From Solicoccozyma terricola (Eukaryota; Basidiomycota; Tremellomycetes; Filobasidiales; Piskurozymaceae), in contig BCLD01000003.1 of NCBI GenBank assembly GCA_001600875.1, positions 347,712-411,711 of the forward strand: DNA of 64,000 bases. The letters are read 5' to 3'. Both the position numbers and the translations under genes were made by a program. Below the pieces are notes generated by a model that saw nothing but the letters and a program-made list of their open reading frames with translations, was not told the DNA's origin and ran no database searches. The stretch's first letter is position 1. Each line of letters begins with the position of its first letter. Below, piece after piece: positions 1-64,000 of this stretch.

Positions 1-94
1 CTAACCCTAACCCTAACCCTAACCCTAACCCTAACCCTAACCCTAACCCTAACCCTAACCCTAACCCTAACCCTAACCCTAACCCTAACCCTAA
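1..94. repeat. Telomere tract (CCCTAA)n
   Basis: Perfect head-to-tail CTAACC units run from the first base to about 94, about 15 units. The C-rich strand reads 5' to 3' inward, so this is a genuine left chromosome end. The tract stops abruptly and the next base is already inside an integrase reading frame. No subtelomeric spacer is visible. Confidence 0.98.
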
Positions 95-1516
95 CTCGCC
101 CCCTCTGGAGAAGGAAAATGGGACCAAGTTTTTATCGTAACAGACAAGCTTACGAAACGCTCCCACTTCATACCCAGCAAGACTACGGACACGGCCACGG
201 ACACTGCAACGCGCTTCTTCACGAACATCGTACGCTTACATGGCCTGCCATCAGTCATCATATCCGACAGGGACGTCAAGTTCACCAGCCTCTTCTGGGC
301 GACACTCTTCGACACCTTCGGAACACGATTGGCTCTCTCCACCACATACCACCCTCAGACAGACGGACAATCCGAGAGGATGGTACGAACGTTCAAAGAG
401 ATGTTACGCCACTACATCTCTAACAAGCAAACGGACTGGACAGACCACATCGCCACACTGGAATTTGTGTACAACAATTCCGTACACGCCTCGACTGGCC
501 TTACGCCATTCGAACTCGATCTGGGTTGGCATCCATCCACCCCTCACACAGTCTCTCGCCCCGACGCTCGAAACGTCGCAGCAGTGGAGGACTTCCACGC
601 CACGCGTGATGCGATGCAAATCGCGGCGCAGGACGCTATCCTGAAATCGCAGGAACAGCAGGCACACCACCATAACAAAGGTCGCACCGATGCGATTTTC
701 AAGGTTGGAGACCTAGTATTACTTAGTAATAAGTACATCAGGCCTCCGCACTTACGAACAAAGGGCTCTCCAAAACTTCGCTCGAAGTTTATCGGACCTT
801 TTCCAATCATCAGGCAAGCTTCTTCAACCAGTTACGAACTTGACCTTCCCACCACAGTCAAATCACACCCAGTCATCAACATCGAATACCTCAAGCCGTA
901 TAACAGCACCCCTGCGAAGTTCGCTGGACGCGAACAGGCACCCCCGCCGCCTACGGAGAATCCAGATACGCAGGAGCTCGAATATACTGTCGATAGGATC
1001 GTTGATCACAGGACTCGCAACAAAAACATCGAATATCTCCTTCACTGGGAAGGATACGCGGACCATGACAACGAATGGCATCGCGGCACCAGCCTTCCAA
1101 ACCTCGAACACCTCATAGCGGATTACTGGAAGACCGCGAAAGCACCACCCAGGGTGGCAACTCGCTCGGGCGTTACGAACATCGTCAATAACCGAGGCAC
1201 AAGAATCTATCATATACAAGAGCCAACCTCTAGGCTCGGAAAAGGACAAGGAATAGGGGAAGAAAAGAAAAAAGGACTCGTCGTACTCCCACACGACGCC
1301 GGGAAATATCGAGGAACCGCAAGAGCCTTCACATACGCTCAAGCTCCTCGATCACCTGCCCGTGGCTTCGAGCGACCAACGCCACAAAGGGCCCACTCTC
1401 CGGAACCTCGTCGCACAAGCGATCGAGATCTTCGAGGATCGTACCGAGGAGGTGGAGGATCCTCATTTTCGCATCCTCGCGGCCAATCATCCCCCTGGTC
1501 AGGGCGCGCTCTTTAG
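95..1516 (+). pseudogene. Ty3/gypsy integrase with chromodomain, 5' cut by telomere
   Basis: The frame is open from base 95, right after the telomere, to the stop at 1516. It starts in the middle of the integrase core: the first catalytic Asp lies in FIVTDKLTKR, the second in ISDRDVKF, and the Glu in HPQTDGQSER. An SH3-like integrase tail (SKFIGPFPIIR) follows, then a chromodomain (YTVDRIVDHR...YLLHWEGY) of the kind that steers chromoviruses to marked chromatin. Gag, protease, RT and RNase H are missing, so the element cannot move on its own. The 3' end of this frame overlaps the last predicted exon of the antisense gene that follows. Confidence 0.93.
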
Positions 1517-2698
1517 CGACAGCCACCAACTCGGAAGTCAGCGTCCTTATGGACGGACTACCGCGGGCGAATCCTCGACAGAATCGGCTTTCCTTTTACG
1601 ACCTTCCCCACCCCCCACCCCATCCACCAAACCACCCTTCACCCCACCACTCTCGCTTTCCGCGAGCTCATCGATCTCGACTCCCTCGTCGATTTTCTCG
1701 GCCTCTACGACCTCCTCACCCCCCTCATTCTCTTCGGACTCCATGGGGTCGTCGACCTCCTCGCACCTCCCGGCATCCTCCCTCCTCGCGAAGGGGCTCA
1801 CCCTGTCTTTTAGGCCATAGGATAATTCGACATCTCCACGGACGAACTCCTCCGAGAAGACATCCCCCCACTCGCTCTCGAATGACCCAAGCTCGGGACT
1901 CATCCTCTCCGAAGGCTGAGACTCCAACTCAGTAGGGGTACTCGCCTTGAAAACTTTCGGCGGCGAAGCAGGCCTCACGGGGACCACCGACGAGCTCGAG
2001 GTCGGGACATTCGGGCTCACGACAGCGTTGGCTGGAGCGGACGAACTCACGACAGCTTTGGCTGGAGTCGATTTTTTGGCCTTAACGACGGGAGCGAACT
2101 TGAACTCGCCGGTATCGCGCGCTTCGATCAGTTCGGGCCTCAAGGTACACCTCTGGCTCGAATATTGGCACACCATGCAGTGTACTCGGCCGAGAGCGAC
2201 CTATGCCAACTTTATCAGCTCGCTGCGACACATACACCGAGGACACGACCAACACGTACGAGGCACACCCTCGTCACCTTCGAAGCTTGGGAACAATGCG
2301 CGCAAGCTCGCGGCGCTATCACGACCACCAAGTCGCCTCGATTCCAGTCAGCGAGGAACTTAATACGATTCTTGCCCTAGGGAACATGGGACAGGGCATC
2401 AGGACCATTCACAACTGGTCATCCTGACGCAGGAACTTACCTGATTACCGGACAACGCCTGATCCACCACCGTCCTCCACACATTCTCGACGAATAACTG
2501 CCTTCGTGTGGCAGCATCGAGAGGACCCTTATCGACATCGATGACGGTAACGGGGACCTTGTTTTTCGAGGGTCGAGGAGCGGATCGAGGAGCGGATCGA
2601 GGGATCTGGGACATACGGCACGCGGTCTTCGATTCAGCTAATTGGTTCTCTAAGATACTGCGTCGAACCGACAAAAAACTCATCCGAGGCGGGAACAT
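1329..2698 (-). CDS. Antisense accessory gene of the telomeric Ty3/gypsy element, six-Cys protein
   Basis: The predicted gene runs leftward, tail-to-tail with the integrase. Exon 1 is 2441-2698 (86 codons; the start could be a later Met), exon 2 is 2260-2376 and exon 3 is 2200 to about 1548. All three join in phase 0 with donors GTAAGT and GTACGT. A last exon at about 1513-1329 would need a very short intron (about 32 nt) and is uncertain. The joined protein has a basic N-terminal half, then cysteines spaced C-x2-C-x9-C-x8-C-x2-C-x6-C (CAHC in exon 2, HCMVC in exon 3). After these come a Ser/Ala/Pro/Glu-rich stretch, a KRK patch and a leucine-rich end. I do not recognise a named family. The six-Cys spacing resembles Zn2Cys6 clusters, and the position matches the antisense gene of the element at 34,992-43,273. 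DNA binding is an inference. Confidence 0.6.
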
Positions 2699-2985
2699 AC
2701 CTCAACCTCGACTCGACCCTTCTTCGGGGTCGACATCACAGCCTTCAACGCGGCTGGGGGCTTCCCGACCATGGTTGGCATTGCAACCACTCGCCTCTAC
2801 AACATAACAACGCTACTTAGCAACCAAAAAACAGGAAATTCTCGCTTTACAGCAACCACCAAACTCACAGTCGTCGCCGGACTCGCACCAGCACCTACTA
2901 CCTCGACCGCAGCCGATGATGATCCCGAAGGGATCGCGATGGCCTCGTCGAGGCCTCGAGGAGGTTGAGTCGCCACGGCGAGTGA

Positions 2986-3495
2986 TGTAAGGATACGACC
3001 AATCCACTCGACACTGGACGCNTCATCTCTCGTATGGCCTCGTACGGCCTCAGCCCCTACGCGTCTACATCCGGATTGGGATACGAATCCTTACTCGACT
3101 TAACTCTATTTCTTTCGCTCTCCTCTTACGCCTCTTGGACTAATCGGGCTTCCTCGATTACAATCGACGCCCCTCGATTGTAAACGACGGATCTCTCTTA
3201 CAATCGACGGACATCTCTAGAAACCGACGGATCTCTCTAGATATCGATGGGTTGCTCTAGGACAGTTAAGACACTCTTATTCTCCTTTCGCGCTTCGAGA
3301 TATCGCCACTATCCGATATCTCTCTTCATTGTTCTTTACTATCGTTTTACTATAAAGAGCGCTCCCTTACGGACCTCTTCTCTCTATTGTAATTCACCCT
3401 GTTAATGCATCGCATTCCACGACACTACATTTGCCCCTCGCATCTCGACTAATCGTATATCGACTTAGGCTCGCTACCTAACCACTCATACTACA
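2986..3495. repeat. Probable 3' LTR of the telomeric Ty3/gypsy element
   Basis: The AT-richer non-coding stretch after the antisense gene begins TGTAAGGATACG and ends CATACTACA, giving TGTA/TACA ends. Inside are degenerate tandem units containing CGACGGATCTCTCT (about 3,180-3,250). The opposite LTR is lost at the telomere, so no repeat pair or target duplication can confirm the limits. The boundaries are a best guess. Confidence 0.4.
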
Positions 3496-3639
3496 TTAGA
3501 TCATCGGATCCCAGCGTTACTTAGTGAGTAGAAGGGATAGATCTGAAACTAACTTGCGTGAGTTCCCGAATACAGTCATAGCAGTCCTCTTCGGATCAAG
3601 CCTTTTAGTCCTATCTCGTGATACGAGGAGTCCGAAAGC

Positions 3640-4850
3640 CGCTAAGTCCACGAAGAAAGACCAGCACCTGACAATGCCCGCAATGGCAAAATCTGATGCG
3701 TCTGTTTCCAGAATGAGAGGTTTGTCTGGATCAAAGTGATAGAGCAGTCCATCGGATAAGAATGCATTCTTGAGTTGTTGGAATGACTTCTCTTCCTTGT
3801 CCTTCCCATCGAAGATAAGTCCTTTCCGAGTTAATTGTGTAAGAGGATGAGCGATGCTTGAATAATTCCTGATGAACCGTCAGTAGAAATTTGCAAAGCC
3901 TAGGAAGGCTCGGACATTGTGAAGAGTCTTGGGTGTGGGCCAGTTGAGTACCGTTTCAACCTTGGCCTTGTCCATCTTGATACCATCTGGAGCCACAACA
4001 AAACCCAAGAATTCCACCTCTGTAGTATGGAACTCACACTTCTCTGCCTTGGCATACAGTCCTGCCCCACGCAAGCGTTGTAATACCTTTGTGACATGTG
4101 CTTTGTGTTCTCCTAGAGAGTTGGAATAGATGAGGATGTCATCCAGATAGCAGATGACAAATTTGTCCACCATATCCGTGAAATGGTGGTTCATGAGGTG
4201 TTGAAAGGTTGCTGGTGCATTGGTTAGGCCAAAAGGCATCACGAGGTACTCAAAGAGTCCATACCATGTCCTGAAGGCTGTCTTCCATTCTTCACCCTCA
4301 GCAATCCTGAGGAGATTGTATGCTCCGCGGAGATCTTTCTTGGTGTAATACTTTGCCTGACGCAGTCTGTCCAGTAGTTCTGCAATCAGTGGGAGCGGAT
4401 ACCGATTCTTGATTGTGATCTTGTTGAGACCCCGGTAATCCACACAAAGTCTGAGGCTTCCATCCTTCTTTTTGACGAAGAGGATTGGTGCAGCCGCTGG
4501 TGACTCTGAAGGGATGAACCCTTCTTTAGGTTCTCCTCCAGATAGTCCTTGAGTGCTTTAAGTTCCATTTCTGATAAGGAATAGATTGGGCCAAAGGGAG
4601 GTGTCTTTCCCTCCTCAATGGGAATAGTGTGATCAAAGGGGCAGTGCGGAGGAAGTGTATCCTCCCGTTCTTTGCTGAAAACATCCAGATACGTGTGATA
4701 GTCTGCAGGGACCATATCACAATCGTCCCTAGGACCAGATTGATTGTCTTGCTTAGCATTTGATGCTAACAAGGGAGAATCATGATAATCCTGCGCTGCC
4801 TTCGTTACAGCCAGGTGGAAGCCAGAAGAGGCCGGTTGTCAGGTGCCAGA
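3640..4850 (-). pseudogene. Ty3/gypsy reverse transcriptase / RNase H fragment
   Basis: Reading leftward from about 4,772 there is a pre-RT segment ([14 protein letters not shown]), then after a frameshift near 4,525 the RT core: [36 protein letters not shown] and the active site YLDD ([12 protein letters not shown]). The frame is broken by TGA in FANFY(stop)RFIRNYS, where a conserved Arg codon (CGA) is expected. RNase H begins with LETDASDFAIAG and dies near 3,640. Gag, protease, integrase and LTRs are absent. It belongs to a different lineage from the intact element at 34,992-43,273, whose active site is YMDD. Confidence 0.9.
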
Positions 4851-4859
4851 TCTTCAGGG

Positions 4860-6415
4860 CTACGAGGATTCTACGAAGAATCGGTGGCCGGAGATGTGAT
4901 ATGGCAGGTGACGGATAATCGGGCCTCTCGCAGTTGGATTCAGATCTACAGCTAAGTCGAGCGAAGAGATGAAGACAGCGGGGAAGATTCGGGCTTGAAG
5001 AAAGGAGCGAGATGTGTGTGTGTGTGTGTGTGTGTGTCGAGGACCGAAAAGGGTAGCTAATCCTAGGGCCGATCGATAAGATGCGCAGACGATGTATCGG
5101 CGTGAGAATGTCTCTCTAATACAAGGTGAGGAAAGAGGGAAAGCCATCTGTCGAAGGACAGGGCTCTCGTATATGTACATGTTTGCATCGGCAAGATATT
5201 CAGAAAGAAAGGAAGAAAGAAAGAAAGAGAGAGCGGGCTGGCTGTTTGCCCGAGCAGCCAATCGGCGAGCGCAGCGATGATGGTGTTAATCTGGCGAAGT
5301 CCATCCGTCGGCGATGATATGGCTAAGTCCTTCCATCGGTCACTACGTCCATCCATCGGCGAGTAAGACGGGCCTGATGTTCGACGTATGCCCGGACGTT
5401 CGTGAGGAGCCGAATGTCAGAGACTTGAGCACCGCGGATGGAGGATCGGTGATGGGGAATCCGCGGAACGGTGCGGATTCGGGCCTGAGAAGGTCGTATC
5501 CTTACACACTGCGTGCCTTCTCGCCTTCTCTTGCCCACCCCGTCTGCAGCATGACCATCCCTGCTGCTCGTTGGAAAATGTCACCACCAAGCTTGCCAAT
5601 ACCAGGAATGACCTCTGAGTCGGACTTGTACGCGCCGAGCAGGGTGCCGGGGGCATGCTGTCCCGCTGTTGCTGACTCGGTCATAGTGGGCTTTCTTTTC
5701 GACGGACATAGTTGTGGGTCGCGGTGGTCGATCGCAATTAGTGGCCGGTGGCATGCTTCAGGCGCTTTGGCGACATAAGGGAAGCGCAGTGCTCTGACGT
5801 CAGCTCATTCTTTCATCATGGCTTGATGCTGATCCTGTTTGCTTGAGTGCTTGGAGGCGCTGATACGATAGCTCCTTGATGTCTACATCGCTGAATATCT
5901 TGAAGAACTCCTTCTTGAATGTCTCAGGGACCTTAGGACTATCACAAGGACTTGACTAGGAACTGGAGGCCACTTGTCTCTTGCTGACTAAGAGTTGCCT
6001 TGCCAGATATAACCGACCTGATGCCCCTGCTACCTCTTTCGAAGAGGTAGAGACAGTGAGCGATCTCCTGTCCAGTTCCAATCCACATATGCTGGCTAGC
6101 CGGCACTGCCCAATTATGACGCCTCTGTGCAACGTGCAATCGAAGTAGAGTTCTCGTTTCAGAGCTTGCGCTGCATCTGGCAGCGAAAGACAGTAGGTAT
6201 GTGATGCAAAGAACAATGAGTGCCAGCATCAGTCGCCTGACATCGGACATGCCGCAGTCGGGCGGCTGGACTATTGCTCCAGCTCCCGGTTGTCGGCCAG
6301 GTCGTGTAAGAAACACGTGTCTTCCCAATTCGATCCCGACCGGATTCATCCTGAAGCTCACAATTCCGAACTTTCTTCCTGGATCTTCCATACAACTTTC
6401 CTAATCTTCTATACC
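4860..6415. other. Subtelomeric spacer without a convincing gene
   Basis: There are overlapping open frames on both strands but none with a recognisable domain. The stretch holds a (TG)n microsatellite at 5013-5037 and a purine-rich GAAA/GGAA run near 5200-5233. The final part is the upstream region of the hydrolase starting at 6416. Confidence 0.6.
5502..5684 (-). CDS. Possible first exon of an unknown gene
   Basis: A 60-codon frame beginning MTESATAGQHAPG and containing IPGIGKLGGDIFQR reads like a soluble N-terminal exon. It ends at a good donor, GTAAGGATACG. I could not find convincing later exons to the left, so this may be a gene remnant or chance. No function is proposed. Confidence 0.2.
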   Translation of the reverse strand: MTESATAGQHAPGTLLGAYKSDSEVIPGIGKLGGDIFQRAAGMVMLQTGWAREGEKARSV

Positions 6416-7249
6416 ATGGCATCCCAGAGCAAGCCCAACATAGTCTTTATCCCGGGTGCGTGGCACGATTCGACAGTGTATGCTCTGTTGCTCCCTGCTC
6501 TACGACTGGCCGACTATCGTCTGTTCATGGTCGACCTGCCGTCAGTGGGCGCAGAAACGCCGTGTACATCGATCTCAGACGATATCGCTGCTGTCCGCAA
6601 AGTAGTTCAAGCAGCGATTGATGATAGAGGTGGATCTGACGTCCTTGTCGTTCTCCACTCATATGGTGGTTTGCCCGGCAGCTCCGCGTTGAGAGGATTG
6701 GCCAGGGGTGAGGTGGAAGGGAAGGGAGGCGTTGTGCATCTGCTCTATATCGCCGCTTATGTCCTGGAGGAGGGAGTAGCAACCGGTGACATCAAGGGAG
6801 ATGGAGAGGTCAGGGATCCTGGTGCTCCGTCCAGGTTCTATATCGAGGTGAATCTTCGTGCTGGCAGGCCACGGCTAGGCACGTTATTAGCTTACCCATT
6901 TGTTCACTCTCAGGGGGATCGTATCTACGTCGTTCCTAACCAGGCTTCGGACATGTTTTACCACGATGTTGCTCCCGAACTACAAGCCAAGGCTATCGCA
7001 TCTCTCAAGCATCACTCTCTGCCAACTTTCTCCTCGCCGGCAACATATGCGGCTTGGAAGTACATCCCTTCCACGTACCTGTTCTGCAGTGAGGACCGAA
7101 TCCTGCCATTTAGTGTGCAAAAACAGATGGTAGATGATTCAGGAGTCAGATTCAACAGGGAGTGCCTGGCGGCAAGTCATTCACCATTCCTTAGCCAGCC
7201 TGAAGCAGTCGTTGCATGTATACGCCGAGCTGCTGGTGAGGATGTATAG
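6416..7249 (+). CDS. Alpha/beta hydrolase (AB hydrolase 6-like)
   Basis: The start ATG at 6416 follows a pyrimidine-rich leader. The protein opens with SKPNIVFIPGAWHDS, the oxyanion-side HG-type loop of alpha/beta hydrolases. The nucleophile elbow is LHSYGG, the acid is CSEDRILP and the His is AASHSPF, so the triad is complete. An in-frame 66-nt stretch, 6848-6913 (GTGAAT...CTCTCAG), is very likely a phase-0 intron. Removing it brings IE next to GDRIYVV, as expected for the family, and gives 255 aa instead of 277. Such cytosolic enzymes hydrolyse esters, lactones or amides. The substrate cannot be read from sequence. Confidence 0.88.
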   Translation: MASQSKPNIVFIPGAWHDSTVYALLLPALRLADYRLFMVDLPSVGAETPCTSISDDIAAVRKVVQAAIDDRGGSDVLVVLHSYGGLPGSSALRGLARGEVEGKGGVVHLLYIAAYVLEEGVATGDIKGDGEVRDPGAPSRFYIEVNLRAGRPRLGTLLAYPFVHSQGDRIYVVPNQASDMFYHDVAPELQAKAIASLKHHSLPTFSSPATYAAWKYIPSTYLFCSEDRILPFSVQKQMVDDSGVRFNRECLAASHSPFLSQPEAVVACIRRAAGEDV

Positions 7250-7279
7250 AATAGATGTATTAATATTTACAGGGCATAT

Positions 7280-7443
7280 TTGACACATTCGACGTTATGG
7301 TATTGCTCTCTGCTTTGCAAAACGTCTCATGTATGACTGGTTTGAACGTCGCAGCAAGTCCACAAATCGAGCGCTCGTGAATACGACCTCGTAGGTGTCC
7401 CTAGGTAAAGGCTTGGTGAGCAGGTCCGCGAGGTTGTCGGCTG
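7280..7443 (-). pseudogene. Ty1/copia pol C-terminal fragment
   Basis: Reverse-strand translation gives SADNLADLLTKPLPRDTYE, the hallmark end of copia RNase H (ADxLTKxLP), followed by about 30 residues and a TAA near 7283. Only this tail remains. It abuts the telomere-like repeat at 7446. Confidence 0.82.
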
Positions 7444-7445
7444 AT

Positions 7446-7467
7446 GGGGTTAGGGGTTAGGGGTTAA
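7446..7467. repeat. Short interstitial telomere-like repeat
   Basis: Three units of GGGGTTA(G) occur directly at the broken end of the copia fragment. The G-rich strand is on +, opposite to the terminal tract at 1-94. This looks like a scar of end healing or telomeric DNA captured during break repair. Confidence 0.65.
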
Positions 7468-7886
7468 GAGATAGATAATCCTCAATGGAGTCTGCTTAAC
7501 TTCGATGTCGTTTGTGTTTGGTGACCTCATGTTGCTTCGGCAAATTTTTTGATGGCGGGGGGTATGGAGAAGTTCGTGAATGGGGAAAAGTGCATTGGCG
7601 AAGGGGAATTAGCCCGTTATTTATCGGCAGTACTACTTGTTACGTTCGTGAAATCAGAGATGGTACATGGCTCCTTGTTGGAATGAAGTGTGCCTCCGCG
7701 GTGCTCTACATACCTTCCTCCGAAGTTCGGAAACTCATTCAGCTGCAGGATCGCATTTTACGAGTCTCCGGTCGGGGGTTGAATGCGGACATCTCCGAAT
7801 CCTGTAAGAACGCCGAGCAGATTAAATGGTTGGTTGTAAACGAAAGACGGATTGCACCACACACCCAACCTCCTGATAGTTGTAAA

Positions 7887-10227
7887 ATGCACGCATTCAG
7901 ACCTGTTAAAGGTGTCGTTAGGCAAGCAGCAGTGGTTGCCTCACGACCCCGGTTCGCGAGCCAACGCAAGGTCTTTCAGATCGCGAACTTTGGTCATGCG
8001 GCGCTCAAACATCATGCAGATGGGAACTTCGGAAAACAAGCGATGGGGACGTCCCTCGCTGTTGGGGCAGTATTGATCAGCAGCTTGGTCAGTGATCGAG
8101 ATTGGATGTACACAAATCCAACTTCAACATACTAAGCTGGTTTGATTAGATTTACTGGAACAGTATTACTGCCCAAGCAGAACAGAAGAATGACATTGTG
8201 CAGCGAGAGTCTGAGAAGTTGATTACGGCCAGCGACTTGGCCCAACACACAAATTCTGACTCGTGCTGGGTAGTCATCGATGGCGATGTATGGGAGTGAA
8301 TCTCTCCCCGGGGAGTGATGTTACAAGGTGGGCTGATCATGGGTATTCGCCTACTGCAGCGTCACAGAATTTCTTAGCAGTCATGTATTGCAAACCATCT
8401 CATCTCATTGTGCCAGAGTGATCGTTGGCTGATGTCTCCTGTTTACAGGCTGCAGGTGCTGCTGCAATTGTGGAACATGGCGGCAAGGATATAAGGTGAG
8501 TTCAAGTTCAAGTCAACTATCGTGCTTCAATAGCTGACAACCAACCATTTAGTGCTTTATTTAATTGTTTGCATCCCGCTGGGACTTTGACAAAAACACT
8601 TAGCCCTTCCAAGGCCATTGGAAGGGCCGACGCCAGCTCCGGCATTTTGGTCGTAAATGCAGGGGCAGAGGACGAGATTGAGAGTCGAAGGCACGATCTC
8701 ATACCTGTTGAAGCTGTTATGAACCTCAATCAATTCGAGGTGTTGGCCAAAGAAGTTTTACTGGAGGATAGTCGTGCTTTTGGTTATATCAGCTCCTATG
8801 CTGATGATGGTTACAGTGAGTTTACTCTTTTAATATCATTCGTACTTTACATATTGCGACCACTTGGCTCATCTAATAAACTGCTAGCATTTAACTCGAC
8901 TCTGGATTCTTTCAAGCACATCCGGTTTGTTCCTCGCGTAGCCGTGCCAGTTGGCAATCTGGTCACGGCAACCAAATACATCGCCGCCAAAGAGACGATC
9001 CCAATCCCCCTCTTCATCAGCCCCACTGCTCAAAATCGACAAGCTCATCCAGATGGAGAATTGAATTCACTGAAAGCAGCTGCTGATGCTTCAATCCCTC
9101 AAGGCGTCTCCGGCGGGTCATCATGGAAAATCACAGACCTTTTGAAAGAGCGAGACCAACTGGCGAAAGAAGGGAAAGGTAGAGCTCCGATTTGGTGGCA
9201 ACATTATGTTCGCTCGGAAAGGTCAGATACGGCAAAGTTGATCAAAGAAGCTGTCGGTGCTGGGGCGGATGCTGTGATCATAACCTTGGATACGATTACG
9301 ATTGGGAATAGAGAATCGGATCGAAGGGTGAAGAAAGATTTTAAGAAAGGAGAGAGTGCGATTACCATGGGTATAGCAGGTAACAGAGCAGGCTTGTATG
9401 ACGGTCAGTCAAATGATGAGAGGAGCCTCAAATGCGATCGAGCGGAGGGCTGACGTTGGCTTCTCTAATGAACAGCCAACCTCTCCTGGAAAGATATCCA
9501 ATGGATCCAAAGTCTAGTACCTGGCACTCCCATACTTGTGAAAGGGGTAACCTGTGTCGAAGATGTCCAGTTGGCGAAGAATGCTGGGGCAGCGGGTGTG
9601 ATCATCTCAAATCATGGAGTGAGTGGCCGCCAACCCTTTGAAGGGTAGATTTTTCAATGATTGATGTCTCCTTTGTTACGATGCCTCAATAGGGACGTCA
9701 ACTGGATTATGCTGTGAGCTTTCAAATGTGCGAAGTCGTTTTATTGCTTCTAACTAGCTGGCCACCTTGTGAATAGCCACCTCCCATGGCAACTCTTTTA
9801 CGCTTACACCAAGAGAAACCACACCTGCTAAAGGACAGACACTTTGATGTTTTCATTGACGGTGGTTTCAGACGAGGTACAGAGTAAGTTGTAATCGATG
9901 CAGGTGATGCTGTTCCATTCGCCAATTCACGTCTTGTAAAATACAGTGTTTTGAAAGCTCTTTGCCTTGGAGTCAAGGGAGTAGGGCTAGGTCGTGTTCC
10001 CTTGTACGCTTCAGCTTGTTACGGCGAAGAGGGAGTCAAGAGAGCGTTGCAAAGTAAATACGTCTCTGTTCTCCTCTCCCAGGGCGATACTGACCGGAAA
10101 ACGTGTTTGCGTAGTCATGAAGCAAGAGATACATACAGGCATGAGATTACTCGGAGCGCCTACAATTTCTGATTTGAAACCGGAAATGCTTGAGATTATG
10201 GATGGGCTCATTGGGAAACAACTGTAA
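7887..10227 (+). CDS. Flavocytochrome b2-like L-lactate / 2-hydroxyacid dehydrogenase
   Basis: Predicted exons: 7887-8087, 8150-8295, an unclear segment, 8449-8495, 8553-8815, 8888-9403, 9476-9618, 9693-9713, 9777-9883, 9947-10053 and 10115-10227. The start gives a basic, Arg-rich mitochondrial presequence and a hydrophobic segment ([13 protein letters not shown]), as in intermembrane-space cytochrome b2. A cytochrome b5 domain starts at [11 protein letters not shown]. The FMN domain follows, with D in TLDTITIG, K in LVKGVT, the catalytic His in ISNHG and Arg in GRQLDYA, then DGGFRRGTD and GLGRV. Odd points: between 8296 and 8448 I cannot recover the haem motif HPGG or a clean reading frame, and the Tyr of the usual NLYDFE is Asn here (NLNQFE). 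The dehydrogenase half looks intact, but electron transfer through haem is doubtful. Substrate is inferred as L-lactate or a similar hydroxyacid. Confidence 0.85.
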
Positions 10228-10559
10228 TATTTTGGATATGTTGATTTTCTGGTTCGCTTGGCAAACCCCGTGGTTTGTAAACCAAGATTGACAATATTTG
10301 GCATAGTCGGCGCTGGACTGTCGGCCATCCGAGATCAATTCTGGGATCACTGTTGTATGACCTTAGAGTAGAGGTGTGGGATATGTCGAAGGTATTAGGA
10401 GTCCAGATGATAAGTTTTGACCTTGGGAGCAATGATATGAATACATGGATGAGAATATGAAGTTGCGTGTGGCCAGGTAGAAGCACATGTCGCCACTTTT
10501 GTTCAACGCGTTGGTCATTGTCATGGGTCATCCACAAGTATCAAATCGACAGAATAGAG
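10228..10559. other. Convergent intergenic spacer
   Basis: This lies between the stop of the b2-like gene and the gene remnant on the opposite strand. It is AT-rich and I see no coding signal. It probably holds the 3' untranslated region of the b2-like gene. Confidence 0.5.
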
Positions 10560-10853
10560 CATCTACAACACCGTTGCCAAATCCAACGCATCCACCGCTA
10601 GACAAGCCTCCTCTTCCAGTCTGTCGTTGAGGTTATTTGGCGGTACCCTGAGATGGAAACGGCAGGTCAGTCGGCTCAACTCGTCAACCGTTGTCCATTC
10701 GTACTCACATAGACACCTCCTGCCTGATCGAATCAATCACCCCATTCGACTCCGCTTTCCAAGCTACCCTGAACTTATCCTCGACCTTGACCTTCTGATC
10801 CGCCGGAATCCCTTGGTGTATAGCAAGCTGTTTACGGGGATAAATTTTTTGAG
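10560..10853 (-). pseudogene. 3' end of an unidentified gene
   Basis: Read leftward, the segment IHQGIPADQKVKVEDKF...IRQEVS ends at a good donor (GTGAGT). It splices over a CTGAC branch site to VPPNNLNDRLEEEACLAVD and a TAG. The amino-acid composition and clean splice join look like a real C-terminus. Upstream there is an in-frame TGA at about 10,853 and then the end of the regulator gene, so the 5' part is missing. I do not recognise the family. Confidence 0.4.
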
Positions 10854-10911
10854 TGTTTTGTCATAGAATAGCTTTGTCTGATTCTAAATTCAACTTGCCT
10901 GACAAAGTCAC

Positions 10912-13900
10912 TCAATATGCGCCGTGATTCATTCCCATGTACGCAAGATACTGGGTATTTTGCAACAATTCATCCCAATCCAAGAGTCTAAAGCAAGGCA
11001 AAGGTCGACCTTCTCAGCTACCTCCTTCGCCAGACTTCAACGGTTCCAATCCACTTACCCGATGTCACCGGAATCCATATTTTGCTGATGGTGTTGATTG
11101 CTCGCAGAAAACAGATTCGGCAGCTCCGATCCGAAGCATAGGTCGTTACCGACATCGCTTCGCATCGCTTGAATATTTCCAGAGATATTTGGCATTGGCA
11201 ACCTCGTTGACATTGAGGTTGCTCGCCCTTTCAAAGTGTCCATCATATTCATTGATTCCTGGGAGACGAAAACAGATTCATCCATTTAATCAAGGGCGGC
11301 ATGAATCGGACTCGCATACCTGCAGATATCCTTTATGCCCGGCTCCTTCGCTTCCAGTCAGCCGGCAATGACCCTTCATTGCCTCTTCCAACACATTCTC
11401 TACCTTATGTCTGTCGGGAGCGTCTTCATAAACTATCAAGTAGACGAGCAGGACGGTGATGCTGCAAAACGTGAAATAGGCCGCGTTCTTGTTCATAAGA
11501 AAGAGACGTGAGCCATCGGACACCAGGAGGCTTGTTAGGCACCCGCGTCCCCCCGAGAGGGGGGGGGAAGGTACATACCCAGTAGGTCTGGTTAAACTTC
11601 ATGTTGTCCTTGATTTCTGCCGCCATTTGGGCAATGTTCATCGCTGCATGAACGCAATGTTTCACCTCAACCGCCATTTCGTCGGTGTGAACAGTTCTGA
11701 ATTGATTTCCATTGGGCAGATGCTGAAGGAATTCCTCGAGGAGGAAACTACGATAAAGAAATAGTTTTGTGTACCAATATGCACCGTGTACTGTTCGCCT
11801 TTGCCTGCGACAGCGGGAAGACTGGTCAACGACTTTTAGCTGTCCCTTAAGGGGAGAGATAAATTGAACAAACCTTTCGAACAGATGAGGTAATTTGAAG
11901 AACGCTGTTGTCGTCGTACTGGATTGAGGGACGAAGAACTGAGGCGCTTGCTCTTCCCAAGCATCCAGCTCCATTTGTATCTCAGAGACGATGGCCTTTC
12001 GCCTCTCTGGGGATAGCTTGTCCGGTGAGTATAATCGCGTGACGATGTGTCCAATGATGCGACTGAGTTTGATGTGCTCGAGAGCACCCGCCAGAGCCTG
12101 AAACTCGTCTTCTGGAGTAGATTCCCCCGACACTCGAGCCTGTCCTGGCAGCACATCGGGATACACCTGCGTGATCTCATTTTCGTCGAAAAGTACAGGG
12201 AGCCCGATGACCGCGGATAGGTATCTGTTTGTTATTACGAGCGTAGCTACCACGGTAAATCAGGTCACAGCATGCGCTGACTTTTGACTCGGACATTGGA
12301 AGGATACTGACCTGTCTAACATGAACATGCTCCAAAATACTCTTTTACGAGCCTGGTCCTCATGATATGGTAAATTGTTACGAACAATGTGAAGCCCCAA
12401 CAATTGGCCTAATCTGCTGGCCATTCCCAGAGATAACCAAGCCGACTGGAAGCGGGACAGTGCCAGATGGAATTGGGTCTGGGGAAAAACACCCAGCGGA
12501 GAGTTAGCAAACAACGCATATCTGAACAGTGACAGCGTACCATGAGGATGTAAGACTTGACCATCAAAAGCGATGGGACCATTGATTGAAGGATTTTATC
12601 GAGATGGTTTTGAGCTGCTCTGAACAAGCGCACACTGTACATGAGACATGTCAGTTGCAACGCCTCGTTTGAAGACTTCAGTCATTCTCACGCTTGTGGC
12701 TCGTAAATTTTGAGATCCACGCCTTTCATACTGGAAGACCACAGGCAACTGTTTCGACGTTGCGACGGTAGGTAACGAATCAGTAGCAGCTTGCTTGTAG
12801 CCGTTCTTCGGGGTTGACAGATAATTAACACACCCCAGTGATAAAACAAGAAGTAACACGAGTCCCCTCTCATCTTTGGACGATTGAGACTCGGGTTCAT
12901 AAAATCGATTCAAAAGATCATCGATTGTTCTCCGATCCAGATACCGATATGTAACGCTTGCATGATCGAAAAAACACTGAACATAGCTTTGCGATGTCGC
13001 CTTGTCGGGTAGAAACAACAGGTCCGTAGTTGCATCTAGCTTTCTTTCACGCTCAAATGATACGCCTCGTGGAAACGACGAGAGCGAGGCGGTGTTAGTG
13101 AGATGCCGGTGTATTCTATTGAGAAAGCCCATACCGCTCGCATCCCCTGTGGGTGTGTTCCAAGTTAAAACAAAACGTCCGCCAGCAGAACGGGGGAAAA
13201 AATGGAAAGCAAAAACCCAACAAAATCGAGCGGGTTAGCCCTCTAACCCTACACGCCTGCCGTGTTAAATGCCAGCCTCCACTTACCCGAGTCAACCGTT
13301 TGGGTGGATGGGATTGTTTCCGTGAATGGATCGTTGATTGGAAGAGGCGGTGACATCAAAATCCCCTCCGGTAAGGTAGTGAGCCCAATTGCTCGGCTTG
13401 TGTCAGAATTCACTTGAGAGGACGTGATAGGACCCGTGGTGGTGCCGCCACCTTCATCCCAGTTGATGTCGAATTGAATGTTGGCGAAAGGTTGTGATTG
13501 ATCCATTGCTGAACAAGAGGGTCTACTGTTCTGCGCTTGAGAAGACGTACCAGCTTCTAATTGGTTTGTGGAATTGTAGAATTCTGAAAAGGACGACGAC
13601 GACGCTTGGTTTGGTCGTTGCAGAGTATCGGATGCTTCCCGTCCAGAGCTTTCGGATTGATGATCGGAGAGGGTCGCCTGAGGAGCTGTAGTGGATATGC
13701 CATCTATCCTTCTTGATTTGGTCCTTCTCTGATCAACTATGACGTAGGTACACTCTATAGTTGTTCACAAAGAAAGATTCTGTCAATTCGATTGTTGTCT
13801 TTTTTTTTTCAAAGGGCATTACATACCAACCCACCCTTTGATAAACTCGTGCAACGGTTACAGGGCTGGGGGCAGAAAAGCAAGATCGGACCAAATGTTG

Positions 13901-14183
13901 AACATCGAGTAAGAGCGACGACGATACGTATACCTCCACCACCACGTACCCGACGACCGTCACATTTGACTTTCCCGCCTTTGCATCTATCGCAAGCGCT
14001 TTTCACGACTGCCTTACGCTTCGCCGACACCTCTTGGTTAGCCTGTTTGGGGGACTGCTGATCCGACGAACTACGAGATTCTCGGGGAAGGGAGAATGCC
14101 TGCTGGTTGTTTTCCGGTTGGGATTGTGGTCGACCCAAGTGATACCCGAATGTAGATGCGTCTCGGATATCCTTGTCCATCAC
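10912..14183 (-). CDS. Zn2Cys6 transcription factor with Fungal_trans domain
   Basis: The start is at 14183 (MMDKDIRD; the second Met is possible). The DNA-binding cluster is split by an intron: CDRCKGGKVKCDGRR, then PCNRCTSLSKGG and a final Cys. Downstream exons give the fungal-specific regulatory domain: YVQCFFDHASVTYRYLD, the GMASRLGQLLGLHIV and RKRVFWSMFMLDRSVS segments, and a long helical part. The last exon ends WDELLQNTQYLAYMG...HGAY with TGA at 10912. Multiple short introns are present. The gene lies downstream of and in the same direction as the kinase and aldolase genes, and its own promoter holds a striking CACGTG array. It is a candidate regulator of that group. Confidence 0.88.
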
Positions 14184-14326
14184 ATCCAGCCGTGTTCGCG
14201 AGCTAGTACAACAACCAACGGGGCAAGTGGTACAAAGTACTAATCACGTTGTTCACGTTGGCTCAGCTGGGCTATGCTGTAGAATGACAGATGGATAGAT
14301 GGTCCATCGGTGGAGGCCGTCAATGT

Positions 14327-14480
14327 CACGTGTTTATCTGCAAAGTTCGGCTGAGACCGGTCCGGGGCAAGTCGCGAGGACACAGTAGACACGTGATATT
14401 GCAATACGATTTCACGTGATAGTACTTATTGCAATGACGATTTCACGTGATAGTCTACATCCCAACGACGCGTTCACGTG
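14327..14480. promoter_or_regulatory. Array of five CACGTG sites
   Basis: CACGTG occurs at 14327, 14390, 14413, 14444 and 14475. The last three sit in TTCACGTGA and are exactly 31 bp apart (three helical turns). Two of the intervals share the sequence ATTGCAAT. The array fills the 313 bp between the regulator start (14183) and the kinase stop (14497), so it should control the regulator. CACGTG is the target of bHLH factors and of some fungal bZIP/centromere-type factors. Which one acts here is unknown. Confidence 0.7.
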
Positions 14481-14496
14481 ACAGACGCGACGCGAT

Positions 14497-17130
14497 CTAA
14501 CACCACGCGCCCAGGAACCCCTGCAGGAACGCGACGACGCCGACAGCACCTGGATCTGGGACAGACTCGGCGGACAAGGCGGTCTGGTCGACGTAAGCAG
14601 CTCGTCCAGCCTGTAAACCCCCGAATTTCATTTCATCAGTTACACTACCCCCCGCTGATTCATTAGGCGACGATACATACCTTGGCTCTCAAATTCCGGC
14701 CTTGCTCCGTGGCTGCTTCAGCATTTCGTAGAGCCACGGTAAATCCATCTTTCTCCAGAGACTTGATAAAGGCATCCAATGGATCCACCAACGTTCGCGA
14801 GGGTGGTCGTGCTCGAGTATAACAGTACAGCTTATCTAGTGCGGAAGATAAAGCTTTGGTCGGTGGCTCAGTCCTCAACGCAGCCGCTAAAGCCGAGAGA
14901 AAGATCGAGTATAACGCTCCAGAGGTTCCTATGATAGCAAAGCGAAAAAAACCCCCTCCGTCATTCAAAAAGAAGGGACTTCCGGATTGAAACCAAACGG
15001 CGCCTACCTCCCATGTTATTCTCAGCGACCTCGGAAGCTGCCAATACAAAAGCAACTAAATCCGTTCCATCAACATAGCCTTTTGTGATCTGTTTCAACA
15101 AGCCTGTTGAAAGGGTACAACGCCGGCTCAGTTCAGCGTGACACATTATAACGAGAAAACGACGACAGTGGGAGATGACAACAGACCTTCAGCACCAGCT
15201 TTCAAGGTCAAACCACAATCGCCGTCACCGGCGATCGTGTCGAGTCGAGTGATCTCTGGCTCTGCATGAATGATAGCCTCCAAGCCTGATTTCATCGTTC
15301 CGATGAACTTTAACGCTTCCTGCTCTAGATATTCAAGTGATTTGTTTCAAAATCAGGGAAAGATAGAAGCTTCACCAGATGAACCAGACAACGCGGGAAC
15401 TTACTACTTTGAAGAGCGCCTGTCGCACCCCCTGCTCTTTCCTCCGCCACCACAGCAATTGACCGATCGATGAATTCTACTTGAGATCGTGGCATCTGTT
15501 TGGCTGCATTTTTCCAGGCAATAGCAGTGGACGGTGCATCCAAAAGGTTCAGTATTTCTTGGCAAGTTTGCGATGAGGAAGAATCGGCTTTTGGAAGGAG
15601 AAGTAGAGTAAGGGAGAATCCGGGCATGTTGAGAGACGTCTACAATTGAATAAGCGGTTAGACCTGCATTTCACTCTCCGTCTTCCCTCCAAAAACAAGG
15701 GATTCTATGTAACAATAGAAAAGGACATACCTGGAATGTTCCCGTGATTGCACGAGCGATTGTGATTCGTTTTTTCTCTAAAGCTTGAACGGAAAATTCC
15801 GTAATCGACAATAGTTCGATTTCGCTCAATCCACCGCTGTTGTTGTGTACAAAGATCCTTGGTAAGTCTTTGCATGTTCAAAATATTAAAAACAAATTCG
15901 GATCTCACAGGTTGTTGACCATAAGGACAACTTCGTCTTTTCCATCATGACGGAAATCTGCAAAAGACCGACCGGCATCTTCGATATCTGTTAGGACATC
16001 GATCATCCTGGCACAAAGAACCGCGGCCGAAGGAATAGGTTTTACGGTTTGGTAGCCCTGCAAGGAGTAAATGTTTGGTTAGGGTCACCATGCAAATCGA
16101 AGCAGGGGAAGTAAAAATAATCACTGGTTCATTATGTATTCCATTCCCCAATTCAATCTCATCAATACCTAAAACTTTCGAGTGCTGAACTTTGCTTGTT
16201 CCTGGGACGTGTACGTGTCCAAGAGAAGCAGCCAAGGTGACTAATCTAGTCCCGAGGAAAAGGGCCATCGATTCACATCTATCGATGCTCGCCCCAGTTT
16301 CCGCCAACGCCCCAACTATCTTCTGAACGAGTACAATTCCTGCCATCCCTCTGGACGGATAGACTAATAATCAGTCAAGAAACAGCAATGCCTGTCAACG
16401 GAAGGGAGAAAGATGCTAAACGCACCGCCTGCCTACTAAAGAACCTTGTCCCTTGTCAACCGATACATCATCCCCTATGATGACGAACCTTGTCTTCAGA
16501 GCTCTTCTCGGATGCGTTGCAGCATACTTTTCCTTGGCAAGGCCGAAGTGCAAAATATCACCTGTGACGTCTCCCAACTCATCAGTTTCGACACATCCCT
16601 TTTTCACTATTACCTGTATATGATTTAACAATGATAAGTGTCCCTGCTTCCGAACCCGCAAGCTCTATCGACCGCATGATCTGACTTAGTTTGGTGTATA
16701 ACAAGTCAGGAACAAAAAGCCTGGCGGGCGAAGTTGAAGGGGAGCTATGGACTTACGCTGCATTGGGACTGGCGAACAACTGTCCAGCCACTGCCGCCGA
16801 TAGCATTCCCTTGCCTACGTATCCAGCATGTCTGATGAGAATCAAATTGGTTGGAGTGAGTTGCTCTTATAGGTAAAGATTGTGGACTCACGATGGCTCG
16901 TGCCCTGAACCACCACCGGATATCAAAGATACTTTGGTATCATCTGGGGTGCGATATAGGACAAGGCTATTTGCATTCAATATCGTTTCAGACGACAGTC
17001 GTGCCAGGCCACAGAGCGAGTCCCAGACAAGGGTACTCGGGTGATTAAGAATGTGTTTGTCTTGTGGTTGCTGGATTAGTGAAGTATTTTTAACGAAATG
17101 GAGGGATTCTCACTCACAAGCTGAGCTCAT
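14497..17130 (-). CDS. Dihydroxyacetone kinase family protein (DhaK-DhaL)
   Basis: The first exon is tiny (MSSA plus one base at 17130); a phase-1 join leads to [16 protein letters not shown]. The DhaK domain shows [40 protein letters not shown] and GNGIHNEPG, whose His holds the triose as a hemiaminal. The DhaL ATP-binding domain shows [24 protein letters not shown] and AAYVDQ before TAG at 14497. It uses ATP to phosphorylate dihydroxyacetone, and related members take erythrulose or other short ketoses. There are about ten introns. Substrate choice cannot be decided from sequence, but the aldolase and SDR neighbours suggest ketose breakdown. Confidence 0.92.
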
Positions 17131-17679
17131 GACGTGGGAAAATGTTTCGTTGAAGTGTTCATCCAAGCGAGGATTGAGACTTGAATCTTGCTCATCTTAT
17201 ATTTGCAGGAAAGGGACCGAAGAAAGTCAAGGGAAACGTCGGGTGGTCAAACGAACCGGATGATGAGCCCCCATCTCCGGTTCCTCTAACCCTTCCCCAC
17301 TGTATTTGCTGAGTGCAAGTTATTTTGCCCTTGCATATCTCCGAGTTACATCTCCGCGAGCAAGCACCCCCGGTGCCCTCGCAAAAGGGTGACCCGCGGA
17401 TACACCCCTGTTAATATTTCTGGCCTCATGCATTGATTTCTCGCTTGCAGCAATGTGGAAAGTTTTCTTCTAATCTCTGCTAAAGAAGATCGTGCCACAA
17501 CGAAGTAAACGATCTGGAGAGCGCGATACACCTCAATGATACTCATCCGCCTTCTCTGTTCACACCGTTTTTTAGTATCGAGAGTGGAAGACGTGAGTTG
17601 CTGTCAAGAGGACAACAGTGCAGGAGTAAAAATATAGCATCTCATCAGGGGGGGTGGCGCTAAATATTGTAAAGTGTCT
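17131..17679. other. Promoter region of the kinase gene
   Basis: This lies between the kinase start and the aldolase stop, both on the minus strand. A small reverse-strand frame (17,346-17,546) lacks any recognisable feature. No gene is supported here. Confidence 0.5.
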
Positions 17680-18691
17680 TTAAGCCTTCCCAGCTGACCC
17701 AGCTACCTCGACCATGAATCTTTCAATCTCCTCAGAGTAGATTTGTACCCCTTTCTCATGCATCTGTGTCAACTCCATCTTCCCTGCATGCTCCTGCAAG
17801 AACTTCATATATCTTTCCCTCACTGTTCGATTTTGGTTGATCTTGACCATTCCGTGTGACATGCCTATCTTGACCATTTTGTCAGAGCAAGGGTGCGTTC
17901 CGTGCAATACCAGGGGACAAGAATCCCCCAAGGCCGCATGGATTTTTGCCAACCTACATGTTGCCATCAAGTGGTCAGTTTCTCATTCCTAATCGAACGA
18001 TCAAGTTCTGATAGTGACTCAGACTTACCGATCGAGCTGCCAATGCTTCTCGGCGCCACCTGGAGGGTATGGACCATGAACATTACCGAAGCTGGGTGCC
18101 AAGAAGTGGACTCCCGTAGTTTCGACAAAGTCCTTGGCCGCAGCCGGATTTGTGTAGATTGCATCCAAATCCAAGTCTGGTAGGCCATCCTCACAACCCT
18201 CCATCCGCCCGATTTCTGCCTCAATGCAAATATTCTTTTCCCTCGCCTTCTCAACGACAGATTTGACATAATCTATGTTTCCCTGTTCGTCGAACATTGA
18301 TCCATCGACCATGATGGAGTCGAAGGGGTACGTAAGTCCCAGTTCCGTATCCTCGGGTTTGAGGCAGTGGTCGAGGTGTAGGGAGATAGGAACTGAAGCA
18401 TTACGAGCAGCATTTGCAGCAAACTCGCAAAAATATCGGCCTTGGTTGTGCATCGTCCAAGGGAAAACCTGAATCAGCGCAGGCGATCGACATCTCTCTG
18501 CTGCCTTTATGACAGCCAGGACCCCTTCGGTGTTATAACTGTCACAAGCAGAGTGTCAAAACACTTCAGAAATCGAGCGTTTGTTTTAGGGTCGCGCTGT
18601 CGACTCACACACAGTATCCTCCGACAGCATAACCACCCTTGCGAGCGTTGTGAATAATCTGATATGTTTTGTTGGTGGCCGGATAGCTCAT
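17680..18691 (-). CDS. Class II fructose/ketose-bisphosphate aldolase family
   Basis: Exons are 18609-18691, 18029-18538 and 17680-17953 (288 aa). The start gives MSYPATNKTYQIIHNARKGG and the first intron joins cleanly to YNTEGVLAVIKAAE. Metal ligands of the class II family are present: HLDHC, the Glu region EAEIGRMEG, NVHGPY and LVLHGT, with a C-terminal catalytic helix. The enzyme splits a ketose phosphate into DHAP (or a related triose) plus an aldehyde. Length and motifs resemble GatY/KbaY/FbaA-like enzymes. It shares a 488-bp divergent promoter with the SDR at 19180. Confidence 0.92.
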
Positions 18692-19179
18692 GGTGGGGAA
18701 TGCACGTCGAGGGAGATTTTGATAGATTTGCCGAAGGTGGGTTTCGTTTTCTCTGTTCCTTTCCCTGTGTTTGTGTTGTTGGGGGGGAGGGAGGGTTTAG
18801 TCTATACGAAGACTTTGCCAATCTCAGCGAGCCTCATATATAGAACTTGTCAATCCCTGCCGGCCTTCGTAAGATAAACGAACGAGTAGGAAAAGTGGAT
18901 GTCCGGGGATGTAGGTCAAGGTTAGTCCTCGGCCCGGTGTTCTCCGTAATCTTCGAAATCGCGATCTCCGGTAAACTTGGGGAAATGCGGAGATTGAATA
19001 TCACGGCCAACGCCGTCGCCGAATAATTAGCGGAAACGGCGAAAGGCTGCTTCTCGTGCACCAAAGTCACATACATATATAGCATGGGATTCCAGGTGGT
19101 AGAAAGGTCTTGCGTACTCACACGCTTGAAAACTCAGCCCATATCCTGCTTTACAGTTTAATCCTTACAACTCCCGATC
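18692..19179. promoter_or_regulatory. Divergent promoter of aldolase and SDR genes
   Basis: TATA-like boxes occur on both sides: TATATATGAGG reading toward the aldolase (near 18,842) and CATATATAG reading toward the SDR (near 19,080). Between them is an inverted repeat, ATCTCCG (18964-18970) and CGGAGAT (18988-18994), with a 17-bp gap. CCG/CGG triplet pairs are typical Zn2Cys6 targets, so this is a candidate operator for the regulator at 10.9-14.2 kb. Confidence 0.55.
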
Positions 19180-20266
19180 ATGTCTGTGCCACTGCCGTAC
19201 TCTGAATACAAAGGCAAGGTTGTCCTTTTGACTGGCATTGGTCAATCCGACAAGGTGGGTTCTCCTTGTCATATTGTGGGTAGTGAATTGCACTGATCAC
19301 CGATTTTGCCTTTCTGTTAGGATTCATGGGGAAATGGTGCAGCGACTGCCCTTTTCATGGCCCGCCATGGTGCCATCATCTTTGGATGCGACTTGACAAT
19401 CGAGCCGGCTGAATACAATAAGAAAAGGATAGAAGAGGAAACAGGTGCAACGGTCGATGTCATGACTGCCGACGTCACGGACGAGAGCAGTGTCAAAGCT
19501 TTGGTAGATGCGTGCATGGCAAAACATGGAAGGATAGATATCCTTGTCAACAATGTTGGTAGATCAGAGCCAGGAGGACCGGCTGAGATCAGTCCAAATG
19601 TGTGGGATGCTCAAGTGAGTAGATTATGAGACACAACTCTTATCTGAGTTACCGACGTCTGAACTTCTGCAATTCCAGATGGCTGTGAACATGAGATCAG
19701 GTATTTCGTTTTGATGATTTAGGCCAGCGTTCTCAGGTTGATTTGTATCTTCCAGTCTATCTCTGCTGTCACTTCGTTCTTCCAATCATGGAGGCACAAG
19801 GAGGCGGTGTAGTTGTGAATGTGGCTTCAATTGCCGCTCTTCGTTACATTGGTAAAGCTCAGGTCAGTATTGGACAAACAACCGACAACACAAATCTTGC
19901 TGGATCTGACATCATTTCCTAACCTGGCATATCTCTCAGGTCGGTTACTCTGCATCTAAAGCGGCTGTCATTTCGTTCACTTCCGCTACCGCCGTGCTCT
20001 ATGCACCTAAAAATATTCGAATGAATGTCATCATTCCCGGTCTCATGGCAACTCCGCTGTTAAAGCTCTTGGCGGACAAGTATGCTAATGGAGATTACGA
20101 GGGGTTCGCGGCAAAGCGAAACGCACAAGTACCAATGCAAAAAATGGGAGATGCTTTCGATGTGGCGAATGCTGCTCTGTTCTTAGCTTCAGATATGGCT
20201 CGGTACATCACCGGTCAGCAGTTGGTTGTTGATGGTGGTATCACATGCTCCACTGGGAGAGTTTGA
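19180..20266 (+). CDS. Short-chain dehydrogenase/reductase (classical SDR)
   Basis: Exons are 19180-19254, 19321-19614, 19679-19700, 19756-19862 and 19940-20266; all joins keep frame (274 aa). The cofactor loop is unusual: LTGIGQSDK, then DSWGNGAAT, with an insertion relative to TGxxxGxG. The rest is canonical: D in GCDLT, the NNVG motif, and the S/Y/K active site NVASI...YSASKAA, with IIPGLMATP after it. It should oxidise or reduce a hydroxyl group with NAD(P). By position it could make the ketose used by the kinase and aldolase. That role is inference. Confidence 0.9.
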
Positions 20267-20844
20267 TTACATATATGACGGATGTGTTATTGAATTTCCC
20301 CTGCTTCTCAACTTGGTCAGAAACTGCTTTTGGCCTGAAATATGACCGACTCCTTGGCTGCAACAGCTAACATGCCATAAGCATGCTCCGTGTTTCTCTC
20401 GGGTTTGTCTTTCAACACGAACTCACCAAACGAGGGGATGCAGTTGTTTATACGACGTTCGTTGCAGATTTTCCAACCATTGCGGCGAGATGTCATACAA
20501 AATATTCACCCTCTACATAGGGTTGTGATAAATGAACCCCCAAGTTGAATGTGCAGAGAGAACGAGCCCATCTCTCGCAAGATTACTGATACCGGTCCGA
20601 GCGATCTCTCAAAAAAGGGGATGTGTGATTCGGCTCTCCGGGCGTCTGCATCGGGGCTCAACTGATTGCCGATAACCAAAAGTGAAGAAATTGATCTGAT
20701 ATTTTGACAATGTGAAGTAAAAACTATCAACCTTCTTGGAATCGTTCCCTTTCTCACAACCTCCAATGATATTCGCCTTCACCCGTTCACGCTGGTCCAA
20801 TCCCAACAATGTCCCTTGGCAAGGGAATTCCACATGGCTCAGAA
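20267..20844. other. Intergenic spacer
   Basis: No frame with a recognisable domain. It lies between the convergent ends of the SDR gene and the decayed permease. Confidence 0.5.
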
Positions 20845-21660
20845 AACGTATCTACGGAAAGGAATTTGGATTAGGCTTCGCACTGTTACTTTGAACGTGT
20901 CTCCAAACCCGAGTCTCACCTGAAGTCTGGGTTCTTGATGTCCGTCAAGTCTGCGAAAGCATTCTTATGCTCGATGATTACGCCCTGTATTGATTGATTG
21001 ACAAGTCAGTATATGATATGGCATTCGAATGTATCCCATGCTCACCTCGGTGTTGTCTCCCGCTGCCTTTTCCGCTGCTGCCTTCTTCTCTTTATTGCGC
21101 TTCACCAACAGAAAACGCGTAGTGACGCAGATTATGATGTAGAATACTACGAATATTGAAATATGACCCCATTAGAAGGCGGTGATACTCCGCTACGATC
21201 AGAAATGACATGCCATAAAGAGCCACATGGGCGGTAAATCCCTTCGTGTATCTGGGAGCATCTTGTGCCTGTAAAGATCAGGCCATCGGCGGCTAAGGGT
21301 GGTGTGCGAATATAGGTATCTAGGTAGCTTTTGTTGGATATCAGCCCTCTACACGTGCAGGTAATCATGTGACTTCTGCTTCCTATCTTAAGTCGAAACT
21401 TCCCCTTCCACCTGGGCTCTTTTCTCTTCAACATCATCACAGTTGCTGAGAGAGAGATCCCAGGTATGTTCTTCTGTATCCTATACATTCCATGTAACAT
21501 CATCACAGTTGCTGAGAGAGAGATCCCAGCCTGGTGTTCAACAGCTTTGACACTAACCTGGAACACTTGTGGCCCAATAACGCTACCCGTGGAAAATCTG
21601 ACATTGGTCATTTGGGTGGACAGGGCGACTAGAATGCCGTATATCGGTAAAGGATGAGGT
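20845..21660 (-). pseudogene. Decayed MFS permease (allantoate permease-like) C-terminal half
   Basis: Read leftward the fragments are IYGILVALSTQM...GSVIGPQVFQ, DAPRYTKGFTAHVALYG, then IFVVFYIIICVTTRFLLVKR with the tail NKEKKAAAEKAAGD, then DLTDIKNPDFR|YVF and a stop near 20,845. These match the last helices and tail of Dal5/ACS-type permeases. The N-terminal half is absent and the frames do not join at 21,150-21,210. A 34-bp direct repeat (21430-21463 and 21496-21529) interrupts the coding sequence. Confidence 0.75.
21430..21529. repeat. 34-bp direct repeat with 32-bp spacer
   Basis: The sequence beginning AACATCATCACAGTTGC and ending GAGATCCCAG occurs twice without mismatch, at 21430-21463 and 21496-21529. 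It lies inside the decayed permease and is probably a local duplication from replication slippage or break repair. Confidence 0.85.
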
Positions 21661-21954
21661 TGGAGGTTTGTTTCCTGTAGTATCCCAGATGGTCGCTCTC
21701 CCAAAGATGAGGAGTTCAATACAAGGCACGATATTTATCTTCAACTGGCGAGCTTCGAGGCGAAGGCAAGGAGACTGGGGGGTCCGACCCTGGGGCCCCC
21801 GATCTCATGGTTGTTTCGGACTGAACTTCGGCAGCTGCAAATGTTATTCCCCACTTTTAAACGCCGAGGCGGTGCAAGATTGCGTCCCTGCTGCGTTCCG
21901 ACATGACAATTCTAGACTCTTCATTTTTACAACCTCAAATCCACTCAAATCAAG

Positions 21955-22582
21955 ATGGGCCCCATTACCCTTATGCCACAGTAGGGTTGTGCCTTTCTGG
22001 TTCAGCAGAATTGACTGAAGGCTGACGTTGTCCCCCGCCCATCACCAGCGATGATATTAAGGGACGTTTCTTGATCGTCGGTGAGTGTGCAGCTGATCTG
22101 GAGCTCTGTACACCTGACTTCTCTGATCACCTTTCATACAGCCCAAATGTTCGCCAACGAGGGCCAAGGCGACACCTTGGAAGACCTGCTCGTCAAGGTT
22201 GCAAAGTACTCGAACGACAAGAGCAAGGAGCCCTTGACGATCTCGTCAGTGATTGAGAGGCTTAACCCGCCAGGGAGTGCACTGCCTGAATCTTGCAACG
22301 CCCTGACTGAATCTTGCACTTTTTGTCCAGCTATCGTGTCCTCAGAGGAGCTGGTCCTGATCGTAACACATTCAACATCATCGAAGAGTAAGGGATTTTG
22401 ACTCAAACATTTCTATGCCACTCCAACGAGTCTAAACATCATACTTGCCACCACCTTTTAGATACCAGAACCGCGATGGAATCAAGCACCATCGCACTAG
22501 CGAGCCCTACCTTGCCCTCAGGAACTCCGGAACGCTCTCCAATACCATCGTCAACTTCTTTAAAGAAGTTGGCACAGTCTAG
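21955..22582 (+). CDS. ABM-domain (quinol-type) monooxygenase family protein
   Basis: Five exons, 21955-21980, 22049-22080, 22142-22244, 22331-22387 and 22462-22582, give a 112-aa protein beginning MGPITLMPHDDIKGRFLIVA. The pattern matches the antibiotic-biosynthesis-monooxygenase fold: a first strand, the helix DTLEDLLVKVAKYS, strand YRVLRGAG, then FNIIEEYQNRDGIKHHRTSE and a closing helix NFFKEVGTV. Small ABM proteins work as dimers, often on quinones or polyketide-like phenols without cofactors. Its substrate is unknown. High intron density for its size. Confidence 0.8.
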
Positions 22583-23240
22583 TGGACTCTGTACCGTCGT
22601 CAGATCTCCCGTAGTTGAACTGTCGGAGATAGGCGACTACACCTAGCCGTCTTGCCATTTTAGCTTAGAACATCGAAAAGACAGGTTGTCTTTCAGTGAC
22701 TTTCCTCGGAACCTTTCATCGTCCCTGGCTGTGGACTTTCCAGGCGGGCTTGCGATTGCCATTACCGCGACCTGAGTCACAGCGGGCTCCTACAGCAATT
22801 CAGCGATTTGTCCAAGATCACTCAATTGTCAATCATACTTTTGCCGTGAGACGACGAGTGTCCTCAATACTCCCGAGAGCAGGGGCAATGGAGACAGAGA
22901 AAGCGTATCTGATTGTTCATTAGGCGGTCCAAGAAATGGAGCGACGATGGATCTAGTAGACACGGGGAAGGATGGGCATAGTACGAAATGTATTTCTCTG
23001 CTAGGCTAGACGTCGACCTTGCAATCCCCCCTGTAGTCTCATCAAGCCATTCATAGTACTCCTGCGCCAGTATCGTACACCACCTCTTCCCCCTCGTATC
23101 CTCCAAATACCCTGGACACATCACCATCCTCCTCAACTGACCTTTCTCGACCTCGTTCGAGGCGAGTTGAGTATCCCAGGTGCTCCAAGCCATTTAACCG
23201 GGGAATCCTCATATAAGGGATACATCCGAGAAGATTTCGG
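22583..23240. other. Intergenic spacer before gag remnant
   Basis: A reverse-strand frame at 22,864-23,193 (containing CPGYLEDTRGKRW) has protein-like composition but no recognisable domain. I do not call it a gene. Confidence 0.35.
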
Positions 23241-23560
23241 CTTTGCGGTCAAAATTCCCACGTCAGGTCAAGCGTCATTTCAAGGATACTCCGCGGACAT
23301 GCCCTCCAACGGTGGATCTTTCTCTTCCGCATTGGAATGGGACTTGGGACTTAATCCAATTCCGCAGCGACACTCAGAAGATCAACTTTATTGCTACACT
23401 CTTCCGAGATTCCGCTCAACACTGGTACAAACCGTTCCAGGGAATGGAGAAACACGAGAAGCCCGCTTGGTCCCTCAAGTACTCATTGTTCGTCAAGGAA
23501 CTCATTGTTATGAACCGAACCTCAAGACCAGGCATGGATTGTCAGTAGCAGCCACCTGAT

Positions 23561-23658
23561 CATGGGAGCCTGGAACATGGGAGCCCGGAACATGGAAGCC
23601 CGGAACGTGGGAACCCGGAACATGGGAGCCTGGAACATGGAAGCCTGGAACATGGAAG
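23561..23658. repeat. 15-bp minisatellite in LTR
   Basis: About seven degenerate units of GGGAGCCTGGAACAT run in tandem within the left part of the interrupted LTR. The inverted LTR copy at 26866 lacks the array, so it expanded after the copies separated. Confidence 0.85.
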
Positions 23659-23775
23659 TCACCTGGTCTGTTTGTGTAAACAGGTGCATCCACCTTTGCC
23701 AACATCCCAGAACAGGTACATAAGGAAACCAAGATCACAAACACCCCCTTTCCTCAGGAAAGATTATCACATGTC

Positions 23776-26217
23776 AATACCCTTGTCATCCAAACAAGGT
23801 TGGACTATCACACCATCTCCTGAGTCATCAAGTCATCACTGTATCAAGTCATAGGTGGCAACTCTTAGTCAGCAAGAGACAAGAGTCCTCCAGTTCCCGG
23901 ATGTGTCGAGATTACCGCGGCACATCAACCCCCTCCTCGGGAGAATCCAATTATGAGACTTGAAAATATTGTTAAAGGCTTGTTTCTTGCGAGCACCGCA
24001 GGCCTTTGCGTCGCTGACGGCACCCCGCGGCCCGCCGGCCGGTTTGACGGCAATGGCGGCTGGAAGCGCGAGGCCAGTATGCTCGAGAAGCGGCCGGCGC
24101 TCTGTTACCCTGCCCTCCCCGAGGGTGGCGGTTGCAGCAAGGCTGGAAAGCCGACCATCGGTACGCTACCTCGTGAAGTGGATGGCAGCGCTTGGGGCGG
24201 TCGTGGCGTTGCGCCGCGTGAGGCCGCTGCGTTGCCCGAGGAGCCCTCAGAGCTCCTCCAAAAGAAGAGCGTTTTGGATGCCGCCGACGTTATCAATGGC
24301 GACAACGGCTCGGGAGCGCTTTATCGTATTGTGCGCCCAACGCAGTGGAATGGTGACCTCTTGCTCTATGCGCACCCGTTGGTGTCGCGTAACGACACTG
24401 TAGCCTTGCCGGTTGAAGGTGACTTGATCGTCAGTCTGCTCGCACCGCAGGGATTTGCGGTAGCTTATTCCAGTTTTTCGAAGAACGGCTGGGCTGTAGA
24501 AGACGGGGCAAAGAGCACCTATCAACTGCTCGAGATCTTCACCTCAAAATTCGGACGGCCCAAGCGCGTTTATGTGGCCGGCCTGTCGCTCGGGGGGTTG
24601 ATTGCCATCAAATTGGCGGAAACACATCCGGCTGACTTCTCCGGCGTGTTGCCTGCCTGCGCCGTTGCCAGCGGCACCAGACACCAGTTCGAGTATGCGG
24701 CGCATGCGCGCGCCCTCTTCGACTTCTTCTACCCCGGCGTCCTACCTGGCAACGCCGCGGATCTACCGCCGGGAGTGGACGTAGATAAGGACATCGTACA
24801 GCCAGCTATCGCAGCGATGACGGCAAATCCGAACGGCACCCTAATCATGGCCAAGGTCGACCAAACGCCCTTTCCATTCGCAAGCCCCGATGAATTGATC
24901 CAATCCATTGCGACGGCGTTGGGGGACAATGCCAGCGCGCCCACCGAATTACTCCCTTTTATCGATGGACACCCGTACTTCGACAATCAGCATACCGTGT
25001 ACTCCGGCACGGCACTTGCACCGAAAGTTGCTCAGAACATCAATGCGGGTGTCCAGCGGTTCCACGCCTCGTCCGATGTTCTGCATGAACTTGACCGCAA
25101 CTATACACCCTCTGGCCAGCTGCAGGTCCCCATGTTGATGCTGTCGGTAGCTCGTGACCCGGTCGTGCCAGGCTTCAACCAAAAGTTCTACCAAGAAGAG
25201 GTGGCGGAAGAGAGAGATTTGGGCCGGCTCGTGCAGCAAGAAGTCCCCGGCTATGGGCACTGTACTTTCACTCCGGAGCAACTCGGTGCGGCCTTCACGG
25301 ACCTTATCCTATGGGTGGAGCAAGGCATCAAGCCGACGCCTTAGAGGCAAGCCTCTTTAAGGCCCTAAATGGCCGCCCCAGCCGCCGGGTGGATTGCCAT
25401 CGGCACCTCCCAGAACGCCACCCTCCCGCAGCGCGACCGTCTCAGCACGAGTTTGATTGGTCGGCGTAACCACTTTCCTTCCGCAGGATGTCCGATATAC
25501 ACGACGTCGGGCCGCTGTGTGCCTGGCGCATTTCATTCGTCATAATATAGGATATCAGCCAAATTTGACTGACGTGCGGCACCGTCGTGCTAAGGCGTAC
25601 CCGCATTGATCTTCCTATCCTCACCAGCGCCCGTGTCTCGAGTAAGGCCAAGGCCGCCCGCCGCACTGCCCGAGAACTTGCCACACGCATCAAAGCCACC
25701 AGAATCCTGCTGGCGTGCCGCTGTAAAGCGACGCCTACCTTGGTATGCGTTTGTTGTGCACGTTCTTCTGAGAGGATCCTAGGGTCTCTCAAAGGGTACG
25801 CCATGAATGGGCCTCGCTGGGTGTGGCGATAAAGCCACTAGATCCCCCAGCGAACCGCCCAACGCATGGACGGTGCATGCCGTGGCGTCGGCGCATGAAA
25901 TTTGGGGGGGTGGTGCCCTGCCCTTGTGGCCCCTCAAGCTTAACGTTTGAATTTACAACGCATCGCGCACACCTGAAACAGGTCAAGGCAACAGCACCTC
26001 GCGCCAACAAGTGCCTTTTCAATTCTCAGACTTGCTTGAAGCCGTTGATGTCATCGGCCGCTGCGGCCAGCTCCTCGGCCGCTTGTAATGATCGTGAAGC
26101 CGCGAGCTCCTGTTCGATCGGTGCAGCGCTGGCTGCCGCTGAAACTAGAGGCACTTACAGGTTGGGGGGCCAACTATCTCGCAGGCACCAAAAGCTTGGC
26201 CCCACTCGTCTATAGTC
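23776..26217. mobile_element. 2.44-kb GC-rich foreign-looking insertion
   Basis: The block sits inside an LTR, with GTC repeated at both junctions (ATGTC at 23771-23775 and ATAGTC ending at 26217). This is either a 3-bp duplication or microhomology. I see no terminal inverted repeats or transposase. It carries one intronless hydrolase gene (23953-25344) and about 870 bp of GC-rich non-coding DNA after it. Its base composition differs visibly from the surrounding AT-richer retroelement debris. Confidence 0.65.
23953..25344 (+). CDS. Secreted alpha/beta hydrolase, intronless, possible transfer
   Basis: This is a 463-aa uninterrupted frame in a region where genes average several introns. The N-terminus (MRLENIVKGLFLASTAGLC) is a signal peptide, followed by a low-complexity stretch with KR sites that may be a propeptide. 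The hydrolase core starts near residue 120 (LYRIVRPTQWNGDLLLYAHP). The nucleophile elbow is VAGLSLGGLIA (Ser about residue 212), the acid probably the Asp of SVARDPVVPG (about 402), and the His is GYGHCTF (about 437). The overall pattern resembles bacterial-type secreted hydrolases of this fold, some of which open lactones. Substrate unknown. Third codon positions are strongly GC. Horizontal transfer is suggested by the lack of introns, composition and nested position, but is not proven. Confidence 0.88.
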   Translation: MRLENIVKGLFLASTAGLCVADGTPRPAGRFDGNGGWKREASMLEKRPALCYPALPEGGGCSKAGKPTIGTLPREVDGSAWGGRGVAPREAAALPEEPSELLQKKSVLDAADVINGDNGSGALYRIVRPTQWNGDLLLYAHPLVSRNDTVALPVEGDLIVSLLAPQGFAVAYSSFSKNGWAVEDGAKSTYQLLEIFTSKFGRPKRVYVAGLSLGGLIAIKLAETHPADFSGVLPACAVASGTRHQFEYAAHARALFDFFYPGVLPGNAADLPPGVDVDKDIVQPAIAAMTANPNGTLIMAKVDQTPFPFASPDELIQSIATALGDNASAPTELLPFIDGHPYFDNQHTVYSGTALAPKVAQNINAGVQRFHASSDVLHELDRNYTPSGQLQVPMLMLSVARDPVVPGFNQKFYQEEVAEERDLGRLVQQEVPGYGHCTFTPEQLGAAFTDLILWVEQGIKPTP

Positions 26218-26865
26218 CTAAGGTCCGTGACACTCATCGACGAATTTGGCGACCTGAAAGCGCTGGAATCGGCATTTGACCAAATCTTTCAAGTTGGGAT
26301 GAAATCCACACAAGACGTCAGACAATATTACCGAGAGTTCTCCGAAATCTCTGTCAGATTGAGGGATTGGGGAGATGGCTCATTCGCGCAGCTGCTTTTC
26401 AAGGGGCTTTCTCCCGAAATCCAGCTGCTGGTGAGCAACACCAACCACGACTTCCCGATGACATTGAAAGGCATGCGAGATGTTGCGGTGCAGGCGTTCC
26501 GACGAAAGGAACAACTGCAGGGTGAACTCAAAGATGCTCAAGAAGGTCGACTCGGTCGAGCTCGATGCACCCCTTCCCCGGGGAATGTACAACGTCGCCC
26601 GTCGTGCTCACGCCCCCGCTCCAAGGAACCCTGACCCAGTTCCCCACTTTACTCCGCAATACCCCGGATCCGGGGTACAACTCGGAAACTACTCGAACCA
26701 TCCCCCTATCATGGGACATGGATGAACCCAAGAAGAACGAGACTGACTGGTCTGTGCTGGGAGATGCCTCGGTTGCGAGGAAACCGGACACCAATACGCT
26801 GAGTGTCTGAAGAACAAGAACAATCAAGGAAAGCAATACCTTGGTGGTTCCCCCACGGCGGCAAA

Positions 26866-27070
26866 TGTCACGGGCCTTAGGACATATGATAATCTTTCCT
26901 GAGGAAAGAGTACAAGAAGGGTGTCTACAACAGTGATCTTGGCCTTCCTATATACCTGTTCTGGGATGGTGGCAAGCGGGGTGATAGAAACCTGCTGGGG
27001 TGGCGGGTCCCCCTGCTTCCAAGATGTAGACTTTCGAAGTGTACGGTGCATCCAATTGGATTTCAACTGA
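26866..27070 (-). mobile_element. Second copy of the LTR, inverted and truncated
   Basis: It begins TGTCACGGGCCTTAGGAC on + and contains the reverse complement of the left LTR's CCCAGAACAGGTA...GATCACA...CAGGAAAGATTATCA block. It cuts the gag immediately after the zinc knuckle. The far end is not clear, and the similarity fades beyond about 27,000. It defines the uninterrupted structure of the LTR end. Confidence 0.65.
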
Positions 27071-27796
27071 TGATTTTCATTCGCTAGGAACCAGAAACGG
27101 ACAGCGACTGGAACCGGGTGCGGACGGCCATGGGAATATGCTGGGCTGCGCTGTGCGCCCTTACTTCCAAGACGTAGACGGTCGAGGTGCCTTCATCCAT
27201 CCATAGTGATAAACATAGTAGGCTCCGATCAACTATATATATTCACCTAGTAAGCTAACCACCCCTCCCAATATCCACCTTTCCCTTCTTGGTGATATCA
27301 GAACGGTAGTTCCCCAGTTAATTCTTAAGCCATACGCCCTTCTTCGCCTTTTACAGCATCACGGACCACGATGACCAGCGATCATTTCTACACGACGAGC
27401 CGCGCCGAGCGGAACAACGCCGTCGTTTAGCCAGTACCTTTCTACGACTGAAGAGGATGGTAATCGCATGGATGGGGGCGGGCCGTGTGGCAGATGCTGC
27501 AAGGATGTCTGTTCGACCCTCCAGCAGTTCGGCCAACTTACATGATCTGCACCAGACCGTTATAGTGATGACTGAGATGTTACAAATGTCCTTGGGCAGT
27601 CTACCGATGCGCGGAAGCTGTCCAAGATACATCAAAGATACATCCCCTCATTTGTCGGCCATCTAACTACTGGGGTAGCCTTTTCATGTGGTAATCCAGG
27701 AACCTATATTCGGATACAATTTGAATGCAGGAAGACTCGAGGCTGATTCTTGAGTTCTACCACTCACGTTAACCCTCAAACACAAGTCACTTCGAC
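27071..27796. other. Upstream region of the SDR gene
   Basis: No gene seen. Short overlapping frames have no recognisable domains. The TATATATATT run near 27,232-27,241 could serve as a promoter element but lies far from the start. Confidence 0.45.
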
Positions 27797-28807
27797 ATGA
27801 CAGACAAAGTTGAAATCCCTGTTTCCGATCAGGTCAAAGACACTGCTGAAGGAATGAGCCTGCCAGCGGCCGACGCCACCGCTTGCGACATTCCTGCACC
27901 ACAACCCATCACCCCTGCCACTACCCCACATTCCGCCGGAGATAGCTACTGGGGCGCCGTGACGAGCCGTATCGCTGCCTGGCTCGGCCTCAGCACCCGG
28001 GTCCCCCAAGAGCACTACCGCGGGAAGACCGCCTTGGTCACCGGCGCATGGTCCGGTATCGGCGCGGTTTTTGCTGAGGAACTAGCAAAGAAGGGTGCTC
28101 ACCTGGTACTGACTGCACGATCTGCTGAACCTTTACAAGCGCTGGCCGAACGTCTAGAGGAGCAATATAACATCCGAGCAGATGTCATTGCTTGCGATCT
28201 GGCCACAACGGAGGGTCCGGAGCAGTTGATTCAGGCCATCCAGATGCGTAAACACGTCATCGATATCCTCGTCAATAACGCAGGAGCAGGTGCCTATGGC
28301 CGTTTCGACCAGGTGCCTCTGAAGAAGTCTCTGGAGTATCTTGCTTTGAATGTCGGCGCGGCGATGCAGCTCACGCACGCCTTTTTAGGAGACATGCGAG
28401 AGCGGAGGAGGGGCAGCATAATCAACGTCGCGTCGATCGGCGGAATACTTCCGACGCCTTACATGGCCACTTATGCCGGGACCAAGGCGTTCTTGCACCA
28501 CTTTACCGAGAGCCTATGGGCAGAAAATCGAGGCAGCGGTGTACGAATTCTGTCGCTGTGTCCCGGCCCCACATACACCCCCATGGCCACGAACTCACAG
28601 GTGCATATCGATCGCATGGGCGCAAAAGTCGAAAATGCGGGAGATGTCGTGAGCAGAGCTTTTGCTGGCCTGGAGAGCGGGGTGCCCTCCCTGGTGACGA
28701 GCAGACTCACCCGGGTTCAGATATTTTTCTGTGGGCTTTTGCCAAGGTCATTGTTGTTGATAGAATCGGAAAGGTTGTTTCGCAAAGTTGATGCTCGCCC
28801 GGCTTGA
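27797..28807 (+). CDS. Intronless SDR-family oxidoreductase
   Basis: Single 336-aa frame. The first 75 or so residues are an acidic/Pro-rich extension. The SDR core starts YRGKTALVTGAWSGIG (cofactor loop TGxxxGIG), then CDLATTEGPEQL and ILVNNAGAGAYG, the Ser of NVASIGG, and ATYAGTKAF (Tyr and Lys), with SLCPGPTYTPM after it. These features match the DltE/YqjQ-like branch common in bacteria. The C-terminus has a hydrophobic patch (IFFCGLLPRSLLLI) that could attach to membrane. Lack of introns next to intron-rich neighbours is unusual and compatible with acquisition from bacteria. Confidence 0.9.
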   Translation: MTDKVEIPVSDQVKDTAEGMSLPAADATACDIPAPQPITPATTPHSAGDSYWGAVTSRIAAWLGLSTRVPQEHYRGKTALVTGAWSGIGAVFAEELAKKGAHLVLTARSAEPLQALAERLEEQYNIRADVIACDLATTEGPEQLIQAIQMRKHVIDILVNNAGAGAYGRFDQVPLKKSLEYLALNVGAAMQLTHAFLGDMRERRRGSIINVASIGGILPTPYMATYAGTKAFLHHFTESLWAENRGSGVRILSLCPGPTYTPMATNSQVHIDRMGAKVENAGDVVSRAFAGLESGVPSLVTSRLTRVQIFFCGLLPRSLLLIESERLFRKVDARPA

Positions 28808-29280
28808 CGAGAGCGGCCACTGGCGGCTTGAGGGAACGGAAAATTTATACTGCCTACTCTACAATAGTTTGAAGTGTGGACGGTTGGAATACTACGAGGA
28901 CTGAAGATCTTCATGTTGACACTGATACACGCAAGGCGAATCATGAGGGATCCGCGACTGCCAAATACAACATTAACGCTTCATTAGGCGGTTTCAAATG
29001 CCTGATTTGAGCATTCCCGGGGGAACTTTTCTCCGTTCCAGGATGCATGGAGAGGTATTTTTATACTTGGCCTTTTGCACCGTTTTGCATGGAGTGGGTG
29101 TTGGCCCCCCTGGGTGGCAAAGAAATGGTCACGTGACATTCGATTCAGTTGCTGGTCAATGACGATATCTATCGTTTCGAAACACCAACCGTCCCTCTCC
29201 CTATTCATAAAAGGGATAGAGCAGCCGTCTCCCTTTGAATTCCACACCATTCTCTGCATATCAAGACAGGACAACCGGAC
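28808..29280. other. Intergenic promoter region
   Basis: This holds one perfect GTCACGTGAC palindrome near 29,128, about 150 bp before the PAP2 start, and no coding signal. Confidence 0.5.
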
Positions 29281-30907
29281 ATGCTCGACTTGCTGCGTTA
29301 TGATTCAGCGGCTCACAAGAAACCGCCGGTGGACAAGAAGCGACGCATGACGTTGTTGTGGAGCTACCTCCCTGACTGGATCATTACCATCGGTTTATGG
29401 GTGTGTGTTTCACCATTTCCCCGGCCAACTTGTTGTCGTAGTCGTCGTAGTCGTCGTCGTCGTCGCTTACACACTCTGTCCTCCGACTTACCAAGGCCGT
29501 CTTCTACGCTCTAGACAAGATCGTAGGCTACCGACGTCTCTTCTCCATCACCGACGGGTCGATCCAGTACCCCTACGCGGAACACGAGCGTGTACCTGTG
29601 TACGCCCTAGCGCTCATCGCTGGAGTCTTCCCGCTCGTGGTCATACTCATCATTGCAGCGCTGATCACGAGAAGCTTTTGGGATGCTCATAATGGAGTGT
29701 TGGGGCTCGCTTTGAGCTTGGGTTTGACGGTCACGTTTACCGATATCGTAAAGGTGAGCGCCGGAAAGCGACATTGGGAAAGGGCAAAAAAAACACACAC
29801 AATCTCAACGCAACTGACGACGGACGGACCGTACACACCCCACCGTACACCACCCACCCACCCACCCACCCAGATAACCGTCGGTAGACCACGTCCGGAT
29901 CTCATCTCTCGCTGCGTCCCACCACCGGGTTACACCTCCAACCCAATCCTTGGTCTAACCTCGTGGACGATCTGCACCCGCACCGACTTGCTCAACGAAG
30001 GCTTCAGGAGTTTCCCAAGCGGACACGCGAGCTTTTCATGGGCTGGGATGGTGTTCTTGACGTTGGTGAGTGAGCTGGGGGTCGACTTGGTCCAGCGGCC
30101 TGTGGGCACACTCTGAGTTGATTGTTGGTGATTCGGACGTCCGGATGGGATAGTTTCTTGCTGGCAAGATGCACATCTACAACAAGAAAGGGTACACTGT
30201 CAAATCTTGGATATTGCTTATCCCCATTACGGCAGCCTCGTTGGTCACCATCTCGAGGAGTATGGATTACAGGCATCATGCCGGGTGAGTCTTTGCGCCG
30301 TGGTCCAAACTCGGCATATGTTTGGCGTTTGGCATCCCTGACGGGTAATTGCGGACGGGTCGCTTCGGGTTTGGACAGAGATTTGTTCGCTGGTAGCTTG
30401 ATTGGTATTCTCGTTGCTTGGTATTGTTATCGCCAATTTTACCCAGTGAGCCAACCCCCGTCGTCCTTGCCATCCGCGTCCATTCACGCTTCAACCCGCA
30501 TGCTCTTTCGTTTTGCACCACAGTCACTAGCCAGCACGGAATGTCATCGACCCTATTCCCCTCGAATCCCACGAGACACGATCAATTCCAGCCAACGCCT
30601 CGACAACGATTGTGTTGGCCTACCGCTCCATTCTAACCCGCACCACGGCGCTACCGCTCCTTCCACATTCGCCAACCAGCGACATGGCCCTCTTGTCGGT
30701 CGGCCGTCCGTGGAGACGCCGTTGACGACCCAACCGGCGCCGTTGGGTGTGTCTGGTGGTGCTGGCGGCGTGCAACATGCAGAGGGTACAAATGCGAATG
30801 CGAATGGGAATGGGTATGGATATGGGTATGGAGAACATCCCAGTGGGGAATTACAGAGGGACGTGACGGTGGAAGAATATGAGAGAGGAGGGAGTGGGAG
30901 GATGTAA
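29281..30907 (+). CDS. PAP2-family lipid phosphate phosphatase (DPP1/LPP1-like)
   Basis: Exons: 29281-29400, 29496-29753, 29874-30065, 30154-30284, 30379-30445 and 30524-30907, all in frame. Six hydrophobic segments are visible, including WIITIGLW, VYALALIAGVFPLVVILIIA and ILLIPITAASLV. The three catalytic signatures are complete: K-x6-RP across the exon 2/3 join (K|ITVGRPRPD), PSGHASFS, and SRSMDYRHH...D. The enzyme removes phosphate from phosphatidate, diacylglycerol pyrophosphate or similar lipids on the lumenal face. The last exon adds a hydrophilic tail with an Asn/Gly/Tyr-rich repeat (NANGNGYGYGYG). Intron 1 carries a GTC microsatellite and intron 2 a CCCA one. Confidence 0.92.
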
Positions 30908-32125
30908 TGCGAGGTCCATGTAGCGCTTGGGTGAGCGGCGGATGACAATGAGAGATTGGGGATGGTAGACGGCGAGAAAGAGAAATGAGAAAAGTACGTA
31001 ATAGTTTCTGCCAATCGTGCATCAGCAGATCTTGTGGATCCCAGCCAGCTGCCCATGAATATCTTCCACCAGTCTGTCGGATAATTCGCTGGTGGGTTGT
31101 ACTCATAACATTTCTGCCTGCAGTGGCGGCCTGGTTCGGCAGTCTATGAATGCTGTGGTTGAAATATTCATGCCAGATTAGGGTTGAAGTGACATCAACT
31201 AGATGGTTGGAAGAGTGGGCAGAATGTCAGGTTGTCAGAAACCACACAGGCACCTTTGACCTACACGAGCGAATCAGAATGGATGAGACACTCGGTTTAA
31301 GGAGTCTAAATCAAGCAGGGAGGTCCCGATCACGACCCGACCATGTGCTCAGATGCTGTCCTAGATGCTGTTCTGCTGCAATGGTGTTGTTTATTATCGC
31401 CAACCCTTCGAGACCACCATCGCAACGCAGCCTCTGCGTGGTTCCTAATCCGACCAGGAATTTAATAAGGGGTTTCAAGCTTGGAAAAGGCCACGCGGAC
31501 CTCTACATGCTTCCACATCACCTATGCCTTCCCTTGGATCACCCCTCATCGATGCTACTGGGTCTTTGGCCCTGGTACATCTCCTCCATTTCATCCACAT
31601 CCAGTACAGCTTGCTCGGCAGGTTGCACGCACAGTTCAAATAGCCCAATTGTCCATCAACTTTACATCAATTACCACCTTCACAGTATCCTCATATTCCT
31701 CCTCACAAGCGCCACAAGTTCCCTGCCCCAGCATTTTGATATTCTTGTTGATGTGGATGCTACCATTCTTTGGAAGAATGACCTTGGGGACTGAGGGGTT
31801 CTCGGCTTTCGACCTCTCAGTTGACATCATCTGTTGTCCACAGTCCAGCATGGTAAATTGGATGGAAGGTATCAAAGGGTGTTGATTGTGATAACAGGGC
31901 AAGGGCTAAGCAATCAATGATTCTACCTGGTCTGAGATCGCCCGAAATGGATCTAATTATCTGTGTTGTAAATCTGTCAAAGCTTTGCATTATTCGGCGA
32001 TCAGATCACGAGTTGCTTACATCCGTCGGATCTTGGAATTTCCGCGGCGAACCCCCTTGCCGCCTCCGCACCCATCTTGGTCGATCATTCGTGTCAACAA
32101 CACACACCCCACTGTTCGTCAATCA
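30908..32125. other. Intergenic region, no gene supported
   Basis: Several open frames on both strands (for example 31,636-31,902 reverse) lack domains, and none shows convincing splice joins. The right end is the promoter of the Zn2Cys6 regulator. Confidence 0.5.
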
Positions 32126-34797
32126 ATGGATCAACCGGCGGACACTTCAGACTTCAGTCCAACCCAAGCGTCTCTACTTTTCCAACCCTCAAAATCCGGA
32201 CGTGCTCAATCGCAGCCGGGCGAAGAGGAGGAGGATGAGAGTGAAGACGCTCCGAAGAAGACCAAGACCGGTAGAGCGGCAAAGGTAAATCAAGCCTTAC
32301 CTCTTTCTCTCCTCCTCCTATATCGAGCCACGATCTCCTCCGGCAACGCTAATCACGGTTCACCCTTCTTTTAGGCCTGCGATGCGTGTGTAAGCGCAAG
32401 GAATTCCCTGAGGGTGTCAGCAGCTGCAAGCTAATGCTCGGAATGTACCTATTTGATACTGCAGAGGAGAAGAAAGATCAGGCAAGTGATATATACCCCT
32501 ACCATCTATCCGATCCGATACAACCGGGTTGCAGTATCACAGCAGATGCTTCGTCGACATCCACTGACTTGCGGCACACTACTTTTCAGGTGCGACCAAG
32601 CAAAACCTCGGTGCAACCACTGCATAGCCAGTCATCTGGAATGCCTATTCCACCAGAGACGAAGACCACGCGGTCGAACCTCTCAGATAGTACCCGAGCT
32701 TCGTCGTGAACAGTGGAGAGAAACGCAGGAAAGGCTAGACGATTCCCAACTACCTCCCATAGAGGAATTCCATGCCCCATCAACACAAGCCTTTCCACAA
32801 TGCTCACCACCCGGATCGACTCCCGCTCTCCAAGTCCGTTTGGACATCTCCCTCATCGCCTCCAGACCCTTCATCAAACGCCTCATCGATCTATTCTTTC
32901 TCCACGTATACCCTTCGCTTCCGATTGTTAATGAATTGTCATTAAGACAGGACTTTGAGAATATGAGGGATGCGTATGATAAGCACTTTTACTCTTTGCT
33001 GCTGAACATATGTGCCGCTACGGCCGTGTGTCTGCACGGGGAACCAATGTGGGAAGGGCTGGAGCAAAGGTTTGACAGCTGGGAGCAAATGGGACGAAGC
33101 TTCAAGTGAGTTCTGAGTTCCTTTACGACACGGAGATTAGCCAAAGGCAGGTATGTTGATGAGGATGTGGTAATCCAGCATCGCCTTACCACCCTACCCG
33201 CTCTCCACGATGTTTCGAGAAGCCGAGAAACAAAGGTCTATTCGACTTTGCATGTTACAGAATATGCTGTTGGTGGCGATGTATGAACGAGCAATAGGCA
33301 GCGCCATTGCATTTCGATTAGTTAGTCCATCCTATCCCCCTTGCATACTGTCCTACATCTAACGGATGACTGCTGTGAATGTCTGCTTTAAATGAACAGG
33401 TGGGAGAAGCTAGCAGATTTGCCTTGGCATACGGCTATCATTTAAGATCAGAGGGAATGCCTACCCAGGAAAGCCAACTGCGTCGAGGCATCTTCTGGGT
33501 CCTCTTCTGCTGGGACAAGTGGGCAGCGTTGCACAACGGCCAACCAATGTCAATCCGGTCAGACGAGGCCGATACCGATTTGATCGATATCAGCTCCAGT
33601 CATGACTCACCTGTGGACCACTCCGCCATACTAATCAACCCAGCGGCTCTCCTTCTATTTAACCATCTTTGTCGGTTGGCTTTGGTGGCGGAACAGGCTA
33701 TCTTGAAGTGCCGATGGGCATCCACGGCGAGTTTGGACCATATCCCTTTGAGGACCAGCATGCACGGGGTCATAAGGGAGGTTTTGGCTACTCCCTGTGG
33801 GATGGACCCGATAAATGGATCTCTGCCATTCTCAGTCGATCAAGAGCCATCCGCGCAAAGTCTGGCACTTCAGTCCCTGGCTATATCTGCCTTCATAATA
33901 CAAAAAGCCATCTGCTTGGAAGTCTACCACCGCTACATACCCCTTTTCCCACCTCAAGAAACCTACAGTCCCCTCCAATCTCTCCAACAAATCGCATCTC
34001 ACATAATCAACACTCTCAAGGACGTCCCTTCTCCCTCGATAGATCGAGCTGGACCGATGGTTATCGATATGCTGCATGATTGCAGACGTCGATTAGAGTA
34101 CGTTGTACTGAATTCCGACGATCCTTCCGGAGATCCTTTCGTCATTCAAACCGCCCGAAATGATTTACACAAATATGACCGGCTATGGAAAGAGATCGAT
34201 AGATTGAGGATCAGAAGTAGACTGAGTGGGGCAATGACGAGGGGCACAAGGACACCTTCAAATGTGAACGGTAGGGCGGAGATGACAGCTTCTATGGATC
34301 ATCCGCCAAAAGGTAGTGGACGTACCGGACCGAGCTTTGTGGATTCCGAAGGGGGTGCACCAGTGTCACATTTTGACACCTCTGGTCACCAATTCAGTAG
34401 TATGGAGGCCTCAAGTTCTACGGAGCAGGTTAGTCTTCTTTACGTGAACTCATGTGAACAGCTATTGATCGTTTCTATGTCCCCCGCCAGCAGTCGCGAG
34501 GAGATTTTTTACACCAACAAAGATGGCAGGAGCTTTCGACGGACGTGGACGTGCCAGATCTGTCTTCAGCTAGGTTTTACAACTCGTTACCGTTTGAAGA
34601 TCTTTTGGGGGCAGACGAAGGTTTTACTTGGGATGACTTGTTGCAACTTCAGGCTGGTTCGGTGGAAGGTGAGTGGCGAGTGTTTGTCCTTGCAGCTGGC
34701 GGTGTCAAGCTTTGTGGCTGAGACTCTCGTGCACGGAACAGCAGAATTCCCCGGAGACCGGAGCCAGGGACGAGGCTGTGAGTATGGATTATCTTGA
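32126..34797 (+). CDS. Zn2Cys6 transcription factor (copy A)
   Basis: Exons: 32126-32284, 32375-32389 (15 nt), 32465-32481 (17 nt), 32590-33105, 33179-33320, 33400-34428, 34494-34668 and 34745-34797. The zinc cluster is assembled from four exons: ACDAC, RRRKIR, then CDQAKPRCNHC...C, giving C-x2-C-x6-C-x6-C-x2-C-x6-C. The 17-nt exon uses a GC donor (AGGCAAGT). The Fungal_trans domain follows (FFLHVYPSLPIVNE, FREAEKQRSIRLCMLQ, RRGIFWVLFCWDKWAA). The C-terminal exon is acidic (FEDLLGADEGFTWDDLL), suitable as an activation domain. A broken paralogue lies on the opposite strand around the retrotransposon at 34,992. Target genes unknown. Confidence 0.9.
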
Positions 34798-34899
34798 CCA
34801 TGTAGGACTGATATGGCTTGAAGACAAGCGCCGCAGAAAGACGAAGCGGGAGTGAGCAAATGCTCTGGTGAACTGTACATCGACCAGCTGCGCAGTGTC

Positions 34900-34991
34900 C
34901 CTCTCCTCTGTGGGGGTTGTAATGAGTGGATCAACCTACCTGAGAAACCTATTCAACCTCATCGAGTCGTTCCCCACACTTGAGGTATTAA
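34900..34991 (-). pseudogene. 3' piece of transcription-factor paralogue (copy B)
   Basis: Joined to 43,274 and leftward with one ATTAA removed, the reverse-strand frame continues from DEPLRLSFN into TSSVGNDSMRLNRF. This aligns with DPFVIQTARNDLHKYDRL of copy A. The piece soon meets a TAG. It is separated from its 5' part by the retrotransposon. Confidence 0.65.
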
Positions 34992-35437
34992 TGTCAAGAC
35001 GCGATCGTCGCCCAAGTGGCCACTGCTAAGGACCAGGCTCTGATGCAGTCTTAGAGTAACAAATAAGTCGTGGGGACACCTTCCTGATGCAGCGTAGACG
35101 TGTAGAGACCTATAGCAGCTGCGACTATTGGCCTAGATGTTGTCTTTCTTAGTATAGGTAATGGATATACTAAGTTATCATAATATTGCTCAATACAAGT
35201 CTCTGGGACTAATTCGAGCGCTCTCTTCGAATCTAATACCCCCTCCAGCTTAACACTACCTCCTAGCGGATCCTAGCGGATCCTGCGACCATCTAGGAGG
35301 GTCTGGTGACCACCTATGGTCTCGAATATCCCACTTCGGAGCTTGTCGGCGCTTGAACAGTTGAAAATTTGATGATTCGTCATAATTCGTCATCTTTTAT
35401 ACGCGTGGACCATGTTGTTCGTCTTTAGGTCCTGACA
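34992..35437 (-). repeat. 3' LTR of the retrotransposon
   Basis: 446 bp, ends TGTCAAGACG...GTCCTGACA on +. It matches the right copy except GTGGACC versus GCGGACC in the readable part. The sequence next to it inside the element (GAGGGGTACGCAC on the sense strand) is a weak polypurine tract candidate. Confidence 0.93.
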
Positions 35438-35813
35438 GTGCGTACCCCTCAATGCGAGGCCTCCGGACGAGCTAATTATGTCGATCCTATACTTGATATT
35501 TCTTGTTCTTTGAAGGTCCCCTTTGTCCAGACAATAGATGTTAATAGATTCGCACCCCCCAATGCAGATCTATTTTAATCTTTTTGTCTTAGACAACCTT
35601 CTGCGCTTTGATTATCTCGTTAAATATTTGAATATTCGATATTGTCCTGTTCCATTTGGCGTAGTGTTGTCTTGATTTCAGGTATATAGTCTTCGCTTTC
35701 GAGCAGTCGAATTCCCCTTTTCTTTTCTCACTTCATTCCATACAACATTTCCAAATATCCAAACTTCGTCACTTCAATCCAATCCACCTTATCCTTCTCC
35801 TTCAATCTTCAAT

Positions 35814-37260
35814 ATGCCGTTTTATTCTTCTCCATCCGAAAACGTTTACATCGAAGTTGCCGATACCGAAACGAAGCGTTGTGAAGAAAGTATTATTGCT
35901 TATCGATTAGCTTGGTCTGTGCGTATGTTCGATTTTTGATATTGGTGTTTTGTTGATTTTGTTTTGTTCGTAGAATCGCGAAACTCCCGCTACGAACTTC
36001 AAAGCTATTTGGAGTTCCGAACTCGAATTATATCTTTCACCAATCGAAGATGGTTTGTTTGTTAATGCATTTACTTTTCGTACTCTTGTAAGTGTTTTTT
36101 GCGTTTTTATCTTTTTTCGTATTTTTTCGTACGGAAACGTAATAATCCGTAATTTTCCGTTTTTAGAACGAAGCTATTAAATTCGGCAAACGCGTTCCTA
36201 TTATTATTGGCGGTCCTCTAGAATCAACGGGTGACATTTACGACAATCAACGAAAAGCTCTTGAACGTCGTAAACAAGCCATTCAGGATACGGCGAAGTC
36301 TTTTGCCGCAGCTTTGATTCAAGACGATACCGATTCTATTGACGCTCCTATTGCTGTAAGTGTGTTGTTTCTTTCTTTTCAATTGTTTTACCGATTATTT
36401 CTTTTTTAGTTAACTGAGGATGAATCTGCGAAGTTAGCTGCTATTGCGAAGCACTTGAAGACTATGCATATTTTCCCGGGAAGTAAAAGGGCTCTCGCCC
36501 CCTTTTACCTTGGCGTTCCGACATCCGAAACAAACGCTCAACTTCATATGAGCGTCTTCAAAGCAATTGTTCCAGACTTTGCTTTGAAAGAAGGTCAAGC
36601 CGCTGCGCTTGGATTGGAATTTCCTAAAGTAAGTTTTCTTTTTTCTTTAATTATTGCATCTTATCGTTGTTGACTTTATTTTGCTAGGTTGCCGATAAAT
36701 TTGCAAATGATATCGAAGCGGCTGTGGCGTGCGGTAAATGCAAGATCGCCAAAATTCCTTGCATGCTGAAGGATAAAACGTCAAAAGCTTGTCGCCTTTG
36801 CAATTCCCGCTCTCTCAGCAATTGCGATAGGAAGATCACCGTCAGCAATTCGAGCCAAGTTGCGGTCTCAAGTTTGATGACTGGTCTTCGTACATTTCAC
36901 CGTCTTTTGGATGCGCTGAATTTACCTACCGAGGAACGCGCTCTCTTGAATGGCGAATTATCCGACTGGACCGGCAATTTCGTTTCGTTCATCGAGGATA
37001 ATCATCCGGACATCTTCAAGGCTCTTCGTTTTTCGTTTAAGGAATTGTCGAAAGAAAGTAAGTCGATGGTCGGTAGCGTCGCCTCGACTCCGAACGCGAA
37101 GGCATCCTCCTCGAAACGTGATCGATCCGAGGAATTCAACGAAGCCGACGAAGAACTTCTCCGTATGTCCTCTGAGCGTCAAACAAGGAGCAAGAGTAAG
37201 AGGGCTCGTCGAGATCGTAGCGTTGATGAAGATAATTTTGAGACTCCACCGCCTTTGTAA
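35814..37260 (+). CDS. Antisense accessory gene of the retrotransposon, Zn2Cys6-like protein
   Basis: Exons 35814-35918, 35974-36087, 36167-36355, 36410-36628 and 36688-37260 are joined by four phase-0 introns with strong GTAAGT or GTGCGT donors and TTTTTAG-type acceptors (399 aa). The 5' leader is pyrimidine-rich. The N-terminal 200 residues have no family I recognise. Residues about 220-255 hold ACGKCKIAKIPC and ACRLCNSRSLSNC, spacing C-x2-C-x6-C-x9-C-x2-C-x7-C, which fits the Zn2Cys6 rule but lacks the usual basic loop. A helical segment (LRTFHRLLDALNL) and a basic tail (RSKSKRARRDRS, likely nuclear signal) follow. The gene is tail-to-tail with pol, 110 bp apart. The frame is intact while pol is broken, so it may be under selection or simply young. 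Function inferred: DNA binding or regulation. Confidence 0.85.
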
Positions 37261-37370
37261 TAGTTCTTTGTTTTCTTTTATTAATTTTCTTTTTGTTGAG
37301 CTTTTCCATAAAAATCCGTTCGTTTCCGTACGGATTCGCTTCCTTTCTTGTCTTTTTTCTGCATAACCTT

Positions 37371-38438
37371 TTAGTGAACTGCCTTAAACGCTTTTTTCAA
37401 TCCCCTAGTTACACCTTTCATTTCTTCTGGTTCGTGCGGGCTTCCTGCCGCCATTGTATTTCTGTTATAGAAGTCAGCGAGTAATTCATCAACGCCGCCT
37501 TCATAAATTTCCCATGTTTCTGCGTTCGGCTGTCCTTCATATCCTTTCCACTTGAATAGACATTCCAAATGTGGTTTTGACCTTGGTCCTTTCTTTACCC
37601 AATCCGTTGCTAATACTTCTTCAATCTCATATGTGTCTTCTTCTGCTGTTTCCACTACTTCTTTTGGTTGCTGCTTCTTTGGACGTTTGATGCGTTTAGC
37701 ATCCTTCCACGGCTCAACTAGATCTACGTGAAAGACATCATGAATTTTCATTGTCTTCGGTAGTTCTAGTCGGTATGCCCAATCAGAGACTTTTTCTATT
37801 ATCTTGAAGGGTCCAAAATGCTTGGAATCGAGTTTATGTGATGGTCGTAATGTTCGAATATTCTTGCTTTTCAAGAATACTTTGTCGCCGACGTTGAATT
37901 CTGGCGGAATTACTCTCCCTTCATTATAATATTTTGCCATACGTTCCTGAGACTTTTTCATATTTCGTCGCAGATATTCATGGACTTGCGTAAGATCTGC
38001 AGCTTTATCGTGTCCAGCTGGAGACATTCCTACTGTATCCGGTACATGTGGATCGAATNNAGGATGAAATCCATAATTTGCATAAAATGGTGTTACACCT
38101 GTTGTTGCGTTAACACTGTTATTTCTTGCAAATTCTGCCAATGGCAAGAATTCAACCCAGTCATCTTGCATGTAAGTAATATATGTTCGTAGGTAACATT
38201 CTANCTCTTGATTTACACGCTCGGTTTGTCCATCAGTTTGCGGATGATATGCCGTACTATAATTTGATGTGATTCCGAGGATAGTAGTAAATTCTCTCCA
38301 GAATTTCGAGTTAAACTGTGTTCCCCTATCGGATACGACGCTTCTAGGAATTCCATGTTTACTAAATACCTGTTCCGTAAACATTCTTGCTAGATCTGCA
38401 GCATTAACTTGATTTGTAGTCGGAATATAAAGCGACAT
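37371..38438 (-). pseudogene. Integrase core and chromodomain of pol
   Basis: This is the continuation of pol in a shifted frame. It has integrase SDRGTQFNSKFW, the Glu in HPQTDGQTERVNQ, the SH3-like tail HFGPFKIIEKVSDW, the dimer motif HDVFHVDLVEPW, and the chromodomain EIEEVLATDW...CLFKWKGYEG. The frame connects to the upstream part only if one A is restored near 38,441 (AAATGTCG instead of AAAATGTCG). Ambiguous bases at 38,059-38,060 and 38,204 show limited sequence quality, so the shift may be a sequencing error. Confidence 0.88.
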
Positions 38439-38968
38439 TTACTTAGCCGATCAATTATGACTAAGATTGCTGTAAAGCCTTTGCTTTCTGGTAATCCGAC
38501 AATAAAGTCCATGCTAAGATCGTCCCATGGTCTTTCAGGAATATCCAGACTATTAAGGAGTCCATACGGCGCATGGTGTTTTGATTTATTCCTGGCGCAT
38601 GTTTCACACGATTGAATATAATCTTTGATATCTTGCCGCATTCCTGGCCAGTAATAGTCTCGATTGACTAGCTCAAACGTCTTTGTTTCTCCTGGATGTC
38701 CGACTGTTTTTGAGTCATGTCTGTTTTGCAGTATTTCAAGTCGTACATCTTGGTAGTTTGGCATAACAATTTTACGTCGAAATAATAGCAAACCTTCTTT
38801 CGTCCAACTGACGTTTGGTTGTATTAGTGACGTTATTCCCCATTTCACTAACGCTTTTCCTTGCTTTAGGATATCGTTGATTGTTGAATCATGATTTAAT
38901 CCTAATTGAAGCTTTGCCATCAACGTTTTTGGTGAAGTTGATAAAACCGTAGTTTTCCGTAATTTTTC
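38390..38968 (-). pseudogene. Integrase zinc-binding domain segment of pol
   Basis: Follows the in-frame TAA at 38,969. It contains HHCC-type zinc finger features (HDSKTVGHPGETKT...CETCARNKSKHH) and the start of the core (DDLSMDFIVGLPES with first catalytic Asp). It ends by frameshift near 38,441. Confidence 0.85.
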
Positions 38969-41296
38969 TTACGGATTCGTACATAAAAATTCTTCTTCAA
39001 CTTCTTTTCCCCATCCTTGTGGTAAAACCGTCACGTTATTGCCTGGATTCTCGCTTTCCAATAGTGATGATCCTTTTCCTGGATGATAATCTTCCCTCCT
39101 TGATAAAGCATCCGGCCTAGTGGCATGTTTTCCAGGTCTGTATCGTATCACAAAATCAAATTCCTGAATCTCTTCCAACCAACGCATGTGTCTTCGAGTT
39201 AATTGTTTTGTCGTCATAAAGTATTCCAGATTACGATGATCTGTAATTACTTCAATTGGATTTTCATTATCTCGAAAAGCCACTCTCCATTCATGCATTG
39301 CGTTGACAATTGCTAGTAGTTCCTTGTCATGTATCGTATAATTCAATTCTGCCGGAATCATTTTTCGAGAGAAATATCCGTTTGGATGTAGTCTCTTTAT
39401 CTCTTTTCCGTTTTCCTCTTGAACATATACTTGACTTGCCACTGCTGCAAGTGCATAATCAGACGCATCTGTCTCCAAATAAATCACCTTTGTCCTATCA
39501 AATGTTCGTAAGATAGGTTCTTGCGTAAATAGCAGTTTTAACTTATCAAAAGCTAATTGCTGTTCTTCTTCCCATTTCCAGTCACAATTTTTCTTTGTTA
39601 GGCTAGTTAAAGAGGTAACTATTTCGGAGTACCCCTTTATGAATCTGCGATAGAAGTTAGCAAAACCCAAAAAGCGTTGTAGCGACTTAACATTATTTGG
39701 CACTGGCCAATTTTTAATCGCTTCTACCTTTGCTTCTTGCATTCTAATCTTTCCATCAGAGATTACGTATCCGAGAAAATTGATTGTCGTTGTGTAGAAA
39801 TGACATTTTGTTGGCTTGAGATATAGAGAATTCGTTTTAAGTATGTCCAGGACTTGATAGAACCTTTCTTTTACTTGCTGCTTTGAATCTCCATATACTG
39901 CTACGTCGTCCATGTACACAACTACTCCCCTTCCTATCATTGGCCTAAAGATTTCATTCAAAAATCCCTGAAACGTTGCTGGTGCATTACACAGTCCATC
40001 TCTCATAACTAGGGACTCGTGTTGTCCTGTGTTATGGCAAATAGTCGTGTAATGTTCGTGTCCCTCTTGCATTCTTATCAATTGATAGGCCCTAGGTAGA
40101 TCACACACGATAAAGATTTTCGCGTCGGCCAGTCTCTCGATAATACTTGAAATACTTGGTAACGGAGTTGCATCTTTGATAGTAAAGGAATTCAGTAGTC
40201 GATAATCCATGACTAATCTGAATGTACCGTCCTTCTTGGGTATGGCGAATACCGGGCTGCTATGTGGTGCGTTCGATTGTCTCATATGTCCAGTTCGAAC
40301 TTCGCCTTCCACGTAGCATTGAATCCATTCGCCTTCTTTCTTCGTAGTAGAATAGACCTTTCCGGCCTTTAGCTTAGCCCCTTCTACTAAATGTATTTGA
40401 TGATCGCACATCCGGTGCGGAGGTAACTTCAGTGACCCCGATTTTCGGAATATGTCCTTCCATGGACAGAATTCCTCGGGAAGGATCTTCTCGATCTCTT
40501 CCATTTCCAAATCTTCCCAATCTTCATTACCTTCCGGGTAATCGTCGGGATTCTGTAGCCATCGTACGGATTCATACAAAACCGTACGGGTTTTTACGGT
40601 TTTTTCTTCCACCGTAAGATTTCGTGCGGAAATCTGTCGTATTTTGTCTTGATATTCTTCAACGTAATCATGTTGCTCGAGAATATCGTTCGGACTTTCT
40701 GTCGTTGTTTTTAGTGCTCTATACCGAGCGTACCCCTTATCACTTGCTGCTCCGTAACCATCCTCATTGTTATCAATTTCCATTTCAGGACCTTGAATAA
40801 CCAAGTAACGTTCCGGCCAATTCATCACGACGCCTAATTCTTGGAAAAATCCCCCTCCAAGAATTATCTCCGGTCCTCCTACTTCTGCGATATCAAATCT
40901 AATCCTCCTTGGGTGTGAGTCTCCTATGAAATGTAGAGTTCCCACTACAAATTCCATCACATATGCTGCTGTCGAAACACTTCCATCGACTAACAGCAAT
41001 TTCTTTGGTTGATAATATCTCTTGATATTTGCATTCTTCAATATGTTGCTATCCTTGCGAATTATATTGATCGTTGCCCCTGTATCTAGCAAACATGCTA
41101 CATCTTGAAAATCAATCCTATTCATCGATATTCTGCAAATTAGTACAGCTTCATTGTTGGTTACCACAAACGGTATTTTCCCTTTTCCTAATTCCTTGGA
41201 TATGTCCGCTTTCTCAAATAATTCAGTAACTTTTTCAATAGAATAGGCCGCACTCAACGTTCGGAGCCTAATACAGCCTAACTCAAGCTCCTCCAC
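38969..41296 (-). CDS. Pol: protease, reverse transcriptase, RNase H
   Basis: Protease shows CLLDTGATINII and IILGGGFF. RT shows LVMDYRLLNSF, VCDLPRAYQLIRM, GLCNAPATFQ and the active site VYMDDVAVYG. Connection and RNase H follow: [44 protein letters not shown]. The frame has no true AUG at its start (GTG at 41296). It is entered from gag by a -1 shift at the A7 tract 41299-41305. It ends at TAA (38,969), which lies within a CCGTAA repeat-like insertion. The same frame then continues into integrase, so this stop is a lesion or a readthrough site. Confidence 0.93.
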   Translation of the reverse strand: MEELELGCIRLRTLSAAYSIEKVTELFEKADISKELGKGKIPFVVTNNEAVLICRISMNRIDFQDVACLLDTGATINIIRKDSNILKNANIKRYYQPKKLLLVDGSVSTAAYVMEFVVGTLHFIGDSHPRRIRFDIAEVGGPEIILGGGFFQELGVVMNWPERYLVIQGPEMEIDNNEDGYGAASDKGYARYRALKTTTESPNDILEQHDYVEEYQDKIRQISARNLTVEEKTVKTRTVLYESVRWLQNPDDYPEGNEDWEDLEMEEIEKILPEEFCPWKDIFRKSGSLKLPPHRMCDHQIHLVEGAKLKAGKVYSTTKKEGEWIQCYVEGEVRTGHMRQSNAPHSSPVFAIPKKDGTFRLVMDYRLLNSFTIKDATPLPSISSIIERLADAKIFIVCDLPRAYQLIRMQEGHEHYTTICHNTGQHESLVMRDGLCNAPATFQGFLNEIFRPMIGRGVVVYMDDVAVYGDSKQQVKERFYQVLDILKTNSLYLKPTKCHFYTTTINFLGYVISDGKIRMQEAKVEAIKNWPVPNNVKSLQRFLGFANFYRRFIKGYSEIVTSLTSLTKKNCDWKWEEEQQLAFDKLKLLFTQEPILRTFDRTKVIYLETDASDYALAAVASQVYVQEENGKEIKRLHPNGYFSRKMIPAELNYTIHDKELLAIVNAMHEWRVAFRDNENPIEVITDHRNLEYFMTTKQLTRRHMRWLEEIQEFDFVIRYRPGKHATRPDALSRREDYHPGKGSSLLESENPGNNVTVLPQGWGKEVEEEFLCTNP

Positions 41297-42630
41297 TATT
41301 TTTTTGAACTTTCTTCTCCTTGTGAATCTTCTCGCTTGAGTATTCCTACAGGTCGATAATTGGGTCCACTTTTGAATCCACTAAATGGAGCTTTAGCCGT
41401 TGCATCCGTTTTCTGTTGCTTCTTCGGGCAATTTTTGTACAGATGATCTTTGCTTGCGCAGGCTAAGCACAGCCCCTCACGGAATCGCCTGTCTCTTTCT
41501 GCTTTCTGCTCAGCTGACATTTGAGGATTCTTTGGCGGCCTGCTTGAGTAATTTCCTAACGGCTGATTTGATGGTGGATACTTTTGACTATATCGTGGTG
41601 TTTCCGTTTCCAAAACCCCTCCAACCTGCCACGGACGTGGTGGTCGTGGCCTAAATCCGGTTCCTCTTGCACCTCCAGCAAAAGTGCTTGAAGAGCGTAG
41701 GGATAATTCCAGCGTCTTTTCAGCAAATGCGGAATTACTTGCTGCTTTCTTCATGCTGTCAAGCGTGGTAGGCATTTGATTATTCTGATGGATTACCAGT
41801 GTTTTCAACTCGTCTGATAAACCTTTAAAATAGATGAAAGCCTTAGTGGCATCTTCCACTTGCGGACATCTTGCTGCGATCAATTCAAAATCTCGTTGAT
41901 AATCCAATATCGATTGCCCAACCTTTTGAGGAGTATTCCATAACTTTTGAAGATTAACTTGGCCTTCGTTAGGATCTTGATAGCTTTGTTCCATATGTTC
42001 GACAAATTTGCTATATTCCTTCATCCACATAGGTTTATCCTCTTCCTTCATGACTAAATATGGTTGTATAGTTTCCATTGCTTCATCCCGGAAGTTCATA
42101 ATAATATAGAGAATCTTGACCTTATCGAGCTTGAATTGCCTGGTATGTAGGGCGAAATGAATTTCCATTGCAGCATGGAACTTTCTCCATTCCTCCGTTT
42201 CTCCCTTCTTTCCGTAAAACATTGGAATATTTGCTTGTTTAATTCCACCCTTAAATTCGATTTCACTATCGCTTTCAGAATTTTCCGTACTTTTCCGTAC
42301 GGATCTGTACGCTTCCGTATCCTTTCCCTTTCCTTTGCTAGAAATTATTTCCTCTTCTTTCCTTTCTTCTGATGTAAGCCGACTTGCTGCTACCCTTGCA
42401 GACAACGCATCAAGTTGTTGTTGTTGTTTTTCGATAATCAGCTTCAATTCTGCTTCTACAGATGAAGTGATTGGTGCGGGTTCCCTGCCAGGAGAACTTG
42501 GTTCCGAAGGCATTTTCGTTGTTGCCTTTGTTTTAGTATACGAATATAACGGACCTGGTTGCAACTTAGCAACCTTTCGAGATCGTAGTCGGGTTACTGT
42601 TGATTCTTCCTCTGATTCCCCATTACTCAT
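41296..42630 (-). CDS. Gag capsid/nucleocapsid protein
   Basis: 444 aa. The N-terminal part is polar; the gag domain includes WRKFHAAMEIHFALHTRQF and ILDYQRDFELIAARCPQ...FKGLSDELK. A zinc knuckle CLACASKDHLYKNC (C-x2-C-x4-H-x4-C) lies near the end. The stop TAG directly follows AAAAAAA. Intact frame. Confidence 0.93.
   Translation of the reverse strand: MSNGESEEESTVTRLRSRKVAKLQPGPLYSYTKTKATTKMPSEPSSPGREPAPITSSVEAELKLIIEKQQQQLDALSARVAASRLTSEERKEEEIISSKGKGKDTEAYRSVRKSTENSESDSEIEFKGGIKQANIPMFYGKKGETEEWRKFHAAMEIHFALHTRQFKLDKVKILYIIMNFRDEAMETIQPYLVMKEEDKPMWMKEYSKFVEHMEQSYQDPNEGQVNLQKLWNTPQKVGQSILDYQRDFELIAARCPQVEDATKAFIYFKGLSDELKTLVIHQNNQMPTTLDSMKKAASNSAFAEKTLELSLRSSSTFAGGARGTGFRPRPPRPWQVGGVLETETPRYSQKYPPSNQPLGNYSSRPPKNPQMSAEQKAERDRRFREGLCLACASKDHLYKNCPKKQQKTDATAKAPFSGFKSGPNYRPVGILKREDSQGEESSKK
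41299..41305 (-). promoter_or_regulatory. Probable -1 ribosomal frameshift site A-AAA-AAA
   Basis: On the sense strand the gag end reads TCA AAA AAA TAG. Slipping back one base gives AAA ATA GTG GAG and enters the pol frame, which overlaps the gag stop by one base. A7 followed immediately by a stop is a classical slippery arrangement. No downstream pseudoknot was checked. Confidence 0.7.
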
Positions 42631-42670
42631 TACCCCTTAACATTGCCCAGATAAGGGAGCAATATTATAC

Positions 42671-43273
42671 TGTCAAGACGCGATCGTCGCCCAAGTGGCC
42701 ACTNNNNNNNNNNNNNNNNNNNNNNNNNNNNNNNNNNNNNNNNNNNNNNNNNNNNNNNNNNNNNNNNNNNNNNNNNNNNNNNNNNNNNNNNNNNNNNNNN
42801 NNNNNNNNNNNNNNNNNNNNNNNNNNNNNNNNNNNNNNNNNNNNNNNNNNNNNNNNNNNNNNNNNNNNNNNNNNNNNNNNNNNNNNNNNNNNNNNNNNNN
42901 NNNNNNNNNNNNNNNNNNNNNNNNNNNNNNNNNNNNNNNNNNNNNNNNNNNNNNNNNNNNNNNNNNNNNNNNNNNNNNNNNNNNNNNNNNNNNNNNNNNN
43001 NNNNNNNNNNNNNNNNNNNNNNNNNNNNNNNNNNNNNNNNNNNNNNNNNNNNNNNNNNNNNNNNNNNNNNNNNNNNNNNNNNNNNNNNNNNNNNNNNNNN
43101 NNNNNNNNNNNNNNNNNNNNNNNNNNNNNNNNNNNNNNNNNNNNNNNNNNNNNNNNNNNNNNNNNNNNNNNNNNNNNNTTGTCGGCGCTTGAACAGTTGA
43201 AAATTTGATGATTCGTCATAATTCGTCATCTTTTATACGCGCGGACCATGTTGTTCGTCTTTAGGTCCTGACA
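42671..43273 (-). repeat. 5' LTR of the retrotransposon, with assembly gap
   Basis: Starts TGTCAAGACGCGATCGTCGC and ends GGTCCTGACA. Positions 42704-43178 are N. The left LTR has only 318 bp over the same interval, so the gap length is arbitrary. On the sense strand the sequence after the LTR (GTATAATATTGCTCCC) has no clear TGG tRNA primer site, so a self-priming mechanism is possible. Confidence 0.9.
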
Positions 43274-44141
43274 ATTAAAGGATAGCCGGAGAGGTTCGTC
43301 ACCTTTGATGACCACCACTTTCAACTTCTTCCGACACTGGTATAGCATGTCGATGGCGAGAGGACCTGTTGCTGAATCGACTGAAGAGGGGCATAGATGT
43401 GTTGGGGTGAGAAGAGAGGTAGATCTCGATGATAAAGCTCCAAGCACACCGACTTTTGGACGAAAAGACTACAAGAGGTTGCAAAAGCTGGTTGACTTGC
43501 GAACTGAGGTTCGGGATGTTAGTCCGAGAGAGAGGTGGAACCGCCAATGGGGTTACAAGGAGAATGTTTTGGGACATTGGCAATGCCGGATTTTCGATTA
43601 TCGGTCGCGCAAAAGATGGTCGAAAGTCGGTGGGAGACAGAGCGCTGCCGTAAGATGGAAAGTTCACCGCCGTCTGTTATTCCCCCTTAAATCCACTTCA
43701 CTTGAAGGTCCGGCCCATATCCTCCCAAGTGGCGAAATGACTTCTGGGCTGCTGCGGAATGTCGTCCGTCCCCTTGCAAAACATGCCGCCATTGCCGCAC
43801 ACACATTCAAAACGATCGAGTAGGACCTGCTATCAAAGGTATCCCTTGCATCGTCCCAGTCTTTTTCAGAAAGCCGCTTCATGAACGATTAGTAGCGATG
43901 GGAAGACTTGATCCAACCATAGGTTTTTATGACTATTCGTGTGATCATGCGATGTGCCACCAAAGCGAGATCGTTTCGAGTCGTGGTGAGTGTCCACTGG
44001 AAGAGTGGCGGATGGTTCTGTGATAAGCTCCTGTAACGCCGAACCCGGCAACCCCCCGACCCCGACTATTCTCCGAAAGATCCCCGACGCGGGTAATGAC
44101 GTGGCAATAACAAATCGGCTATCCCCTATTACAAGTTTCAA
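43274..44141 (-). pseudogene. 5' part of transcription-factor paralogue (copy B)
   Basis: Reverse-strand segments match copy A in order: VFPSLLIVHE; then, after a frame change, DDARDTFDSRSYSIVLNVCAAM; FVQKSVCLELYHRDLPLF; and LAIDMLYQCRKKLKVVV, ending at DEPLRLSFN where the retrotransposon sits. The frame break between LLIVHE and DDARDTF shows the gene was already damaged. No zinc cluster is found at its start. Confidence 0.75.
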
Positions 44142-44167
44142 CCCCCGTCGCCACCTCGAACGTCAGA

Positions 44168-45894
44168 TCATTGTATCAGTCTCACAGGACACTTCACTAC
44201 ACCCATCTCGGGCATCTTAGCATACGCCAGCTCTCCGTCGACTTCCATATCTGTAGTATTCTCCAGTAAGACCTGTTAAAAGAAGCAAGTAATAAGCATT
44301 TCTGAAACCAAGAACCGAGTAGCTCGAAAAACAGCTTCTGACCTCGAGGGAAATTTGGATCATCCTATGCGCGTCATTTCATCACAAACTCGTCAACTTG
44401 GCTCGTTTTTTTTTTTCAACTCCAATTCTTGCGTACACCGAGTATACTCACATTCTGGCTAATGGCATACCTGCGCAACTATGTCTTCCCCTCCCGAATC
44501 CAAGATGTTGAGTGATATTTTCCCTATCAAACTTGAAGACGTTCGGATCATCCCAGACCGCCGGATCCCTATTTGCCGAGCTGTACGCGATCGCTATCGG
44601 TTCTCCGGGTCGTATGAGACGACCATGCATCTCTACATCCCTCGATGACGTCCTCGCAAACCCACGGTATGGTACGTAGAGTCGGAGGAATTCCTCGGTT
44701 GCGGAAGGGATGAGTGATCGGTCGGATCGGAGGAGGTTCTGGAGGTCTTTATCGTTGGCGAGGTGGACGCAGATGGAGGAGATAATGAGAGGGGGAGCGA
44801 CCATTCCCACCACCAGAGACTGCCGAAGAGCCCCGCTGTACAGTCATTGTGAATGTTCAATATCCGTGGCGGTCGCACAAAGGAGTGGAGGATGCCGATG
44901 CCGCCTTAAACTCACATCAGATACTCCTCCTCCAATGGCTGACCATGACTGTCCCGCTCTAAAAGCAAAGAACTGGCTGGATCCTCATCCGGATCTCGCG
45001 GATTGACTTTCCTGTCTGCCAATAGGTCACGAGCGATTCCGTACAGTTTTTCAGACTGTTTTCCAACCTCTGGGCCATTCCCATCTCGCCAAGCTGTGAT
45101 CCAACTGAGAGAATCCGAGGAGGGTAAATTCAGCTTCTATCTCAAGGATTTCATCTCTAACCCCTGGAAGACGAGAAAAACTCACGCAGCAGCAGTATCC
45201 GCCAACACAGGCGCGATCAGTGAGTCCAAGTTCAACCATTCCACCTCTACCCACGCCGGGAACCTGACTCCAAAGGTACCAGACACATCACCTCCTCCAG
45301 CAATCAACAGCGGTTCCAATTCCTTTTCCGCGTGCTTTATCAACGTAGGTCGTAGCTTAGCTATTCTTGTTGGTTTGAGCGACCTGTTTAGCGCCTTCCA
45401 GGGAATGGTTGAGGGTCAGCTCAGCGTGATCCATATTTGTATAAAATGTTTTTTTTTGAGCAGGCTCACTTTCTTGTACGGAGTATGGTGAGGGGCATCG
45501 AAATTCAATGGTGGGCGTCGAAGTCCGCGGGGATCAGACGGGATCACGGCCTTGTTGGACGAAATAAATGTATCGCTGTCCATTGCAACCTTCTTGATAT
45601 CCTCATGCCGAGTAAGGAGCCAGAAACCATTGTATTGAGATGTGTAAGCGAGTGGGCAACCTTGGCGGAGGGAGTCGTAGGTGTTGTAAATGTCCGCAGG
45701 GACTTGAGAGGCGAAGATGTCGAAATCATCGGCGGTGACGTCGGAACTGAACATTGGGCACCTGCTGGAGGTCTGTAAGCAAATCAAAACCGGTAAGTTC
45801 CAACTCATCTCCATGGAGCTGATGAACTGACCTCGATGTGCTTTAGCCTCTGCTCTTCAGAGATCGCTCCAGAGACTGGACATACTGCTGTCAT
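44168..45894 (-). CDS. Cytochrome P450, soluble bacterial type
   Basis: The start at 45894 gives MTAVCPVSGAISEEQ with no membrane anchor, unlike normal fungal microsomal P450s. Exon joins give RCPMFSSDVTADDFDIF, the I-helix region VVGMVAPPLIISSI, and the ExxR motif in ATEEFLRLYVPYRGFAR. The haem loop is HLGFGRGRHSCAGMPLARM (FGxGxHxCxG). It ends MGVVKCPVRLIQ with TGA at 44168. The layout resembles CYP101/CYP105-like or P450nor-like soluble enzymes. The acid/alcohol pair of the I-helix (usually GxxT) is replaced by MVAPPL. Several short introns. Shares an upstream region with the MFS permease gene and may act on a compound it imports. Confidence 0.88.
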
Positions 45895-46212
45895 GTTGTT
45901 TTTCCAAGTGGGGTCAGGGGTTAGGAGTAATGCGATGCAGAGAAGAAAGAACAGACGATCGGAGTGTGGACTAAATAAAGAAGTTCCTAGTCCGAGAGTC
46001 CTACATCCTGGGAGATTCCAACCGGCGAGTGGCTACGATGAGGTAGTGCAAGTCCCGAGAGTGGGGGAACCCGCCGATATGGAGATCCAAGTCCATCCAT
46101 TCGCCCAAGCGCCGAACCAAGTTCCGATACAGGGGCCGGTTGACTGGAAACTGGGTCTTGCCTGCCCCGCATGAGCACCGGAAGATGGGAGCCCCGCTCG
46201 GATAAGGAATCC

Positions 46213-46245
46213 AAGTGCCGAAGCAACTTAAGTGCCGAAGCAACT
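46213..46245. promoter_or_regulatory. Tandem 17-bp duplication in the P450/MFS divergent promoter
   Basis: AAGTGCCGAAGCAACT occurs twice, at 46213 and 46230, in the 595-bp region between the divergent P450 and permease genes. Each copy carries a CCG triplet. Candidate shared regulator site. Confidence 0.45.
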
Positions 46246-46489
46246 CCGTGGCACCGAATTTGGGACCCGCAAAGTTGAACTATTCCCAACATCTCGCAGC
46301 CTCCCGATTGCATGTCTATGTTCCTCCACTATTCCGACAAGCCCGAGGCATGGATAGCCATCGCTCCGGATATTCCGCAAAGAGATTGAAATCCAGGGCA
46401 GAAGCTACATAAGTGGGATTCAGGGAAAAGGCAGAAACCGTCAACTTGGAGCCCCATCCCCATACCTCAATCCCCACAATCATCTCCAA

Positions 46490-48872
46490 ATGTCTTCCGC
46501 ATCCTCCAACAACGAGAAAGGTGATATCCACATGGTGGAGCATACCGACCTTCGTCCGGAACTTCGAGGGTTGGACTCGACCGACAAACAATGGATCAAA
46601 CAGGAGGAGACTCTTGCATACGATATTCCAGTCTTTGACCGAGGAGCGACGTTCTACGCTGCCGCAACACCAGAAGAAAAGCGCCTTGACCGTAGAGTGA
46701 ACCGAAAACTCGATGCTATCGTTCTTCCATTGCTGTCTATCGGTTTCTTGGTGAGCCGAAACTCATCTCCCGCTTCGATATGGGCGAGGCTGACGAACAA
46801 CTCTTCCGTATTGCGCTCTTCAAGCTCGCTGGCATCGACAAGGGGAACATAGGTAATGCAGGCAAGTACCGCTCTAAACAGCCGTCCCTGCCGGCTTTGA
46901 CGCTCAATCCCTACATGTTACTTACCCCCCTGACCTATGTTTTACAGCCACGACGACTTTCGTCAAGGATGCCAATCTCAACATCAATGATGTGGGCAAC
47001 GCAGTGTCATTAGTGAGCCCATCCTGACCTCAGATATACTCGCGATCAATCAGATTAAACTCTGGGACTCTTCGCTAGCTATCTGTGACCTTTGTCACCC
47101 TCCAACCTATCTCCACGGTGATGGGACGCCGGGTCGGACCCAAGATCTGGCTGCCGTCCATCATGTTGATATGGGGCGCATTGTGCATGGCTCATGCTGC
47201 GATCAGGAGTCGGGGGACGTTGATTGCCTTGAGGTTGTTGCTCGGTGCTGCTGAGGCTGGGTGAGTTTGATCTCCTCTTGAACAAAGCACACGTTCCAGT
47301 TTGATACCGACTACTCGTCCCTGCATGATAGCTACGTTCCCACTTGTTTCGTGCGTCCTCAGCTTGCAAACTTTCGGGGCATCGCAGCTGACTTAGTTTG
47401 GCCCCCTCAGTACTTCATGTCCACGATCTACCCCAAATACTCTCTCGGTCGTCGGCTCGGCTTGTTCTCTGGCTTCTACGCCCTCGCAGGCGCTTTCAGT
47501 GGAGTCATCGCATACGGTGTCTTCCACATCAAGAGTTCTAGATTCCATACTTGGCAGTTGCTTGTAAGTAGTCTACCATCTGATCGCGTCAGTTCGTTTA
47601 GCTTGGGAACTGCACTGACTTTCGTTTCATCTCACAAAATGCCTTCCTGCAGTTCTTGATCGGTTCGTGTCCCCTCGCTTCCCTCTTCTGTATTGCTGGC
47701 ACACAGACTGACTTTGGAAACAGAGGGTGGAATTACCTTGTTCTTTGCGCTCTGCATGCTCTTTATCCTTCCCAGAGATGTTGCTACCGCATGGTGTAGG
47801 TAATTCGTCTTTTCTGCCCTCTTGCTGGGTCCTGATGTCGTAACCTCGGTGGCGAACTTCTGTTCTGCAGTCCTCAACCCAGCAGAGCGAGCTCATGCGG
47901 TCCATCGAATGCACCTCGACCTCTCCGAGCCGGAAATGACGGCTGCCCAGTCCATTGGGGGAGTCACCAGGAAGAATGTTGTTGCCGCCGTCACGGATTG
48001 GAAGAAGATCATCCTTATCATCTTCAATATCTGCGCGACGCTCCCTGTCAGCGCCTTTGGAACGTTCTTGCCCTTGATAGTCAAAGGTTTGCCGCTTTGC
48101 TTCTCGTTAGAAAGCGCCATGGACTGATTCTTTTCATCCATATAGGAATGGGCTACAGCGGATTGCAGGCCAATCTCATGACCGTTCCTCCATTTGCTGT
48201 CGGAACGGTGGGCCTATTTTGCTTTGTTTGGAGCTCGGACCACTTTCAAGAGAGGTCTTTCCACACGATCGCCGGCATGGGCCTTGGTTTGGTCGGTCTT
48301 CTTGTGATGACGGTCTCTCAGAATCCTGAACTACGTTTTGCGTTCGTCCACGTATGCCTGGCGGGGTGCTTCGTAGGAGGTAAGTTCTCATTTCGCCTTT
48401 GGTTTCTTTCTGGGGAGGGGGCCCTTCTCTAGTCGAGTCAGCTTGCTGATGGCTAGGCGTTCTATAGGCCCATTGGTGGTGGCTTGGCTATCAAATAACT
48501 CTCCTGATAAAGGAACTAGATCCATCATCATTGGGATGAATGGCTACTCAAACCTCGCCGGTGTCATCGCAGGTCAACTCGTAAGCTCGGGACTGCCTGA
48601 ACCTCCCACCGTCCGCGTTCACTGACACCGTGCCCGCCTCCGTACAGTTCAAAGCCAAATATGCACCAACCTACAAGTTCCCTCTCACCGTCTCCATGAT
48701 CATCATTGCCGTCGGAATGGTTGGGTTCTTCTGCATGCGCATGGTGTATATGTGGACGAACAAGAAGCGAGTGGAGATCACGAGCCGATGGACAGAAGAG
48801 GAGTGGAAGGCCGAATTGGCTTCGACGGAAAGGATTGGGGATCAGAAGCTGACCTTTGTTTATGGGCTTTGA
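46490..48872 (+). CDS. MFS anion:cation symporter (Dal5/allantoate permease-like)
   Basis: Begins MSSASSNNEKGDIHMVEH with a hydrophilic N-terminus. Many short introns separate membrane segments, including LDAIVLPLLSIGFL, AGIDKGNIGNA, GRRVGPKIWLPSIMLIWGA, GAAEAGFVPTCFYLMSTIYP and GYSGLQANLMTVPPFAVGTV. The tail KAKYAPTYKFPL...WTNKKRVE is family-typical, with stop at 48872. The family imports carboxylates, ureides, vitamins or small peptides. Substrate not readable. Divergent from the P450 gene. Confidence 0.9.
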
Positions 48873-49716
48873 GTTGAGGTGTGGATGGAGGATGGATGCT
48901 TATACTGTATGTTTCTGGACACCAATTTTGACGTATGTGCATCCCTGTCATGAACGGTGACAAACCAATGGATGTGATGTGGTCGGCTTGGGCAACTCTC
49001 ATTGCATCGGCTGATGACTGATGCTTGATGCTTGGGTCCTGTGAATGTTGGTTTCAGACCTTGCCATGACTTGGCTTGTCGATAGGATAGACAGCGGAGG
49101 TCCAACTAAAATTCTGTTCAGCCTCTGTGCCGATAGACGTGCCACGGAAATGCAGCAAACATTCCATGCATCAAGTGAAAGCCACGATCACCACCGAGTC
49201 TATCCGCATATGGATCATTGATGCGTCGAAGATATGGGTGCCGGGCGGTTTCGGCCCCGCGCATGGGGTCGCTGCTACCGGGCGCTGAGTTGTCGCAGCT
49301 TTCTCGACGACGCCTGGCTGTCGTATGGCGGGAGGCGCACTGACGGCACTGCGCAATGTGTGCTCATGCGTTGTGGGGCGGTCCTGGTGGCGGAGAGTGC
49401 AAGGAGTGGATGGACGTTCGATGAGATCGGCAATCTTCATGCTCAGGTGATGTTTGCTCTGGAGGCATCGACGGTATACTAACCCTGGGGATCCACGGCA
49501 TGGGCCATCTGTAAAAGACATGAATAGTACCGGCGTTCACCGTTTCGATGGTTCGGTCCGTACTTCGCCGATTCTTAGCGATAATGTGGAGGCGATGGTC
49601 CAAGTTTCATTCGACCAAGATGACAGCGAGCCCCACTCCGTCCTTGGAAATCCAACTCAACACATCACACCACACCACACCACACTCACATTCACATCGT
49701 CCAGCACAGTTCTACA
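48873..49716. other. Intergenic region
   Basis: No gene supported. A CACCACACCACACCACACTCACA run just before 49,700 is probably in the 5' leader of the dehydrogenase gene. Confidence 0.5.
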
Positions 49717-51188
49717 ATGTCTCCAGCCGCAATTCGTCCCAAAGTTCTCGTATGGGGTGAGTGTTCATCGTGCTGAACAGAGTGATGGCACGCGCTTATC
49801 AAAGTACACAAGGTCAACTCAAGTACGCCGTCCAGGAATTTGAACAACAAGTCGGTGCCTTGGCAGACATCGTCGTGAGTATGTCCGCAATACGATGTAG
49901 CAGGCTATCATGAGCTGACAGCGTCACCTGCTATCCCTCACCACCCACCAGCAAATGTCCTCCCACTCCAGGGACCAGCTCGCCAAGGACTTTGAATCCA
50001 AATACCTCAACACGGTCGTCATCTACCATTTCCATGACGCAGAACACCATCTTGGGAACTTTGATGATGACATGTTCAGTCGCTTTCCATCCAGTGTGAA
50101 GACGGTCTGTCATTGTGAGTTGTGTTGGGACATCCCGGGGGCCCGATTCGATCGACTCAACGGCTGATCCTTTGTTTGATTTCAGTCGGTGCTGGATACG
50201 ATGACGTCGATGTAGCAGCCGCTAAAGCGCACGGAGTTCAAGTTTCTCACTCCCCTGGAGCTGTGGACGGCGGAACCGCTACCACAGCCATTTTCCTCAT
50301 CCTTGCTACTTTGCGGCGATTCATGGTCGCTGAGAAGTCTGCTCGAGCTGGTGAGTACCTTCTGCTTTTCATGGCCGCATTATCGAGATCCCCCTGATTG
50401 CGTACGTGATTATCCAGGCAATTGGAAGCGAGGACTAGCATTGGCAAACGATCCAGAGGAGAAGACTCTTGGAATTGTTGGAATGGGTGGGATTGGTCAA
50501 ACCATTGCAAAGAGAATGTTGGGATGGGATATGAAGATCCTTTATCACAACAGGAAGCCGATCAGCCCTCAACCAGACTTCCCCTGTGAATATGTCCAGG
50601 ACCTGGATGAGCTGGTGAAGAGGAGTGATGTTATTGCGCTTTCTTTACCTGTGAGTCTTTAACATCCGTTTTCACCGCTGGCCTACCTCTCAACGCCTTT
50701 TTGCACAGCTCAATCCAAAGACCGAGAACAGCTTTGGCAAGAGATACTTTGACCTGATGAAGGAGGGCGCTGTGCTCATCAATACTGCTCGGTGGGTGCA
50801 AATGGAGCCCGATATCAGCCTCCCTGCGCTAATCGATGACCTTTTGACAGAGGCGGCGTGGTCGATGAACCCGCTTTGATCGAAGCTCTCAAGTCAGGAA
50901 AGATCTCTGCCGGTCTTGATGTTTTCCCGAATGAACCAGAGATCAATCCCGAGTTGCTGAAACTGGATAATGTGGTGGTCTTGCCCCATATGGGTACTGA
51001 GTGAGTCGCTTGGGCCCTTTGGTCGCATGTTTGAAAGGATAGAGGGAAATCTGACCAGATCGTGACTCTGCAGAACCGTCGAAAGTAGGCACAAGATGGG
51101 ACTGGTGGTTGTGAACAACATCTTGGCAGCTTTGAAAGGGAAGCCATTGATCAATCTTGTGAGTGACGAGTTGTTTGGTTACATGTAA
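49717..51188 (+). CDS. D-isomer 2-hydroxyacid dehydrogenase (GRHPR-like)
   Basis: Starts [13 protein letters not shown] at 49717; exon 1 ends 49756 and exon 2 resumes at 49812 ([13 protein letters not shown]). Later exons give [37 protein letters not shown], and the NAD(P) loop [19 protein letters not shown]. Catalytic residues are present: Arg in NTARGGVVDE, Glu in PNEPEINP, His in LPHMGTET. The enzyme interconverts 2-oxoacids (glyoxylate, hydroxypyruvate or similar) and D-hydroxyacids. The end may be [12 protein letters not shown] with stop at 51188; the last GTGAGT could instead be a donor. Confidence 0.9.
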
Positions 51189-52390
51189 CCGATAAGCAAG
51201 GCCACAGCTGAGCAATTTCGGAGTTTTCTCTTATAAAAGGTGCCTGAGCATCAGTCTTAAGGGGGTTCAGGCTATATAGAGGGCACTCTATTCCCAGTTG
51301 TCGCTTCCAAATGCAATTACATCCTTCCAAAGCGGTTACATCTTTCCGGCTCATTCGCCCGAGTTGCGCGTTGCGTCACTCGAGTAGTCGTGAGATCGGC
51401 AGGCTGGAGGGCAGCAGTTCAAGCGAAGTTCAGGATTCACATAAGACGGCCGTCCAGTGCTTCGAAGAGTGGTCGTTGAAATTTTCTTTTTGCCAGGAAG
51501 GGAGCACGCAGAACGCCAGTCAGAACCTTGCGGGTTTCAGGACTCGTGATGAAAGAATGTGTGGTGTCGATCATGCCACGTCCAAAAAATGAACAGAGGC
51601 GGTGTATCAACCTCTGGCGACAATCGCAGTAAGGTGAGACCCAAGTTGGAGGTGTCTGTACGCAACCTAGATCAAAAGACGCGGCGCCGAAGCGAGGGGA
51701 CAGGCAACAGCGCAAGCCTGATGCAGGGTATCGCAACGGTTTCTGCTTCGACGACTTCAACCCTGATGTGGTACTCCGCTGCGCCAGCAAATCCCCACAC
51801 TAGTGTTAATAACAGTACCGTGGTCACATCTACAGATTTCGTTCTGTTGTACCCCCTCCCCGGCAGCCTTGCTGCGGCTAAAGCCATCCCGGCATAGCGC
51901 CACGGCAAAAGAGAACAGTGCTACGGTCCGCGTCCAGCGATAACTTGTTCCACTCAACGTCGCTCGATGCCGGCAGGTTGGGTAGCACCTTTGTTGACCT
52001 TTGGTGACTCGTAGCTGTATGAGGCGAATTATGGCTAGGCGATATCCACTTTGTCACTTTCCGGCCCGGCAAAGTTCTTCGGAGGCGATCCTGATGAAAA
52101 GGAAGGCACAACTGCTATCGGGCTTGGCCGTTGCCCCGGATGGAGGTGGAGTTCTGCGACATCAAACCATTCAACTATATCGCATGTGGAACGCATCACT
52201 TCAGGTTGGGAAAGCAAATACACCGGCCCGCTCACAGCAATCGCGTCAGCGTAGCAAATCGACCCAACAACATTGACACGCTGTTGGTTAGCTACATAAG
52301 GTGAGCGCTGGCCTCTCTACTATTGCAGGAACAAGGCCTCACAGAGTCACGCTCCTGCCGCTCCTTGCCAACTTCACACTCCTTTTCGAC
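51189..52390. other. Intergenic region
   Basis: I see no coding region with a recognisable domain in 1.2 kb. The last 100 bp form the leader of the polygalacturonase gene. Confidence 0.5.
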
Positions 52391-54157
52391 ATGTTCACAG
52401 CTGCCCTCGCCACCCTTGCTTTATCCTCACTGGCGCTCGCCACCCAGTCCTCGTCTCCAGTCTCACCCTCGGAAATCCAAGGCACGCTTTGCAGTATCAA
52501 GACCTATGGCACGTCTGGTAACTGGCCGTGGGACCAGCAGGCAATTGTGACAGCCACGCTGTCTGCCCGCGTTGATGGATACGTTGCGCAAGCTCCAAGC
52601 CCGTGAGTCGTTTGTTGGACTGCTCTCCAATGACGCCACTGATCTCCCCGGGCCAAATACAGCACCACCACTTCCACCGACCCCGTTTGTACAATCGGCA
52701 CGTACTCGCCAGCCGCAGTCAGTGCTGCCGTCTCGTCGTGTACGGACATCCACATCAGGAATTTAACAGTACCAGGCGGATCCATTCTTGACCTCTCGAA
52801 AGTGAAACCCAACACCGTCATCACATTCGAGGGCAGGACCGTGAGTAGAATCGTGTAAGGGATGTTCATGGGATTCTAACACTCAGCACACCTGCAGTTC
52901 TGGGAGTATGCTAACGCCAATTACAACCTCCTCAACCTTGGTGGGACCAACATCACTGTCCAGGGCGCACCATGCAGTGTATTGGACGGGAATGGGCCCG
53001 CATGGTGGGATGGCATAGGGTCGAACGGGGGTATGATCAAGTGAGAGGGAATGCTAGCGAACTAAAGCGGTAATTGCTTACCGCCATTCTCCAGGCCAGA
53101 TCACATGATCTCCGGCAGCAAGCTCATTGGGAATTCCGTGATCAAGAATTTGTACAGTGAGTCCATGATGCCCGTTAGCTTGCCGCTCTTTCCACTGAGG
53201 ATAGTGCGGTCCTTTTCCAGTTAAGAATGCGCCTACACATGTACGGTAGTTAGGGTTAGGGTTAGGGTTTTGGTTACGTAGCCGCTAAAGTGATATTTCC
53301 AACCAGGTCTTCTCACTTAGTGGAGCTGTTGGGCTGGTCGTCAAGGGCGTCGTAATTGACATGAAAGATGGCTACAAGGTCTTGGCCAACGGCCTAGAGG
53401 CTGCCCATAACACCGACGGCTATGATGTTTCGTCGTCTACTTCAGTGAGTGTAGTGGCGAGAGGGCGGACTTCACGGTACTGACATGCATCCGTCCCAGG
53501 TTCTGCTCACCAATAATGTCGTTTTCAATCAAGACGACTGTGTAGCCATCACTTCAGGCGTCAACATTGTATCCAACAACTTCTTCTGCAACGGTGGGCA
53601 CGGAATGTCGATTGGAAGCGTCGGAGGAAAATCCAACAATGTCGTCAACGGTGTTGTTTTCAGTAACAGCCAGATTGTGAACTCGCAGAATGGCGCTAGG
53701 ATCAAGTCCAATTCAGGGACCACTGGGTCGATTAACAACGTGACATACGAGAACATCTTGCTGTTCAACATTTCCGTCTATGGGGTGCGTACCGGGAGAA
53801 AGGGAGTGGGAAGCGGGATGCTGACTATCCTATACACGTCCAGATCGACATCCAGAGCGACTATCGTGAGCACTTATTCCGGTAGTAAGACGATGATAAT
53901 GTTTAACCCCTCTCCGCCGCCAAACAGTCAACGGAGGCCCAACCGGAATCCCAACCGTTGGCGTTCCAGTCACCAATATCACGATGCACAACATCATCGG
54001 TAATGTCCAGCCGCAGGGTGACAATTACTATATCCTAGTGGGCAACGACACGACCGCAGCCACTTGGAAGTTCACCGACGTCGCCATTGTGGGTGGTGGC
54101 AACAGTTCGTGCAACGTTGTGCCAAGTGGCATCAACTGCCGACCAGCACACAGCTGA
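52391..54157 (+). CDS. GH28 polygalacturonase, secreted
   Basis: Begins MFTAALATLALSSLALATQ, a clear signal peptide. Predicted exons include 52391-52602, 52663-52840, 52898-53040, 53095-53156, 53221-53240 (20 nt), 53307-53444 and 53500 onward to TGA at 54157. GH28 signatures are complete: NTDGYDVSSS, NQDDCVAI, GGHGMSIGSVG and ARIKSNSG. It hydrolyses alpha-1,4-galacturonan in plant pectin outside the cell. About nine introns. The intron 53241-53306 contains three TTAGGG units. Confidence 0.95.
53250..53267 (+). repeat. Three TTAGGG telomere units in a GH28 intron
   Basis: TTAGGG x3 lies inside a 66-nt intron, 10 bp after the donor. Splice signals are preserved, so the insertion is tolerated. 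It is inverted relative to the terminal tract (G-rich strand on +). Confidence 0.9.
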
Positions 54158-54890
54158 AGGAGCGGTTTGGCATGCTTCTGAATTGGAGCTTGCATATGAC
54201 AGTCGAGAAACTCGCAGTGTCTGCGTAGGCAATCTTGTTGGCAGCCACGATGTACTCGAACAGTCGTCACAGAATGATGAAGCAAAATAATGAAACAGGT
54301 CTTTTTCATCACGGAGAAGCAATCCCTCGCACTGCCCGCCACGTACCTGCCCATTCCGGAACAAAGATCCAGTGATCTTTAACAGTAGCGTTATGAGACA
54401 ACCTCGATCATGACATGATAGTCACCACCGGCTGCACCATCGCACTCTGACAGGCGGCGATATGTCGTATGGCTTATGGACATCGACTGCCTTGTTGGCG
54501 AGATCGTCGGGAACCCCGCGGGTGGCGAACGCATTCTTCTCAGTGGCGCAGAGTGTATAGCTCGTAGGGCCATGATGCTACCGAAGCCCTTGGCCCTTAA
54601 CCGCAGCATTGTCTAAGACACTCGGTGAGGAAACATCATCACCTCTCTGGCTGCCTCTCAGATCTCAAGAGAGCCATTACACATCCAAATCAACCCCCAA
54701 AACTACTACAGACTACAATAAGTTCCGTACCCTAGCAGACATCAGTCAATGCAGCTGGTACGCTCTGCATTGACGGGCACCGCCATGAATTCGGGCGTTA
54801 GGTGGCCTTCGAGATCATCGCAACTCACGCGCCCGCGAGAGCGGGCCGTTGGATAGTCCATGGTCGCCGTGCCCCATTCGACTCGGCGAA
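54158..54890. other. Convergent spacer between GH28 and TRI12-like genes
   Basis: No gene supported; it contains the 3' ends of both flanking transcripts. Confidence 0.5.
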
Positions 54891-57800
54891 TCACTCCTTC
54901 TGGTGCGCCAATTCAGCCTCGGTATGAAGAGGTGCATCTGTATACCAAACGAATGAATCAGCTCGTTTGTCCGTTACGTACACACACTCTGCTGAAGCAC
55001 TCACCAACGACCCAGTTCATCCTCTCCTTGGGGTTCCTGAACAGAGCAGTTAAGGCTACCGCAAAGACGACTACAAACAGGGGATTGGGGGGCACGAATC
55101 AACTCGAATTCCATTGGTTAGGCGCGGTTGCTTCTATACACTTACCACCAGGAAGGAATGAAAGCCAGGTCACCCGGAAAGCGTATGCAGTCTTGGAGGC
55201 TGCAGCAGTGCTTGCTGCTGCAACGATGGCAGACGTGGCACCTGGCACTTTCATCGGGTTGCCGTGGGAAAGAAGAGCCACAATCAACTGGCCGAGGTTG
55301 GCAGGATCAAAGCCAAGAGGAATGACGGCAGCAGCTGAGGATAGGGGGGAAGTGCCAGATTTTCAACGTCCTATTCACTCTGATAATGCCCGTACGACAT
55401 ACCGATTGAAGCTGGAACCTGCTTGTTGAAGACACTGTTATAGATGGCTTCGGCAATTGCATAACCTGCATTTGTTCGGTTTGCCAATCAGTCTTCTTTG
55501 ACAGCAACTCGCTCTCCTTTGCACTCACCAACGACTCCTCCAAGAGTCCTCGCGGAGATCGTGAGAGCCGAGGCGACACCAATGAACAAGGGTGGCGTCG
55601 AAAGTTGGACCAGAGTCATGAGCAGGATGAGCGGGCTACTGAATCCGATGCCAGCCAGGATATTACTATTGGAGGACAGGTGGTCAACTAATGGAATCAG
55701 ATGGAAGACGCGGCTCACGTACTAGCCTAGCGCAGCCCACTTTGAATTGGGTGTTGTGGTTCCAAGCCCAATCACGGAAATAGCGTAGAACGCAAAGCCA
55801 GCGACAATGGGCCACTTGACATCTCGATATTTGGTGACGTCTACCGTAGCCCAACATATCAGCAGATCTTCTGTGTTGCGCTGGTGATCGCCCAACCAAA
55901 CTTACAAAGAGAGATAAATGGTGACACCACCATAATCGACATGAAGAAGGGAATGAGCCACAGTGAGGCCATGATGCCGCCAGCCGGCTGCCACAGAGTG
56001 TAGACCTGGGAAGCCTGGTGTATGTGTGCGTGACATTATAATCAGAAACAAAGCGGATCATTGCCCCCAAATTCAGACGTACATATAGGTTGTTGATAAG
56101 ATAGAACAGCGACCCCTCGACCGCAATCGCCAAGATGGATATGGGGAAGTTGCGGCCGTTACGGAACAGAGCGTGATGAAGGAAACCATCATCGCGTCCT
56201 TTCCATTCTATAGGAGGTGGACGAAACTCAGTGACCATCCATGCACAACTCGCGAGTGAGAGAGACTTGCCGTAAACGATGCAAAGTATGAAGCCGACGG
56301 TGCCGATGACGACACATACGTACGCGTGCGGGTCACTCCACTAGGGGGGGGGGGGGGGGGAATCGCTGTCAACGTCGTCAACCCATCAACAGGAACACAA
56401 GATGTAGACTCACGCCGTAGTTTGCTGGTAATTATTTGGGCAACTTTCGTCAGCTGGACAGCCGAATGGATGATCACAACGCTCACTCACAGTCACTTGC
56501 CCACGCAAATCCCATTAAAAAGGGGACCAACCCACAGAACAACAGGAAATATCCAATCTGCAAGGAACTGTATCAGCTTACTGATGAGGGATGAGCCCAA
56601 CCCGGCTCACCCAATCCAGAGAAGCGAAACGTTTCCAGGCGCTGCTCTTCTGAAGGGTACGTGCAGGGGGCTGTCCGACATGCTATCAGCCTGTGCTATA
56701 CATGTTCAGGGAGGTCTGCAGCCTCGGCGGTACCCACGAAATAGAAAGCCGCAAATCCAACGAGCAGGACGCCGTCTATTATCAGCATAGTACGAAAGAC
56801 CCATCGCCAGCCGTTGATTGCATCGGCGCCAGTTGCGGCACCTGTAACAAGCAAACAGAGTCAGAATTGTTCCAGGACTTCAAAGGTATGACCATCATTC
56901 ACCCATTCCGATAAGGGCTGGTATCGATGCCAGACCCCCGACTCTGCGATTTAATAGCGTCAGTCGACGACACCAACATCAGCCTCGGAGGGACATTTCT
57001 CACGCATTGATCCATGTCTGAGCATGGGAGCGGTATCGACCTGGGACAATCTCTGACGGGATGGCAAACATTGTTCCAGAGATACCGGCGGCAACACCAC
57101 CCAAGGCCTGAGCGAAGATGACGATGTTGATCTGGAAAAAGGGATGGCGCTAGCTGCTCAGCATGATGGCTGCTCACGCAAGTAGGAATCACTCTGCTCA
57201 CCGAATTGGCAGTCATACCGATGATAGCAGAAATGGCCATGAGTAACCAAGCACCGATGACGCTATGTAGGGGAGACGGGGAGAGGAGCTGCATTAAGTG
57301 TCCCCCTCCGGCTGATGATGGCGCAAGATGGCACGTACACATATCGACGGCCATAGCTGTGGGTGACAGGGATGGTTTAGTTTCATGGGGTGTGTGTGTA
57401 TGATTCGAAAAAATATCGACTCACACATCGGAAAATATAGCCATCATGGGTCCGGTGACGATGGAAGGGATACCAGCCTATAGGCAGACGTCCGCAGTTT
57501 GGGATTAGGCAGTGTGACCAAGTACGAGAAACTCAACGTCCTCACCGCTTGGACTATCCAGATTCTCTTATCCATGCCGTTCAAGGCACCTGCTATAGCA
57601 TATGCGTTGGCGGCAGGGGCAATACTAGAGTACAGCAGCACCCAAGGTCAGGAGGTCGTCCAAATTGCTAAAGGGTGGAACACTCTGGCTGACTCACCCA
57701 AAGAACTTGAAGGAAGGCGGCACCAGAGGGGGATAGGAACCATCAGCACAATCGCACAGTACGACGTATCATTGGAATCATTCTCACGACGTTTTGAAAT

Positions 57801-58015
57801 TGAGCAAGGGCACTTAACGCCAGGATGATGTATTCCGTCACGCCAACCGTTTTTTTCTCATTGGGATCCTGGCCGGACGTCCCGAGAACCGTCAAGACGC
57901 CTTCTTGATGCTTGGTGTCTGGTATGGAGTTGTCGTCGAGATGACGAACATGTTCCAAATCCTCGATGTGGGATACTGGCGAGGCTTTGAGTTTGTCGTC
58001 TTGCAAGTCGGACAT
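54891..58015 (-). CDS. MFS drug/siderophore-type pump (TRI12-like)
   Basis: Start at 58015: MSDLQDDKLKASPVSHIEDL, a long hydrophilic N-terminus. Exons give APAANAYAIAGALNG...RIWIVQA, GIPSIVTGPMMAIFSDV, GAWLLMAISAIIGM and FAQALGGVAAGISGTMFAIP, then a second half ending with PLFVVVFAVALTALFRNPKE and HTEAELAHQKE; TGA at 54891. About fourteen membrane segments are expected for this family, which exports toxins or handles iron-siderophores. Many introns, one containing a 17-G run (56344-56360). Divergent from the dioxygenase-like gene. Confidence 0.82.
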
Positions 58016-58689
58016 GATGGATGGGAGTAGGAGCCGGTAGGAACGGAGTCTTCAAAAGACAGAAGAAGACGGGGGTAGGGATTTGGGGAGTCTTGCAGAG
58101 TACCGTGGAGTTTTATATGCAGGAGTCAGGCGGACCTTCAAAGGCAATCGGCAAGTAAAGCTGCCTGGCTGGCTGTATAGGTGAACTCTCCTCCGCCTCC
58201 CCGTTCGAGGTTGACTATGCGCAGCGGGTCACGAGCCAATGCATTGTCGACAATAGGATCTGCACGCACTGCTGGCAAGCTGAGAGCCGCGGAAGTCGTA
58301 AACCGAGGAGATCGTTGCCAGATGTGCAGTGCTGGCAGTTGTTGTCGCTCTTGGTGATCTGGGCAGTAGATCAGATCGGAGATCGGCGGCCGAAACCTCC
58401 GTCTCCGCCGAAACAGGATCCCGCCACCGCCACCGCGACACGGACCTGGGGGGGGGGGGGTTGGCATGTCCCTCCGTCCCTCCGTCCCTCCGTCCGCTCT
58501 TCCGTCCGATCGCAGCCACAGATCGCTCCAATGGCGATCTGGGACCGACGGGGTACCTGCTGGACGAGGTATATATCTACCCGGTTGCTCGCTGCCAACC
58601 ACCCCCTACCACCTACCACCGACTCTCAACGCTCTTTTTCACCACCCTCGGTATCGCCTACCAATTCCCAACGCTCTGCCCAGCCTACA
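58016..58689. promoter_or_regulatory. Divergent promoter TRI12-like / PhyH
   Basis: 674 bp between two divergent starts. It holds a G run of about 12 (near 58,448-58,460) followed by tandem CCCTCCGT units (58,470-58,495). No coding signal. Confidence 0.5.
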
Positions 58690-59983
58690 ATGTCGACCGC
58701 TGTTGTACAGGCTCCAATGTCTGCCCTTCACTCCCAAATGACCAATCATCACGATACCAGCAGCTTGCCCTCCGAGATCGCCGCTGCTTCCTCAAACACC
58801 GTGTACAACGACTGGAGAGATGACTTTTTTCGTGATGGTTACTACGTCGTCAAAGGAGCCGTTCCCGACGATCGCGCTGACAAGTACCGCCAGGAAATGT
58901 TCGATTGGCTCACCACGTTCAATCGTGGCTTCAAATGGGAGGATAAATCGACTTGGACTGCGGAGCACTTGCCGGTGAACTGGAAGGGTGGCATGTATCT
59001 CCACTACTGCGCGGCGCATGAGGAATTCATGTGGGATGCGAGACTGTGAGTACTGGTGTGAGAACACGGTAGTTACAGGGCCATCTATTCACTCTTCTAC
59101 TTCGTCACAGTGAATCTGGTGTCCAAGGTGCCTTTGCAAAGATCTGGGGAACCGACGAACTCATCACATCGTTTGATACCTTTAACCTGAACCTTCCCGG
59201 ACGAAAGGACGTCGACTCCAAGCCATGGCCTCATCGTGATCAAGGTGGGATTTCATCGTTCATGGGCATAAAGAACCCCCACTGACCGCAGATCCTTGAC
59301 ATCAGCCGCTGAGCGCACAGGTCTGGCTTGCGTCCAGGGTATTCTCAACCTCAATCACAACGGTCTCGAGGATGGCGGCTTGGTAGTCATGTCTGGATCC
59401 GCCAAACTTTCCGATGAATTCTTCGACTACCATTCGACAAAGCGATTGCCCGAGGTGGAAGCTTTGCATTACGACTTCTACGCATACAACGATGATCATG
59501 TTAAATGGTTCGAAGACCGAGGATGTAAATTCGTCAAGGTCTGCGCAGAGCCTGGAGATTTGATTCGTGAGTGTCGTTGTTTTTTTTTCTACCAATATAC
59601 GCCTTACATGTCACTTGCACCACAGTCTGGGACTCTCGAACGATGCATTACGCGAAAATGCCGACTGGGGATGCCATCCGGTACGTGTTGAAACGCCAAC
59701 CTCACTTTTGAGCTCGACGTTGACCGGTTCCCGATGTCCCTACAGTTCCGCGATGTACATCTGCATGACTCCTCGCTCGCTGGCCTCCGAGGAAGACCTA
59801 AAGATCAAAGCCGATATGTTTTCGCGCTGGCAGACAACAACTCACTGGCCTCACATCAACCTCCATCAACACGGCAAGGCGATGAGAGACGGCGAAATCG
59901 ATCCTGAAGAACGAGATGAACCTATCAACAAACCGGAACTGACCCCTGAGCTGTTGAAGTTGGCTGGCGTGATTCCGTATTAG
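58690..59983 (+). CDS. Phytanoyl-CoA dioxygenase (PhyH) family protein
   Basis: Exons: 58690-59045, 59111-59244, 59306-59566, 59626-59680 and 59746-59983. Start MSTAVVQAPMSALHSQ. The core begins WRDDFFRDGYYVVKGAVP. The iron ligands are HRD in KPWPHRDQ and the distal His in DSRTMHYAKMP, with a following Arg for 2-oxoglutarate. The C-terminus (THWPHINLHQHGK, KPELTPELLKLAG) is typical of the fungal branch. It should be an Fe(II)/2-oxoglutarate hydroxylase; substrate unknown. Length (about 347 aa) is normal. Confidence 0.9.
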
Positions 59984-60281
59984 AATCCTTATCAGGCGTT
60001 AGGCTTTACTGTGTGAAGTGTATCATGCCATATTCATCCTCTTGAGTCGGTGCAATTTTTGCGGTGTAGCGTCATGTTATCTTGGTTTAGTCTCCTACCA
60101 ATCGAAAGCATCAATTTTGGTGGCTTCCGTTTCACGAGCTGATTTGCGGGGCGATGACATAATGCTGGACTTGAACGTATTCATTGTCAGTGCATATGCT
60201 CACAAGGCCGCGGCGTATGTCATGTCTGATGAAGTGCTCCAACTCCCATAAATGTATATGTAATACATCAAGATAAATGAA

Positions 60282-62123
60282 TTACACGAACGGCAGGATA
60301 ACCTGACTGTCATGCTCGCCACCGAAATGGATGACATGTCTCCCAACGTTCTGTTTCACACCCTTCACATCATGCGTGACCTCCTCGAACTCCTGAATCA
60401 ACGGATACGAGCCAGATACCTGAACTCTGATGGATTCCCCGGCTTCGAACTCTACCCCCATCGCCCAGATCCCAATCTCCAGGCGGACTATCTCTCCAGG
60501 GGAGATTTTCTGGATGTTGACATGTGGGTGGAACGGGTACTGAGGGTGCATCGATTTACTCTCATCGATCTCTCGGTGACTGGCTCTGAGGACTCCCATG
60601 AACCCGACGGCGAGGAGGAGATTTGTTTGGTCTTTTTTCTCAATGTCTTCAAACCGCTTGATCGGCGCACGAGACCAGGGGATGTTGAGGTTCAGCATTG
60701 GATTGCCGTTCTTGTCGAGTTTGCGAAGTGTCACGAAGACGACCATGTCGTCGGAGTCGGGGCAGGACATGTATAGGATGGCTTTGGGTAAGCCGACGAG
60801 ACGAGTGGTCTTCTCGAACGTGTAGGTGAATCCAGAAAATGCGTTGGTAGTGGAATCGTGTGACACGGAGTTGCTTTCCTTGGATCTCCGAGCAACCAGC
60901 TTGCCCTCAGCAGCAAGAGACATCGACTTGTACTCTGTACGGGCAAGGGGGAATTCATTCTCCACGATATCCTCGTACGGGTCGTTGAGACCAAATCGTA
61001 AGACGACCGTTCGAACCTTTGGAGTGTCCTTTTCCCATCCGTTGTCCTCGCCCTTCAAGTATCGAGTGTAAAATGCGTCTAGCTCATCGGACGACTCCTT
61101 AACTGCCCAGAGATCATACCACTCCTGCCAGGGACAAAATCGAATCCACTTGTTATCATGTGGAATCTCCATCCAACCTCGGATCGATCCCATGACGTGG
61201 ACGAAAGAGGTGTAGCTGACACTGATATAGGTGGGGATCTTGATCTTGCTGAAGTCTACTCTCTTGTCGTTCCAATACGCATTCATGGTCGGAGACCTTC
61301 GATGCATCTCCGCAAAGTCCTCGACACCACCACGACCCCGGATGTTATGTTTCGTTATAAAATCGAAGAGTCCCGAGTCAAAGTTCCCGCCTCGTACGAA
61401 CTGCTCACGGTATAAATCACCGCACGCTTCCCAAGGAGCGATGCACTTGAGCGAAGGAGGCTGTTGCATCGCTATATACCACTGAACGATAGCGAGGTGG
61501 GAGTTGCCGGCGATACCGACGTTTCCATTGCACCAAGGGAGAGCTGCAAGGGTTTCGATGACGTCGTAGCCGTCCTCGCCTTCCTACGAATTGATTTAAT
61601 GTTCCTTCGATCAGCGGGGTGGAGAACGGCCGGCAGCTTTACCACTCACCTGCGTTCCCATGATCACGACGTCGCCGTCAGACTGTCCAGTGCCTCTTGA
61701 GTCGACGTTCACTACTGCATATCCTCGATTGACAAACTCCGCCGGATCAGGTCCCTCAAACCTCTCCAGACCGCTCAGGCAACCGTCAGGAACGCCAAGA
61801 TTGTATGGAGTGACGGGAAGGAATGAGAGACCGTTGTACTTTTTCCCATACGGTGACCATGCGACGATGGCAGGAACCTTCACACCCGCTTCAGTGTTGG
61901 TAGGTCGATATATGTCGCAGTACAAGCTGCACCCATCGCGGACTTTGACCTCGAAATCATGGGTGGCGATGATATCACAAGGAAGCGGGCGTGAGTTTTG
62001 TTCTGGGTAGCAGACAGTGCCCTGTGCGAGCGTCTCGGTACGCGGACTGAACCCTTGCCAGTTGTTGAGGCCGACTACAGGCTCATTGAGTTTCTTGTAT
62101 GCGATCTGAACGGGAGGTGGCAT
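60282..62123 (-). CDS. CocE/NonD-family hydrolase (X-Pro dipeptidyl-peptidase-like)
   Basis: Two exons, 62123-61650 and 61583-60282. N-terminal alpha/beta core: DGCSLYCDIYRPTN, WSPYGKKYNG, GYAVVNVDSRGTGQSDGD. The nucleophile lies in GIAGNSHLAIVQWY (GxSx). The C-terminal jelly-roll domain shows LYMSCPDSDDMVVFVTLRKL and ISPGEIVRLEIGIWAMGVEF, ending VILPFV. The family cleaves esters or amides such as cocaine or acyl-peptides. No signal peptide is seen, so it is probably intracellular. Confidence 0.92.
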
Positions 62124-62572
62124 GGTAAGGTGGTTGGAACGAGAGGAAGAGTGTTGAAGAAAAGGGCGGCGGGGGGGGGGATGAGGGTAATTGTAGGTGG
62201 CAGAGTTATAGGTCGATACTTACCGAGGTGCTCTGTCTCCCTTTGCAGATCTATATACTCCTTTGCTCTCGACAATCATGATACCCTACGCGGATCTGCG
62301 GGTCTGGGTATCCACGAACGACCGGTCGTCGCTCACATCGGCTTACAGACTCCGACTAGGATTGATCGGCTTACGGACTCCGGGTAGGTATGATCCGCCG
62401 ATCAAGCCAGAAACGACCAAGGGAATCAGCGGGGCTCCAAAGTATAGCGGGCCTGTGCCATGAGATGAGGATGTACTCGCCAAGGCAAGGAGCGAGTTGG
62501 CAGGAATTCCCGGCTGTGAGGTCTCCGCTGGAGAGAGTCGTTGCCATGACAGGCTTTGCCCACTCCGATTCG

Positions 62573-62603
<31 letters not shown>

Positions 62604-62716
62604 TATTTATTACATAATCATCAACCACCGGGGCCCCGCATCTCCACATCATCCACCGGATCGACCATCTCCCACGTCTGAGGTAACGTGTCATAGTCGT
62701 CCTACATCAGTCCTTC
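62124..62716. promoter_or_regulatory. Divergent promoter of the hydrolase and the last regulator
   Basis: Contains a 10-G run (about 62,171-62,180), a (CCACCG)n microsatellite at 62,572-62,602 and a duplicated GGCTTACGGACTCCG-like pair near 62,340 and 62,368. No coding signal. Confidence 0.5.
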
Positions 62717-64000
62717 ATGGCCACCACTACACCTCCTCCTCTGCGTACGCAGACGTCCTTCCTGCCGGTGAGCAGCTTGTGGCATGTTGCTGATAAAATG
62801 TCCTAAGCTGGTTCCTACTCCTTCTATGTACCAGCCATTCCCATCCTTCGCATATACCACGTCCGTCCGTCATCGATCTAACGCCTTGCAGAAAGATACT
62901 TCTGGAGAAGATCGAGATCGGGAGCAAGATGGTTTGGAGACTGAAGGAGGAAATTCAAAGCAACGGTATCGGCAGATACAATCATGCACGGGTGAGTCTC
63001 GGGGGTGGTAGTTTGGATGGAGCCGTTTCACTGAGACTTTCCACCACCCAAATACACTTCTTGGACATGTTATTTTCATCTTGGTATCAGAGTGTCGTCG
63101 ACGGAAAACCAAGGTGAGAAGTAACGTTCATCCATCTTTATCATTACCAGAACAGCAACTGATTCACTTCTCTCGATGATCTCCTTCCAGTGTAAGCACA
63201 CAGTCCATACCACCGTCACATCTCAGCCATCGATAACAATACATCGGGCATTTTCACCCTTCTAGGCAACAAGGCATTTCCATGCGAGCCATGCAAATCA
63301 AGAGGACCACAGGTCGCTCAATCTTGTATCGAATATGAAAAGGAGATGCCAAGTGGTTATATGTGAGCGCTTACAACCTGTTCCAGCGATGACCCGAGGC
63401 TGAATGATGGTCTGAACTTTCCACAGCGGATACACTCACTTGTCGGATTTTGACAAGCTAGTTCAACGGACACGGCTGCTCGAAGAGCTACTTGTTAAAA
63501 CCAACCACCATTTGAACAGTCTTCTTGGCACTACCACAGAAGATCCTGTTGACCTACCCGAGTTTCCTCCATTCCCGCCCGAATCATCTCTGCAACCATA
63601 CCACCGCGTTTCGTGGCAGGATGACGGAGATCAAGGGTATACCAACGACGTGTTGGAAAATTATCCCCAGGTAGCCAGTCCGCGAGACACGGCACAAGCC
63701 CGTCAATCAGGTCATTTCTATCACAGTCAACCTCCGAGTAAAGCGCCATCCTTGGCTGATCATAATGCAGCGCTGCTTCTCGAGGTGAGTGGGATGAGCG
63801 TTCGGGAAAGGTGGCCCCTCCGCAATGGATGCTACTACAAAGCTAACTTCATTTCCCAACGACATCAGGATATTGCGCTCAACAGGAGCAGTAACGTACA
63901 GAGGGAGACGATGCCGGAGCCTAACAGTGGGTATATCAGTTACCGACATCAAACGACACGCAATGACTGACGCTGAAATCATTGAACAACGAATCATGGT
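62717..64000 (+). CDS. Zn2Cys6 transcription factor, 5' part (continues past window)
   Basis: Exons: 62717-62767, 62892-62991, 63091-63113, apparently a single base T at 63191, 63266-63362, 63427-63784 and 63870 to about 63,923. Together they give MATTTPPPLRTQTSFLP, a linker, and the cluster SCTECRRRKTKC, NKAFPCEPCKSRGPQ...C. A leucine-zipper-like helix LVQRTRLLEELLVKTNHHL follows. The one-base exon (CCAG|T|GTAAGC) is needed to keep the third Cys and the frame; recursive splicing is an alternative reading. Either a stop at 63970 or a new intron (GTATATC) ends the visible part. Adjacent to the hydrolase/dioxygenase/pump genes it may control. Confidence 0.8.

Follow-up and report, generated by a model that had tools for sequence, protein, structure and literature searches.

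The Ty3/gypsy retrotransposon present in the window, that is, the whole stretch of 64,000 nucleotides of Solicoccozyma terricola DNA analyzed here, carries between pol and the 3' LTR, on the strand opposite to gag-pol, an intron-containing gene for a protein of 399 aa. From the comparisons described below, we consider it probable that the retrotransposon has here an accessory gene that codes for a protein and is under selection, of the type called aORF-3R. The initial annotation had proposed a candidate accessory gene at this place, and the proposal is now supported by the constraint on the frame in a second copy of the element and by genes of similar plan located in the same place in other elements.

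Structure of the element and of its antisense gene

On the minus strand, the element presents the order LTR, gag, pol, antisense gene and LTR. The LTR at the 3' end of the element (34992..35437, minus strand) has 446 bp, and the one at the 5' end (42671..43273, minus strand) contains an assembly gap of 475 N (42704-43178). The previous identification of a Ty3/gypsy element with LTRs and an ATTAA target duplication was borne out, with the two ATTAA sequences (34987..34991 and 43274..43278) outside both LTRs. The gag frame extends over 446 aa from stop to stop (41296..42636, minus strand), and in the pol region (37371..41380, minus strand) the RT, RNase H, H2C2 and integrase domains were recognized with Pfam. 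It should be noted that this pol is interrupted in the integrase region by one in-frame stop and one frameshift, whereas the exons of the antisense gene are uninterrupted, in agreement with the earlier description of a clean frame opposite a damaged pol. Beside the element there is also a host gene (32435-34797, plus strand) with Fungal_trans and weak Zn_clus matches; this transcription factor gene is apparently not related to the element.

Rebuilding the gene model confirmed that the 399-aa antisense protein is encoded in five exons separated by four phase-0 introns. On the plus strand, between 35814 and 37260, exons 1 (35814..35918), 2 (35974..36087), 3 (36167..36355), 4 (36410..36628) and 5 (36688..37260) join to 1200 nt, corresponding to 399 aa and the stop codon. 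Introns 1 (35919..35973), 2 (36088..36166), 3 (36356..36409) and 4 (36629..36687), of 55, 79, 54 and 59 bp, present phase 0 and GT...AG ends in all four cases. Exon 4 finishes with the motif GLEFPK, and exon 5 contains the six-Cys cluster (residues 224-255, at 36730..36825) and the stop codon. A basic stretch, KSKRARRDR (37192..37218, plus strand), could act as a nuclear localisation signal. The gene is thus located between pol and the 3' LTR and opposite to gag-pol, which is the placement of an aORF-3R. Furthermore, a TATATA box is present on the same strand at 35683..35688, outside the LTR and 131 bp 5' of the ATG, and is a fair candidate for the core promoter of the antisense gene.

Copies in the genome and selection on the protein

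In the 23.9 Mb assembly, the DNA of the antisense gene has three matches. These are the window itself, a second complete copy, 92% identical, at C1:1644691-1646136, and a remnant of 237 bp beside an LTR at C2:640927. Searches with gag and pol showed that both full gag-pol copies of the subfamily contain the complete antisense gene; its presence in most copies, as in an aORF-3R, refers to small numbers (2/2 and the remnant) and to a search that scores the best candidates only. A partial third gag was observed at C9:9833. The C1 element is bounded by LTRs of its own, which show only 4 differences in 454 bases, and its flanks read as a CCTTT duplication; therefore, it represents a separate and recent insertion. 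In this copy, the pol frame is open over 1336 aa and the antisense gene keeps the four GT...AG pairs. In addition, a short stretch at C2:1117033-1117176 (L006, L011) resembles the window protein in its C-terminal part, with 49% identity over 43 aa, and is probably the relic of another copy.

The estimate of selection is based on one pair of copies, window and C1. Between them we counted 93 substitutions in the 1200 exon positions, distributed as 12, 7 and 74 over codon positions 1, 2 and 3, which produce 16 amino-acid changes. No indels are present in the exons, the only ones in the gene being of 1 bp in intron 2 and of 2 bp in intron 4. When the observed base changes were dealt at random over the CDS (2000 trials), a mean of 61.65 amino-acid changes was obtained, with a minimum of 49, and an internal stop was present in 89.4% of the trials. 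The codon pattern, the lack of exon indels and the 16 changes against the 61.65 expected therefore indicate selection on the protein. The dN and dS values were 0.019 and 0.352 by NG86, and 0.022 and 0.265 by YN00. The initial annotation had suggested looking in other copies for a dN/dS well below 1, and the C1 copy, which keeps the frame, gave 0.05-0.08, compared to 0.07 for gag and pol by NG86 (dN/dS values of 0.0072/0.107 for gag and 0.0074/0.100 for pol). The constraint on the antisense gene is similar to that on gag and pol, as in aORF-3R genes, and its absolute divergence is higher than that of gag-pol.

Another aspect to mention is the distribution of the divergence between window and C1, which is of 6-14% in the exons, 4-12% in the introns, 5% and 12% in the flanks and about 2-2.6% in gag and pol. 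A step is observed near 37387, at the pol end, where a divergence of about 2% (gag-pol) gives way to one of about 8% (antisense gene). A 3' module swapped between lineages by recombination, or a faster evolution of this region, would explain it. The introns differ less than the synonymous sites (18/245 against 38/175 at 4-fold sites), and we count this against our main reading. It would suit a role of the antisense RNA itself, instead of the protein, pairing with the gag-pol RNA and tuning the copy number via double-stranded RNA or RNAi; in plants, antisense transcription of such regions has been reported and this effect proposed, according to passages of PMC7264820. We regard this alternative as very unlikely, given the codon pattern, the intact exons and the low number of amino-acid changes, all of which point to the protein as the target of selection. 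However, an RNA role could exist in addition to that of the protein.

Antisense genes in other elements

Four further genes of the antisense type were found in the genome. Three of them adjoin the pol end of another element, and for the fourth no pol was detected. The elements C1:1236479 and C2:142914, whose pol is about 55% identical, carry a six-Cys gene in antisense, downstream of pol. The proteins C1:1242 and C2:148 are mutually homologous (E 1.5e-14 and 1.0e-12), and a search with both led to C2:136, antisense to a pol end, and to C9:193 (L070:1118-1972, plus strand; C9:192.8-193.7 kb), which presents both the TATA box and an intron. In the approximately 2 kb of readable sequence downstream of C9:193, up to an N run, no pol was found, and this gene may be a remnant or a gene now standing alone. 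The four relatives present a common core, ASxPGAE ... (E/D)EEG ... AGLxFP, followed by the Cys cluster, in which C2:136 has lost one cysteine. Immediately after GLxFP all four have a phase-0 intron, C2:148 with CT instead of GT. The comparison of C1:1242 with C2:136 over 271 codons gave an NG86 dN of 0.25 and a dS of 1.04, the latter near saturation.

The candidate promoter is also found in these genes. The distance from the TATATA box to the ATG downstream of it is 131 bp in the three copies of the window gene (window, C1 and the C2 remnant), 108 bp for C1:1242 and 85 bp for C2:148. The box is also present upstream of the antisense gene in C2:136 and C9:193, that is, in five lineages. Around the box, C1:1242 and C2:148 share 89% identity over a block of about 36 bp, and an AATTCC sequence is found 25-27 bp after the start of the box, as counted by eye, in the window, C1:1242, C2:136 and C2:148.

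At C2:150528 (pol 55% identical) and C2:252092 (50%), neither integrase nor antisense gene was recognized in the downstream flank read, and at C10:781709 (45%, integrase present) no antisense gene was recognized in the downstream flank. In three relatives we observed a second extra ORF after pol, this one sense-oriented, of about 195-217 aa (RSVSPV...), at L065:1963-2613 (plus strand), L064:1802-2386 (plus strand) and L074:2315-2965 (minus strand). These ORFs are homologous (L065 and L064, E 5e-28; L065 and L074, dN 0.082 and dS 0.444), and tblastn against the window and C1 elements found none.

Pairwise BLAST between the window protein and the proteins of the other elements gave no significant values (E 0.24 for C1:1242; 0.26 and 2.1 for pieces of C2:148). 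Profile comparison with two-sequence alignments gave an E of 4.9e-4 with a probability of 32%, and with more members an E of 6.6e-5, a score of 41.0 and a probability of 64%, the match being collinear over residues 147-344; for this comparison C9:193 and C2:136 were represented by exons 1-2, and the C2:148 sequence ended ahead of the frame change in its C-terminal part. In 60 column shuffles the best profile score was 21.1, against the 41.0 of the real alignment. Furthermore, intron 4 of the window gene is located one codon past GLEFP, thus one codon off the first intron of the relatives and in the identical phase. Nothing in the proteins of the other elements corresponds to exons 1-3 of the window gene, and this gene lacks a second intron, of phase 1, that is present in C1:1242, C2:136 and, in a tentative model, C9:193. 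The profile match, the place and phase of the intron and the position and orientation within the elements point to common descent; a common ancestry of the window gene and the antisense genes of the other elements is likely, but not certain.

The initial annotation had argued that introns can survive in an element copied through RNA when they are antisense. The RNA that is copied into DNA corresponds to the opposite strand, where they are not introns, and for this reason they persist. An intron within one codon of a shared motif and with equal phase, in elements whose pol is only about 55% identical, strengthens the argument, and this one intron has probably been kept through the diversification of the elements.

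Could the gene be a host gene that one element captured recently and has carried along as a passenger? Its introns give it the look of a host gene. In addition, a host-like ORF of 211 aa at C3:229.7 kb (C3:229662; L007:1135-1767, minus strand) has the same C2C6C9C2C7C spacing as the window protein, and its E of 0.045 is the best pairwise value obtained, although a weak one; this ORF is a possible host cousin or domain source. We rejected recent capture as the main reading, and consider it extremely improbable, because the gene is constrained in both full copies, besides being found in the remnant, and because genes of the same plan occupy the same place in other elements. On the other hand, an old capture of a host gene is possible.

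Homologues were also searched outside this genome. With exon 5 alone as query, one of the 199 candidates, P0003 (a JGI sequence), is a homologue with an open frame, 124/165 identical residues (75%) and a similar C-terminus. As predicted, P0003 starts within the Cys cluster and covers only the last three cysteines; its open frame shows, at the level of sequence, that the protein survives elsewhere. The full 399-aa protein found none among 5863 candidates at E<=10, perhaps because the collection holds unspliced ORFs. The pair of relatives as query, with 8000 candidates scored, recovered P0001, 94% identical to exon 2 of C2:148, and P0002, which is related to C1:1242 and partly frame-shifted. Among viral contigs there were 16 pattern matches and no relatives, and the two matches of a PDB sequence search, at E 2.2, are not meaningful.

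The encoded protein and its possible role

The window protein had been described as carrying a Zn2Cys6-like motif. The spacing of the six cysteines, C-x2-C-x6-C-x9-C-x2-C-x7-C, is exact, and it fits a PROSITE-like Zn2Cys6 pattern. Even a relaxed version of the spacing was reached by none of 200,000 shuffles of the protein, which has 7 Cys in total. However, the protein gave no significant match in Pfam and none to Zn_clus (PF00172) at E<=5; of the relatives, C1:1242 reached an E of only 0.48 with Zn_clus and C2:148 gave no match. A genome-wide search with Zn_clus gave at least 42 places, with none at the antisense gene of the window among the matches listed. Moreover, the proteins of the other elements have Cys spacings unlike that of the window protein. 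Because of the lack of a Zn_clus match and the differing spacing in the relatives, we did not accept membership in the Zn2Cys6 family, and only the spacing part of the description stands. The AlphaFold model of exon 5, built on six sequences, was poor, with a mean pLDDT of 50.2, values below 50 over the Cys region and above 70 in the helices after it only. As regards the basic tail also described before, the stretch KSKRARRDR is indeed near the C-terminus, but 13 further non-basic residues come after it.

The likeliest role of the protein, and a plausible one, would be that of a nuclear DNA-binding regulator. A TATA promoter belonging to the antisense gene, located just internal to the 3' LTR, would drive its transcription by RNA polymerase II, and the transcript would be spliced. 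The basic stretch would then take the protein into the nucleus, where a metal-bound Cys module and the neighbouring helices would bind DNA or chromatin, and the bound protein could serve the expression of the element itself, its escape from silencing, or its integration. The nuclear step with binding to DNA or chromatin is put forward tentatively, as a reading that may well be correct or not.

As an alternative, the accessory protein could act on RNA or on particles instead of on DNA: it could bind RNA, bring the integration complex into the nucleus, or control the assembly of particles or the number of copies. This appears to us somewhat unlikely. A Cys-rich module and a basic stretch would also fit such a factor, and the sole point that separates both readings is the spacing of the cysteines, which is nearer to that of a DNA-binding zinc cluster than to the nucleocapsid CCHC knuckle. 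A review of plant antisense ORFs proposes, in the passages concerned, import and accessory roles like those of retroviruses (PMC7264820).

Dispersed CCG/CGG motifs

Sites of the type CCG-N2-CGG are bound by zinc-cluster dimers. A palindrome of this type, TCCGTACGGA, is located at 37325..37334, its function being speculative, and further CCG-N2-CGG motifs are found at 40582-40589 and 42294-42303. Clusters of motifs similar to TCCGTACGGA were observed between 36126 and 42330 of the window, in gag, in pol, in a UTR and in intron 2 of the antisense gene. The sequence CGTACGGA was counted 6 times in the element, against none in a background of 65.7 kb. The five occurrences of TTTCCGTACGGA in the genome are all in copies of the window element, where they correspond to two independent sites. 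The three of CCGTACGG in the window are all within the element, and three were reached by 2 of 100 shuffles of the window. As for CCGTA/TACGG, 14 of its 23 sites in the element are 5-60 bp from another one, a value reached by 129 of 20,000 random placements; its clustering is the second of 171 five-mers, and the enrichment of TACGGA in the element is the 9th of 2028 hexamers. Another enriched 8-mer, CGAATCCG, is common to the C1:1236 and C2:136 elements.

The best CG-containing 8-mer was reached by Markov shuffles in 5/100 cases for the window element, 10/100 for C1:1236 and 70/100 for C2:142, which are weak results; for the best 7-mer the values were 20/100, 18/100 and 6/100, respectively. 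One of six host control stretches gave 4/100 for its 7-mer; therefore, such values also arise by chance. The motif was picked after inspection of the sequence and, chosen in this way, it is a lead only, outside our main claim. It would be consistent with an antisense protein that binds in a sequence-specific manner to CCG/CGG palindromes in its own element, thus controlling or de-silencing its own family, a reading that we consider unlikely. In this reading, the sites (TCCGTACGGA here, other short motifs in the sister elements) would be placed through the body of the element, including an intron of the gene itself.

Comparison with known systems

The HBZ gene of HTLV-1 is a spliced antisense gene that encodes a bZIP-type protein. 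Its promoter is inside the 3' LTR, whereas the TATA box of the window gene is outside the LTR. As a nuclear regulator that lies antisense in a retroelement, with transcription starting from the 3' end, HBZ offers a precedent for the way in which the gene could work; PMC11963269 mentions it along with other antisense genes of retroviruses.

For the CCG/CGG reading only, a precedent of the same kind is VANC of the Arabidopsis VANDAL transposons, an accessory protein that recognizes short motifs in the element that encodes it; both the protein and the motifs change between related elements (PMC5735166). VANDALs, however, are DNA transposons, and the binding is hypothetical in our case. If the reading were true, protein and motif would diverge together, as in VANC and VANDAL, but with a retrotransposon in place of a DNA transposon and with an antisense gene that bears introns.

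In fungi, the brtn gene of Boty-like retrotransposons was reportedly described by Zhao et al. in 2011. For plants, passages of PMC7264820 and PMC11963269 describe antisense ORFs placed between pol and the 3' LTR as an established class, and the Boty-like retrotransposons of Botrytis cinerea, with brtn, represent a fungal case (passages of PMC7264820, PMC8365987 and PMC4227169). From its description, brtn is likewise antisense at this site, but Boty is an element of an ascomycete. The plant cases include gene23 of Grande, RIRE2, TRP28 of Retand and PvRetro13 (passages of PMC7264820 and PMC11963269), which are described with the same place and orientation, in most copies, and without an assigned function. 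Those passages give for gene23 of Grande its own upstream promoter and a nuclear protein. The Retand protein is described with a TRP28 domain, while that of the window has a Cys cluster. The word "intron" does not occur in the main text of either plant paper (PMC7264820, PMC11963269), nor "antisense" in that of a survey of fungal chromoviruses (PMC2864245). Among the titles and abstract openings listed, a set outside which most subscription journals fall, there was no intron-bearing antisense gene in an LTR retrotransposon, which is no proof of novelty.

The antisense gene of the window is a variant within this already described class of antisense accessory genes. What it adds is a fungal example in which protein-level selection has been measured, together with a candidate internal promoter and with an intron that is probably common to elements with a pol about 55% identical. 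It also illustrates how a gene with introns can persist in an element that replicates through RNA, provided that it is located on the strand not copied as message. With its small genome and low copy number, S. terricola is a good place to ask what role such antisense accessory genes play.
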